Assembly (NCBI GenBank): GCA_011525845.1
Contig: WYBP01000021.1
Coordinates: forward strand, 1-50,018
Direction: 5' to 3'
Length of the DNA stretch: 50,018 nucleotides
Source: Gemmatimonadaceae bacterium
Lineage (GTDB): Bacteria; Gemmatimonadota; Gemmatimonadetes; Gemmatimonadales; Gemmatimonadaceae
Of the stretch, positions 1 through 50,018 are shown piece by piece (the stretch's first letter is position 1; every line of letters starts with the position of its first letter). The notes under the pieces are model-generated. The model was not told where the DNA came from and made no database searches. It saw only the letters and a program-made list of their open reading frames with translations. Position numbers and translations under genes: made by a program.

Positions 1-60
1 GGCGTTGAGCTGCACCTCGAGCGGATTGCCGTCGGGGGCGGCCCGGGCGCGCCGCCCCAC

Positions 61-203
61 CCCGCCCCGCGCGCCCCCGCGGGGCGGCCGCCGCGGGGGG
101 GGGGGGGGGGGCGCCCCCCCGCCCCCCCGCCCCCCCCCCCCCCCCCCGCCGGCCGCCGGCCGGGGGGGGGGCCGCCCCCCCCCCCCCCCCCCCCCCCCCC
201 CCG
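61..203. other. Poly-G/poly-C low-complexity tract, probable sequence or assembly artefact
   Basis: This stretch holds almost only G and C homopolymers: a 17-base G run near 95-111, an 18-base C run near 130-147 and a 28-base C run near 175-202. The minus-strand reading frame that encodes a plausible protein to the right (frame of the ATG at 703) is not the frame that gives plausible protein to the left, where a different minus frame reads APDGNPLEVQLNA. That shift is what wrong homopolymer lengths or a false join would produce. I treat sequence and continuity here as unreliable. Confidence 0.7.
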
Positions 204-703
204 CCACCCGCCGAGAGTTCGAGCGCGGGCACGAACGACCGCCGGAACGCATCGCCCTCCAGCCCCGCCAGCAGCACGAGCCTCCCCTGCGCTCCCGCGC
301 CGGCGACGTCGTGCACGGCGAGTCCCGCGCCTCCATAGAGCCCGAATCGGCGCTCGCCGAAGGGGTCGAGGAGGAATCGCGCGGTGGCGCTCACGCGCCG
401 ACTCCCGACCCAGCCGTCCCTCACCTGGATCACCCCCGCCTCGGCCACGAATCCGAGTCGCGCGTACCAGCCTGCGCGGAGGTCGAGGGCCAGGCCGCCA
501 TGTGGCGCCAGCCGGGGCGAGAGATCGCTCCCCACGCGGATGGTGACCCGTGGATCCGCGGGCACGGGGCGTTGCGCCTCCGCCACCGATGCCGCGAGCA
601 CGGACGCTGCCGCGCATGCGAGCGCGCACCCGGCGACTCCGCGCCGGAGCGCGCGGGACGAGATCGGGAGTCGTTGGGTGGGGAGCGCGCGCGCGGAGTC
701 CAT
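204..703 (-). CDS. Secreted outer-membrane-type protein, partial (C-terminus lost in low-complexity tract)
   Basis: The minus-strand frame from the ATG at 703-701 starts with a basic stretch and a hydrophobic Ala-rich segment ending near AEAQ, which reads as a signal peptide of about 44 residues. After it come alternating Gly/aromatic segments such as GLALDLRAGWYARLGFVAE and RRFGLYGGAGLAVHDV, the style of small outer-membrane beta-barrel or porin-like proteins. The family is not identified. The readable part is about 166 codons; beyond position 203 the frame enters poly-Gly/poly-Pro homopolymer sequence and cannot be trusted. The gene is divergent from the cNMP-binding gene at 866. Confidence 0.6.
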
Positions 704-865
704 GCCCGGCGGAAGGTACGACGCGCCACGGTCGCACTCAACGCGATGCTTCACGGCGCGCGGCGACGCGCGGCAGCGCGCGGCAACTCGCGCGCGCCAT
801 TTTGCCTTGCCAGCACCCCCCACCCCCGATAGCTTCGCCAGACGTTCCGTTCTTCCCTCGGGGGC

Positions 866-1333
866 ATGATGCCGGACACCGTCGCCCTGCTGCGTGGCGT
901 GGCGATCTTCCAGGACCTCGACGACGGCGAACTCGCCCGGGTGGCGGAGGTCTGCCGCACGCAGGAGTTCGTCTCCGGCGAGGTGATCTTCAAGGAAGGG
1001 GAGTCCGGCAGCCGGCTCTACCTCATCGTCGAGGGGGACGTCCGGATCTCGCGCCAGGTGCCCGGGAGCGGGGAGGAGGCGCTCGCCGTCCTCAAGCCGG
1101 GAGCGCTCTTCGGCGAGATGTCGGTGTTCGACCGCAGCGAGCGATCCACCGACGCCATCTCCAACGGCGGCACCAAGGTGCTGACCATCTCGCGCAGCGA
1201 CTTCGACCTGCTGCTCGACTTCAACCGCGACATCGCCTACAAGGTGCTCTGGAGCTGCGTGCGCCTCCTCTCCGGACGGCTGCGCGCGACGAACGACTCG
1301 CTGCGGTCGTTCCTCGCGATGTCGATGTTCTGA
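866..1333 (+). CDS. Stand-alone cyclic-nucleotide-binding domain protein
   Basis: A 155-residue protein that is almost entirely one cNMP-binding beta-roll (about residues 10-125). It shows the family landmarks GEVIFKEGE, LYLIVEGDVRIS, LKPGALFGEMSVFD and RSERSTDAI; the FGEMS...R pair corresponds to the phosphate-binding cassette. It is too short for the DNA-binding helix-turn-helix of Crp/Fnr regulators and none is visible, so it is a cyclic nucleotide sensor without its own DNA-binding domain, presumably acting through a partner. An alternative ATG lies one codon downstream. It is followed after 28 bases by the M28 peptidase, with no clear functional link. Confidence 0.85.
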   Translation: MMPDTVALLRGVAIFQDLDDGELARVAEVCRTQEFVSGEVIFKEGESGSRLYLIVEGDVRISRQVPGSGEEALAVLKPGALFGEMSVFDRSERSTDAISNGGTKVLTISRSDFDLLLDFNRDIAYKVLWSCVRLLSGRLRATNDSLRSFLAMSMF

Positions 1334-1361
1334 GTCGTCCCTCTCCCAGCCGTGACCTGAC

Positions 1362-2735
1362 ATGACCAGGACCCTCCCGACGACCGCCCGCGCGCTCGCC
1401 GCGCTCACGTTCGCCCTCGTGACCGCCTTGGCGATCGCTCCCGCGGCCGCTCCCGCGCCCACGCTGGGTGCCCAGGCGCCCTCGACGCTCGGCCTGCAGA
1501 AGGACGCGCGTATCGCGGAGGCGTTCGCCGATGTCTCCCCCGCGCGGCTCCGCGCGCTGGACTCCACGCTCGTGGCGTTCGGCACGCGGCACACGATGAG
1601 CGACACGCTCTCGCCCACCCGGGGCATCGGGGCGGCGCGGCGCTGGATCCACGCGCAGCTCGCCCAGTACGCAGCCGACTGCGGCGGGTGCCTGCGCGTC
1701 GAGTACGACACGGGGAGCGCGGTGATCACGCGCAGCCGGGAGCGGCCCACGCAGCACCTCGTCAACGTGGTCGCCTGGCTGCCGGGACGGGACACCAGCC
1801 GGGTGGTCGTGATCGGCGGGCACTACGACTCGTGCATCTGCTCGATCGACAACATGGACGCCACCTCCGACGCACCGGGTGCGGACGACGACGGGTCGGG
1901 CACGGTGGCGGTGATGGAGCTCGCACGCGTGGTCTCGAGGCGCTTCCCACGGGGGTTCGACGCCACGGTGGCCTTCGTGCTCTACACGGGGGAGGAGCTG
2001 GGCCTGCTCGGCTCCACGCAGTTCGCCGAGCGCCTGCAGCGCGAGAAGAAGACGGTGACCGCGGCCTTCACCGACGACATCGTGGGGAACGTGGTGGCCG
2101 ACGACGGACGCGTGGACTCGACCTCCGTGCGCGTCTTCGCGGTCGACTCGCTCGCGGTGGGGGGTGGCGAGCTCGCGCGCTACGTCTGGGCCACCGGCGC
2201 GCTCTACCAGCCCGCGTTCGAGGTGCTCCCCGTGCTCCGGCTCGACCGTCTCGGGCGCGGCGGCGACCACGCCCCGTTCGTGCGCCAGGGGATCCCCGGC
2301 CTGCGCTTCACGGAGCGCCTGGAGAACTACAAGCGCCAGCACCTCCCGACCGACGCGCTGGCGGACGTGGACTTCAATTACATCGCGAAGGTGACGCGCC
2401 TGAACCTCGCGACGGTGGTCTCGCTCGCGGCGGCGCCCCCGCGTCCCGAGGCGACCGCGTACCAGCGCGACCGCGCCTCCGGCGGCCAGGCGTTCACGAT
2501 CCGCTGGTCCGCGGTGCCCGGCGCTGCCTCCTACGAACTGCTCGTGCGGCGCACCACCGACCCGACCTACCGGCGGATCGTCGCCGCGGGGAACCGCACG
2601 GAGTTCCTCCTCGACGAGCAGCTCGACGACGTCTGGGTGGGCGTGCGCGCGGTGGGTGCCGACGGCCATCGCTCGCTCACGACGGTGGTGGGCGCGCCGG
2701 GCGGGGCACGCCTCGCACCCGCCGCGCGGCCGTGA
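1362..2735 (+). CDS. Secreted M28-family zinc aminopeptidase
   Basis: A 457-residue protein with a long N-terminal signal peptide (hydrophobic, ending around LGAQA, residue 38) and an M28 peptidase core. Visible metal-ligand and catalytic motifs are GGHYDS (His154), the GADDDGSG segment (Asp175-177), GEELG (Glu211/Glu212) and GDHAPF (His303). This set defines di-zinc exopeptidases of the M28 family that release N-terminal residues in the periplasm or outside the cell. The C-terminal ~95 residues (about 360-457) look like a fibronectin-III-like domain (FTIRWSAVPGAASYELLVRR), probably for substrate or surface interaction. The stop codon overlaps the GTG start of the next gene (GTGA). Confidence 0.9.
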   Translation: MTRTLPTTARALAALTFALVTALAIAPAAAPAPTLGAQAPSTLGLQKDARIAEAFADVSPARLRALDSTLVAFGTRHTMSDTLSPTRGIGAARRWIHAQLAQYAADCGGCLRVEYDTGSAVITRSRERPTQHLVNVVAWLPGRDTSRVVVIGGHYDSCICSIDNMDATSDAPGADDDGSGTVAVMELARVVSRRFPRGFDATVAFVLYTGEELGLLGSTQFAERLQREKKTVTAAFTDDIVGNVVADDGRVDSTSVRVFAVDSLAVGGGELARYVWATGALYQPAFEVLPVLRLDRLGRGGDHAPFVRQGIPGLRFTERLENYKRQHLPTDALADVDFNYIAKVTRLNLATVVSLAAAPPRPEATAYQRDRASGGQAFTIRWSAVPGAASYELLVRRTTDPTYRRIVAAGNRTEFLLDEQLDDVWVGVRAVGADGHRSLTTVVGAPGGARLAPAARP

Positions 2736-3457
2736 GTGCGTTCTCCCGGTTCACGCCGGGCGCGCTCACCTTCCTGCGCGGACTCAAGCGCCACAACGAA
2801 CGCCCCTGGTTCGAGGCCAACCGCCCCACCTACGAGCGCGAGGTGCTCGGCCCGCTGCGCCTCCTCTCGGAGGAGCTCGACGTGCGCTTCGCGCGGCTCG
2901 CGCCCGAGTTCGTCTCGCCGCCGAAGCGCGCGCTCTTCCGGATCCACCGGGACGTGCGCTTCTCCAAGGACAAGTCACCTTACAAGACGCATGCCGCGCT
3001 CTGGGTCTTCCACCGCGATGCGGGGCGCGGCGTTGGCCGCGACGCGCATGGGGGTGCCGGCTTCTACTTCCACCTCGAGCCGGGAGCGTCGATGGTGGCC
3101 GGCGGCTTCTGGATGCCCCCCCGCCCCCTCCTCTCGACCCTGCGCGACGCGATCGCGGAGGACCGGCGCCCCTTCGAGCGGATCGTGAAGGCGAAGCCGT
3201 TCGTGGCGCGCTTCGGCGAGCTCACCGACGACGAGCCGGGCGTGCGCCTCACGCGGGTGCCCCGCGGCTTCGCGCCCGACCACCCCGCGGCGCACTGGCT
3301 GCGCTTCAACAGCTTCACCGCCTCACGCCCGCTGACGGACGCGGAGGCGCTCTCGCCGAAGCTGGTGGACACCATCATGAAGGACTACGCCGCGCTCCTC
3401 CCCCTGGTGCGCTGGCTGAACGGGACCCTCGGCTACCCGAGCGCGCGGCGGCGCTGA
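2732..3457 (+). CDS. DUF2461/TIGR02453-family protein
   Basis: A 241-residue protein starting at a GTG that overlaps the stop of the peptidase gene by four bases. The sequence opens with FTPGALTFLRGLKRHNERPWFEANRP and continues with FRIHRDVRFSKDKSPYKTH, the hallmark segments of the DUF2461 (TIGR02453) family, and ends with a basic tail. No enzymatic activity is established for the family as far as I know. Translational coupling to the M28 peptidase suggests co-expression, but nothing in the sequence ties the two functionally. It ends three bases before the convergent M16 peptidase gene. Confidence 0.88.
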   Translation: MSAFSRFTPGALTFLRGLKRHNERPWFEANRPTYEREVLGPLRLLSEELDVRFARLAPEFVSPPKRALFRIHRDVRFSKDKSPYKTHAALWVFHRDAGRGVGRDAHGGAGFYFHLEPGASMVAGGFWMPPRPLLSTLRDAIAEDRRPFERIVKAKPFVARFGELTDDEPGVRLTRVPRGFAPDHPAAHWLRFNSFTASRPLTDAEALSPKLVDTIMKDYAALLPLVRWLNGTLGYPSARRR

Positions 3458-3460
3458 GGG

Positions 3461-6082
3461 TCAGGTGGCGCCGCGGACGATCCCCTCGACGCGGCGGGCG
3501 GGGTCGAACCATCGGCGCGCCGCGGCCTTGATCCGCGACGCCGTCACCGCCTCGAGGTCGGCGGGGTAGCGCGTGAGGTCCTCGAGCGACCCGTGGAGCC
3601 AGGCCTCGGCCACCTCGGCGAGCACGGCGGCGCCCGATGCCTGCCGGATCTTCCAGGTGCCCAGGGCATAGTGGCGAGCACGCTCGAGCTCCGCGGGCGT
3701 GACGGGGTCGGTGGTGAAGCGCGCGAGCTCCCGCAGCAGCCCTTCGCGCGCGACCTCCTCCTTGGAGGGTGAGGTGGCGATGTAGGCCGCGAACGCCCCC
3801 GATCGCGCCTTCGGATAGGCGCGCGCCAGCACGGTGTATGCGAGCGACTGCCGGTCGCGGAGTTCCTCGAAGAGGCGTCCGCCGAGCCCGCTCGCGATCC
3901 CACCGATGAGCTCGCCGTCGAACCGGTCCTCGTCACGGCGGCGCGGACCCGGGAAGAGCATCGCGAGTGCGGTCTGCGCCTTGTCCCGCTCCTCGACCGT
4001 GCGCACGAACCGGTCGGGCCAGGCCGGGGGAGGCGGTGCGACGTCGTCGCGCAGGCGGAGCTCGGCGAAGCGCTTGGCGAGCACGTCCGCCGCCTGCTGG
4101 GGATCGAGGTCGCCGACGGCGCAGAGCAGCGCGGCCGACTCCCGCACGCGCGCGCGGTGCCACGCGTTCAGGGTATCCGGCGTGAGCCGGCCGATCGACT
4201 CCTCCACGCCCAGCGTGGAGCGGCCGTACGGATGATCGGGCCACGCGAGCGCGGCCGCGAGTCGCAGCGGCTGCCGGTACATGTCGTCGCGCATCGAGGC
4301 GATGGCGGCGATGGTGACCGCACGCTCCGCGTCGACGCCATCCGTTGGGAAGACGGGATCGAGCACCAGGTCGGCGAGGAGCTCGGCGGCGCCCGCGAAG
4401 GAGCGGCGCGGGACGCCGAGGGTCCACTGGAACGACTCGGTGCCGACGACCGCCGAGGGGGTGCCCCCCAGGAGCTCGGCGTCCTCCGCGAGGCGCGACG
4501 CCGTCCGTCGCGAGGTGCCCCGCAGCGCGGAACGCGCCATCAGCGTGGTGATCCCGCTGTTCTCCTCGCCCTCGGCGATCACGCCGCCGGAGACGAAGCA
4601 CCCGAGGTGCACGAGGGCCACGCCCGGACGCCGCCGGACGAGGATGGGCACCTCCTCCGCGGTCCGGTACAGGTGCACATCCCCCACGGTGCGCTCGTGG
4701 CGCGCCCCGCGTCCGACGAGGGCCGGCGCGGCCGTGCGCGGGGCCGCCGGGTCGACGGGGGCGGGCCGTCCGTCGTCGAGGAGCTGGTGCACCGCGTGCG
4801 CGTCGGCGCCGAGGGGCGGGAAGCCGAGGGGCCGGTAGGCGATGATGCCGGCGGCGGAGGGATCGAGCCACTTCCGCGCGACGGCCGTGAGGCGACCCTC
4901 GGTGGCCTCGTGCAGGCGCTCGTGGTAGTCGGTGCCGCGCCGCCAGTCGCCGAGGAGCTCCCAGGAGCCGAGGAAGTTCGCCTGGCCCTCGGGGGACTCG
5001 AGCCGCCGGAGCCATTGGGCCTCGAGCAGCCGGCGGGCGCGCTCGACCTCGCCGGCGGTGATCTCCCCCTCGCGCACGCGGCGGAGCTGGTCCCAGATCG
5101 CGCGCGCCGCGTGCGCGGTCTGCTCCGGTCGCGCCCCCGCGTGCACGACGAAGACGCCGATCTCCGTGGGCGCGTACACGTAGGCGTTCACGGTGGAGAC
5201 GAGCTTGCGGTCCCGCGCGGCGCGGACGAGGCGCGAGGCGCGGCCCCCGGCCAGGACCGTGGCGAGCACGTCGAGCACGGGCGTGTCCTCGTGCGCGAGC
5301 GGGGGCGTGCGCCAGCCGAAGAGGAGTTCCGTCTGCGCGATGTCGCCCTGCCATTCGCGCACGCGGAAGCCGGGGGCGGTCGTCTCCGCCGGGCCCGGCG
5401 TGCGCACCACGCGCGCATCCGGGATCCCGCCGTAGAGCTCCGTGGCGCGCGCCGTGGCGGCGACGGGGTCCACGTCGCCGACGATCGCGAGCACCGTGTT
5501 CGACGGCCGGTAGTAGTTCCGGTAGAACCCCATGAGCTGCTCGCGCGTCATCGCGCGGAGGGGCTCCTCGCGCCCCATCCGCCAGCGGCGGATCCGGTGC
5601 TCGTCGTGCAGGAGCTCGAAGAGGGTCTCGAGGGCGAGCGCGGTGGGGGTGTCGGCCTTCCGCTTGGTCTCCTCGATGATCACCTCGAGCTCGCGCGCGA
5701 GCTCCTCGGCGTCGATCACCGAGTTGGCGTACGCGTCCGCCTGCACCTCCAGCCCACGGTCGAAGCCGGAGGCCGGGAGCACCGTGTAGTAGTGGGTGTG
5801 GTCGTAGATCGTCCCGGCGTTGAGGTAGCCGCCGGCCGCCTTGGTCTCGCGGGCGATCTCGCCGACGCCGCGGGTCGGCGTCCCCTTGAAGTACATGTGC
5901 TCGAGCACGTGCGCGATGCCGACGCGGTCGTCCGGCTCGTCGAAGTATCCCGCGCGCACCCAGGTGACGATCGCGACCACCGGGGCGGTCGGGTCGCGGC
6001 GCGCCAGGATGGTGAGCCCGTTCGGGAGCTTCGTGCGGAGCACGGACTCGGGCGGGAGGACGGCGTCGAGGCGGGCGGGCAT
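3461..6082 (-). CDS. M16-family zinc metallopeptidase, two-domain (insulinase/pitrilysin type)
   Basis: An 873-residue protein made of tandem M16 halves. The N-terminal half carries the inverted zinc motif HxxEH (His58, Glu61, His62, in IAHVLEHMYFKGT) and the distal ligand Glu138 in EVIIEE, with the expected ~76-residue spacing, so this half should be catalytic. The C-terminal half (about 450-870) has the M16C fold signatures but no HxxEH, as usual for the structural partner domain. No signal peptide is visible, so a cytoplasmic or leaderless-exported location is open. The stop lies three bases from the convergent DUF2461 gene; the ABC permease gene ends just upstream of its start, on the same strand. 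Confidence 0.9.
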   Translation of the reverse strand: MPARLDAVLPPESVLRTKLPNGLTILARRDPTAPVVAIVTWVRAGYFDEPDDRVGIAHVLEHMYFKGTPTRGVGEIARETKAAGGYLNAGTIYDHTHYYTVLPASGFDRGLEVQADAYANSVIDAEELARELEVIIEETKRKADTPTALALETLFELLHDEHRIRRWRMGREEPLRAMTREQLMGFYRNYYRPSNTVLAIVGDVDPVAATARATELYGGIPDARVVRTPGPAETTAPGFRVREWQGDIAQTELLFGWRTPPLAHEDTPVLDVLATVLAGGRASRLVRAARDRKLVSTVNAYVYAPTEIGVFVVHAGARPEQTAHAARAIWDQLRRVREGEITAGEVERARRLLEAQWLRRLESPEGQANFLGSWELLGDWRRGTDYHERLHEATEGRLTAVARKWLDPSAAGIIAYRPLGFPPLGADAHAVHQLLDDGRPAPVDPAAPRTAAPALVGRGARHERTVGDVHLYRTAEEVPILVRRRPGVALVHLGCFVSGGVIAEGEENSGITTLMARSALRGTSRRTASRLAEDAELLGGTPSAVVGTESFQWTLGVPRRSFAGAAELLADLVLDPVFPTDGVDAERAVTIAAIASMRDDMYRQPLRLAAALAWPDHPYGRSTLGVEESIGRLTPDTLNAWHRARVRESAALLCAVGDLDPQQAADVLAKRFAELRLRDDVAPPPPAWPDRFVRTVEERDKAQTALAMLFPGPRRRDEDRFDGELIGGIASGLGGRLFEELRDRQSLAYTVLARAYPKARSGAFAAYIATSPSKEEVAREGLLRELARFTTDPVTPAELERARHYALGTWKIRQASGAAVLAEVAEAWLHGSLEDLTRYPADLEAVTASRIKAAARRWFDPARRVEGIVRGAT

Positions 6083-6083
6083 C

Positions 6084-6827
6084 TCAGCGGGCGAGCGGGG
6101 CGCGGCGGATGATGGCGAGCGCGGCGACGAGCATGCCGAGCGCGTAGAGGAGGACGAGCGTCACGTCCCCGGCGCTCGCGGAGCGCCCCGCGAGCCAGGC
6201 GGTGCTCACGGCGTCCGCCGCGAGGAAGGGTGGGAGCAGGTCGGCGAGCCAGGAGGCCCATCCCGGCAGTTCGCCCGTGAGGTCCGCGCGCTGCAACGTG
6301 AACCCGAGCATGGCCACGAGCACGAGGAGCACTCCGTCCTTGTTGACCAGCGCCCCACAGAGGAGCGAGAGGGCACCGATCAGCAGCGCGTAGAGCGCGG
6401 CGGCCTTCAGCGCGGCGGCGATCGGCACGGCGGTGACGAGGAGCCCGAAGCCGACGGGGATCAGGGCGAACAGGGCCACGAAGAGCGCGACGCTGACCAC
6501 GAACTGCTGGAGGTAGAACCGCCAGGGCGGCACCGAACGCGAGAACAGGAACCGGAAGTGCTGCTTCTCGCGGTCGGTGGAGATGACCCCGTTCACGAGC
6601 ATCACGGCCCCGAGCACGAGCGCGAGGTCGAGGGTCTGGCCGTAGACGACGCGCGCGATCTGCTGGAAGTCCGCCTCGCCGCCGACGGTGGTCGCGAGCT
6701 GCCGGTGGACGCTCCAGAGTGGGATGCCGGCGATGCCGACGAAGACGAGGGGCGCGATGAGCGCGCGGCCGACCGCGTCGCGCAGCTGCCAGCGCGCGTA
6801 GAGGGCGAGCGGGGCTCCGGCGGTCAC
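6084..6827 (-). CDS. ABC-2 type transporter permease
   Basis: A 247-residue integral membrane protein with about six hydrophobic segments, e.g. ALIAPLVFVGIAGIPLWSV, the VVSVALFVALFALIPVGFG stretch and the LVLLYALGMLVAALAII stretch near the C-terminus. The motif VISTDREKQHFRFLFSRSV after the second membrane segment is typical of ABC-2 permeases that work with separate ATPases. The start is a GTG at 6827 overlapping the TGA of the ATPase gene by four bases, so the two are translationally coupled and should form one transporter. The substrate cannot be read from the sequence; drug, lipid or polysaccharide efflux are the usual roles. Confidence 0.85.
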   Translation of the reverse strand: MTAGAPLALYARWQLRDAVGRALIAPLVFVGIAGIPLWSVHRQLATTVGGEADFQQIARVVYGQTLDLALVLGAVMLVNGVISTDREKQHFRFLFSRSVPPWRFYLQQFVVSVALFVALFALIPVGFGLLVTAVPIAAALKAAALYALLIGALSLLCGALVNKDGVLLVLVAMLGFTLQRADLTGELPGWASWLADLLPPFLAADAVSTAWLAGRSASAGDVTLVLLYALGMLVAALAIIRRAPLAR

Positions 6828-7729
6828 CCGGCCACCGCCGTGCGGAACGCCTCTTCCAGCGCCGACTCGGCCGGCGTGATCGCCGAGACGAGCGCCCCCT
6901 GCGCGATGGCCGCCGCGACCCCGTGGTTGAGCGCGGCGAGGTCGAGCGTGCAGTCCACGACCTGGCCGCTGACCGTCGAACCCGGGAGCTGCGCCGCGAG
7001 CACCTCGGCGCCGGCGGCCGCCCGGATGCGCCACCGCCGGACCACCGTCCCCACGACGCCGTCCGCCTCGCGCACGGACACGACGCGCTGCAGCCGGCCC
7101 CGGTCGAGGATCGCGACGCGGTCGCAGAGCCGCTCGAGCTCGTCCAGGTTGTGCGAGGCGATCAGGATCGCGCGGTCGGGCCGGCGCAGGCCGCCCACGA
7201 TGTCGCGGAATCGCGCGGTCCAGACGGGGTCGAGCCCGTGCGTCGGCTCGTCGAAGACCATCACGCGCCGGTCCGCGAGCAGCGCCTGCGCCAGGCCCAC
7301 GCGCTGCAGGTTCCCCTTCGAGAGCGCCTTGAGCTTCTTGCCGGCGTGCTCGGCGATGCCGACCGCGTCGATCACGCGCGCGCACGCCACCGGGCGTTCC
7401 GTCGGTGCGATGCCCGCGAGCGCCGCGAGCCGCGCGAGCGCGTCGTCGGTGCGCCACGCGAGCGGCAGGGTCATGAGCTCCGGCAGGTAGGCGATCCCCT
7501 CGCGCTCGACGAACGCTCGCGGCTCCACGCCGTCGATGCGGATGGTGCCGGTGTCGGGGGGGAGGAACCCGAGGAGCATCGCGATGAGCGTGCTCTTCCC
7601 CGCCCCGTTCGGGCCGGCGACGCCCACCACCTCGCCGGGCGCGATCGCGAGCGAGAGCTCCGTGACGGCGGGGACCGCGCGGCCGAAGGCCGAGCGGTAC
7701 GCCTTCCCGACGGACTCGAATGCGATCAG
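6824..7729 (-). CDS. ABC transporter ATP-binding protein (partner of the ABC-2 permease)
   Basis: About 301 residues with Walker A GPNGAGKST, an ABC signature LSKGNLQRVG, Walker B RVMVFDEPTHGLD and switch His in IASHNLDE. The C-terminal ~80 residues form the extension usual for ABC-2 exporter ATPases. The start is uncertain: upstream of the first conserved strand (LIAFESVGKAY) I find no in-frame ATG, GTG or TTG for at least 30 codons. I placed the start at a CTG (7729-7727) that overlaps the TGA of the TPR gene as CTGA, which would mean translation coupled to that gene. The next gene in the operon is the permease. Confidence 0.85.
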   Translation of the reverse strand: MIAFESVGKAYRSAFGRAVPAVTELSLAIAPGEVVGVAGPNGAGKSTLIAMLLGFLPPDTGTIRIDGVEPRAFVEREGIAYLPELMTLPLAWRTDDALARLAALAGIAPTERPVACARVIDAVGIAEHAGKKLKALSKGNLQRVGLAQALLADRRVMVFDEPTHGLDPVWTARFRDIVGGLRRPDRAILIASHNLDELERLCDRVAILDRGRLQRVVSVREADGVVGTVVRRWRIRAAAGAEVLAAQLPGSTVSGQVVDCTLDLAALNHGVAAAIAQGALVSAITPAESALEEAFRTAVAG

Positions 7730-8838
7730 TGGAGGATCCGCAGGAGGCCGGCGTCCGCGCTGGCGCGGAGGAATCCCTCGGCGTCGCGCGTCGGGATGAG
7801 GATCCCGGTGAGCGCGAACCCGCGCCGCGCCTCGCTCTGCATGAACTCCTCGAGCGAGCGCTCCCGCGCGCCGATCGCCGCGTCGCGCATGCCGGCGACG
7901 ATCTCCTCCCAGGTCCCCTCGTAGGGACGGCCGTCGCGCCCGACCACGCGGTGCCGGTCCGGGGAGTGCTTGTGGTCGGTGAGGTCCGCGAGGAGCGCAC
8001 CGAAGAGCTCGAGCTGCGAGCGCGCCTCCACCTGCTCCTTCTCCGCCGCGCGCGTCTCGATCTCCTCCAGCATCTCGTCGATCGTGTCGAGCGTCGGCGC
8101 GAGCTCGGCGAGCCGCTCCTCCCACGGGCGGAACGACGGGTCGTCGTCCGGGAGCCGCAGGTGCGACTTCTTGAGCTCCAGCAGCCGCCAGATGCCGAGT
8201 TCGTCCCAGTGCTCCTCCGGCCTCGTGCGATCGAGGTGGTAGAGGGACGCCTCGTAGTCGCCGCGGTCGTAGAGCAGGTTGCCGAGGTAGATGCGCGCCT
8301 CCGCATGCTCCGGGTCGAGCTGGAGCGCCTTGCGCAGCGTCTCGATCGCGCCGGCGTCGTCGCCGAGCCGGTGCTGCGCGTAGCCCACCATCGAGAGCGC
8401 CTCCGCGTTCTCCGGCGTCTGCTGGACGGCGACCTCGAAGAACTCCTTCGCCTCCTCCATGAGCCCGTCGCGGAAGAGGGCGCGCCCGACCTGGAGCATC
8501 AGCTCGATGTCGTCGGCGTAGCCGAGCTCGAGGATGCGCCGGAACGCCTTCATCGCCTGCGGGGTCTGGCCGAAGCGGAGCAGGGTCTCGCCGAGTCCCG
8601 CGAGCCCGTCCTCGTGCTCGGGGTCGAGGACGAGCGCCTCCTCGAAGGCGCGCCGCGCCCAGGCGAACTCGTCGCGCGCCATCCGCGCGTAGCCGACGCC
8701 GACGTGCAGCTCGACGGAGTTCGGGTAGAGCCCCAACCCCTCGCGCAGCATCGCGAGGGCCTCGTCGTAGTTCCCCTCGTTGTACAGCTGATGCGCGCGC
8801 TCGTCGTACTCCTCGGAACTCAGGAACGGAGAGGGCAT
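7726..8838 (-). CDS. Tetratricopeptide-repeat protein
   Basis: A 370-residue acidic protein with at least five or six TPR units between about residues 10 and 210. Typical repeat cores are YNEGNYDEALAMLREGLGLYPN, FAWARRAFEEALVLDPEHEDGL, MEEAKEFFEVAVQQTPENAEAL and AIETLRKALQLDPEHAEARIYLGNLL. The C-terminal ~120 residues are not TPR and I do not recognise them. There is no signal peptide, so it is probably a cytoplasmic scaffold. It is the first gene of an operon with the ABC ATPase (overlapping stop/start) and permease, which suggests co-expression, not necessarily direct involvement in transport. Confidence 0.85.
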   Translation of the reverse strand: MPSPFLSSEEYDERAHQLYNEGNYDEALAMLREGLGLYPNSVELHVGVGYARMARDEFAWARRAFEEALVLDPEHEDGLAGLGETLLRFGQTPQAMKAFRRILELGYADDIELMLQVGRALFRDGLMEEAKEFFEVAVQQTPENAEALSMVGYAQHRLGDDAGAIETLRKALQLDPEHAEARIYLGNLLYDRGDYEASLYHLDRTRPEEHWDELGIWRLLELKKSHLRLPDDDPSFRPWEERLAELAPTLDTIDEMLEEIETRAAEKEQVEARSQLELFGALLADLTDHKHSPDRHRVVGRDGRPYEGTWEEIVAGMRDAAIGARERSLEEFMQSEARRGFALTGILIPTRDAEGFLRASADAGLLRILH

Positions 8839-8900
8839 CGCTCGACCGACCTCCGGTTCGGGGGACTGCTCGGTAACCTACTCAGTGGTACACGAGGGGT

Positions 8901-9803
8901 TCAACGGCGTTGCGCACCTCGCGCCCGGCTGGCGGCGATCTCGGCCGCGAGGGCGGCGTTGGCCTCGAGCAGGGCGAGGTTCGCCCGGAGCGAGCGCCCC
9001 TCGGTCGCGGCCTCCACGGCGGCCAGGAGGAAGGGCGTCACGGCCGCACCGCGCAGGCCGGAGGCGCGGGCGGAGTCGAGGGCCCCGGCCACCGCGCGCT
9101 CGACCTCCTCGCGCCCCAGCGCGTCCGCGGCGGGCGGGGGCTGCACCACCAGCAGCGCCCCCGGGCGCCCGAGCGCGCGCATGGCCCGCTCGATCGCGAC
9201 GAGCTCGTCGGCCGACTCGGCGCGGGCCGGGACCGGGAGCCCGGTGCCCGCCGTGAAGAACCCGGGGAACTCCGAGGTCCGGTAGCCGACGACGGTGACA
9301 CCGAGCGATTCGAGGCGCTCGAGGGTCGCCGGGAGGTCGAGGATCGACTTCGCGCCGGCGCAGACCACCGTCACCGGGGAGCGCGCGAGCTCGGCCAGGT
9401 CGGCGGACTCGTCGTAGGGGGCGTCGCGATGCACGCCGCCGATGCCTCCCGTGGCGAAGACCTCGAGCCCGGACGCGACGCAGCAGGCGAGGGTCGCAGC
9501 GACGGTCGTCGCGCCGTCGGCGCCCTGGGCGACGGCCACCGGGAGGTCGCGCGCGGAGACCTTCCCCACGCCCTCGCGCCGCAGGAACCGCTCGAGGTCC
9601 GCGCCCTCGAGCCCCACGGTGACCGCGCCGCGCACCACCGCCGTGATCGCCGGGGTCGCGTGACGCGCCGTGATCGCGGCGCGCATCCGCCGCTCCGCCT
9701 CACGATTGGCGGGGATCGGGAGGCCCTGCGCGAGCACGGAGCTCTCGAGCGCAACGACCGGCCTCCCCTCGTCCAGCGCCGCCCGGACGGCGGCGCTGAT
9801 CAT
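8901..9803 (-). CDS. psuG: Pseudouridine-5'-phosphate glycosidase
   Basis: A 300-residue protein matching the PsuG/IndA family along its length. PsuG enzymes reversibly split pseudouridine 5'-phosphate into uracil and ribose 5-phosphate in pseudouridine salvage. Conserved blocks visible are [14 protein letters not shown], the [11 protein letters not shown] segment, [37 protein letters not shown] and the C-terminal [10 protein letters not shown] with a long helical tail. The kinase partner (PsuK) is not adjacent. The ATG overlaps the stop of the small upstream gene as ATGA, so the two are coupled. Length is normal for the family. Confidence 0.93.
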
Positions 9804-10027
9804 GCGTCCTGGAAGTCGTCCGCCTTGCGCGTCTCGACCAGGTCGCGCTCGCGCGCGTCGGGATCGTACACGGCGAGGAGCTTCACGCTCTCACCGGCGT
9901 AGCAGTCGAACGCCTTCCCGACCCCACGCTTCACGACGATCTCGTGTCCATCCTCGAAGCGCAGGACGACGTTCGGATAGTCGCTGTTGAGGTACTGCTT
10001 GCGGAGCTTCTTGGGAGGCTGGGGCAT
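9800..10027 (-). CDS. Small conserved-looking hypothetical protein upstream of psuG
   Basis: A 75-residue protein starting [19 protein letters not shown] and continuing with [22 protein letters not shown], ending in an acidic tail. I do not recognise the family; the central region reads as a small all-beta fold. The ATG at 10027 was preferred over an upstream in-frame start because the upstream extension is Arg/Pro-rich shadow sequence. The stop overlaps the psuG ATG by four bases, so the two are translationally coupled. No signal peptide or membrane segment is seen. Confidence 0.7.
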
Positions 10028-10113
10028 CGGTTCGTCGGGTGCGGGCGAAGTGGGGTGACGACGTGGCGAAGTTATGCCCTTTCGGCGGCGTCCGAAAGGG
10101 TCGCGGCGCGGGA

Positions 10114-11304
10114 TCAGGTGACCGTGGGACGCACGTCCGCGAAGGCCTTCCACGCCCCCGTCGCGAGGATCCCGTCGATCTCCCCCACCACGCGCTCGAC
10201 CTCGTCGTCCGTGGTGTAGAAGTGCGGCGCCACGCGGATGCCGGCGCCGGGCCGGTAGTCGATCACGACGTCGCGCGCGAGCAGCGCCTGCGCCACCTCC
10301 GCGCCATGCGGCACGTCGAACGCGACGGTGCCCCCGCGCCGCGCCACGTCGCGAGGTGCGTGCACCCGGTAGCCGCGCTCCTCCGCCAGTGCGACCAGGC
10401 GCGCCGTCTGCCGGATGCTCTTGGCCCGCACGCGCTCAATACCGGCCTCGCGCACGAGCCGGGGCCCGTCGAGCGCGGCGTAGAGCGCGGGGACCACCGG
10501 CGTGCCGCCCAGCCAGCGCGCGATGCCCGGCGCGTACGCCATCGACTCCTCGAACGCGAAGGGACGCTGGTGCGCCTGCCACCCGGTGAGCGCCGGCGCG
10601 AAGCGCTCGCGGGCGTCGGGGGAGGCGTACACGAAGCACCCGCCGGGGCCGCCACAGAGCCACTTGAGCACGCCCCCCGTGAGGAAGTCCGCGCCGCTCG
10701 CCTTCACGTCCACGGGGATCACCCCCACCGAGTGGTACGCGTCGAGGGCGACCACCGCCCCCATCGCGTGCGCGTGCGCGCAGAGCGCGTCCGCATCGAT
10801 GATGTACGCCGAGCGGAAGAGGACGTGGGAGACCGACACGAGCGCGGTGCGATCGTCGATCGCCGCGTGGAGGCGGTCTTGGGCGATGCCCATCCCGTCC
10901 TCGCTCGGCACGACCACCACGCGCGCGCCGAGCTTCGGCGCGAGCTGCTCGAGCGCATAGCGGACGCTGGGGAAGTCGAGCGCGGTCATCACGATGGTGT
11001 CGCGGCCGCCGCGGAAGTCCATCGCCGAGAGGATCGCGGCCTGGGCGAGCGTCACGGTCGGTGCCATCGCCACCTCGCCCGGAGCGGCGCCGATCAGCGG
11101 CGCCACCGCGTCTCCCACCGTGAGCGGCATCTCCCACCACCCCTTCGCCCAGGCGCGCACGCCATGCGTGGCCCACGCCTCCGTGTACTCGGCCAGGCGC
11201 TCCGGCACCGTGCGCGGCATGGCGCCGAGCGAGTTGGAGACCATGTACGTGCACCGCGAGAGGATCGGGAACTCGTCGCGGAAGCGAAGGAGGGGATCGG
11301 TCAC
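10114..11304 (-). CDS. Class V PLP-dependent aminotransferase, kynureninase-like
   Basis: A 396-residue fold-type I PLP enzyme. The cofactor lysine is Lys214 in FLTGGVLKWLCGGPG, preceded by the Asp-x-x-His motif VALDAYHSVGVIPVD that contacts PLP. The arrangement and the start (FRDEFPILSRCTYMVSNSLG) resemble kynureninases and related class V enzymes more than cysteine desulfurases, since no desulfurase active-site Cys loop is evident. Substrate is therefore undecided; kynurenine or another amino acid is possible. Translation starts at GTG 11304. It stands alone, divergent from the small gene at 11423. Confidence 0.8.
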   Translation of the reverse strand: MTDPLLRFRDEFPILSRCTYMVSNSLGAMPRTVPERLAEYTEAWATHGVRAWAKGWWEMPLTVGDAVAPLIGAAPGEVAMAPTVTLAQAAILSAMDFRGGRDTIVMTALDFPSVRYALEQLAPKLGARVVVVPSEDGMGIAQDRLHAAIDDRTALVSVSHVLFRSAYIIDADALCAHAHAMGAVVALDAYHSVGVIPVDVKASGADFLTGGVLKWLCGGPGGCFVYASPDARERFAPALTGWQAHQRPFAFEESMAYAPGIARWLGGTPVVPALYAALDGPRLVREAGIERVRAKSIRQTARLVALAEERGYRVHAPRDVARRGGTVAFDVPHGAEVAQALLARDVVIDYRPGAGIRVAPHFYTTDDEVERVVGEIDGILATGAWKAFADVRPTVT

Positions 11305-11422
11305 GGGTCCGGGGATCGGGAGCGGCGGCGTGGCGGCGGCGACATCTTAAGGTATCGCCCGTCGATTGACGGACGAGGGGGGATGACGTATCCAGTTCGC
11401 AACCTCAGCCAGGAGCACCACG

Positions 11423-11854
11423 ATGCACGGATCCTCGGGAGCCCTCACCCCGCGCGCCGCACCGCGGCGGATGGCCGCCGCGATCGCCAGCGCGGTGGCC
11501 TGCACGGTGGCCTGCGCGGTGGCCGCGCTCGTGATGCTGCCGCTCGCGGCGGGCGCGCAGGCGATCACGGTGGCGGACGGGAGCGCCGGACCGCGCGTCG
11601 GCGCGCTGCAGGTCGGCGTCCAGGCGGGCGCTCACCTCGACGTCCGCATCGCCGACCGGGCGGAGGCCCATGGTACGACCTCGGCCGCCCCCTCCCTGCA
11701 GCCGCCCGTCACGCGCCGGCGTGGCGTCCCGCAGATGATCATCGGGGGCGCCGCGCTCGTCGGCGGGGCGATCGTCGGCGACGACGTCGGGACGCTCATC
11801 ATGCTCGGCGGCCTGGGATACGGCCTGTACGGACTCTACCTGTACCTGCAGTAG
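11423..11854 (+). CDS. Small exported or membrane protein of unknown function
   Basis: A 143-residue protein with an N-terminal signal sequence (twin-Arg-like basic start, then an AIASAVACTVACAVAALVML-type hydrophobic run ending AAGAQA near residue 47). A Pro/Thr-rich linker follows, then a C-terminal glycine-rich hydrophobic hairpin (MIIGGAALVGGAIVGDDVGT, then LIMLGGLGYGLYGLYLYL) of the kind seen in glycine-zipper proteins. The family is not recognised. It lies 11 bases upstream of the patatin-ferredoxin gene on the same strand, so the two may be co-transcribed. Confidence 0.65.
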   Translation: MHGSSGALTPRAAPRRMAAAIASAVACTVACAVAALVMLPLAAGAQAITVADGSAGPRVGALQVGVQAGAHLDVRIADRAEAHGTTSAAPSLQPPVTRRRGVPQMIIGGAALVGGAIVGDDVGTLIMLGGLGYGLYGLYLYLQ

Positions 11855-11865
11855 CCGGGAGCGCG

Positions 11866-13014
11866 ATGGCGGACTCCGACCTGCCGGGCGACGGGGCGAA
11901 CCACGGCTCCGTGGTGCTGCCGAAGCGGTTCGCGCTGGTGCTCGGGGGCGGTGGCCTCAAGGGGTTCGCGCACATCGGGGTGCTGCGGGCGTTCGAGGAG
12001 CGCGGCATCCGGCCCACGGTGCTCGCCGGCACGAGCATCGGCTCGCTGATCGCGGCGGCGTATGCGGGCGGCATGCCGCTGGACGAGATGGAGCGGAGGG
12101 CGCGCTCGCTCCGGAAGAGCGACCTCTTCCGGATCGACCACATCTCGATGGTCTCCAAGCGGATGCTCTCGCCCTCGCTCTACCTCTCCAAGCCGCTCAC
12201 CAGACTGGTGACGGAGATCGTGCCGAAGGGGACGTTCCGCGAGCTCGGGCGACCGCTGCTCATCAACACCGTGGACCTCGAGGACGCCGCCCAGGTGCTC
12301 TGGGGGCTGCCCGGGCTGCAGGACGTGCCGATCGCCGACGCCGTCTACGCATCGTGCGCGCTCCCGGGCTTCTTCCCGCCGGGGCTGGTGGGCGGGCGCA
12401 CCTGCGCGGACGGCGGCATCTCCGACAACGTCCCCGCGCTCGCGGCCTCGCACGGGATGGACGCCGTGATCGCGGTGGACGTGGGGAGCACGAACATCGC
12501 GCGCCAGCGACGCATCCGGGAGAAGGGGTTCGCCGCGATCTACGGGCGCGCCGCGCAGATCATGATGAAGTCGCTCCAGAGCCTGCAGCTCGACCGGTGG
12601 CGCGGCCCGCCCCTCCTGCTCGTGCGGCCCGCGGTCTGGCGCTACGGGCTCTTCAGCTTCGCGCACGTGAGCCGGATGATCGAGCTCGGCTACATCGCGG
12701 CGAACGACGCGCTGGACCGGGCGGGCGCCTCGCTGATGCTCGGCGGGGTCTGGCCGCGCCGGCTGGTGGAGGTGCGCGTGGACCGCGCCGCCTGCACCGG
12801 ATGCACCCTCTGCGTCACGCTGGCACCGCAGATGATGACGATGGGCCAGGACGGCAAGGCCGAGGTGCTCGTGAGTCCCGTGGAGTGGTCCCGCGCGGAC
12901 GGCGACTTCGTGCACCAGTGCCCGACCAACGCGATCCACGTGGACGTCGTGGACGGCCTGCAGCGCCGCGAGACGCTGGAGATGCCGATCCTCGACGACT
13001 CCTCCGACCTCTGA
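11866..13014 (+). CDS. Patatin-like phospholipase fused to a C-terminal single-cluster ferredoxin domain
   Basis: A 382-residue protein. Residues about 20-215 are a patatin/RssA-type lipid acyl hydrolase: oxyanion-hole glycines GGGGLKG, nucleophile Ser57 in GTSIG, and catalytic Asp182 in DGG. Residues about 300-360 form a ferredoxin-like module with Cys310, Cys313, Cys316 (CxxCxxC, in ACTGCTLCVTLAP) and Cys352 in CPTNAI, enough for one [4Fe-4S] cluster. The reading frame is continuous with no internal start needed. The hydrolase presumably acts on phospholipid or neutral lipid acyl esters; the role of the cluster is unknown. No signal peptide is visible. Confidence 0.88.
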   Translation: MADSDLPGDGANHGSVVLPKRFALVLGGGGLKGFAHIGVLRAFEERGIRPTVLAGTSIGSLIAAAYAGGMPLDEMERRARSLRKSDLFRIDHISMVSKRMLSPSLYLSKPLTRLVTEIVPKGTFRELGRPLLINTVDLEDAAQVLWGLPGLQDVPIADAVYASCALPGFFPPGLVGGRTCADGGISDNVPALAASHGMDAVIAVDVGSTNIARQRRIREKGFAAIYGRAAQIMMKSLQSLQLDRWRGPPLLLVRPAVWRYGLFSFAHVSRMIELGYIAANDALDRAGASLMLGGVWPRRLVEVRVDRAACTGCTLCVTLAPQMMTMGQDGKAEVLVSPVEWSRADGDFVHQCPTNAIHVDVVDGLQRRETLEMPILDDSSDL

Positions 13015-13018
13015 TCAT

Positions 13019-13030
13019 TAGATTCCCGGT
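13019..13030 (+). promoter_or_regulatory. -10-like element directly before acnA
   Basis: The hexamer TAGATT (13019-13024) ends six bases before the acnA ATG. Transcription from it would begin at or next to the start codon, so the message would be leaderless. No Shine-Dalgarno sequence is visible before this ATG. Comparable hexamer-to-start spacing recurs at several other genes here. Confidence 0.45.
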
Positions 13031-15786
<2,756 letters not shown>

Positions 15787-15790
<4 letters not shown>

Positions 15791-16659
15791 GGGTCCGGCT
15801 CCTCTACAATCCCGCGTCCGGACGGGGACGCGGCGGACGGGCGATCGCGGGCACCAGGGCCGCGTTCGCCCGTTTCGGCTTCACCGACGTGCGGGGCACC
15901 GCCCGAGCCGGGGACGAAGCGCGGCTCGTGGACGAGGCGCTGCAGGACGGGATCGAGACGATCGTCGTGGCCGGCGGCGACGGGACCTGGTCCAAGTGTG
16001 CCGTGCCGCTCGCACGCGCGGGGTCGCCCGCGCGGATGGCGTTCCTCGAGGCGGGCACGGGGAACGATTTCGCGCAGAACCTGCGGATGCCGTCGCGCGA
16101 CCCGCTCGCGCTCGCACAGCGGATCGCCGAGGGAGCCGGGGAACGGCGCGTGGACCTCGGGCGGGTGGACGACACCTGGTTCCTGAACGTCGCCGGCTTC
16201 GGCTTCGACGTGGCGGTCCTGCGCCGCTCGCATGGGTGGCGCCTGCTGCGCGGCTCTGCGGTGTATGTGGTCTCGGCGATCCAGGAGCTGGTCCGGTTCG
16301 AGGGGATCGACGTGGCGGTCGACGGGGCGTGGGGGCGCCGGCTGATGCTCGTCTTCTCGAACGGCGCCCGCTTCGGCGGCGCGTTCCTGGTCGCGCCGGA
16401 CGCCGAGGTGGACGACGCGCGGCTCGACGCGCTCGTCGTCGCGGACGTCCCCTCGCTCCGGCGTGCCGCGGTGCTCATGAGCGTCCTCCGGGCGACGCAC
16501 CGGTCGCAGGACGCCGTCCGGCACTTCCGCACCGAGGGGTGCCGTCTTGAGTTCGGCACGCCTCCCTGGTTCGAGGCCGACGGCGAGCTCCATCTCGCGG
16601 CGGGCCCGGGCGTCGAGATCGCCAGCGTGCCGGGCGCGCTCCGCGTCGTGGACGGCTGA
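15787..16659 (+). CDS. Diacylglycerol/lipid kinase family protein (YegS/BmrU-like), start codon unclear
   Basis: About 290 residues of the DAGK_cat lipid kinase superfamily, which transfer phosphate from ATP to lipid hydroxyls. Visible motifs: N-terminal LLYNPASGRGRGG, nucleotide-binding GGDGT at residues 63-67, GTGNDFAQNL, and the C-terminal beta-rich domain. The conserved YNPASG must lie inside the protein, but in-frame ATG, GTG and TTG are absent between the far 3' part of acnA and this motif. The codon overlapping the acnA stop is GTA (GTAA) where other junctions here have GTGA. I placed the start there provisionally; a mutated GTG or a rare start is possible. Confidence 0.85.
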
Positions 16660-16695
16660 CTCCGCGCGCACGTTGCGCCGCCCACGGTCCCACGG

Positions 16696-16707
16696 CAGAC
16701 TACGGGC
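16696..16707 (+). promoter_or_regulatory. Weak -10-like element before the peroxiredoxin gene
   Basis: CAGACT (16696-16701) ends six bases before the ATG at 16708, the spacing seen for other leaderless-looking genes in this window. The hexamer is a weak match on its own. Confidence 0.25.
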
Positions 16708-17274
16708 ATGAGAAAAACAGTCTTCTCCATCCTCGCCCTGGGCGCCCTCGCGCTCGCGGCCCCGGTGCAGGCGCAGGATGCCGCCCCGGAGGGAGGCCCG
16801 AAGGTCGGCGACATGGCGCCGGACTTCACGCTCCCGGGCTCCACCAAGGACGGCGTCACCCCGATGCCCGTCCGCCTCTCCGACTTCCGCGGACAGACCG
16901 TCGTCCTCGCCTTCTTCCCGAAGGCGAGGACGGGTGGCTGAACGGCCCAAATGGAGGCGTACCGTGATCAGTACGCCACGATCTTCAAGGGTGGGAACGG
17001 CGTGAAGGTGCTGGCCATCAGCGCCGACGACGTCGAGACGCAGCAGACGTGGGCCGCGGAGAAGTCCTTCCCGGTCACCTTCCTGAGCGACCCGGCGGCG
17101 GTGAGCGGCAGGCTCTACGACACGAAGTATCCGGCGGTGAACCTGATGCGCCGCGTGGTCTTCGTGATCGGGCCCGACGGGCGGGTCGCGCACATCATGC
17201 GGCCCTTCCGCGAGCTCTCCGCGGATGCGTACGTCGAACTCGGCGAGGCGGTGAAGAAGGCTTCCGGACCCTGA
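16708..17274 (+). CDS. Secreted peroxiredoxin (AhpC/TSA type), candidate selenoprotein with in-frame TGA at the catalytic position
   Basis: Read through one TGA codon (16939-16941), this is a complete 188-residue thioredoxin-fold peroxiredoxin. It has a signal peptide (ending APVQAQ, residue 23), then [63 protein letters not shown] and [14 protein letters not shown]. The TGA is codon 78, exactly where the family has its peroxidatic Cys (PKxxTPGCTxQ). The frame is intact on both sides. A perfect 7-bp stem follows at 16956-16977. The protein has no other Cys, so it would be a one-selenol peroxidase reducing peroxides in the periplasm. The alternative, a nonsense mutation, is less likely because of the exact position. 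The stop overlaps the glycerate kinase ATG by one base. Confidence 0.85.
16956..16977 (+). promoter_or_regulatory. Candidate bacterial SECIS hairpin
   Basis: GGCGTAC (16956-16962) and GTACGCC (16971-16977) form a perfect 7-bp stem with the eight-base loop CGTGATCA. The loop starts 21 bases after the in-frame TGA at 16939-16941 and has G in its second position followed by U. These are the general features of bacterial SECIS elements that recruit SelB. The hairpin lies within the coding sequence, as expected for bacteria. Confidence 0.7.
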
Positions 17275-18599
17275 TGTCCCCGCGCGCCGTCGCGGAGGAG
17301 TTGCTCGGCTACTACGGGGCGGCGCTCAAGGCCGCGGACCCGGCCCGGGTGGTCCGCGAGGGATTGGCGGCGCGCGAGGTGGTGCTCGAACTCGGGCGCG
17401 ACCGTCCGCACTGGATCATCGCATTGGGCAAGGCCGCTCCCGCCATGGCGGGGGCGGCCTTGTCGCATTGCGCGCACGCCGGACTGCACGTGGAGGGGGG
17501 GCTCGTCGTGGGGACCTCGGCGCAAGCGACGGGCTCCGCGGCCGGCTCCGCGACGGACCCGCTCGAACGCGTCGCGGGCGACCATCCGGTCCCCGGCTTC
17601 CGATCCGCGCACGCGTCCGAGCGACTCACGGCGCTCACGGAGCGCGTCGGCCGCGACGATGTCGTGCTCGTCCTCCTCTCGGGGGGCACCACGAGCCTCG
17701 TCGGCGCGCCGATGGACGGCGTGCGCCCCGAGGACCTCGCCGCGCTCCACGCCCTGCTCCTCGGCGCCGGCGTCCCCATCACGCGCATGAACGCCGTGCG
17801 CAAGCGCTTCTCGCGCTGGGGCGCGGGACGGCTCGCCGCCGCGCTCAAGTGCGCGCGCGTGATCCCGATCCTCCTCGCGGACGTGCCGAACGAGGACCCC
17901 TCGATGATCGGCTCCGGCCCGGTCTCCCCGGACGCGATCGAGGCGTGGCACGTGGAGCGCATCCTGCGCGACGCGGGCGTCGCGGTGCAGGTGCCGCTCT
18001 CAGTGGCCTCCGCGCTCGGTGCGATGCGCGCGGGGATCCTGCCCGAGACCCCGAAGCCCGGCGACGCCCTGTTCGGGCACGTCGAGGCGCCCTTCGTGGT
18101 GGGCAACACGGCGGCGCTCGAGGCGATCGCCGCGCGCGCCCACGCCGCGGGGCGCTCCCCGGTGCTCGTCGCGCGCTCGGCGCTCCAGGGGGATGCGACG
18201 GCCGCCGGGCGGACCCTCGCCCATTCGCTCGCCCGCGCGGCGCCCGGCAGCTGCCTCATCTGGGGTGGGGAGACGACGGTGCGCCTCCCGGCGGACCATG
18301 GACTCGGGGGACGCTGCCAGCAACTCGCGCTCGCCGCCGCCGAGGTGTTCGACGACGTGGGGGCGCGGGAGGCGTGGCTGCTGGCGGCCGGGACGGACGG
18401 CCGCGACGGCCCCGCGCCGGCGGCGGGGGCCCTCGTGCACGCCGCCTCGTGGCGCACGAGCGCGGAGCGCGGCGGGGACCCGCGCCGCTCACTCGCCCGG
18501 TGTGACGCGCATGCCGCGCTGGATGCCGCCGGGGCGCTGATCCCCGCGCGCGACACGGGCACGAACGTCATGGACATCGTGGTGGCGGTGCGTGGCTGA
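17274..18599 (+). CDS. Glycerate 2-kinase (DUF4147/MOFRL family)
   Basis: A 441-residue protein with the N-terminal DUF4147 glycerate-kinase domain and the C-terminal MOFRL domain. Landmarks are WIIALGKAAPAMAGAA, DHPVPGFRSAHAS, VLLSGGTTSLVGAPMDGV, INAVRKRFSRWGAGRLA-like, LADVPNEDPSMIGSGPVSPD and, in MOFRL, WGGETTVRLP, GLGGRCQQLALAAA and AAGTDGRDGPAPAAGA. The enzyme phosphorylates D-glycerate to 2-phosphoglycerate, feeding glyoxylate or serine carbon into glycolysis. The ATG overlaps the stop of the candidate selenoprotein (TGATG), so the two are coupled; no metabolic link is obvious. Confidence 0.92.
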   Translation: MSPRAVAEELLGYYGAALKAADPARVVREGLAAREVVLELGRDRPHWIIALGKAAPAMAGAALSHCAHAGLHVEGGLVVGTSAQATGSAAGSATDPLERVAGDHPVPGFRSAHASERLTALTERVGRDDVVLVLLSGGTTSLVGAPMDGVRPEDLAALHALLLGAGVPITRMNAVRKRFSRWGAGRLAAALKCARVIPILLADVPNEDPSMIGSGPVSPDAIEAWHVERILRDAGVAVQVPLSVASALGAMRAGILPETPKPGDALFGHVEAPFVVGNTAALEAIAARAHAAGRSPVLVARSALQGDATAAGRTLAHSLARAAPGSCLIWGGETTVRLPADHGLGGRCQQLALAAAEVFDDVGAREAWLLAAGTDGRDGPAPAAGALVHAASWRTSAERGGDPRRSLARCDAHAALDAAGALIPARDTGTNVMDIVVAVRG

Positions 18600-18617
18600 G
18601 CTGATGAGATTGCTCGC

Positions 18618-19556
18618 ATGACCCCGCGTCCCGCATTCACCGTCGCCGTCATCCAGGACGGCGTCGCCGCGACCCCCGAGGAGACCCTTGCCGCGACGGA
18701 GCGCCGCATCCGTGACGCGCACGCGAAGGGCGCGCAGGTGATCTGCCTGAAGGAGCTCTTCAACGCGCCCTACTTCTGCAAGCGGCTCGACGCATCGCGC
18801 TTCGACCTCGCCGAGCCGGTCCCGGGCCCGACCACGGAGCGGCTGCAGCGGCTCGCGAAGGAGCTCGCGGTGGTGCTCGTGGTGCCGATCTACGAGAAGC
18901 AGGCGCCGGGCGTCTACCGGAACAGCGCCGCGGTGGTCGACGCGGACGGCGCGCTGCTCGGCGTCTACCGCAAGATGCACATCCCGCATGACCCTCTCTT
19001 CGAGGAGAAGTACTACTTCGCCCCGGGGGAGTCGGGGGGCGCGGTGCAGCCCAAGGGCGCGCGCGGCCCATCCGGGGAGGCCGGGGGCTTCATGGTCTGG
19101 AAGACGCGCTACGCGACCATCGGCGTGCTGATCTGCTGGGACCAGTGGTACCCCGAGGGCGCGCGCATCACGTCGCTGCTCGGCGCCGACATCCTCTTCT
19201 ACCCGACGGCGATCGGGTGGCATCCGGCGGAGAAGGCGGAGTGGGGGGCCGCGCAGGTGGACGCCTGGCGCACCACGCAGCGCGCGCACGCGATCGCGAA
19301 CGGGGTGTTCGTGGCGGCACCGAACCGCGTGGGATTCGAGGCGGAGGCCGGCACGGATGGCATCGAGTTCTTCGGCCACTCGTTCATCGCGGACCCGTAC
19401 GGCCGGTATGTCGCGCAGGCCGAGACCGGCGAGGCGACGCTGATCGCCAAGTGCGACCCGGCGCTGATCGAGTACACGCGCCGCAACTGGCCCTTCCTGC
19501 GCGACCGTCGCGTGGACGCCTACGCGCCGATCCTGAACCGCTGGCTCGGGGCGTGA
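18618..19556 (+). CDS. aguB: N-carbamoylputrescine amidase (nitrilase superfamily)
   Basis: A 312-residue carbon-nitrogen hydrolase with the Glu-Lys-Cys triad visible as Glu46 (CLKELFNAPYFC), Lys119 (YRKMHIPHDP) and Cys173 (VLICWDQWYPEGAR). These neighbourhoods, with FEEKYYFAPG, match N-carbamoylputrescine amidases, which convert N-carbamoylputrescine to putrescine, CO2 and ammonia. The assignment is strengthened by the next gene, agmatine deiminase, which makes that substrate; the two genes overlap by GTGA. A weak -10-like GAGATT ends six bases before the ATG. Together they form the agmatine-to-putrescine route. Confidence 0.94.
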   Translation: MTPRPAFTVAVIQDGVAATPEETLAATERRIRDAHAKGAQVICLKELFNAPYFCKRLDASRFDLAEPVPGPTTERLQRLAKELAVVLVVPIYEKQAPGVYRNSAAVVDADGALLGVYRKMHIPHDPLFEEKYYFAPGESGGAVQPKGARGPSGEAGGFMVWKTRYATIGVLICWDQWYPEGARITSLLGADILFYPTAIGWHPAEKAEWGAAQVDAWRTTQRAHAIANGVFVAAPNRVGFEAEAGTDGIEFFGHSFIADPYGRYVAQAETGEATLIAKCDPALIEYTRRNWPFLRDRRVDAYAPILNRWLGA

Positions 19557-20620
19557 CGCGCCGCTGGCCCGCCGAGTGGGAACGCCACGACGCGACCTGG
19601 ATCGCCTGGCCCCACCACGAGCCCGACTGGCCGGGGAAGTTCGGCCCGATCCCCTGGGTGTACGCGGAGATCGCCCGCGTGCTGGCGGCGCACGAGCCCG
19701 TGCACATCCTCTGCCACGACGAGGCCACGGAGGAGCAGGCCTGGCACTGCCTGCAGATGCACGAGGTGCGCAAGTCGCGCTACCACCTGCACCGCTGCCC
19801 CACCGACCGCGTCTGGCTGCGGGACTCCGCGCCCACGGGTGTGCACCTGGCCGACGGCAGCGTGGAGCTCGTGAACTGGGACTTCAACGCGTGGGCGAAG
19901 TACGAGAACTTCGCGCACGACCGGAAGCTGGGTGCGCGCATCGCGGCGGAGACCGGGCTCACGCGCCGCGAACCGCAGCGCGCCGACGGCAAGGGGCGCG
20001 TGGTGCTCGAGGGGGGCGGGATCGAGACGGACGGACGGGGCACGATGCTCGTCACCGAGGAGTGGCTCCTCTCCGACGTGCAGGTGCGGAACCCGGGGTT
20101 CGCTCGCGCCGACTACGAGCGGGTCTTCGCCGAGGAGCTGGGGATCACGAAGACCATCTGGCTCGGCGAGGGGTGCATCGGGGACGACACGCACGGGCAC
20201 GTGGACGACATCGCCCGCTTCGTCGCGCCGGGGGTGGTGGTGCTGGCGCACGAGGAGGACCCGGCCGATGAGAACCATCGGCGCTCCCTCGACAACCTTC
20301 AGCGCCTGCGCGGAGCGACCGATGCTCAGGGGGAGGCGATCCGCACGGTGACCCTGCCCTTCCCGCGCGCGGTGGTGATGGACGGGGCGCGGCTGCCCGC
20401 CAGTTATGCCAACTTCTACATCGGCAATGGCGTGGTGCTGGTGCCGACCTTCAACGACCCCGCGGACCGCATGGCACTGAACACGCTGGCCGAGCTCTTC
20501 CCGGACCGCGCGGTCACGGGGATCCACGCCGTGGACCTCGTCTGGGGTCTTGGCACGATCCATTGTCTCACGCAGCAGCAGCCGGCCCCGCTGGGCCGGC
20601 GGAGGAAGAAGACCTCGTGA
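19553..20620 (+). CDS. aguA: Agmatine deiminase
   Basis: A 355-residue protein of the agmatine deiminase/peptidyl-arginine deiminase family, hydrolysing agmatine to N-carbamoylputrescine and ammonia. Visible are the opening PAEWERHDATWIAWPHHEPDW, the active-site segment VWLRDSAPT, GGGIETDG, GDDTHGHVDDIARF and nucleophile Cys338 in GLGTIHCLTQQQPA. Length is normal. It starts at GTG 19553 overlapping the aguB stop, and its own stop overlaps the GTG of the downstream solute-binding protein gene, so aguB, aguA and the binding protein are translationally coupled. Confidence 0.95.
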   Translation: MTRRWPAEWERHDATWIAWPHHEPDWPGKFGPIPWVYAEIARVLAAHEPVHILCHDEATEEQAWHCLQMHEVRKSRYHLHRCPTDRVWLRDSAPTGVHLADGSVELVNWDFNAWAKYENFAHDRKLGARIAAETGLTRREPQRADGKGRVVLEGGGIETDGRGTMLVTEEWLLSDVQVRNPGFARADYERVFAEELGITKTIWLGEGCIGDDTHGHVDDIARFVAPGVVVLAHEEDPADENHRRSLDNLQRLRGATDAQGEAIRTVTLPFPRAVVMDGARLPASYANFYIGNGVVLVPTFNDPADRMALNTLAELFPDRAVTGIHAVDLVWGLGTIHCLTQQQPAPLGRRRKKTS

Positions 20621-21747
20621 CGTCCGAGCCTGCCCGTCGTGCGCCCGGGTCCGGGCTGACCGGTACGATCGCGCTCGCCCTGCTGTTCGCGTCGCTGCAG
20701 GCCGCCTGCGGCGGTTCCTCCGGCGAGGTCCGGCTCGGCATGGCCGGCCCCTTCCACGAGGGGTTCGGGCTCGCCAACCAGAACGGCGCGCGCCTCGCGA
20801 TGGACGAGATCAACGCCGCCGGGGGGATCGGGGGCGACTCGCTCGTGCTCGAGTTCCGCAACGATTCCGCGGACGGTGCGCGCGCCGCACGCATCGCGCA
20901 GGAGTTCGTGGACGACCCCCGCATCTCGGCCGTGGTGGGGCACGTGACCTCGGGCGCGATGCTCGCGGCGGCCAAGGTCTACGACGGACAGCTCGCCGCG
21001 GTCGCCACCACCGCCTCCTCCGCGGCGCTCACGGGGATCTCCCCCTGGGCGTTCCGCGTCATCTCGAGCGACTCGGCCAACGGCGTGGACCTCGCGCGCT
21101 TCGCCCAGCGGCTCGGGAAGCGCCGGGCGGCCGTGCTCTATGAGAACGACGCGTATGGCCGGGGACTCGCGGACAACTTCCGGCGGAACTTCGAGGGCGA
21201 GGTGATCGCGCTCGATCCCATGGACGCCGACGCCTCGCGCGCCGAGCTCTACGTCGCCTGGCTGGTGCAGCGGCGCCCGGACCTCGTCTTCGTCGCCGGC
21301 ACGGAGCGCTCGGGCATCGCGCTCATGCGCGAGGCGCGCCGGCAGCAGCTGAGCGTGGACTTCCTCGGGGGCGACGGGTGGACGGGCGTCGTGGCGGACC
21401 CGGCCGCGGCCGAGGGCGCCTACGTCGGCGCGCCCTTCACGCCGCTCGACCCGCGCCCGGAGGCCCAGCGGTTCGTGGACGCCTTCCGCACCCGCTTCGG
21501 CGTGGAGCCCGACGGCAACGCCGCGCTGGCCTACGACGCGGTGCACCTCCTCGCCGCCGCGGTGCGCGCGGTGGGCACCGACCGGGGCGCGATCCGCGAC
21601 TGGCTCGCCAGCCGGACGACGGCCCAGCCCTTCGCCGGCGTGACGGGCGCGATCGCCTTCCAGGCGGACGGCGACCCGATCGGCAAGTCGTTCACCATGA
21701 CGCGGATCGCCGCCGGGCGTCTGACGGTCCCGGAGGCGGGGCGATGA
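20617..21747 (+). CDS. Periplasmic amino-acid-type solute-binding lipoprotein (Leu/Ile/Val-binding family)
   Basis: A 376-residue type I periplasmic-binding-fold protein. The N-terminus has a hydrophobic signal ([16 protein letters not shown]) with a Cys that could be lipidated. The two lobes show family segments [53 protein letters not shown] and [17 protein letters not shown]. LivJ-like proteins normally deliver amino acids or amides to ABC permeases, but no permease or ATPase genes follow; the next gene, overlapping by four bases, is a chemoreceptor. With agmatine-degrading genes upstream, an amine or arginine-related ligand is a reasonable guess, not shown by the sequence. Confidence 0.85.
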
Positions 21748-23447
21748 ACATCTTCGCGCTCTCCACCATCCGCGGCCGCCTGATCGCCGGGTTCCTCCTC
21801 CTCGTCGGCCTGCTCGTGGTCGCCGGCATGGTCGGGCGGCTCGCGATCAGCGCGTTCAGCGACGAGATCGGCACCGCGCTCACCTCGGTGCGGCAGGAGA
21901 CGTCGCTCACCGCGTCGCTCACCACGAGCGTGGCGCAGGAGCTCGGCGCCGCGGCGCGCTACGTGGACCGCGGGGCGCCGCAGGACCGGAACCTGTTCCG
22001 CAGCGCGGGATGGGAGGCGCACGCCGCGATCCGCGCGCTCAACGAGAGCGAGGGCCTCACCTCCACCGAACTTGGGCTCATCGCCGGCATCGACGACCGG
22101 CTCTCCACGATCGAGATCGGGCTCGCGCAGGCCCACCTCCTGCGCGACCTCGGGCGCACCGCGGAGGCCCTGGCCGGCGCCGAGGCGGTCCGTGCGCTCG
22201 AGGCCGACCTCACCCGCGACGTGGCGCGCCTCGGCGAGATGCGCAGCCGGCAGGTGGACGGCCGGATCCAGGACCTGCAGGCGACCGCCGGCCAGCGGCA
22301 GCGCTTCCTGCTCGCGGTGATCATCGGTGCGATCCTGCTGGGCATCGCCACCTTCATCAGCACCCTGCGGTCGATCGACGCGCCGCTGCGCCTCCTGGTC
22401 GCGCACGCCCGCGCGCTCAGCCAGGGACGGCTCACGGTGCGCACCGACTCCGAGCTCCCCGGGGAGTTCCGCGAGCTGGCGGACGCGATGAACACCACCG
22501 CGAGCTCGCTCTCGCGCGTGGCGAGCGTGGCGAGCAGCACCTCCGAGGAGGTCGCGACCTCGGCGCACCAGCTGACCTCCGCGGCGGAGCAGATCTCGAT
22601 GGCGGCCGCCCAGACGGCCACCGCGATGTCCGACGTGACCGAGGGCGCGGAGTCGCAGGTGTCGACGCTGCGCGACGCGGACCAGTCGCTCCAGACGGTG
22701 CGGGAACGGGCGCACGAGGTGCGCGCGGGGGCGGAGGAGGTGGTGGACCTCTCGGCCGAGATCGAGCGGCAGGCGCGCGAGAAGCGGGCCGAGGTGGCCC
22801 GCGCGCGGGCGCTGCTGCTCGAGATCCGGCAGTCGGTGGACCGCGCCGCGGCCGAGGTGCGCGAGCTGAACGCGACGGCGGAGAGCATCAACCGCTTCGT
22901 GGGGATCGTGAGCCGCATCGCCGAGCAGACCAACCTCCTCTCGCTGAACGCGGCGATCGAGGCGGCGCGGGCGGGCGCGGCCGGCCGCGGGTTCGCCGTC
23001 GTGGCCGACGAGGTGCGCAAGCTGGCCGACCAGGCGCAGCAGGCGGCGGACGACGTGGTGCAGCTCACCGCCGTGGTGACGCGCCGGGTGGGCTCCACCA
23101 CCTCGGCGATGGAGACCGGCGCCACCCGCGTGGCGGAGATCGAGACCGTCTCGGCCGGGATCGACGGCGCGCTCGAGACCATCGGCCGGTCGGCCGAGCA
23201 GACCCGCACCGCCGCGCTGGGACTCGGGGAGGCGGCCGACCTGAACGTGAGCGCGGTGAACGCGGCCGCGGCCGGCATCTCGCAGGCCGCGCGCACGGCG
23301 GAGAGCCACGCGGCGGCGGCCGAGCAGGTCGGGGCGTCCACGCAGGAGCAGAGCGCCGCGTGCGAGGAGATGTCGGGTGCGGCGACCGCCCTCCTCCAGG
23401 GGTCGGTGCGCCTCAAGGAGATCGTCGCCGGGCTCCGCACGGAATGA
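21744..23447 (+). CDS. Methyl-accepting chemotaxis protein
   Basis: A 567-residue transmembrane chemoreceptor. The first membrane segment is [19 protein letters not shown] (residues ~14-32), followed by a periplasmic helical sensor of about 150 residues and a second segment ([15 protein letters not shown], ~205-220). A HAMP-like stretch ([20 protein letters not shown]) and a long cytoplasmic coiled coil follow, with the signalling tip [18 protein letters not shown] and [18 protein letters not shown]. No C-terminal CheR-docking pentapeptide is seen. The ATG overlaps the stop of the solute-binding lipoprotein gene, which suggests that the binding protein presents its ligand to this receptor; that is inference. 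Confidence 0.9.
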
Positions 23448-24169
23448 GCGGGAAGGCCGTGCCCCCCACGGGCGAGTCGGGCAGGGCGACGCTGGCCGAT
23501 GTCCCGCGCGGCACGCCCGGCGTGGTGCTGTTGAGCGGGGGGCTCGATTCCGCGACCGTCCTCGCGCTCGCGACCCGCGCGGGGTACGCGGTGCACGCGC
23601 TCACCTTCCGCTACGGCCAGCGACACGGCCTCGAGATCGAGCGGGCACGCGCGCTCGCCACCACCTGGGGCGTGGCGAAGCACGTCGTCGTGGACATCGA
23701 CCTGCGCCTCTTCGGGGGCTCGGCCCTCACCGCCGATGTCGAGGTGCCGAAGGACCGATCGTCGGCCGAGGGAGGCATCCCGGTCACGTACGTGCCGGCG
23801 CGGAACACGATCTTCCTCTCGTTCGCGCTGGCCTGGGCGGAGACCGTGGGCGCGTCCGACATCATGATCGGCGTGAACGCGCTCGACTACAGCGGCTATC
23901 CCGACTGCCGCCCGGAGTACATCGCCGCGTTCGAGCGGATGGCGAACCTCGCCACGCGCGCCGGAGTGGAGGGGACGATGCGGACGCGCGTGCTAACGCC
24001 CCTCATCGCCCTGAGCAAGGCGGAGATCATCCTCACCGGGCGCGCGCTCGGAGTGGACTACGACGCCACCCTCTCGTGCTATGATCCCTCGGCGGACGGG
24101 ACGCCCTGCGGGCACTGCGACTCCTGCCTGATCCGGCGCCGCGGGTTCGAGGAAGCCGCCAGCTCCTGA
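23444..24169 (+). CDS. queC: 7-cyano-7-deazaguanine synthase
   Basis: A 241-residue QueC. It converts 7-carboxy-7-deazaguanine to preQ0 using ATP and ammonia in queuosine synthesis. Visible are the PP-loop motif [10 protein letters not shown] near residue 30, [46 protein letters not shown] and the C-terminal zinc cysteines in [19 protein letters not shown]. The first ~20 residues before GVVLLSGG are longer than usual. The ATG overlaps the chemoreceptor stop by four bases; queE follows after 61 bases. QueD is not in the window. Confidence 0.95.
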
Positions 24170-24230
24170 CCCGTGTGGCGTAGATTCCGGTGGCGCAGGG
24201 GCCGTCGCATCGCCCCCTTCTTCCCATCCC

Positions 24231-24860
24231 GTGTACGCCGTCAAGGAGATCTTCTATACGCTGCAGGGCGAGGGCGTCCACGCCGGACGTCCGGCCGTGT
24301 TCTGCCGTTTCGCGGGGTGCAACCTGTGGACGGGGCGCGAGGAGGACCGGGCGAGCGCCGTCTGCGACTTCTGCGACACGGACTTCGTCGGGATCGGCCC
24401 GGACGGGGGGCGGTTCGCGACCGCCGAGGCGCTCGCCGACGCGGTGGCGGCGCGGTGGCCGGCCTCGGGGGAGGGACGCCGGTTCGTCGTCTGCACGGGG
24501 GGTGAGCCCCTGCTGCAGCTCGACGAGGCGGCGATCGATGCCCTGCACGCGCGGGGCTTCGAGGTGGCCGTGGAGACCAACGGGACGCAGCCGCTCCCGC
24601 GTGGGCTCGACTGGGTCTGCGTGAGCCCCAAGGCCGCGGCCCCGGTGGTGGTGACCGGGGGGGACGAGCTCAAGCTGGTCTATCCGCAGCCGCTGGCGCC
24701 GCCCGAACGCTTCGCCGGGCTCGACTTCCGCCACTGGATGCTGCAGCCGATGGACGGGGCGCGCCTCGCGGAGAACACCGCGGCGGCGGTCGCCTACTGC
24801 CTGGCGCATCCGCGGTGGCGCCTCTCGGTGCAGACGCACAAGGTCGTCGGCGTCCGCTGA
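24231..24860 (+). CDS. queE: 7-carboxy-7-deazaguanine synthase (radical SAM)
   Basis: A 209-residue QueE that makes 7-carboxy-7-deazaguanine from 6-carboxytetrahydropterin with SAM and a [4Fe-4S] cluster. The N-terminus VKEIFYTLQGEGVHAGRPAVF and the unusual spaced cluster motif Cys30-x14-Cys45-x2-Cys48 (AGCNLW...CDFCDTDF) are diagnostic of QueE, as are CTGGEPLLQLD and VETNGTQPLP. The start is GTG 24231, giving the normal family N-terminus. A TAGATT hexamer at 24181-24186 could be its own promoter element. With queC just upstream it forms a queuosine or preQ0 gene pair. Confidence 0.95.
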   Translation: MYAVKEIFYTLQGEGVHAGRPAVFCRFAGCNLWTGREEDRASAVCDFCDTDFVGIGPDGGRFATAEALADAVAARWPASGEGRRFVVCTGGEPLLQLDEAAIDALHARGFEVAVETNGTQPLPRGLDWVCVSPKAAAPVVVTGGDELKLVYPQPLAPPERFAGLDFRHWMLQPMDGARLAENTAAAVAYCLAHPRWRLSVQTHKVVGVR

Positions 24861-24977
24861 CGCCCCGGTCACGCCCGGATCACGCCCGGGTGGCGTCCCG
24901 GCCCGGCCCGAAGAACCCGCGCCCGGCGTATTGACGTCAGCGCCTTGGGGGCGGAACTTAAGCGCGTCCCCGGTGGG

Positions 24978-24995
24978 CGTGTGACCACGGTCACA
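24978..24995. promoter_or_regulatory. Perfect Crp-like palindrome upstream of the TonB receptor
   Basis: GTGTGACCACGGTCACAC is an inverted repeat with 8-bp arms and contains TGTGA-N6-TCACA (24979-24994), the classical Crp/Vfr-type recognition pattern. It lies about 66 bases before the receptor ATG and about 45 bases after a TTGACG that could serve as a -35 element (near 24932). It would suit catabolite or cNMP control of the receptor. The only cNMP-binding protein in the window (866) has no DNA-binding domain. Confidence 0.5.
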
Positions 24996-25060
24996 CCCGT
25001 CGGGCTGGGTCGCCGCATCCGGCCGCCCACTCCACACCAGTTCCTCGAGGTGTCATCAGT

Positions 25061-27928
25061 ATGCGAATCCGACTCGTCAGCACGGTGCTCGCGGTCATCG
25101 GCCTTGTCGCTGCCGCAGGTACCGCCGACGCCCAATCCGGGACCGTCTCCGGCCGCGTGACCCAGACCGAGTCTGGGAACGCCGTCTCGGCGGCACAGGT
25201 CTCCGTGGTGCAGGGCGCCACTCGTGTCGGCGCAGGACAGAGCGGCGACGACGGCACCTTCCGCATCGCGAACGTCCCGGCGGGCACCTACGCCGTGGTC
25301 GTGACGCGCATCGGCTTCGTCGTCCGGCGCATCGAGGGCGTGACGGTCACCGCCGGCGCGACCACGACGGTGAACGTCCAGCTCTCCGAGCTGGCGGCGC
25401 AGCTGAACCAGGTCGTCACGACGGCCACGCGCGGCGCGGAGCCGGAGAAGATCCTCGACTCGCCGAACGCCATCTCGGTCGTCACCGCGGAGCGGATCGC
25501 GGAGCGGCCGGCCCTGACGGTCACCGACCACATCAAGGGCCAGCCCGGCCTCTCGATCTCGCAGGGCGGCCTGGTGCAGTCGAACATCGTCTCGCGCGGC
25601 TTCAACAACGCGTTCTCGACGTCGATGCTGATGATGCAGGACTACCGCTTCGCCGGGGTCCCGTCGCTGCGCGTCAACGTGCCGGCGCTCTTCACGGGCA
25701 CGGGCGAGGACATCGACCGCATCGAACTCCTGCAGGGTCCGGCCTCGGCGCTCTACGGCCCGAACTCGGGCGCCGGCGTGCTCCACGTGATCACCAAGTC
25801 GCCCTTCCAGTCGCAGGGCACGACGCTCACGCTCGACGGCGGCTCGCGCTCCATGCTCCGCGTCGCCGGGCGCAACGCCGGCACCTTCGGCGAGAACAAG
25901 TTCGGCTACAAGCTCTCGGGCGAGTACTTCACGGCCAAGGACTGGGAGTACACCGACCCGAACGAGGCGCAGCTCGGCCCCTCGGCCACCCCGGCGGAGC
26001 GCGCGGCGTACGCGCGCTGGTCGGCGACCGACGCCCGCATCCCGGCGTCGCGGCAGGGCCAGCTCAAGGTCCGCGACCACGACCTCGAGAAGTACTCGGG
26101 CGAGGCGCGCCTCGACTACCGCCCGAACGAGGACACCGAGTTCATCTCGACCGTCGGCTACTCGCTCTTCGGCAGCGGCGTCGAGATCACGACGACCTTC
26201 GGCGGCGCCCAAGTGAAGAACTGGAGCTACACCAACCTCCAGCAGCGCTTCCGGCACAAGAAGTTCTTCGCGCAGGTGTTCTACAACTCGTCGAACTCCG
26301 GCAACAGCACCCCGACCGACGACGCGGGCAGCTTCTACCTGCGTTCGGGCCTCCCCGTGGTGGACAACTCCACGGTGCTCGTGGGACAGGCGCAGCAGGG
26401 CTTCAGCCTCGGCGACACGAAGTTCACGGCCGGCGTCGACTACATCGCGACCACGCCGCAGACCGAAGGCACGATCATGGGGCGCAACGAGAACGACGAC
26501 AAGATCAACGAGATGGGTGGCTACCTGCAGATCACGCACCCGATCTCGGAGAAGGTCGACTTCCTCGGCGCCGTGCGCGGCGACATGAACTCGCGGATCG
26601 AGGGGAGCCAGTTCTCCCCGCGCGCCGCGTTCCTCTACAAGGCGACGCCGACGCAGAACTTCCGCCTGACGTACAACCGGGCGTTCAACTCCCCGGCCTC
26701 GTTCTCGTTCTTCCTCGACCAGTGGGCGGGCGTCCGCCAGAACCTCGGACCGGCGCTCGGGAACGTGGACGTGCAGATCTTCGGCAACCCGCCCAAGGAA
26801 GGGTGGCGCTACGACCGCAGCTGCGACCCGGCCATCAACGGCGGCCTCTGCATGCGCTCGCCGCTGGCCGGCCCGAACCCGGTGCCCGCGACGGGCGCCA
26901 ACCTCGTGCCGGGCGTGATGGCGGTGAACGGACTCGCGCTCGCCACGGCGACGCAGACCGCGTTCGGCCTCTCGAACGCGCAGCGTGACGCGATCCGCGC
27001 CGGCCTGGTGGGCCTCACGCCCACCAACGCGCAGGTGGCGGGCGTGCTCCGCAACCTGCTCGCTCCCGGCACGCCGATCGTCCCCTGGACGAACCCGGTG
27101 GACCTCTCGCCCCTCGGCGCCAACTTCTCCAACACCTTCGAGCTCGGCTACAAGGGCGTGCTCGCGAACAGGCTCCGCATCGCGGTGGACTACTGGTACC
27201 AGATCCGCCCGGCCGATCCCACCACCCAGGTCGTGAACGGCGATGACGCCGTCTTCCTCGACCCGGCGACCCTCGGCGCCTACCTCGGCAGCACGATGGG
27301 CCCGGTCCTCGCCTCGAACGGCGTCCCGGGGGCGGCGATCAACGCCGTCATCACCGGCTGGGTCACGCAGCTGGCCGCGCTCCCCGGCGGCATGCTCAAC
27401 TTCAACAACCCGAACTACGACAAGACCTACCTGGTCTTCACGTACCAGAACTCGACCGGCCAGGTGGACGTCCGCGGGGTGGACGTCGCGCTGGACTACC
27501 TGCTGACCGACTCGTGGACCATCGAGGCCACCTACTCCAACCTCAGCAAGAACGTCTTCACCAAGGCGCCCGGCGCCTCGGCGGCCAACCCGCTCGCGGC
27601 CAACACGCCGAAGCACCGCGGCACGCTCACCTTCCACTACGCGAACGAGGGACGGGGCCTGAGCGGCGAGGTCCGCGGCCGGTACACCGACGCGTTCGAC
27701 GTCAACTCCGGCGTCTACAACAGCTACAACGTCGGCACGCCGATCCCGTACGACCGTGTCGAGACCGCGGCGCTGGTGGATGCGGGCGTCTCGTACCGCC
27801 TGCCGTTCGCGTCGAACGTCCGCTTCTCGCTCAACGCGCAGAACGTGTTCAACAACTACAAGGCCACCTTCATCGGCGTGCCGGTGATGGGGCGCTTCAT
27901 CAGCTCGCGCCTGCAGTACACCTTCTAG
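25061..27928 (+). CDS. TonB-dependent outer-membrane receptor with N-terminal carboxypeptidase-regulatory-like domain
   Basis: A 955-residue protein: signal peptide (VLAVIGLVAAAGTADAQ, ~1-25), a CarboxypepD_reg-like beta domain (~26-110, GTVSGRVTQTESGNAVSAAQVSV through the GTTTTVNVQLSEL-like end), a TonB plug (~130-250, with SPNAISVVTAERIAERPALTV and IELLQGPASALYGPNSGAGVL) and a C-terminal 22-strand-type barrel ending in LQYTF with terminal Phe, the usual outer-membrane insertion signal. Such proteins import large or scarce nutrients using TonB energy; the ligand cannot be read. It is monocistronic, with a Crp-like site upstream and a strong terminator after it. Confidence 0.93.
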   Translation: MRIRLVSTVLAVIGLVAAAGTADAQSGTVSGRVTQTESGNAVSAAQVSVVQGATRVGAGQSGDDGTFRIANVPAGTYAVVVTRIGFVVRRIEGVTVTAGATTTVNVQLSELAAQLNQVVTTATRGAEPEKILDSPNAISVVTAERIAERPALTVTDHIKGQPGLSISQGGLVQSNIVSRGFNNAFSTSMLMMQDYRFAGVPSLRVNVPALFTGTGEDIDRIELLQGPASALYGPNSGAGVLHVITKSPFQSQGTTLTLDGGSRSMLRVAGRNAGTFGENKFGYKLSGEYFTAKDWEYTDPNEAQLGPSATPAERAAYARWSATDARIPASRQGQLKVRDHDLEKYSGEARLDYRPNEDTEFISTVGYSLFGSGVEITTTFGGAQVKNWSYTNLQQRFRHKKFFAQVFYNSSNSGNSTPTDDAGSFYLRSGLPVVDNSTVLVGQAQQGFSLGDTKFTAGVDYIATTPQTEGTIMGRNENDDKINEMGGYLQITHPISEKVDFLGAVRGDMNSRIEGSQFSPRAAFLYKATPTQNFRLTYNRAFNSPASFSFFLDQWAGVRQNLGPALGNVDVQIFGNPPKEGWRYDRSCDPAINGGLCMRSPLAGPNPVPATGANLVPGVMAVNGLALATATQTAFGLSNAQRDAIRAGLVGLTPTNAQVAGVLRNLLAPGTPIVPWTNPVDLSPLGANFSNTFELGYKGVLANRLRIAVDYWYQIRPADPTTQVVNGDDAVFLDPATLGAYLGSTMGPVLASNGVPGAAINAVITGWVTQLAALPGGMLNFNNPNYDKTYLVFTYQNSTGQVDVRGVDVALDYLLTDSWTIEATYSNLSKNVFTKAPGASAANPLAANTPKHRGTLTFHYANEGRGLSGEVRGRYTDAFDVNSGVYNSYNVGTPIPYDRVETAALVDAGVSYRLPFASNVRFSLNAQNVFNNYKATFIGVPVMGRFISSRLQYTF

Positions 27929-27962
27929 CAGGCCTCGCAGGACCCCCGCGACGGGGGTGAAC

Positions 27963-28001
27963 GGAGCGGGGTGGGCCACTCGGCCCACCCCGCTTCGTTT
28001 A
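27963..28001 (+). terminator. Rho-independent terminator after the TonB receptor
   Basis: GCGGGGTGGGCC (27966-27977) and GGCCCACCCCGC (27982-27993) pair perfectly over 12 bp, extendable outward by an A-T and other pairs, around an ACTC loop. It is followed by TTCGTTT. It lies 35 bases after the receptor stop. The T-rich tail also contributes to the -10-like TATACT of the next gene. Confidence 0.85.
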
Positions 28002-28011
28002 TACTCCACGG
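28000..28011 (+). promoter_or_regulatory. -10-like element directly before the glycerophosphodiesterase gene
   Basis: TATACT (28000-28005) ends six bases before the GTG at 28012. Transcription would start at the GTG, giving a leaderless message. No Shine-Dalgarno is seen; the bases between hold the end of the terminator and the hexamer. Confidence 0.45.
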
Positions 28012-28791
28012 GTGCTCGTGCTCCTCGACCCGACGAAACGCCCGGTGATCGGGCACCGTGGCAACCGCGCCCATGCGCCCGAGAACACCCTCGAGTCGCT
28101 CGCGCAGGCCGTCGCCTGCGGCGCCGAGGCCATCGAGTTCGACCTGCACCTCTCGCGCGACGGCGTGCCCGTGGTGCTGCACGACCCCACGCTCGACCGC
28201 ACCACCGACGCCACGGGCGAGGCGCGCGACCGGACGGCGGCCGAACTTGCCAAGGTGGACGCGGGTGCACGGTTCACCACCGACGGCGGCCGCACCTTCC
28301 CCTACCGCGGACGCGGGATCGGCGTGCCCACGCTGGAGCAGGCGCTGGCGCAGCACCCGGGGCACCCGATGGTGATCGAGATGAAGACCGTGGAGGTCGC
28401 CGCGCCCGCGCTCGCCGTGCTCGAGCGCGCCGGCGCGCTCGGCCACGTGCTGATCGGCAGCTTCATCGATGAGGCGCTCCTCCCTTTTGCACGCGCCGGT
28501 GTCCCGGTCTGCGGGGCACCGAACGCCCTGGCGCGGTTGTACCTTCCGGCACTCCTCGGCGCGACCCCGCGCGACATCCCCTACGACTCCATGTGCATCC
28601 CGCGCACCCATCGTGGCCTCCCGATCCCGGTCCGGCAGTTCGCCCGCGTGATGCGCGCGCACGGCCGCACCGTGCACGTCTGGACGGTGAATGACCGCCG
28701 GGTCGCCCGCCGCCTCTGGGCGCGCGGCGTGAACGGCATCATCAGCGACGACCCGGCGGCGATGCTCCTCGAGCGCGGGGGACCGGCGTGA
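28012..28791 (+). CDS. Glycerophosphodiester phosphodiesterase
   Basis: A 259-residue GDPD-family TIM-barrel enzyme, which hydrolyses deacylated phospholipids such as glycerophosphocholine to glycerol 3-phosphate and an alcohol. Catalytic and metal residues are in VIGHRGNRAHAPENTLES, AIEFDLHLSRDGVPVVLHDPTLDRTT, and MVIEMKT, with VHVWTVND near the C-terminus. No signal peptide, so it is likely cytoplasmic. The start is GTG at 28012; the TGA overlaps the following exporter gene by four bases, so the two are co-translated. Confidence 0.93.
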   Translation: MLVLLDPTKRPVIGHRGNRAHAPENTLESLAQAVACGAEAIEFDLHLSRDGVPVVLHDPTLDRTTDATGEARDRTAAELAKVDAGARFTTDGGRTFPYRGRGIGVPTLEQALAQHPGHPMVIEMKTVEVAAPALAVLERAGALGHVLIGSFIDEALLPFARAGVPVCGAPNALARLYLPALLGATPRDIPYDSMCIPRTHRGLPIPVRQFARVMRAHGRTVHVWTVNDRRVARRLWARGVNGIISDDPAAMLLERGGPA

Positions 28792-30629
28792 CCGCGGCCG
28801 TGCAGCCCGGGAAGGCGGAGAAGCGCAAGACGAACTACCGGGCCGCCTGGGCGGAGACCCGGAAGCTCATGCGCCAGCATCGCACGGCGCTCGGGGCGGG
28901 GCTCGCGCTCATGCTGGTGAACCGCCTGGCCGGCCTCGTCCTGCCGGGGAGCGTGAAGTGGATCATCGACGAGGTGCTCACCAAGGGGCGCCTCGAACTG
29001 CTCACCCCGATCGCCGTCGCCGCCGGCGTCGCGACGCTGCTGCAGGCCTCGAGCTCCTTCGCGCTCTCGCAGGTGATCTCGGTCGCCGCGCAGCGCGCCA
29101 TCACCGAGCTCCGCCGGCGCGTGCAGGCGCACATCCTCCGCCTCCCGGTCACCTTCTTCGACGCGACGCAGAGCGGCATCCTGATCACCCGCGTGATGAC
29201 CGACGCCGAGGGGATCCGGAACCTGATCGGCACGGGGATCATCCAGCTCGTGGGGGGCCTCGTCACCGCCAGCCTCGCGCTCGCCTACCTCTTCTGGCTG
29301 AACTGGTTCCTGACGGCCTGCACCCTCGGCTTCCTGGCCATCTTCGGCGGGGTGATGGCGTACGCCTTCGCCAAGCTGCGCCCGGTGTTCCGCGAGCGCT
29401 CGAAGATCCAGGCCGAGGTCTCGGGGCGGCTGGGGCAGGCGATGGGGGGCGTGCGGGTGGTGAAGGTGTACACGGCGGAGAAGCGCGAGGAGATCGTCTT
29501 CACGCACGGCGCGCACCGGCTCTTCCGGAACATCGCGTCGACCATCACGGGGACGAGCGCGATCGGGGCGGTCTCCACCGTGATCATCGGCGCCGTGGGC
29601 GTGCTGATCCTCACGGTGGGCGGGCGCGCGGTCGCCGCCGGCACCATGACGATGGGCGACCTGGTGTCCTACATCTTCTTCGTGGGCATCGTCTCGTTCC
29701 CGGTGGTCCAGATGGCCTCGATCGGGACGCAGATCACCGAGGCGTTCGCCGGGCTGGACCGGATCCGCGAGATCTTCGAGACCCCCACGGAGGACCAGGA
29801 CGACCTCTCGCGCGACCGGCTCGCGCGGCCGGACGGGGACGTGGCGTTCGAGCACGTCTGGTTCGAGTACCGCGAGGGGATCCCGGTGCTCAAGGACATC
29901 ACCTTCACCGCCCCGGCGGGGACCACCACGGCCCTCGTGGGCTCCAGCGGCTCCGGCAAGAGCACGCTGATCTCGCTCATCCTCGCCTTCAACCGCCCCA
30001 ACCGCGGGCGCGTGCTCATCGGCGGGCAGGACCTCGCGACGCTGCGGCTCCGCGACTACCGCTCCACGCTGGGCGTCGTGCTGCAGGACAACTTCCTCTT
30101 CGACGGCACGATCGCCGAGAACATCGCCTTCTCCAAGCCGGGCGCCACGGCGGAGGAGGTGCGCGAGGCCGCGCGGATCGCCAACTGCGAGGAGTTCGTG
30201 TCGGGGTTCCCCGACGGGTACGACACGATCGTCGGGGAGCGGGGGGTGAAGCTCTCGGGCGGGCAGCGGCAGCGCGTCGCGATCGCCCGCGCCATCCTCG
30301 CCGACCCGCAGATCCTCCTGCTGGACGAGGCCACCTCGAGCCTCGACAGCGAGAGCGAGCGGGAGATCCGCGAGGCGTTGCGCTCGCTGCGGTCGGGGCG
30401 GACGACCTTCGTCATCGCGCACCGGCTCTCGACCATCCGGAGCGCGGACCAGATCCTCGTGCTCGAGCACGGGGAGATCGTCGAGCGCGGCCGGCACCGC
30501 GACCTGATGGCGCTCAACGGCCGCTACCGGGAGCTGCACGACACGCAGCACGAGATCGAGAAGGACCTCTTCATCAATCCCGGCGAGGAGCTCCAGCCCC
30601 TCAACGACGCGGCCGGCGCGGGCAACTAG
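28788..30629 (+). CDS. ABC exporter half-transporter, MsbA-like (fused membrane and ATPase domains)
   Basis: A 613-residue protein with an N-terminal six-helix exporter domain (~30-330) and a C-terminal ATPase domain (~350-590). ATPase motifs: Walker A GSSGSGKSTL, Q-loop VVLQDNFLF, signature LSGGQRQRVAIARA, Walker B ILLLDEATSSLD and switch AHRLSTI. It should work as a homodimer; by similarity of arrangement it belongs with lipid-A/lipid flippases and multidrug exporters, but the substrate is not determined. The start overlaps the stop of the glycerophosphodiesterase gene, which fits a lipid-related role weakly. Confidence 0.92.
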   Translation: MTAAVQPGKAEKRKTNYRAAWAETRKLMRQHRTALGAGLALMLVNRLAGLVLPGSVKWIIDEVLTKGRLELLTPIAVAAGVATLLQASSSFALSQVISVAAQRAITELRRRVQAHILRLPVTFFDATQSGILITRVMTDAEGIRNLIGTGIIQLVGGLVTASLALAYLFWLNWFLTACTLGFLAIFGGVMAYAFAKLRPVFRERSKIQAEVSGRLGQAMGGVRVVKVYTAEKREEIVFTHGAHRLFRNIASTITGTSAIGAVSTVIIGAVGVLILTVGGRAVAAGTMTMGDLVSYIFFVGIVSFPVVQMASIGTQITEAFAGLDRIREIFETPTEDQDDLSRDRLARPDGDVAFEHVWFEYREGIPVLKDITFTAPAGTTTALVGSSGSGKSTLISLILAFNRPNRGRVLIGGQDLATLRLRDYRSTLGVVLQDNFLFDGTIAENIAFSKPGATAEEVREAARIANCEEFVSGFPDGYDTIVGERGVKLSGGQRQRVAIARAILADPQILLLDEATSSLDSESEREIREALRSLRSGRTTFVIAHRLSTIRSADQILVLEHGEIVERGRHRDLMALNGRYRELHDTQHEIEKDLFINPGEELQPLNDAAGAGN

Positions 30630-30670
30630 CCCACGCCGGCCGGAGGCGCGCGGGGGACGCGCGCGGACCG

Positions 30671-31090
30671 CTACATCTTCTTGCCGCTCACCTTCGACCC
30701 GTCGCCGGGCATGCTCCATTCGCCCTCGACCAGGTCCCCATTGAAGGTCAGCGTCATCGCGCCGGAGTCGCCGGTGGGGACCGGGAAGGTCATCATCATC
30801 TTCTTGTCGGTGAGCGTGGCCTTGGAGATCGGGATCGGCGGGAAGGCGGCGCTCGAGAGGGTGCCGGTCCAGGTGCCGTCCGGGAGCTTCGAGAGTTCCA
30901 TCACCACTTCCATCGCCTGACCCTGCGCCACGAGGCCCAGGGACCACTTGCCCGCCGGGCTGAACGGCGGCGCCGGGGCTGGCTGCAGCACCGGGGTCCC
31001 CTCGACGGTCGTGGTGGTGGCGGACGTGGTCGCGCAGGCCGAGGTGATCAGCGCCAGGGCCGCGATCGTGGCGGGAAGTCGAAGGTTCAT
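30671..31090 (-). CDS. Small secreted lipoprotein-like protein of unknown function
   Basis: A 139-residue protein with a signal peptide MNLRLPATIAALALITSAC; the Cys at residue 19 could be a lipidation site (TSAC is a loose lipobox). A Thr/Pro-rich linker follows, then a beta-rich domain with GKWSLGLVAQGQAMEVVMEL, DGTWTGTLSS, and MTLTFNGDLVEGEWSMPGDG, resembling small lipocalin-like/META-type folds that report modest sequence identity. A GGAG eight bases upstream of the ATG at 31090 supports this start over an in-frame ATG three codons upstream. It is convergent with the exporter gene and divergent from the MFS gene at 31179. Confidence 0.75.
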   Translation of the reverse strand: MNLRLPATIAALALITSACATTSATTTTVEGTPVLQPAPAPPFSPAGKWSLGLVAQGQAMEVVMELSKLPDGTWTGTLSSAAFPPIPISKATLTDKKMMMTFPVPTGDSGAMTLTFNGDLVEGEWSMPGDGSKVSGKKM

Positions 31091-31166
31091 CGATGGCATC
31101 TCCGGTGGAGCCCGGGGCGTCATGCGCCGGGCGATCCTGAAGTGTAGCCCCGCCACGGCCCGCGCG

Positions 31167-31178
31167 TAACTTTGCGCG
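31167..31178 (+). promoter_or_regulatory. -10-like element directly before an MFS transporter gene
   Basis: TAACTT (31167-31172) ends six bases before the ATG at 31179, the same spacing as at acnA and the glycerophosphodiesterase gene; no Shine-Dalgarno is visible. Confidence 0.4.
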
Positions 31179-32444
31179 ATGGCACCCGCCGACGCGCCCT
31201 CCGCAGCGCCTCCCGCCCCGCCCCAGGCCGCCGACCGGGGCGCACAACTGGGGCCGGGCGACAGCGGCCGCGCGTGGACCATGCTCGCGCTCCTCTCCGT
31301 GGCCGAGCTGTTCGGGATGGCACTCTGGTTCAGCGGCAGTGCCGTGGCCCCCGAGCTCCAGGCGCGCTGGGCGCTCTCCGATGCGCAGGTGGGCGGGCTC
31401 TCCACCGCCGTGCAGCTCGGCTTCGTGCTCGGCACGGCGCTCTCGGCGGTGCTCAACCTCGCGGACATCGTCCCCGCGCGGCGGCTCTTCGCGCTGGCGG
31501 CGGCCTCTGGCGCGGCCGCGAACGCCGGCCTCCTGCTGGCGGAGAGCTATCCGTTCGCGCTCGCCAGCCGCGCGCTCGCGGGCGCCTGCCTCGCAGGGGT
31601 CTATCCACCGGCCATGAAGATGGCGGCCACCTGGTTCCGCGCGCGCCGTGGCGTGGCGGTGGGCACCGTGGTGGGTGCGCTCACCGTCGGGAAGGCGAGC
31701 CCCTATCTCTGGCGGCTCGTGCCGGACGCGTCCGTGGCGGACGTGGTGCTCTCCACGTCCGGGCTCGCCCTGCTGGCCGCGCTGCTGGTCACCGTCCTCT
31801 GGCGCGACGGTCCCTTCGCCTTCCCTTCCCGCCCCTTCTCGTGGGGGCTCGTGGGCGAGGTGTTCGGCTCGCGCCGCTGGCGGCTCGCCACCGGTGGGTA
31901 CCTGGGCCACATGGCGGAGCTCTATTCGTACTGGACCTGGATCCCCGCATTCGTGGCCGCGAGTGCGCTGGCCAGTGGTGGCGCGTCCGAGGCCGCGCGT
32001 CCCTGGGTCGGGCTGCTCAGTTTCGGGACGATCGCCGTCGGTGGGCTCGGCTGCCTCTGGGGCGGCGTGGTGAGCGACCGCATCGGGCGCGAGCGGCTGG
32101 TGATCATCGCGATGGCCGCGAGCGGCGCGTGCGCGCTCGCCATCGGGCTCCTCTTCGGCCGCTCCCCCTGGCTGCTCGCCCCCGTGGCGCTCGCGTGGGG
32201 GTTCTTCGTGATCGCCGACTCGGCGCAGTTCTCCGTGCTCGTGACGGAGTCGGTGCCGGCGCACGCGGTGGGCACCGCGCTCACCGTGCAGGTCTCGCTC
32301 GGGTTCCTGCTCACGACGCTCACCATCCAGGCCGTCCCGCCCGTGGTCGCGCGGCTCGGGTGGGAGGGGGCGTTCGCGATGCTGGCGATCGGACCCGCGC
32401 TCGGGATACTGGCGATCCGGCGGCTCCGGCTCGTGCCGAGGTGA
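31179..32444 (+). CDS. MFS transporter
   Basis: A 421-residue major facilitator protein. After ~28 Pro/Ala-rich residues there are about 12 hydrophobic segments, beginning WTMLALLSVAELFGMALWFS. The loop 2-3 region and the segment RRLFALAAASGAAANAG match MFS organisation, and WGGVVSDRIGRERLVI in the middle is a clear cytoplasmic MFS loop signature (D-R-x-G-R). I cannot assign a substrate. Followed 45 bases later by another MFS gene on the same strand that is not a close copy. Confidence 0.88.
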   Translation: MAPADAPSAAPPAPPQAADRGAQLGPGDSGRAWTMLALLSVAELFGMALWFSGSAVAPELQARWALSDAQVGGLSTAVQLGFVLGTALSAVLNLADIVPARRLFALAAASGAAANAGLLLAESYPFALASRALAGACLAGVYPPAMKMAATWFRARRGVAVGTVVGALTVGKASPYLWRLVPDASVADVVLSTSGLALLAALLVTVLWRDGPFAFPSRPFSWGLVGEVFGSRRWRLATGGYLGHMAELYSYWTWIPAFVAASALASGGASEAARPWVGLLSFGTIAVGGLGCLWGGVVSDRIGRERLVIIAMAASGACALAIGLLFGRSPWLLAPVALAWGFFVIADSAQFSVLVTESVPAHAVGTALTVQVSLGFLLTTLTIQAVPPVVARLGWEGAFAMLAIGPALGILAIRRLRLVPR

Positions 32445-32489
32445 ACCCGGACCGGACCTCGGCGGCCCGCCGGATTAGATTTCGCGGCT

Positions 32490-33716
32490 GTGCATGAGAT
32501 GAACCGCCCGGCGTTGCGCGCGATCGCGGCCGCGACCTTCCTGACCCTCGTCCCGATCACGCTGCTCGTCCCCGGGCTCACCGAGCTCGTGGTCGAGATG
32601 CACGGCGGGACGCGCTTCCAGGCGCACCTCTTCGTCGCGCTCAACCAGCTCGCCGGCATCGTCGCGGTGCCGTTCGTCATCCGGCTGCACCGACGGAACG
32701 AGAACACGCGCGCCTGGCTCGTCGGCCTCCTCCTCCTCGATGCCCTCTCGTTCGCCGGGATGCGCGCCGCCGGCTCGCTGGAGGTGCTCTTCGCCTGGCG
32801 CGCCGTGGACGGGATCGCGCACCTCCCCGCGGTGACGCTCCTGATGATCGCGGCCAACCGGGCCGGCGGGCGGCGGCGTGGGGCATCGCTCGGGATCGCC
32901 GCCTCGGCCCTCATGGTCGGCGTGGGGGTCGGCGCGCCGCTGGGGGGCGTGCTCGTGGACCGGGACCCGCTCCTCGTCTACAGCGTGGGTGCCGTCCTGC
33001 TCGTGGTCGCCGCGGCGGCCGCCGCGTTCGTGCGCACTCCCGCCGACGCATCCCCGATCCCATCGGCGCACCGTCGCTACCACTGGGACCGCCGCAACCT
33101 CGCGGCGTGGATGCCCTTGGCGTACGGATTCACCGACCGCTTCCTGATCGGCGTCTTCGTCTCGACCTTCACGCTCTTCCTCACGGAAGTGCACGGGGTG
33201 AATGCGGCGGCGCGGGGGATGCTGATGTCGCTCTTCCTCCTCCCCTTCGCGCTCCTCTGTTGGCCCGCTGGGAAGCTCACCGACCGCGTGGGATGGTTCG
33301 CGCCGATCATCACCGCGAACATCCTCTTCGGCCTCGTCTACGCGAGCTATGGTCTGGTGCCCTTCACCTGGCTCCCGGCGGCGATGGTGCTCTCCGGGGT
33401 GCTGAGCGCGCTGATGTTCGCGCCGAGCCTCGTGCTGGTGAGCGAGTTCTCGCGGCACGGAGCGGGGGAAGGACTCTTCGGCACCTTCCAGGTGGCGGGG
33501 AGCTTCGGATTCCTCGCTGGGCCGCTGGTCGGCGGCGTGCTCGTGGAGACGCTCCGCACGCCGGCGGGGGATCCGCGGTGGGAGGCGATCTTCGCGGGGG
33601 TGGGGGTGGTGCTGGTGATCCTCGGGCTCTTCAGTTGGCGGATCCTGGCGCCGCTCGCGAAGAGTTGGGGAGAGAGTTCGAGTGAGTGGGTTCGGGACCG
33701 AGGTACCGCCGACTAG
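32490..33716 (+). CDS. MFS transporter
   Basis: A 408-residue major facilitator protein with about 12 membrane segments, e.g. AIAAATFLTLVPITLLVPGL at the start, SLGIAASALMVGVGVGAPLGG, and FGFLAGPLVGGVLVETL. Central loop CWPAGKLTDRVGWFAPI is an MFS signature region. Substrate unknown. The start is GTG 32490 (an in-frame ATG is three codons later); TAGATT (32476-32481) ends eight bases before the GTG, suggesting a short or absent leader. This is the last gene with host-like composition before the accessory region. Confidence 0.88.
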   Translation: MHEMNRPALRAIAAATFLTLVPITLLVPGLTELVVEMHGGTRFQAHLFVALNQLAGIVAVPFVIRLHRRNENTRAWLVGLLLLDALSFAGMRAAGSLEVLFAWRAVDGIAHLPAVTLLMIAANRAGGRRRGASLGIAASALMVGVGVGAPLGGVLVDRDPLLVYSVGAVLLVVAAAAAAFVRTPADASPIPSAHRRYHWDRRNLAAWMPLAYGFTDRFLIGVFVSTFTLFLTEVHGVNAAARGMLMSLFLLPFALLCWPAGKLTDRVGWFAPIITANILFGLVYASYGLVPFTWLPAAMVLSGVLSALMFAPSLVLVSEFSRHGAGEGLFGTFQVAGSFGFLAGPLVGGVLVETLRTPAGDPRWEAIFAGVGVVLVILGLFSWRILAPLAKSWGESSSEWVRDRGTAD

Positions 33717-33815
33717 GATCGGTCGGGGTGGTGCGGAGGAGCCCCTGCGGAGGTCACCCGCACCCCCGGAGTCCAGCTTCCAACGGACAGTCTAAGGGGA
33801 GAGTTGACAACGGGC

Positions 33816-33843
33816 TTGACATACTCCTCGCGAGGAGTACTAT
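33816..33843 (+). promoter_or_regulatory. MarR-gene promoter with an 18-bp palindromic operator in the spacer
   Basis: TTGACA (33816-33821) and TACTAT (33838-33843) are near-consensus -35 and -10 hexamers 16 bases apart. The spacer and first two bases of the -10 form the perfect palindrome TACTCCTCGCGAGGAGTA (33822-33839), a fitting operator for a dimeric repressor such as the MarR protein it precedes. Seven bases separate the -10 from the ATG, so the transcript is probably leaderless. Confidence 0.8.
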
Positions 33844-33850
33844 TCGTCGC

Positions 33851-34315
33851 ATGAGACCGCCGAATCCAGCCGACGCGATGGGCGTGGAAGTCCCTGAGGA
33901 GCGCGTGTTGATCGCGCTCGTGCGGGCGGCGTGGGCGTCATCGGTGCGCTCCGACGCCATCGTTCGACAGGCAGGGCTGTCGCCGTCGCAGTACAACGTC
34001 CTGCGCATCCTGCGATTCTCTGGGCCCCAAGGCCTGAGCCGAAACGGAATCGGGGAGCGCATGGTGACGCGGGACCCAGACTTGACGCGCATCTTGTCCG
34101 GACTGATCGGTATGCGGGCGGTGCGCGATCGGCGTTCTGCGCTCGACCGCCGAGTGCGGGTGAGTGTGATTACCGAGCACGGCCGGGAGCTGCTCGATCG
34201 CCTTGACGCGGACGTACGAGACGCCGCGATCGCTTCATTGGGCGGCCTCGGCAAGGCCGACCTCAAGCGGCTCGAAGCCCTTTTGACGGCTGTCGCGCCA
34301 GCAACGGGCGGCTAG
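33851..34315 (+). CDS. MarR-family transcriptional regulator
   Basis: A 154-residue winged-helix protein. The DNA-binding region reads LSPSQYNVLRILRFSGPQGLSRNGIGERM, then the wing with LTRILSGLIGMRAVRDRRSALDRRVRVSVITEHGRELL, the standard MarR order. The ATG at 33851 is chosen because a near-consensus promoter ends seven bases before it; an upstream open frame exists but lies across the promoter. Likely a ligand-sensing repressor of its own gene and the two downstream enzymes, acting at the palindrome in its promoter. Codon use is less GC-biased than in the genes to its left. Confidence 0.9.
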   Translation: MRPPNPADAMGVEVPEERVLIALVRAAWASSVRSDAIVRQAGLSPSQYNVLRILRFSGPQGLSRNGIGERMVTRDPDLTRILSGLIGMRAVRDRRSALDRRVRVSVITEHGRELLDRLDADVRDAAIASLGGLGKADLKRLEALLTAVAPATGG

Positions 34316-34358
34316 CGATGCATCCGTACCGCACGCGTGCGTACTACGGCCATACTCG

Positions 34359-34372
34359 CTCCTCGCGCGGAG
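34359..34372. promoter_or_regulatory. Second MarR operator-like site
   Basis: CTCCTCGCGCGGAG, 21 bases before the SnoaL-like gene, shares CTCCTCGCG and GGAG with the palindrome in the MarR promoter, with one position differing at the centre. It could be a weaker operator controlling the downstream genes separately. Confidence 0.4.
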
Positions 34373-34392
34373 CCCATCACGGGAGAGACACC

Positions 34393-34776
34393 ATGCACCA
34401 CGACGAGCAAGCGATTCGGAACCTGTTGGCGAGCTATGAGGCGCGCCTGAACGCGTCAGATCCCGACGCCATCGCTGGACTGTACGCGAGCGACGGCATC
34501 TTCATGCCCCAAGGATTTCCGACGGCACAGGGCCGACCGGCGGTCCTCGAGTCCTACCGCGCCATCTTCTCGAACATCACGCTCACGATCGGCTTCGAGG
34601 TCGATGAGGTGAAGATCAGTGGCGGGCTCGCGACCGCGATCACCCGGTCGAGCGGGTCCGTGCGTGTGAACGCCACGGGTGCGTCGGGGCCCGAGGCGAA
34701 TCGCGAGCTGTTCGCGTTCGCGCAGGAAGACGGGGCCTGGCGTATCGCGCGGTACATGTTCAACAAGGCGGGGTGA
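34393..34776 (+). CDS. SnoaL-like/DUF4440 (NTF2-fold) protein
   Basis: A 127-residue NTF2-like protein: AIRNLLASYEARLNASDPDAIAGLYASDGIFMPQG at the start and the later strand FAFAQEDGAWRIARYMFN are typical of SnoaL/DUF4440 proteins, which are small cone-shaped enzymes or binding proteins with varied substrates. The ATG at 34393 is preceded by GGGAGAG. It sits between the MarR regulator and the NmrA-like gene, five bases before the latter, so the two are an operon. A function in modifying a small aromatic or reactive compound is plausible but unproved. Confidence 0.85.
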   Translation: MHHDEQAIRNLLASYEARLNASDPDAIAGLYASDGIFMPQGFPTAQGRPAVLESYRAIFSNITLTIGFEVDEVKISGGLATAITRSSGSVRVNATGASGPEANRELFAFAQEDGAWRIARYMFNKAG

Positions 34777-34780
34777 CTCC

Positions 34781-35650
34781 ATGAACATCGGCAGAGATCT
34801 CATTCTCGTGACCGGCGCGACCGGTCAGCAGGGCGGGGCGACCGCGCGCGAACTACTAGCGGCCGGCCACAAGGTTCGCGCCATGACCCGCAAGCCCGAC
34901 GGTGAAGCAAGTCGGGCACTGGCCGCGCTCGGCGCGGAAGTCGTTCAAGGCGACCTCAACGATCCGGCATCCGTGGAACGCGCCCTGTCTGGTGCCTGGG
35001 GCGTGTTCGCGGTGCAGAACACCTGGGAAGCCGGCGTGGAACTGGAGGAGGTGCAGGGCAAGCGCATCGCCGAGGCGGCCCAGCGGGCGGGCGTCCAACA
35101 CTTCGTCTACGCCTCGGTGGGATCCGCACACCGGAAGACCGGCGTGCCGCACTTTGACAACAAGTCCCGGGTCGAGGAGACCGTGCGGTCTCTGGGGTTC
35201 CCGTCGTACGCGATCCTGCGCCCGGTGTTCTTCATGGACAACTTCCTGTCGCCGTCGTTCAAGCAGGCGATCGATCAAGGCGTCCTCGCGGTCGGCATGT
35301 CTCCGTCGGTGCCCTTGCAGATGATTGCGGTCGGTGACATCGGCCGGTACGGTCGTGCGGCGTTCGAGGGGCACGCCACTCTGAACGGTGAGGCGGTCGA
35401 CATCGCAGGCGACGCACTGACGATGCCTGAGGTTGCTGCTGCCATCTCGCGGGCCGCCGGCCGGACTGTGACGCATCTGCAGGTCCCGATCGAGGAAGTG
35501 CGAAAGTTCAGTGATGACCTGGCGCTGATGTTCGAGTGGTTCGAGAGTGTGGGCTACGACGCGGACGTCGGCAGGACCTCCGCCCGGTTCGGGATCGAGC
35601 CGACGCCCTTCTCTCAGTGGGCCGAGCGCGCCGATTGGAGCGCTGCATAG
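34781..35650 (+). CDS. NmrA-family NAD(P)-binding protein
   Basis: A 289-residue atypical short-chain dehydrogenase of the NmrA/HSCARG type. It has the Rossmann motif VTGATGQQGGATARELL, VRAMTRKPDG, VVQGDLNDPASVERAL and FVYASVGSAHRKTGVPHFDNKSRVEE, which keeps the Lys of the YxxxK region in a modified form (Tyr is missing, as is usual in NmrA proteins). These proteins sense the NADP(H) state or reduce quinones. MarR, SnoaL-like and NmrA genes together look like an electrophile or redox response operon. A stem-loop follows 33 bases after the stop. Confidence 0.9.
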   Translation: MNIGRDLILVTGATGQQGGATARELLAAGHKVRAMTRKPDGEASRALAALGAEVVQGDLNDPASVERALSGAWGVFAVQNTWEAGVELEEVQGKRIAEAAQRAGVQHFVYASVGSAHRKTGVPHFDNKSRVEETVRSLGFPSYAILRPVFFMDNFLSPSFKQAIDQGVLAVGMSPSVPLQMIAVGDIGRYGRAAFEGHATLNGEAVDIAGDALTMPEVAAAISRAAGRTVTHLQVPIEEVRKFSDDLALMFEWFESVGYDADVGRTSARFGIEPTPFSQWAERADWSAA

Positions 35651-35683
35651 CAAGCACCTTGCAGCGGCCGGGCAAATGAACCG

Positions 35684-35710
35684 ACGGGCTCTCGGAATCA
35701 GGGAGCCCGT
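35684..35710 (+). terminator. Terminator-like stem-loop after the NmrA operon
   Basis: ACGGGCTCTC (35684-35693) pairs with GGGAGCCCGT (35701-35710) over 10 bp with one G-U, loop GGAATCA. No long T run follows, so it is only a moderate terminator candidate. Confidence 0.5.
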
Positions 35711-36103
35711 TGCACATTGCTACGTGGCGGTGCTGCGCCGTGACGAGTGGCGCCGAGCCCGCTGTGGGCTTGCAGGTCGATTGGGCCAGCCCAGTACTCC
35801 GATTCAGTGCCGGATTGGACGCATAACGTCAGCTTCTGTTGCGAGCGGACCGCACGAGGCGTCACGCTGTGCGAATGGTTGGTCCGCTCGGCAACAGCAA
35901 GCATCGTTTGGCTGCGTCACGACGATGTCGTGTCGAAACAGCCCGTCGCGCAACGGAACGGTGACGGCCAGCAGTCGAGTTGGTCGTATGCTCGGTGCTC
36001 CTTGGCCTCGGCCCGAGCATGCCCGACGCGGCCCCGGCGACCAGCGGCGGCTACAAACCCCGACGGCCCCAGGCGTCCCCGCTCTCTTTCTGGTGTCCGA
36101 TTA
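35711..36103. other. Stretch without recognisable gene
   Basis: About 390 bases between the terminator-like hairpin and the end of the DUF6527 gene. Open frames exist on both strands but their translations are low-complexity or shadow-like, with no start plus Shine-Dalgarno that I trust and no family I know. I see no repeats, tRNA or insertion-sequence ends. It marks the junction between the NmrA operon and the convergent ubiquitin-like operon. Confidence 0.5.
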
Positions 36104-36529
36104 TCAGCACCGCCTGTAGACGGTCCACGACAACGGATTCCTCGGACGCACATCGCACCATTCGACGCGCCCCCGTCGCAGAAAGAAGTGGCTGCGACAG
36201 CCTGTCCGGCGCCAGACCGATGGCGTCAGCGACACGGTGCCGCCGGCGTGCAGGGTCAGCCGCCAGCGCGGACGTCCGTTGGGATGAAGGCTGATCTGCA
36301 GCAGTTCGCCGCAGCCGCAGGGGCAGATCAGCGCGGCAAACCAGACATGCACACCCTCGCCCACGAGGTACACCGTCCACGGGTCGAGGAAGTCCGGCAA
36401 CTCCGCCGCGAAGCGCGTCGCTCGCGCGGGCGCCGCGCGCAGGATGCGGGCCCTCCACCACAGTTCGACGGCGAACCGCGCCGCGCACAGAATGCTGTCG
36501 GCCGGGCGACGCCAACCGACACGCGTCAC
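36104..36529 (-). CDS. DUF6527-family protein, last gene of the ubiquitin-like operon
   Basis: A 141-residue protein starting at GTG 36529, which overlaps the stop of the E1 gene as GTGA. The C-terminal ~85 residues match what I know as DUF6527: LPDFLDPWTVYLVGEGVHVWFAALICPCGCGE, then LHPNGRPRWRLTLHAGGTVSLTPSVWR and a final Cys in RVEWC. The CPCGC cluster with the late Cys could bind a metal. DUF6527 proteins are often encoded beside bacterial E1/E2/multiubiquitin genes; their biochemical role is not known to me. It could be a target-recognition or ligase-like accessory factor, which is speculation. Confidence 0.75.
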   Translation of the reverse strand: MTRVGWRRPADSILCAARFAVELWWRARILRAAPARATRFAAELPDFLDPWTVYLVGEGVHVWFAALICPCGCGELLQISLHPNGRPRWRLTLHAGGTVSLTPSVWRRTGCRSHFFLRRGRVEWCDVRPRNPLSWTVYRRC

Positions 36530-38049
36530 GGGGCGGTGCCCGGCTCCGTCAGCTCGGGCATGTTGAGCAGCGGACGAAGGTCTCCTCTCCCTGCGAGCAG
36601 CGAGAGTGCGGGGCACGGCATGCCATCGCTGTCAATCAGCAGCCGGGCCTGCGTGAGGCTCATGCTGAAGCTCGCGAAGTCGCCGTTACCATCATCCCGG
36701 AAGCCGTGGAGCCGCGCGAGGAGCTCGATGACTGCGAGGCTGGCGTAGAGGGTGTTCACGCTGATGACCGCGGGCCGGTCCTCCTGCACGCCGGAGATGT
36801 ACTTCTCGCTCCGCAGCGCTTCGTACTGTGCGGGGTCCTCCCGGCGCGTGGCCGCGGCGCGCACGTCCTCGGCGGTGTAGGCGCTCCGGCTGAGCAGACT
36901 GGAGCCGTCGGGCTGGAGGTAATGCACGGTGCCGCAGATCTGGTCCACGCTTCCCAGTCCATCCGCGACGAGGCGAACGCCCACGTCGAAGTACGGCACG
37001 CTGTAGAAGCAGGCCACGCGGTTCAGCAGGTCGCGTCCGTCGATCGAGTCCATGCATCCGAACACCGCGTCGCACCGTGCCACGTGACGGACCACATTCG
37101 CCGAGAAGAGGTCCTTCGCCATCGGTTTGACGATCGTGCCGAGGCCCATCGCCTTCACGGCGCCCGCGAGCACGTCGACCTTGTACTCCCCCGCGACCGC
37201 GTCGGCCATCGTCGCGTTGTAGATGCGATTCAGGTTCTTCTCCTCGACGCGGTCGGGGTCGACCAGGACGAGGACGCCGACACCGAGCCGTGCCAGCATC
37301 TCGATCGTCGGGCTCCCGGTGCCCGAGCAGCCGACGACGGCGACCGTCATTCGGGAGAGCAGCGTCGTCGTACCGGCGCCGAGCGCCTGCGCCGTGCGCC
37401 GCGCGAACTCGGAGACGCTGTGGCGGTCCTTGAACGGGCCGGTACCTTTGGACTGCGCGTTCGACTCCACGACCTCGGTCCACCGCCAGCTCCTGATCTC
37501 CTCTCCGACGACCGCGACCTTCGGGACCGGGGCCGTCGCGCCATCGGGGCTGACTGCCCGGGCGAAGATCCGGCCCTCCGGCAGCATGACCGCGCTGGTG
37601 TGCGGTCGGTCGTTGTCGAGCCACGCGCCGACGGCGGCGAACAGCTCGTGATCCGCGCGGTCATCCACACTCGAGAACCGGCGAAGTCCACCGGGATGAC
37701 TGTGGATCTTGAGAAGGCTCAGGCCACTCTTCTGTGCCAGATCGAGCAGCGCTGGCAGGGCGTCGGTCGGCCAGCGCACGCGCTCGGGCGTCCGCTCGAG
37801 GCAGCGCTCGTGCGGCACCAGCTCGATCTTGTAGATCGTGAGGATCTCGCCGTCTTCGCCATCAGATTCCGGGGCGGCCGGAGGCGCCGCGAGTCGGCCG
37901 CAAAGCGCGAGGGCAATCGACTCGCGTCCGTCTCCGGGGAAGAGGTGCTGGCGGAGGTGCGCGTGCTGCCTGCCCGTCATCCTGAGCGCGGCGAACGGGC
38001 GGGGCGAACGGTAGGCATCCACCGCGGCGATGGCAGTTGTCTCGGTCAT
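36526..38049 (-). CDS. JAB deubiquitinase-like domain fused to E1-like (ThiF) adenylyltransferase
   Basis: A 507-residue fusion. Residues ~20-190 are a JAB/MPN metallopeptidase-like domain with the JAMM motif HSHPGGLRRFSSVDD (His116, His118, Ser126, Asp129), which in eukaryotes and bacteria trims ubiquitin-like tails or removes conjugates. Residues ~230-480 are an E1/ThiF domain: VVGCSGTGSPTIEMLARLGVG with Gly240, LVDPDRVEEKNLNRIYNAT, and DAVFGCMDSIDGRDLLNRVA. In the crossover-loop region where MoeB/ThiF enzymes have Cys the sequence is LQPDGSSLLSRSAY, Ser-rich without Cys. It starts one base after the E2-like stop, behind GGAGGGG. Confidence 0.9.
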   Translation of the reverse strand: MTETTAIAAVDAYRSPRPFAALRMTGRQHAHLRQHLFPGDGRESIALALCGRLAAPPAAPESDGEDGEILTIYKIELVPHERCLERTPERVRWPTDALPALLDLAQKSGLSLLKIHSHPGGLRRFSSVDDRADHELFAAVGAWLDNDRPHTSAVMLPEGRIFARAVSPDGATAPVPKVAVVGEEIRSWRWTEVVESNAQSKGTGPFKDRHSVSEFARRTAQALGAGTTTLLSRMTVAVVGCSGTGSPTIEMLARLGVGVLVLVDPDRVEEKNLNRIYNATMADAVAGEYKVDVLAGAVKAMGLGTIVKPMAKDLFSANVVRHVARCDAVFGCMDSIDGRDLLNRVACFYSVPYFDVGVRLVADGLGSVDQICGTVHYLQPDGSSLLSRSAYTAEDVRAAATRREDPAQYEALRSEKYISGVQEDRPAVISVNTLYASLAVIELLARLHGFRDDGNGDFASFSMSLTQARLLIDSDGMPCPALSLLAGRGDLRPLLNMPELTEPGTAP

Positions 38050-38050
38050 G

Positions 38051-38479
38051 TCAGCCCCTCCGGAACTCGCGCGCGAACCACTCGTCGACGAGGGCGAGGT
38101 GCGCCGCCACGTCGTCGATCCCAGGACGCCAGGGGTTGGCGCTGGTCCGATGGCGGGACCACCGCTGGAACGTCTTGCCGTCGATCGCCATCGCCGTGAG
38201 CGCACCGATAACTCGACCGTCGCTGGCGGCGAGCGGCGGGTGCACATAGACCATATCGAGCGCCGCGGTCGGGTACCCCGCGGTGATCTGAATCGCCAGG
38301 GTCACCCTAGGTTGGTCGTAGCCGCTCGGGACCGGGAACTCGTTCACGAAAAGCCAGCGCCCACCCTGGGAGACGATCGTCTCCCAGAGCAGGCTGCGGG
38401 CGTCGAGGTGCACTTCGTCCTCCTCCGGCAGCGCGAACTGTCGGCGCAGCGCTGGAACGGTGGTCGCCGGCGCCGTCAC
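38051..38479 (-). CDS. E2-like ubiquitin-conjugating protein (prokaryotic E2 family E type), no cysteine
   Basis: About 142 residues. The core reads WLFVNEFPVPSGYDQPRVTL, AIQITAGYPTAALDMVYVHPPL and GKTFQRWSRHRTSANPWRPGIDD, the pattern I associate with the bacterial E2/UBC family linked to multiubiquitin operons. The protein has no Cys; where an E2 active site would be expected the sequence is Trp107-Ser108-Arg109-His110, so a serine may replace the usual thiol. The start at GTG 38479 overlaps the multiubiquitin stop (GTGA) and has GGAG six bases upstream; a GTG at 38497 is an alternative. The operon order is Ub-like, E2, E1-JAB, DUF6527. Confidence 0.82.
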   Translation of the reverse strand: MTAPATTVPALRRQFALPEEDEVHLDARSLLWETIVSQGGRWLFVNEFPVPSGYDQPRVTLAIQITAGYPTAALDMVYVHPPLAASDGRVIGALTAMAIDGKTFQRWSRHRTSANPWRPGIDDVAAHLALVDEWFAREFRRG

Positions 38480-38832
38480 CACTGGCTCCGGCCGCACGCG
38501 TCGGCCCGCGCTAGATCCGTGGCCCCCTCGGTCTGGTCGAGGGGCAGGGTCATGAACCGCTCGACGCCCGTCGTCGTCAGATCGACCACCTGATTCAGCT
38601 CGATCTTCGCGGTGCGGCCGCCGATCAGCTTCTGATCGAGCCGGTAGCGCTCCGGCGGTGTCTTCCCGGCCCGCGTGAGGATCTCGCGGCCCGTGATCGT
38701 GGAGGTCTCGACCACGATGTGGGTCTTATCCACGCGGATCCGGTACTGCTGTCCCGCCGGCGGGGTGCGCCCCGACTTGGCGTAGGTCTCGACGTCGATG
38801 GTTTCGACGCCCGCGTTCATGTGCGTGTCCAT
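38476..38832 (-). CDS. Multiubiquitin-domain protein (ubiquitin-like modifier)
   Basis: A 118-residue protein with one ubiquitin-like beta-grasp domain: YRIRVDKTHIVVETSTITGREIL, RAGKTPPERYRLDQKL and VDLTTTGVERFMTLP, matching the Multiubiquitin (PF14452-type) family. Only one domain copy is present although the family name refers to tandem copies. After the domain there is a 25-residue tail without a Gly-Gly end, which the JAB domain downstream may process. An in-frame ATG at 38820 is an alternative start. It is the first gene of the operon, and a GTAACGC-type motif lies 65 bases upstream. Confidence 0.85.
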   Translation of the reverse strand: MDTHMNAGVETIDVETYAKSGRTPPAGQQYRIRVDKTHIVVETSTITGREILTRAGKTPPERYRLDQKLIGGRTAKIELNQVVDLTTTGVERFMTLPLDQTEGATDLARADACGRSQW

Positions 38833-38896
38833 CTCTCGATACTCCGGTCTAGGGTGGTAGCGGGCGAAGGTTGTGGTCGCCCTGTCTCTCGCCGTA

Positions 38897-38916
38897 CCAT
38901 TCCGGAATGCGTTACA
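38897..38916 (-). promoter_or_regulatory. GTAACGC-type motif (copy D) upstream of the ubiquitin-like operon
   Basis: On the minus strand the sequence is TGTAACGCATTCCGGAATGG. It matches the copies before the sigma and HTH genes at TGTAACGC and at the C-GAA/GAATGG part with the same spacing. It lies 65 bases before the multiubiquitin ATG. The centre CATTCCGGAATG is a perfect palindrome. Confidence 0.55.
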
Positions 38917-38964
38917 GCACGGGGGCTCCGACTCCCGCACCCAGCGGGACCTGGCGCATCGGGC

Positions 38965-38984
38965 TGTGACGCCCAACCGAATGG
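38965..38984 (+). promoter_or_regulatory. GTAACGC-type motif (copy A) upstream of the sigma gene
   Basis: TGTGACGCCCAACCGAATGG. One base departs from GTAAC. It overlaps an inverted repeat CCCAACC-GAAT-GGTTGGG (38972-38989), with a 7-bp perfect stem, so it could also be a protein-binding palindrome or RNA hairpin. Confidence 0.5.
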
Positions 38985-39023
38985 TTGGGTGGACCCCCGA
39001 CAGGCGCCTCGGTGGCCGGGGGC

Positions 39024-39043
39024 TGTAACGCCTCGGCGAATGT
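39024..39043 (+). promoter_or_regulatory. GTAACGC-type motif (copy B) upstream of the sigma gene
   Basis: TGTAACGCCTCGGCGAATGT, 80 bases before the sigma-factor ATG and 40 bases after copy A. Same orientation as the gene it precedes. Confidence 0.55.
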
Positions 39044-39122
39044 GACAGTGTCCGACGCCACCGCGCCGCCGAGGCCCGGTCAGGCGCACCCAAAACCGTG
39101 CAAGACATACGAGCGCACATGA

Positions 39123-39809
39123 ATGTGGTCCCCAACGCCACCGCCTGAGTTCTTCGATCTGGTCCAGCAGGGCGACCGCCGATCGACTGCCGAGTTCGTG
39201 GACCGGTACACGCCGGTCGCGCTGGCGTATCTGCGGGTGAGCTTCGCGCGCATGAGCGAAGCGGAGCACGACGAGCTCGTGCAGGACGTTCTCCTCGAGG
39301 TCATCTCCAATCTCCGGAAGTACGACCGCACGAGGCCATTCAAGGCTTGGTTTCTCACGATCACCAAGCGGCGGGCGCTCGATTTCATGGAGCGCCACGC
39401 TGGGGAGTGGGTGCAGGGAGAGTCTGGTCTGGTCCCCACACACGTCTCCTACGAAGCGGCGATGGACGAGGATGGGCCCGAGGCGCTGCAAACGCAGATC
39501 CGAGAGGCAACAGCTACAGACGCGGCCTTGGGTGTTGACGCGGGGGGAGAGGAGGGTGGGGCCGATGCGCAAGCGCCGGTCGGCTCGCTGACCTCACGGG
39601 TGCCCGCGCTGCTTGACTGGATGGCATCGCTGAGCCCGGAGGATCGCGTGCTGCTGGATCGCTACAGGCTCGTTGCGTCGTGGGAGGAGGTAGCGGAGCG
39701 GCTTACCCGCCTCGGCGACCCCGTGTCGCCCGGAACCGCGAGGGTTCGGGGGCACCGCCTAATCGCGCGCGCCAAGAGGGTCTTGGCCGGCGGCTCAGGC
39801 GACGGCTGA
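39123..39809 (+). CDS. ECF-type RNA polymerase sigma factor
   Basis: A 228-residue sigma-70-family protein. Region 2 spans about residues 20-100: VDRYTPVALAYLRVSF, EHDELVQDVLLEVISNLRKYDRTRPFKAWFLTITKRRALDFM. An acidic variable linker (~110-150) follows, then region 4 (~160-225): LSPEDRVLLDRYRLVASWEEVAERLTRLG and TARVRGHRLIARAKRVL. No obvious anti-sigma gene of the usual membrane type follows; the next gene is a soluble HTH protein. Because two copies of the GTAACGC motif precede it, it may transcribe its own gene and the flanking operons. Confidence 0.85.
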   Translation: MWSPTPPPEFFDLVQQGDRRSTAEFVDRYTPVALAYLRVSFARMSEAEHDELVQDVLLEVISNLRKYDRTRPFKAWFLTITKRRALDFMERHAGEWVQGESGLVPTHVSYEAAMDEDGPEALQTQIREATATDAALGVDAGGEEGGADAQAPVGSLTSRVPALLDWMASLSPEDRVLLDRYRLVASWEEVAERLTRLGDPVSPGTARVRGHRLIARAKRVLAGGSGDG

Positions 39810-39823
39810 GTGGGACGTCGGGG

Positions 39824-39843
39824 CGTAACGCCCACCCGAACGC
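39824..39843 (+). promoter_or_regulatory. GTAACGC-type motif (copy C) upstream of the HTH gene
   Basis: CGTAACGCCCACCCGAACGC, between the sigma gene stop and the HTH gene ATG (85 bases before it). A second partial block, CAAACGAATAGC, follows 28 bases downstream. Confidence 0.5.
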
Positions 39844-39927
39844 GTAGATACCCAAACGAATAGCTCCGACCCGTGGACGGAAACTCCGTCACAATGAGCA
39901 CGGCACTCGAACACGAGAGCGCATACG

Positions 39928-40728
39928 ATGATGAAGGATCGGAAGGACCCCGGGACGGGGGAGAAGCAGGACGAGAGGGCCGAGCAGGTCGCCCACAGGG
40001 CCGAGGCATCCGTCAACGACGCGGACAACGCCGGGGCGCACGACGCCGGGAGTCGGAGCGACACAGATCGTAGGGTCGAGGGGCTGCTTCGGATCATCGG
40101 GTTGCAAGACGGCAACGATCGTGAGCTAACGGAAGAGGAGGCAGAGCTGATCTTTGACCTCGCGGAGGCGGAACCAGTCTCCGAGGAGCGGCTCGCCCGC
40201 ATCCGAGAGGGCGTCCTCCGGCGGCGGTTCGGGACGACGCCGGTTGCAACTGAATCCTCGACCGAGGCATCGCCTGTCGTCGCGTCGTCTATCGCCGAGG
40301 CGCAGGTGGCTAGCGTGAAGGCTCCGTCTGAGCCCGCGTCGGTGCGGCCGAGCCTCGTGCGCCACTGCAGTTCGCTCAATCTCAGGCTAGCCGACGTCGC
40401 CACGGAGCTGCACTTAGACTCGCAGACGCTCTTCGAGCTGGATCGCGGTGCCGCCCGAGAGGTGCCACGGGCGCTGATCGCTGCGGCTGCCGCGACGCTC
40501 AGGATAGACCGTGGTGAAGTGGCGCGCTGCCTGGCCCCGGGTCATAGAGACGTGCCGCGGATGGCCGCACATGGCCGACGTGGGGCCAAAGTCGCCGAGC
40601 CAGCCACTCTACGCGACTTCCTCGAGATCATCGAGGCCAGCAAGCTGGGTGAAGAAGTCAAGCGGCACTGGCGTCAGGTGGTCGCCGCCGAGAGTGAAAG
40701 CATCGCACAAGCGCCCGAGCAGTCCTGA
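39928..40728 (+). CDS. Putative XRE-like HTH regulatory protein
   Basis: A 266-residue soluble protein. Residues 1-50 are charged and disordered-looking. Residues ~60-95 form an acidic helical segment (GLQDGNDRELTEEEAELIFDLAEAEPVSEERLARIREGVL). Residues ~145-205 resemble a Cro/C1-type helix-turn-helix: CSSLNLRLADVATELHLDSQTLFELDRG, AREVPRALIAAAAATLRIDR. The C-terminal ~50 residues are helical. No family is recognised with certainty. It sits between the sigma gene and the ImmA-helicase gene, so it could be an anti-sigma-like or ImmR-like repressor whose level is controlled by the adjacent metallopeptidase domain. Confidence 0.6.
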   Translation: MMKDRKDPGTGEKQDERAEQVAHRAEASVNDADNAGAHDAGSRSDTDRRVEGLLRIIGLQDGNDRELTEEEAELIFDLAEAEPVSEERLARIREGVLRRRFGTTPVATESSTEASPVVASSIAEAQVASVKAPSEPASVRPSLVRHCSSLNLRLADVATELHLDSQTLFELDRGAAREVPRALIAAAAATLRIDRGEVARCLAPGHRDVPRMAAHGRRGAKVAEPATLRDFLEIIEASKLGEEVKRHWRQVVAAESESIAQAPEQS

Positions 40729-40753
40729 TCCATCTTCACGCGGACAAGAGATT

Positions 40754-43700
40754 GTGAGCTCCGTTCTTCATACTCCCGCCGCCATTCGAGCAGCTGCTCG
40801 TCGCGCCCGCGCTGCCGCGACCGCTCGGGTTGGTGTCGGCAAGGGGGCTGAGTCGCTCGACGCCGTCATCGAAGCCGCGATTGAGCTGGCCGACCTCAAT
40901 GTCATCTCGTGCGCGCCGGGGTCGGACCTCCTGCAAGGTGCTCGTGGCAGGTTCGATGGTCTCCGGCGCGTCATTGTCCTCGACGAGACCCTCACCGACG
41001 AGGAGCGACGCTTCACACTCGCTCATGAGCTCGGGCACACGATGCTCGACCTCATCGACCCTGAATGCGGTGGGGTGGATCTAAACGGGCCGATCCTCGA
41101 CGTCTTTCCACTCGGCGAGCAGTACGTCACTGGCTACGGTCCGCGACAGCAGGTGGAGATCAACGCCAGCCTGTTCGCTGCGGAGTTCGTGTCCCCACTT
41201 GAGCTGGTCCGTTCGGAGTTCCTGAGTGGGCGATCGGCCTCGGACATCGCTGAGGCGCTAGGCGTCTCGACATCGGTAATCTACGGCCAGCTCACCGCCG
41301 CATTTCTCAGCGCGGAGGGCGTGCGCACAGCAACTGCGCCCGACCAACACGACAACGACGCCCCGCCGGTCGGACACGCGCCACAGTCGTTCGATCTCGA
41401 CCCCCGTCAGCAGGAAGCTCGGGATGCGAATCCCGGACCGACTGCGGTCTCGGCGGGTCCAGGCACCGGCAAGACGCGGACGCTGACCGAGCGCGTGGTG
41501 CACCTGATCCGAAACCGACAGGCGCTACCCGAGGGCATCCTCTGCCTGACCTTCTCGAACATGGCGGCCGCCGAGCTTCGTGAGCGCTGCGAGCGCGCGC
41601 TGGGGCCAGCTGCGCGTCAGGTTCGGGTGCAGACCTTCCACGCGTTCGGGCTGGATCGGCTCCGCGACTACCCAGACCAGGCCGGCGTTCGCAACGATGT
41701 GACACTGCTTGATCGGCTCGACGCCGAGGATCTGCTCGACCGACATCTCACGCAGCTCAAACTCGTCGAGTACCGCCACATCGGCGACCCCGGTTTCTAT
41801 CTTCCATCGATCCTCGACGCGATCTCCGCGGCGAAGGACGAGATGGTGGGCCCGGATCGCTACATGGAGCTCGCGCGCGCCACTGCCGCGTCCGCGCAGA
41901 GTGGCGATGACAAGGCCCAGAAGGCGGCGCGCCGGCATGTGGAGGTGGCACACGTCTACGCCAAGTACGAGACCCTCCTGCAGCAGCACGGCGCTGTAGA
42001 CTTCGGGGACCTAATCTATCGCGTGGTGCGCCTGTTCGAGTCTCATCCGGAGGTGGCCACCGAGGTCTCCGACGGCTACCCGCAGATCCTGGTCGACGAG
42101 TATCAGGACGTGAACCGCGCGTCGGCCCGGCTGCTCCAGCTGCTTCGTCCGAGTGGCCAAGGGCTCTGGGTCGTCGGCGACGTCCGGCAGGCCATCTACG
42201 CCTTTCGTGGAGCGTCGGCGCGAAACCTCTCCGACTTCGCCCAGGACTTCCCCGCTGCCGGGGAGCCGGTACCGCTCGTACGGAACTACCGATCGGCGCC
42301 GGAACTGCTTCGACTCTTCAGTTCCGCAGCGAAGGAGATGCGGGGCGCGGAGAGTTTCTCCGCTTGGGAAGCAAGTCGCTCAGGGGCTACAGGCCGCGCG
42401 GTCTTCGGCACCGCCGACGACGAGGAGGCAGAACTCTCGGCGATCGTGGATTGGATCAACCACTCGGTCGCGGCAGGGCGACCGTTTGGTGCGCACGCCG
42501 TGCTCTGTCACCGGAATGCGGATGTGCCGCTCGTCGCGCGCGCGCTTGAGCAGCGCGGCGTCCCGGTTGCGAACTTCGGCGACTTCTTTGAACGCGACGA
42601 GGTACTCGACCTGCTCTCGCTCCTCTCGTACGTCGTCGAGTGGGGAGCGACCGCACTTCCGCGCGTTCGTACGTGCGGTCCGCACACCCTTAGCGACGCC
42701 GACTTTCAGGCGCTCCTCGCCGCAGCGCTTCGCGCCCACGGCGGGCTCCCCGCCGTCCTGAACGCCGCGACTCCACCCGACGGCATGACGGAGGACGCGT
42801 TTCGCCGTTCATCGACCGATTGGCGCATGCTCTCGAGCTTCGCGTGTCGCCACGAGGTGTGGTCGTTCTTTGCGGGCTACCTGTTCGACGACGGGCGCTT
42901 CCTCCGCCACATCGTCGCGACGGATACGGCCCACGCTCGCGCACAGCAGCTCGCCATCGGGCAGCTTCTGCTCATGGCGCGGGCATTTGATGCACGAGAG
43001 CAGAAGGTCGTTCCTGCGATGGAGGTCGGGGGAGCGACGGCAGACGCCGTGGACTTCCTGAGGAGCGAGTCACAAGTTGCCAATAGCCTCGCGCGTAAGC
43101 GATCCTTCCTCAGCTTCATGCGCCGGCTCTGGGCAGCGCGTGATCGCCGCGTGCCGGTGCCGGCCAGCGCACTCGACGCGGTGCACGTCGGCACCGTGCA
43201 TGGCGCGAAGGGGCTCGAGTTTCCCGTTGTGTTCCTCCCCTTCCTGGTCGAGGGTCGATTCCCCTTCAAGGCGCCGCACGATCACGCCCCTCCCCCGTCA
43301 GGGATGCTGCCCCATGATCCGGTCGCGGAGGACGCCGAGCTCGAGGCGTTGTTCTTCGTTGCGATGACTCGCGCTCGAGACGAACTGGTGATAAGCCACG
43401 CCATCAGCTACACGGGCAAGCCACCGAAGCTCTCGCGGCTGCTTCGACTCATCGCACCGGCCCGGGAGCAGGCATGGTTCGAGGAGCAACACTGGCCGTC
43501 ATCGACTGCGGGCGCCAGCGCGACAGAGCCGGCGAGCGAGCCGCGTGAGGTGACTTCTCTTCGGTATAGCGAGTTCGAGACCTTCATCAAGTGCCCTCGC
43601 CGGTTCTACTACCGGCACGTGCTCAACCTGCCGGAGCCCGACAGCGGGAGCGCCTATCTCCGGTACCACAGTGTGTCTCGCGAGATGATTGAGTGGATGG

Positions 43701-44281
43701 ACGAGGCACATCGCGCTAGTGCCATGCCGAGAGAGTGGTCGGTCGTGCAGGACCATTTTTCTGAACGCTGGCAGACGCGTGGTCCTGTCGATCATGTGCA
43801 CGAGGCATTCTATCGGGAGGTGGCGATCGAGAACGTGCGCCAAGCGTGGGAGCGTCGCCTAGGAATGGCGCCGGCGGCCGAGTGGGACCAGGCTCCCATG
43901 GGGCTGGTGTCCACCGCAATCGAAGGCGTGACCATAAGCATCCCGGTGAGCATCAGTCGGGACGAGGGCGGTGTCGTGCGCCTCGGACATGGGTACTTCC
44001 GACCCCGGAAGGCGACGACGGATCACCTTGAGCATCGTTTCGCGCTGCTTAGACATGCAACGGCGGCCGCCACCCCAGGGCGCACCGTTCAGGTAGAGGC
44101 GCACTACCCGGAAGAGGTGGTGGCGCTGAACGCGCTCCGAAGGGACGCGGAGCAGCGGCGGATCGACGACGTGCGTGAGGCGGTCCAGAGTATCCGCGCC
44201 GGCCGGTTCCCAGCCGAGCCGAGTGAGGACCGCGACCGGGAGTGTCCTCGCTGCCCGTACGGCACCATCTGCCCGAGGTAG
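40754..44281 (+). CDS. ImmA/IrrE metallopeptidase - UvrD/Rep helicase - Fe-S PD-(D/E)XK nuclease fusion
   Basis: A 1175-residue protein with three activities in one frame. (1) Residues ~10-190: an ImmA/IrrE-type zinc peptidase with LAHELGHTMLD (His91, Glu92, His95), followed by the IrrE-like segment EINASLFAAEFVSPLELV. (2) Residues ~215-880: a superfamily 1A helicase with Walker A AGPGTGKTRT (Lys240), Walker B VDEYQDVN (Asp448, Glu449), VVGDVRQAIYAFRGA, VGTVHGAKGLEFPVV and VAMTRARDEL. (3) Residues ~935-1175: a nuclease with RYSEFETFIKCPRRFYY and a four-Cys cluster (Cys947, Cys1164, Cys1167, Cys1173) spaced as in AddB/Cas4. GTG 40754 follows the HTH gene by 25 bases; an upstream open frame overlaps that gene and is ignored. 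Confidence 0.9.
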   Translation: MSSVLHTPAAIRAAARRARAAATARVGVGKGAESLDAVIEAAIELADLNVISCAPGSDLLQGARGRFDGLRRVIVLDETLTDEERRFTLAHELGHTMLDLIDPECGGVDLNGPILDVFPLGEQYVTGYGPRQQVEINASLFAAEFVSPLELVRSEFLSGRSASDIAEALGVSTSVIYGQLTAAFLSAEGVRTATAPDQHDNDAPPVGHAPQSFDLDPRQQEARDANPGPTAVSAGPGTGKTRTLTERVVHLIRNRQALPEGILCLTFSNMAAAELRERCERALGPAARQVRVQTFHAFGLDRLRDYPDQAGVRNDVTLLDRLDAEDLLDRHLTQLKLVEYRHIGDPGFYLPSILDAISAAKDEMVGPDRYMELARATAASAQSGDDKAQKAARRHVEVAHVYAKYETLLQQHGAVDFGDLIYRVVRLFESHPEVATEVSDGYPQILVDEYQDVNRASARLLQLLRPSGQGLWVVGDVRQAIYAFRGASARNLSDFAQDFPAAGEPVPLVRNYRSAPELLRLFSSAAKEMRGAESFSAWEASRSGATGRAVFGTADDEEAELSAIVDWINHSVAAGRPFGAHAVLCHRNADVPLVARALEQRGVPVANFGDFFERDEVLDLLSLLSYVVEWGATALPRVRTCGPHTLSDADFQALLAAALRAHGGLPAVLNAATPPDGMTEDAFRRSSTDWRMLSSFACRHEVWSFFAGYLFDDGRFLRHIVATDTAHARAQQLAIGQLLLMARAFDAREQKVVPAMEVGGATADAVDFLRSESQVANSLARKRSFLSFMRRLWAARDRRVPVPASALDAVHVGTVHGAKGLEFPVVFLPFLVEGRFPFKAPHDHAPPPSGMLPHDPVAEDAELEALFFVAMTRARDELVISHAISYTGKPPKLSRLLRLIAPAREQAWFEEQHWPSSTAGASATEPASEPREVTSLRYSEFETFIKCPRRFYYRHVLNLPEPDSGSAYLRYHSVSREMIEWMDEAHRASAMPREWSVVQDHFSERWQTRGPVDHVHEAFYREVAIENVRQAWERRLGMAPAAEWDQAPMGLVSTAIEGVTISIPVSISRDEGGVVRLGHGYFRPRKATTDHLEHRFALLRHATAAATPGRTVQVEAHYPEEVVALNALRRDAEQRRIDDVREAVQSIRAGRFPAEPSEDRDRECPRCPYGTICPR

Positions 44282-44669
44282 GAGGCCCGCGTACCGCGTG
44301 CGCGCATTAGCAACTGGAAGTCAGCCGAGGCTGCAGGGGACGACCGCTCAGCGACATGACCCGGCCGAGCATCGTCCCAGAAGGTGACTGCGCGGGTTAG
44401 GAGACGGCGTAACGGGATGCCGAGAAAGTCGGTGTCCGCGGGCGTATTGGGGATTGCTACCGGTTTGTCCCTTGATGCACGGCGGAAACGTTCTGCGGAG
44501 AAGCCTCACGGTCCTATTTGGCGGCGTCAGCGCCGTTGTTTGGGCGCGCGAAAGTGCCGCGGGCCTGGGGTCAGGCCGGCATGAGATGCTGCAGCCTCAC
44601 CGGGATATACGCGGCGCGCGCGAAGGTCACGATCTCGTCGACAAGCGACGAGTGATGCTTCACTCTTTG
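44282..44669. other. Intergenic stretch with a possible truncated minus-strand gene
   Basis: About 390 bases between the helicase stop and the left end of the IS3-family element. On the minus strand, right at the IS end, a frame reads RVKHHSSLVDEIVTFARAAY, continues IPVRLQHLMPA and stops at about 44578. It has protein-like composition but no start before the element, so it may be the 3' remnant of an interrupted gene. I do not recognise it. Copy E of the GTAACGC motif also lies here. Confidence 0.4.
44408..44427 (+). promoter_or_regulatory. Weak fifth GTAACGC-type motif (copy E)
   Basis: CGTAACGGGATGCCGAGAAA keeps GTAACG and CCGA at the same spacing as copies A-D but differs elsewhere. It lies 127 bases after the helicase gene and before the insertion sequence, with no obvious gene directly after it, so it may be a chance match or the promoter of a gene lost to the insertion. 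Confidence 0.25.
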
Positions 44670-44752
44670 TGAGGGTCCCCCCGCCGCTCCCTCCAGTTGA
44701 TGCTTGACTCCTGGGCCCCACCGGTCGTCTTCGAGGCGACCAAGGAGCTCAG

Positions 44753-45019
44753 ATGAAGAAAGCCCGATTCACGACGGAGCAGATCATCGCGATCCTGCAG
44801 GAGCATGCGGCCGGCGCCGCCCCCGCGGAGTTGGTGCGGCGCCACGGGATCTCGCGCCAGACGTTCTACAGCTGGAAGAAACGCTACGGCGACCTCCAGG
44901 TGAGCGACGCCAAGCGGCTCAAAGCGTTGGAGGATGAGAACGCACGGCTGAAACGGCTTGTCTCCGAGCAAGCGCTCAATCTCCAGATCCTGAAGGACGT
45001 GTTGGGAAAGCACTCGTGA
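44753..45019 (+). CDS. IS3-family transposase OrfA
   Basis: An 88-residue protein with the IS3 OrfA helix-turn-helix: MKKARFTTEQIIAILQEHAA, GISRQTFYSWKKRYGDLQVSD, followed by the leucine-zipper-like LKALEDENARLKRLVSEQAL. It binds the element ends and is needed for OrfAB formation. The stop overlaps the orfB start region (GTGA at 45016), where programmed frameshifting normally makes the full transposase. Confidence 0.95.
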   Translation: MKKARFTTEQIIAILQEHAAGAAPAELVRRHGISRQTFYSWKKRYGDLQVSDAKRLKALEDENARLKRLVSEQALNLQILKDVLGKHS

Positions 45020-45858
45020 CTACCGGCGAGCGCCGGGCGGTGGTCACCGATGTGCGGGGGCGCTACGAGATCAGTGAACGCTTTGCTTGCCGCGCGCTCG
45101 GGTTCGAGCGTTCGGTGATGCGGTTCGTGCCGCAACGACCGGTCGTGGACGCTCCGCTGCGCGAGAAGCTCTGCGCGCTGGCCGCCGAGCATCTGCGCTG
45201 GGGCATTCCGCGTCTGCACTGGCGCCTCCGACGGGACGGCTGGCTCGTGAACTACAAGCGCGTCGAGCGCGTCTATCGCCTTGAGGGACTGGCGGTCCGG
45301 CGCCACAAGCGGAAGCGGCTCGCGGTGCCGCGGGTCCCCCGTCCGATCGCCGTGAGCCCAAACGACACCTGGAGCCTCGACTTCGTCAGTGACCAGCTCA
45401 GCTCCGGGCGGCGATTCCGGTGCCTCACCCTGATCGACAGCTGCACCCGGGAGTGCCTCGCCATTTCGGTGGCGTACAGTCTGCCGAGGACCGCCGTGAT
45501 CGTGGCGCTCGACGCGATTCTCGGCGTCCGCGGGCGGCCGACGCGGTTGTCGCTCGACAATGGCAACGAGTTCCGCAGTCGCGTGTTCGACGCGTGGGCC
45601 GCTGATCGCGGCATCACCTTGCAGTTCATTCAGCCCGGCAAGCCCGAACAGAACGCGCACGTCGAGAGCTTCAACGGGACGTTCCGCGATGAATGGCTCA
45701 ACCAGCACTGGTTTCACGCGCTGCTCGATGCCCAGTTCCACATCGAGCGCTTCCGCCGCGACTTCAACAGGGCCCGTCCGCACGAGGCCTGCCGCCCCTT
45801 GACCCCGCACGAGTACGCCCAGACCTTCACCACACCACTCGCCCAGCTTTCAGCCTAG
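45016..45858 (+). CDS. IS3-family transposase OrfB (DDE integrase)
   Basis: A 280-residue rve-type DDE transposase. N-terminal ALGFERSVMRF and HLRWGIPRLHWRLRRDGWLVNYKRVERVYR are the HTH_21-like part; the catalytic core shows Asp in WSLDFVSD, Asp in LSLDNGNEF and Glu in HVESFNGTFRDEWL, with the IS3 spacing. Length is normal and no frameshift or stop interrupts it. It starts at GTG overlapping the orfA end. Confidence 0.95.
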   Translation: MTTGERRAVVTDVRGRYEISERFACRALGFERSVMRFVPQRPVVDAPLREKLCALAAEHLRWGIPRLHWRLRRDGWLVNYKRVERVYRLEGLAVRRHKRKRLAVPRVPRPIAVSPNDTWSLDFVSDQLSSGRRFRCLTLIDSCTRECLAISVAYSLPRTAVIVALDAILGVRGRPTRLSLDNGNEFRSRVFDAWAADRGITLQFIQPGKPEQNAHVESFNGTFRDEWLNQHWFHALLDAQFHIERFRRDFNRARPHEACRPLTPHEYAQTFTTPLAQLSA

Positions 45859-45886
45859 AACTGGAGGAGTGGCGGGGGGACCCTCA

Positions 45887-46010
45887 CGACCGCTTCTGCT
45901 GCAGCCGCTCCAACTAGAAGGGTTGGGCGGGGCGTCCGCAACCAACTCATGCCATCACGGACGCCTCGCCCAACCCAATCCGCACCTGCGGCTGTCGGCA
46001 GCAAGCGTCG
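45887..46010. repeat. attC-like repeat 3 between the IS and the first cassette-like gene
   Basis: On the plus strand it ends with GGCTGTCGGCAGCAAGCGTC (45989-46008), related to the blocks of the other two repeats, and begins with a degenerate counterpart CGACCGCTTCTGCTGCAGCC. Between lies a long stem (GGTTGGGCG-GGGCGTCCG against CGGACGCCTCGCCCAACC, about 45918-45977). It starts right at the 3' side of the gene ending at 46011, as an attC follows its cassette gene; the IS right end abuts it. Confidence 0.5.
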
Positions 46011-46913
46011 TCATCCGGCTCGCGACTCAGCGAGACGGGCTTTCAGGTGCGCGACCAAGACGAGGAAAGCATGGGTAGTTCGGACCAGGAAAAGCGCATC
46101 GGCGCGGGTGAACTTCACGTCGCTCGCGAAGTCGTGCACCGCAAAGCTCGACAGCTGCTTCAGTCGAGCGGCGATCCCTGAATACTCCGGCCCTCTCTTC
46201 GCGTCAGTGAGATGCGACATCAGCGTGCCCCAGTCCTTCGCCTCCGTCCCTGACCGCGACTCCTCAAGGGCCGCCTCGACTACCTTGCGGCAGGCGGCAG
46301 CCGCTGAGGCGAAGTCTCCTGCGGCGATTCGTGCCCTTGCCTCCTGAAGGTGGGTGGCCGCTCGCTGAATGTGCTCGGACGATGCGGCAGGATACCGAAT
46401 CTCGAGCAGCTCGTAGTCGGCGCCTCCACAGCCACGAAGGAACTCAAGCCAAACGTCCCTCGGAATCGCGAGCTGAATCGGGCGAATCTGCGCATGCAGC
46501 ACGGTGCTGCCGTCGTGCACGGTGGGCCACAGCGCCAGCCAGAGACGCGGAGCTTCACCGTCGCGCCTCGCTTCCAAACGCTCGAGTCGCTGGTGGTCGA
46601 AGTCGCAGGCGAGTTCTAGCTGCGCCTCGTAGCCGTCGGCGGGGAACCGGACGGGCCGGCGCTGCCCCGTCAGGCGCGCTTCGCAGACGGGGTCGCCTGC
46701 CTCATTGAGGCGAAGCTCCCCTGCAAGGTCACGAAGCTCAAATGCCTCCGTCGAGGCCTGACCTTGATACCGTGCTGGAGCACGCTGGAGCAGCACACCG
46801 ACACGCAGCAAGAGTCGCGGAAACAGCGATGCTCCTGCATACGCGGAGAGCACGCGCACCTTTCCGACCTGCGTCGAATCAATGGTTAGATCTGACTCAC
46901 CGTAGCTTGACAC
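46011..46913 (-). CDS. Unknown protein, possibly HEPN-like at the C-terminus
   Basis: About 300 residues, not recognised over the full length. The N-terminal ~180 residues look beta-rich (LTIDSTQVGKVRVLSAYAGA, STEAFELRDLAGELRLNEAG). The C-terminal ~120 residues are all-helical, with QRAATHLQEARARIAAGDFA, SAAAACRKVVEAALEE and FTRADALFLVRTTHAFLVLV, resembling HEPN-type domains in abortive-infection proteins; no clear RxxxxH is visible, so this is tentative. I chose GTG 46913 because AGAGGG lies five bases upstream and because the region further upstream belongs to an attC-like repeat; an ATG at 46967 is the longer alternative. Confidence 0.6.
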   Translation of the reverse strand: MSSYGESDLTIDSTQVGKVRVLSAYAGASLFPRLLLRVGVLLQRAPARYQGQASTEAFELRDLAGELRLNEAGDPVCEARLTGQRRPVRFPADGYEAQLELACDFDHQRLERLEARRDGEAPRLWLALWPTVHDGSTVLHAQIRPIQLAIPRDVWLEFLRGCGGADYELLEIRYPAASSEHIQRAATHLQEARARIAAGDFASAAAACRKVVEAALEESRSGTEAKDWGTLMSHLTDAKRGPEYSGIAARLKQLSSFAVHDFASDVKFTRADALFLVRTTHAFLVLVAHLKARLAESRAG

Positions 46914-46930
46914 CAGTCCCTCTGAATCTA

Positions 46931-47033
46931 GTCCGGAAGACGTCAGCTTGTGCTTCGAACACTCCATAAAAGGCGTCCGCAAAGCGGACGCTTCAATGGC
47001 GTGGCTGTCAGCCACCAAGCATCGTTAGGCGCC
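46931..47033. repeat. attC-like repeat 2
   Basis: Plus strand: starts with GACGTCAGCTTGTGCTTC (46939-46956), contains the hairpin GCGTCCGCAAAGCGGACGC (46973-46991) and GTGGCTGTCAGCCAC (47001-47015), and ends with CCACCAAGCATCGTTAGGCG, holding the R' type core GTTAGGC. Read on the minus strand the end is GCCTAAC, an R''-type core. It follows the stop of the formylglycine-generating-enzyme-like gene. Confidence 0.6.
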
Positions 47034-47117
47034 AGAGTGCTCAATCTGTCGCGGTGCCAGAACGACCCGCAATCCGATGCATCCATCGTGGAAGCTGGAA
47101 GCGATCTCGTAGCGCTT

Positions 47118-47744
47118 CTAGACGGTGCAGTGAGCGGCCCAGTTGTGGAAACAGCCGCTGCGGAGAATGTGGCGAACGTCCCGCGTGAACGTGTCTTGAC
47201 ACCACTCCCAGACCTTTCCCGACATATCGTAGAGCCCCAGCTGGTTCGGTGCCTTCTGCGCGACGGGCTGTGTGTGATCGCCGAGGCGACGATCGCACCA
47301 TGCCACGGCATCAATGTCATCGCTTCCACTGTACCGGAAGGCGTCACGCCAGTGCGGACCTCCGCGAGCAGCGTACTCCCACTCGGATTCCGTCGGTAGA
47401 CGAAATGCGAGGCGTCTCCCCGCTTGGTCGCGCAAGTCGTCGGCTGCTGTGCTCTCGTTCAGTCGATGCAGGAAGCCAGCGGGCTCAGTGAGACTGTCCG
47501 ACGAGACGTTCTCGACAGGGAGGTCTGGACCAACGTGTGCCGCGGGATTCTGTAGCCCGTCGATATGAGCCCAGAACGCCTGCGTGATCGGGGTTGCCCC
47601 GATGTAGAACTCCGGCACCGAAACGGCAATGCCCGGGGTCGACTCGCCAAAGGGATAAGGCGCGTCTGCAGTGTCGCCGACGCGCGCGAGTATAAACTGT
47701 CGCTCCTTCCTGCCGTCCATCCAACGATACGAGATAGAATCCAC
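47118..47744 (-). CDS. Formylglycine-generating-enzyme-like (SUMF1/FGE) domain protein
   Basis: A 208-residue FGE/EgtB-type C-type-lectin-like protein. The hallmark segments are EFYIGATPITQAFWAHI, AFRLPTESEWEYAARGG and LGLYDMSGKVWEWCQD, followed by RSGCFHNWA. True FGEs need a Cys pair near the C-terminus; Cys residues occur in EWCQD, SGCFHN and AHCTV, but the arrangement is not clear enough to call formylglycine formation. The protein ends early (about 60 residues shorter at the C-terminus than typical FGEs). The start is GTG 47744, with GGGGAA nine bases upstream. It is flanked by two attC-like repeats. Confidence 0.75.
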   Translation of the reverse strand: MDSISYRWMDGRKERQFILARVGDTADAPYPFGESTPGIAVSVPEFYIGATPITQAFWAHIDGLQNPAAHVGPDLPVENVSSDSLTEPAGFLHRLNESTAADDLRDQAGRRLAFRLPTESEWEYAARGGPHWRDAFRYSGSDDIDAVAWCDRRLGDHTQPVAQKAPNQLGLYDMSGKVWEWCQDTFTRDVRHILRSGCFHNWAAHCTV

Positions 47745-47774
47745 GGCGTGCTTCCCCGAAAGAACTTCGTGTGT

Positions 47775-47914
47775 GCGCCTAGCGTCAGTTTGTGCTGCGG
47801 CCGTTCCAATTTTTTGCGGCGGCGTGGCCGCCGCATACCCGCCTAAACATGGAGCGGCGGCCCCGCCGCCGCTTCCGAAGCCCGGCCGTCAGTCACCAAG
47901 CGCCGGTAGACGCC
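47775..47914. repeat. attC-like repeat 1
   Basis: Plus strand: starts with GCGCCTAGCGTCAGTTTGTG (47775-47794), contains two strong hairpins of GCGGCGG-type stems (47815-47833 and 47854-47872) and ends with GTCACCAAGCGCCGGTAGAC (47891-47910). Its end block closely resembles that of repeat 2, and its start block shares GTCAG-TTGTGCT with it. It begins right after the stop of the HNH gene. About 140 bp, within the range of long attC sites. Confidence 0.6.
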
Positions 47915-47927
47915 GATGGGCTCGCGT

Positions 47928-48812
47928 CTACTCGTTTGACTTCTCGTCGCGAGGCCAGGTTTCGAGCACCTTCTTCCGGTACCGTTCGACTCCCTCCATG
48001 TGGGCAGAACGGCGTTTCGCCAAGCGACTTGAGAAGGACCACCCAGGAATGAGCTCAGAAAGGGTCAAGTCCTCGTGTGGGTCCAAGCCGTCATGACACG
48101 TTTGACAGATCGTCAGCAGATTGGCCTCCTCCGTGAGTCCGCCCCGAGACCACATCCGTACGTGATGCAAGTGAAGCTTCACGTGAACATTGTCTGCGGG
48201 TCGCTCGCCGCAGATGCGGCAACTGTAGTGGTCACGCTTCAGGATGCTCATCCTAAGCTTTCGCGACGGTGCACGCTGCCGCTCGGCTTCCGAGATGGTT
48301 GAGAGTCCGCGAAATCCGATGGGGCCAGCAGAAACAGAGGGATGCGGTGCAAGCACGTCTGGCAACCACTGCTCCGCCAACTTGCGCTCGATCACGGCGT
48401 GGCCACCGCGCGACATGAAGATGGCCAGTCCTCGATCGTCGTTGACTACCAGACACTCCTCTCCGAGCTTCTCGTAGTTCGCCAGGAGCCTGTCAGCATG
48501 AACTATTGATGCAGCCCGCAGTTCTATGCGCCGCTCAGGGTCCTCGTAGCCTTCGAAGTGTGAATATACGCCCCACTCGACATGTCCGGCGATGGTCAAA
48601 GTCAAGGAAACGGAGTAGTACTCCCTGTCTGCGTGGACGGTGCGCAACTGTACCGCCAACGCGGCAAGGTTGCCGGCTCGGTCGCTTGTCGGTGCGCTCA
48701 ACTGAGTTCCGTCAGTGGTGGTCGTGCGTCTAGCGAGTACTGGACAGTTCTCTCTAATTGCACCAAGCACCGCAAGGGAATCTGCCGTCGCCCAATACTC
48801 ACCGGCGCTCAC
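47928..48812 (-). CDS. HNH endonuclease-domain protein
   Basis: A 294-residue protein with a C-terminal HNH motif (~residues 195-255): CRICGERPADNVHVKLHLHHVRMW, SRGGLTEEANLLTICQTCHDGLDP, with two CxxC pairs for structural zinc and the catalytic His-His. The N-terminal ~190 residues (HADREYYSVSLTLTIAGHVE, AIFMSRGGHAVIERKLAEQW) are not recognised and may sense or bind a target. HNH proteins of this type occur in restriction and defence contexts. Start GTG 48812. It is the most upstream gene of the minus-strand cassette-like series and ends just before attC-like repeat 1. Confidence 0.8.
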   Translation of the reverse strand: MSAGEYWATADSLAVLGAIRENCPVLARRTTTTDGTQLSAPTSDRAGNLAALAVQLRTVHADREYYSVSLTLTIAGHVEWGVYSHFEGYEDPERRIELRAASIVHADRLLANYEKLGEECLVVNDDRGLAIFMSRGGHAVIERKLAEQWLPDVLAPHPSVSAGPIGFRGLSTISEAERQRAPSRKLRMSILKRDHYSCRICGERPADNVHVKLHLHHVRMWSRGGLTEEANLLTICQTCHDGLDPHEDLTLSELIPGWSFSSRLAKRRSAHMEGVERYRKKVLETWPRDEKSNE

Positions 48813-48877
48813 CAGCCGGCAAGCCCCTGTGAGAGCGCGTCTTGGGCCACTCGTGTCGCGCAGGAGTTAGCCGGCGA

Positions 48878-48909
48878 GCCGGAATTGGGCAGAACTGCCT
48901 GATTCCGGC
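48878..48909. other. Imperfect hairpin at the right edge of the accessory region
   Basis: GCCGGAAT (48878-48885) and ATTCCGGC (48902-48909) pair over 8 bp, with GGCA/TGCC possible inside. A GTTAGCC lies just before it (48865-48871), resembling an R'-type core, so this may be the worn edge of another attC or attI-like site, or only an intergenic hairpin. Confidence 0.3.
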
Positions 48910-48933
48910 CCGCCCCGCGCCCATGCGGACGGC

Positions 48934-48966
48934 AAAGGGGCCAGCGGCGCGTCCGCCGCTGGCCCC
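48934..48966 (-). terminator. Rho-independent terminator for the right-end minus-strand genes
   Basis: GGGGCCAGCGGCG (48937-48949) pairs perfectly over 13 bp with CGCCGCTGGCCCC (48954-48966) around a CGTC loop. On the minus strand the stem is followed by TTTGCC. It lies 27 bases past the stop of the small membrane-protein gene at 48993 and marks the return to host-like sequence. Confidence 0.75.
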
Positions 48967-48992
48967 CGTCCCTCGCCTCCCCTGCCCTCCTT

Positions 48993-49235
48993 CTACTTGC
49001 GCCGCACCATCCGCGGCGGCTCACTCATCGCCGCCAGCAGCGCCCCACACGCCGTGATCACCGGCGGCAGCGCCGCCGCCAGCTGCGGCACCACCTCGCT
49101 CAGCGTCACGAGCACCACGTTGGTCGGATGCACCGTCGCCAGCGCACCCACCATCGCGATCGCCGCGCCCAGCAGCGCCCGCGCGCCCTTCGGCTTGCGC
49201 ACCCGCGCAGCCGCCCTGCCCGTCGAATCCTGCAT
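48993..49235 (-). CDS. Small membrane protein of unknown function
   Basis: An 80-residue protein with a basic N-terminus (about 20 residues, RVRKPKGARALL) and two hydrophobic segments, roughly LLGAAIAMVGALATV and VVPQLAAALPPVITACGALLAAM. The size and layout recall small holins or accessory membrane proteins, but I recognise no family. The ATG at 49235 is preceded by AGGAGG with four-base spacing, an unusually strong ribosome-binding site for this window. It is the last gene of a minus-strand series, followed by a terminator. Confidence 0.65.
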   Translation of the reverse strand: MQDSTGRAAARVRKPKGARALLGAAIAMVGALATVHPTNVVLVTLSEVVPQLAAALPPVITACGALLAAMSEPPRMVRRK

Positions 49236-49268
49236 CTGACCTCCTGGATGTGGTGAGTGGGAGCTTTC

Positions 49269-49502
49269 CTACCGGCCGTCCTTCGGCGGGCACGGGTCGT
49301 TCCCATACGAGTTCTTCTCCGAGATCTGCCCGTCCTCGCGGTGGATCGAGTGCTCCACGCGCAGGCCACGCGCGATCTCGCGGCCGGCCGCGACGGCCTC
49401 CGACTTGAGCCGGTGCCGCGACAGCACCCGACCGTCCAACTTGTTCCACCAGCCCCTGGCGCTCGCCGCGGGCACGGTGTGGACTCCCCCGCCTCGCTTC
49501 AT
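49269..49502 (-). CDS. DUF2188-like small protein
   Basis: A 77-residue protein starting MKRGGGVHTVP and continuing WWNKLDGRVLSRHRLKSEAV, AAGREIARGLRVEHSIHRED, GQISEKNSYGNDPCPPKDGR. This matches the DUF2188 pattern (a short beta strand pair, a helix with KxEAV-x2-GRE, then HxxDGxIxEKNSYGxDP). The function is unknown. An ATG two codons upstream (49508) is possible; GAGG has better spacing to 49502. It is in the same orientation as the neighbouring small genes. Confidence 0.75.
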   Translation of the reverse strand: MKRGGGVHTVPAASARGWWNKLDGRVLSRHRLKSEAVAAGREIARGLRVEHSIHREDGQISEKNSYGNDPCPPKDGR

Positions 49503-49536
49503 ATACATGTCCTCGCGGTGATGGGTTGAATGGGCA

Positions 49537-50018
49537 CTACGCCGCCTGCTCCACCACGTTCGTGGTGCGCGGAGCGGAACTCCCGGACTGCAGGTGGACG
49601 CGCTTCGCGGACCGCCACTTGGCGAGCGTCACGTCGTCGCCGTCGAACGACGTACGTATTATTGTGTCGAGACGGTCGACCGCGCGGCGGCCGCGACGCA
49701 TCTGCACCTGCAGCCCCGTGCGCGCGCCCACGTGGGTGCCGACCAGGGTGGCGCGGCCGCCGAGCATGCGCTCGAGCTCCGTGCGCGCGGCGGTGAAGCG
49801 GGCGAGGAAGTCGGCCGGGAGACCGTTGGCCACGAACGCGGCCTCGAAGGGCCGCGCCCCCGCGATCATGCCGTCGCACGCCTGCAGGAACCTGGTCACG
49901 CCGATGCCGGCGCGCGGCATCCGGATGGCCGCCGGCATGCGCACGTCGGACTCGGGCTCGATCTGCGCGCGCGCGATCGTGACGATCGGGCGCATGTGCC
50001 GGTCGCGCAGCTGCTGGA
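49537..50018 (-). CDS. Unknown protein, 5' end outside the window
   Basis: At least 160 residues on the minus strand; the frame is open to the window edge, where it reads QQLRDRHMRPIVTIARAQIE, so the ATG at 49995 is probably internal. Segments include ESDVRMPAAIRMPRAGIGVT, RFLQACDGMIAGARPFEAAF, LARFTAARTELERMLGGRA and VQMRRGRRAVDRLDTIIRTS, ending near VVEQAA. Mostly helical; no signal peptide in the visible part. I do not recognise the family. Confidence 0.6.
   Translation of the reverse strand, partial: QQLRDRHMRPIVTIARAQIEPESDVRMPAAIRMPRAGIGVTRFLQACDGMIAGARPFEAAFVANGLPADFLARFTAARTELERMLGGRATLVGTHVGARTGLQVQMRRGRRAVDRLDTIIRTSFDGDDVTLAKWRSAKRVHLQSGSSAPRTTNVVEQAA

What the first reader, a model, noticed from the sequence alone, without database searches (positions are those of the whole stretch)
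38897..39843. A shared 20-bp motif in front of both divergent arms of the defence-like locus
Four copies of (T/C)GT(A/G)ACGC-N(4-5)-C-GAA occur within 1 kb: 38897-38916 (minus, facing the ubiquitin-like operon), 38965-38984 and 39024-39043 (facing the sigma gene), 39824-39843 (facing the HTH gene). Each points toward the gene it precedes, at 65-85 bases from the start for three of them. A weaker copy is at 44408. GTAAC resembles ECF -35 elements. This ties the ubiquitin-like operon to the sigma/HTH/helicase genes as one regulon.
Basis: partly seen in the sequence, partly recalled or inferred. Interest (0 to 1): 0.72.

Follow-up and report, generated by a model that had tools for sequence, protein, structure and literature searches.

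The report
Dedicated sigma-factor promoters of ubiquitin-like operon
Four copies of the same short DNA signal sit in front of every transcription unit of a bacterial ubiquitin-like gene cluster, and related clusters in other bacteria show that they are most likely on-switches read by the cluster's own sigma factor, so the conjugation genes and their regulators are probably turned on together.

Summary
All four copies have one fixed spacing, GTRACG-N7-GAA. In the 3.58-Mb genome GTRACGC-N6-GAA occurs 10 times, 4 of them in this 1 kb. The only orthologous locus found in the phylum (Gemmatimonadota, another genus) has the same divergent gene order, with eight copies facing its sigma gene, six of them 43-46 bp apart, and one facing its ubiquitin-like gene. 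A matrix built from that locus alone picks exactly the four window sites plus the copy at 44408 as the top five of 50 kb.

The gene set is widespread and mobile. Sigma, small HTH-like protein and M78-peptidase/UvrD-helicase/nuclease fusion lie beside multiubiquitin/E2/E1-JAB ("Bub") genes in Abditibacteriota, Pseudomonadota and Cyanobacteria. There the motif has other letters (T[TA]CCG-N16-18-CGATT[AG]) but the same logic: one copy 76-93 bp upstream of the ubiquitin-like gene, a second in front of sigma or inside the 3' end of sigma ahead of HTH-helicase.

Best reading: promoters of a dedicated ECF-type sigma factor. The -10 box in the window, the sigma-DNA contact and the trigger are not shown. 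It is a new variant of known immune-operon controllers (CapH+CapP, CapW, CapK+CapS).

The parts
38895..38916 (-). Motif copy facing the ubiquitin-like operon (TGTAACGCATTCCGGAATGGTA); G of GTAACG lies 83 bp from ATG 38832; possible -10 CGAG after N18
38965..38986 (+). Distal motif copy facing sigma (TGTGACGCCCAACCGAATGGTT)
39024..39045 (+). Proximal motif copy facing sigma (TGTAACGCCTCGGCGAATGTGA), 98 bp from the sigma start
39824..39845 (+). Motif copy in the sigma-HTH gap (CGTAACGCCCACCCGAACGCGT), 103 bp from the HTH start
44408..44429 (+). Weaker fifth copy (CGTAACGGGATGCCGAGAAAGT) 127 bp after the helicase stop; second best in the window with the orthologue-only matrix; no gene evident between it and an IS3 element
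39123..39809 (+). ECF-type sigma-70 family sigma factor, 228 aa
   Evidence: TIGR02937 47.3 bits over its cut-off 42.9; Sigma70_r2 2e-10
39928..40728 (+). Small HTH-like regulator, 266 aa; family conserved between sigma and helicase; HTH assignment weak
   Evidence: AlphaFold2 model unusable
40511..44281 (+). M78 (ImmA/IrrE) peptidase - UvrD helicase - PD-(D/E)XK nuclease fusion; true start probably near 40.75 kb, after the HTH gene
   Evidence: orthologue alignment
38476..38832 (-). Multiubiquitin-domain ubiquitin-like protein; likely start ATG 38832 or 38820
   Evidence: Multi_ubiq 4e-13
38051..38497 (-). E2 family E protein
   Evidence: Prok-E2_E 2.4e-35
36526..38058 (-). JAB peptidase - ThiF-type E1 fusion
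   Evidence: ThiF 1.2e-28, Prok-JAB 3.9e-06; 62% identical to the orthologue

Best explanation
The repeats are promoter elements (-35 region GTAACG, plus a conserved GAA inside what would be the spacer) recognised by the locus's own ECF-type sigma factor. The sigma factor transcribes itself, the HTH/helicase genes and the divergent ubiquitin-like conjugation operon, forming a closed, locus-restricted, positively autoregulated regulon. Shown here: the motif, its directionality, its conservation, its confinement to the locus, and the same paired-promoter logic in related loci of other phyla. Inferred: that the sigma factor is the protein that reads it. Inferred at lower confidence: the HTH-like protein holds the system off, and the M78 domain of the helicase fusion inactivates it when DNA damage or phage DNA processing produces single-stranded DNA, as CapP/CapH and PprI/DdrO do.
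For: (1) Four fixed-spacing copies in 1 kb, 10 genome-wide. (2) The orthologous locus in another genus has 8 copies facing sigma and 1 facing Ubl; matrices trained on one locus recover the sites of the other. (3) All 13 copies point toward the gene they precede, and the copy nearest each start codon lies 66-103 bp upstream, a promoter-like distance. (4) 11 of 12 aligned locus sigma proteins match the ECF model TIGR02937. (5) In 15 of 18 loci from Pseudomonadota and one cyanobacterium the Ubl gene is preceded by T[TA]CCG or CTTCCG-N16-18-CGAT[TC][AG], a normal -35/-10 geometry. It lies 76-93 bp from the Ubl start in 14; in the 15th an IS gene follows. A leave-one-out matrix finds it as best, tied-best or second hit of about 11 kb, and in 14 of these 15 its partner lies either 87-90 bp upstream of sigma (4 loci) or inside the sigma 3' end, mostly 210-216 bp before HTH (10 loci). 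(6) The internal copy is constrained at nucleotide level: the codon before TAC CGN encodes N, G, T, D, Y, F or A but always ends in T (10/10), and the Ala/Thr/Ser codon just before ATT/ATC is always NCG. (7) In 16 loci a sigma promoter resembles its own Ubl promoter more than those of other loci, 0 of 20,000 permutations as good. (8) GTAAC is a published ECF16 -35 element.
Against: No clear -10 box in the window: only a weak YGNN at N18 after GTAACG, CGAG at both Ubl-facing sites. The strongest second element, GAA, lies 7 bp after GTAACG, too close for a normal -10. The regular 43-46 bp spacing of six of the eight array copies is unusual for promoters and fits a binding-site array as well. No shared motif was found in the Abditibacteriota and Bacteroidota loci, nor this motif in four other Gemmatimonadota E1 loci. 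Only one true orthologous locus exists in the searched genomes. Many of the comparison loci are related, so counts overstate independence; of the 16 loci in the pairing test about half carry the signal. No expression or binding data.
Confidence: 0.7

Rival explanations
1. The motif is an operator for the HTH-like protein (a CapH/DdrO-type repressor or activator). M78 cleavage of that protein relieves repression of all units, and the sigma factor acts elsewhere or downstream.
For: M78 proteins with HTH partners control neighbouring immune operons (PMC13373217; PMC10904395). Simpler Ubl loci have an XRE-type regulator plus M78 and no sigma. Six array copies at 43-46 bp in G029 suggest cooperative binding on one DNA face. 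GTAACG and GAA are about one helical turn apart.
Against: The motif is not palindromic and is always oriented toward the gene. In other phyla the equivalent element has two boxes 16-18 bp apart, typical of promoters. DNA-binding evidence for the HTH-like protein is weak.
Confidence: 0.13
2. The sites are read by both proteins: sigma at GTAACG and a -10, with the HTH-like protein contacting the GAA element in the spacer as repressor or co-activator.
For: Two conserved blocks in one fixed arrangement in all 13 sites, a weak extra YG at N18, and co-conserved sigma and HTH-like genes in every examined M78-helicase locus.
Against: No direct evidence. The proteobacterial motif shows no obvious third block.
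Confidence: 0.15
3. Chance or non-regulatory repeats (e.g. transposon ends, iterons).
For: An IS3 element lies nearby (44669-45887).
Against: Cross-locus recovery, orientation and position relative to start codons, and absence of the tandem pattern from all but one of the other phylum genomes apart from the orthologue.
Confidence: 0.02

Closest known systems
CapH+CapP controllers of CBASS and Bub operons (with PprI/IrrE-DdrO)
   Same: M78 peptidase encoded with a putative HTH protein beside an operon of ubiquitin-like conjugation genes; likely induction by DNA damage or ssDNA (PMC13373217, PMC10904395)
   Different: Here the M78 domain is fused to a UvrD helicase/PD-(D/E)XK nuclease and a sigma factor is added; control appears positive, through dedicated promoters; ssDNA response not tested
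CapK+CapS and CapW controllers of Bub operons
   Same: Locus-encoded regulators of the same kind of operon
   Different: Kinase/STAS or WYL proteins; no sigma factor (PMC13373217)
ECF16 sigma factors (Caulobacter SigF, Bradyrhizobium EcfF)
   Same: -35 element GTAAC(C/G/A), autoregulated (PMC3420878)
   Different: Spacer to CGAA is 14-16 bp there but 6-7 bp here; ECF16 membership of the protein not tested
Multiubiquitin / E2 family E / JAB-E1 operons (Pfam Multi_ubiq, Prok-E2_E; 'Bub' in recent papers)
   Same: Domain content of the minus-strand operon
   Different: The regulatory arm is a type not mentioned in the paper that could be read (PMC13373217)

Membership tests
ECF (group IV) sigma-70 factors | Match to the ECF model spanning regions 2 and 4 | tested here: met
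   TIGR02937 47.3 bits against cut-off 42.9, residues 23-219; 11 of 12 locus sigmas match
ECF (group IV) sigma-70 factors | Autoregulated promoter with conserved -35 and -10 at 16-18 bp | tested here: inconclusive
   Window: -35-like GTAACG clear, -10 unclear. Pseudomonadota and Leptolyngbya relatives: two boxes at 16-18 bp
ECF16 subgroup | tGTAACc-N16-CGAA promoter | tested here: not met
   GAA is at N7 after GTAACG in all sites
Multiubiquitin/E2/E1 (Bub-type) operon | Ubiquitin-like protein, E2 and E1 genes together with a JAB domain | tested here: met
   Multi_ubiq, Prok-E2_E, Prok-JAB and ThiF matches. The published Bub definition itself could not be read
CapH+CapP | M78/CapP-type peptidase next to an HTH repressor and an immune operon | tested here: inconclusive
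   M78 present but fused to a helicase; HTH assignment of the partner weak
CapH+CapP | ssDNA-activated cleavage of the HTH repressor | not testable with these tools
   needs biochemistry
Anti-phage defence system | Protection against phage | not testable with these tools
   PADLOC models match only single proteins (GajB-like helicase, E1-E2), not the locus as a whole; Bub operons have not been shown to protect against phage (PMC13373217)

The most novel reading that the evidence does not exclude
A new class of mobile immune or stress switch: a helicase-nuclease with a built-in M78 protease senses processed DNA, cleaves an HTH anti-sigma or repressor, and frees a dedicated sigma factor that fires ubiquitin-like conjugation genes through locus-specific promoters, one of them hidden inside the sigma gene's own coding sequence in many loci, and with a multi-copy promoter/operator array in at least one Gemmatimonadota locus.
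Probability: 0.4. Interest if true: 0.78.

Novelty: new variant of a known kind. Interest (0 to 1): 0.6.

Why it matters
Bacterial ubiquitin-like operons were known to be controlled by repressors (CapW, CapH+CapP, CapK+CapS). Here the control appears to be positive, by a sigma factor dedicated to one locus, and the arrangement recurs on plasmids of at least three other phyla. It gives ready targets (the GTAACG-N7-GAA and TTACCG-N17-CGATT sites) to test when these conjugation systems switch on, and a link from DNA processing by a helicase-protease to ubiquitin-like modification.

Tried and rejected
Scans that found nothing or nothing close: the HTH-like pair (A2) and the sigma pair (A1) in viral contigs; the E1 pair in viral contigs gave only distant ThiF-like matches; window sigma and HTH-like protein in plasmids; E1 in phages. 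AlphaFold2 of the HTH-like protein was unusable, mean pLDDT 42, so no fold search was run. Shared motif in the divergent gaps of Abditibacteriota and Pontibacter loci: none above chance. This motif in other Gemmatimonadota E1 loci (G272, G107, G314, G121): no convincing hit; two of these contigs end near the operon. Reading GTAACG-N7-GAA as a complete -35/-10 pair was rejected because the spacing is far too short. Reading the internal proteobacterial copy as mere protein conservation was rejected because wobble positions are fixed while the preceding amino acid varies. Transposon-end or iteron reading rejected (see rivals). Papers on sigma-controlled Bub operons: none found; Gong 2025 not held.

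Full report
WHAT WAS CHECKED. The four copies exist as described. Aligned properly they share one fixed arrangement, GTRACGC-N6-GAA. In the whole genome (25 contigs, 3.58 Mb, the window being all of contig C19) the pattern occurs 10 times, 4 in this 1 kb, with 6 matches for the reversed-pattern control. GTAACG-N7-GAA occurs 5 times, 3 of them here, control 1. Outside the locus the motif is therefore at background level.

ORTHOLOGOUS LOCUS. The sigma protein has one close relative among 395 genomes of the phylum; all 179 held genomes of the family were also searched (46% identity, 44% in the alignment). It lies in G029, named in public records as Gemmatimonadetes bacterium 2013_60CM_65_52. The locus has the same layout: M78-UvrD helicase, HTH-like gene and sigma on one strand, the multiubiquitin gene and JAB-E1 diverging. 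Its intergenic region holds eight copies of the motif facing sigma, six of them 43-46 bp apart, and one copy facing the ubiquitin-like gene. The tandem-pair pattern occurs in only one other of the 395 genomes. A matrix from the nine G029 sites gives the four window sites and 44408 as the top five positions of the window (scores 13.9-20.2, next 8.8; 0.29 expected per 50 kb at 13.8 or more). The reverse test also works, with weaker separation. Of the 13 core sites, all show GT, AC and GA, with A at the third base in 12, G after the AAC in 12, and the last A of GAA in 12.

THE GENE SET IS CONSERVED. The window proteins are an ECF-type sigma (TIGR02937 above cut-off), a 266-aa HTH-like protein with no family match above threshold, an M78 peptidase/UvrD helicase/PD-(D/E)XK nuclease fusion, and multiubiquitin, E2 family E and JAB-ThiF proteins. 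Searching plasmid records with the E1, and with M78-helicases from two other loci, led to 21 M78-helicase loci that I read. In all of them the helicase gene follows the same two-gene set, with one sigma gene cut short next to an IS256 element (L089). Ubiquitin-like/E1 genes are adjacent in all but one, where an IS66 element follows the helicase (L074). They include Abditibacteriota (L054, divergent like the window), Alpha-, Beta- and Gammaproteobacteria, and the cyanobacterium Leptolyngbya. 11 of 12 aligned sigma proteins match the ECF model. Simpler ubiquitin-like loci carry an XRE-type regulator and M78 without sigma.

THE SAME PROMOTER LOGIC IN OTHER PHYLA. In 15 of 18 such loci the gap before the ubiquitin-like gene contains T[TA]CCG or CTTCCG, then 16-18 bp, then CGAT[TC][AG]; in 14 of them it lies 76-93 bp before the start codon. 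A leave-one-out matrix finds this site as best, tied-best or second hit in loci of about 11 kb. In 14 of the 15 it has a high-scoring partner: 87-90 bp upstream of sigma in four loci, and inside the 3' end of the sigma gene, 210-216 bp before the HTH-like gene (248 in one), in ten. At the internal site the codon before TAC CGN (TTC CGG in one) encodes N, G, T, D, Y, F or A yet always ends in T, and the Ala, Thr or Ser codon is always NCG. The product of third-position T frequencies is 8e-7, not a formal p-value because some loci are close relatives. Across 16 loci, sigma promoters resemble their own Ubl promoter more than others (19.8 against 17.9 matches in 32, 0 of 20,000 permutations as high); the signal comes from about half of them. 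In Robbsia the divergent gap shows a significant similarity between the two outward strands, partly because it is palindromic. No shared motif was seen in the Abditibacteriota and Bacteroidota gaps.

MECHANISM. The simplest account is that each locus encodes a sigma factor that reads its own promoters. In the window these precede sigma, HTH/helicase and the divergent conjugation operon. GTAAC(G) is a published -35 of ECF16 sigmas (tGTAACc-N16-CGAA; EcfF GTAAC(g,a)-N14-15-(c,t)CG(t,a); PMC3420878). What does not fit neatly is the conserved GAA 7 bp after GTAACG and the lack of a clear -10. Both Ubl-facing sites have CGAG at N18, and most sites have Y there, but this is weak. GAA may be contacted by the HTH-like protein. 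What turns the system on is inference: M78 peptidases CapP and PprI are activated by single-stranded DNA and cleave HTH repressors (PMC13373217; PMC10904395). Here the M78 domain is fused to a helicase-nuclease that would itself handle such DNA.

COMPARISON. [quoted passage not shown] That paper does not mention ECF sigma factors, and no other paper on a sigma-controlled Bub operon was found in the library, though the defining paper could not be read. The same source says Bub operons have not been shown to protect against phage, so 'defence-like' should stay tentative.

VERDICT. Observation confirmed. Regulon interpretation supported by comparative evidence. Identity of the reader protein likely but unproven; trigger inferred. 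New variant of a known kind.

Noticed in passing
window 44669-45887: IS3-type insertion element (two transposase ORFs, 22-bp inverted repeats, 95% complementary) 240 bp after the fifth motif copy; whatever the 44408 site once drove may have been displaced or lost.
   Followed up: partly
L043 15011-15413 (G029): Eight directly repeated copies of the motif in front of sigma, the six distal ones 43-46 bp apart; the reason for the regular spacing is unexplained.
   Followed up: partly
L086-L088, L091-L095, L074, L075 (3' end of the sigma gene): A promoter-like element embedded in coding sequence with fixed wobble bases, about 213 bp before the next gene; could also yield a transcript for a region-4 fragment of the sigma factor.
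   Followed up: partly
L074 7279-7800: Pseudomonas koreensis plasmid keeps sigma, HTH-like, helicase and the Ubl promoter motif, but an IS66 element follows where the Ubl operon would be.
   Followed up: no
L089 1844-3416: Sphingorhabdus plasmid locus with an IS256 element next to a shortened sigma ORF.
   Followed up: no
L062 10720-12174: Gemmatimonadota genome G272 has an E1-JAB relative with one in-frame TAG reported by the search, near an XRE-type gene instead of sigma.
   Followed up: no
L065 4122-7022: Genome G121: multiubiquitin operon diverging from RHH-like, unknown, HTH-like and M78-like genes, another controller arrangement without sigma.
   Followed up: no
L090 2663-2811: Robbsia divergent gap contains nested palindromes (e.g. 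TTTAGAGT-AAAC-ACTCTAAA), possibly an XRE operator plus mirrored promoters.
   Followed up: partly
window 47928-48812: HNH endonuclease gene on the minus strand beyond the IS element.
   Followed up: no
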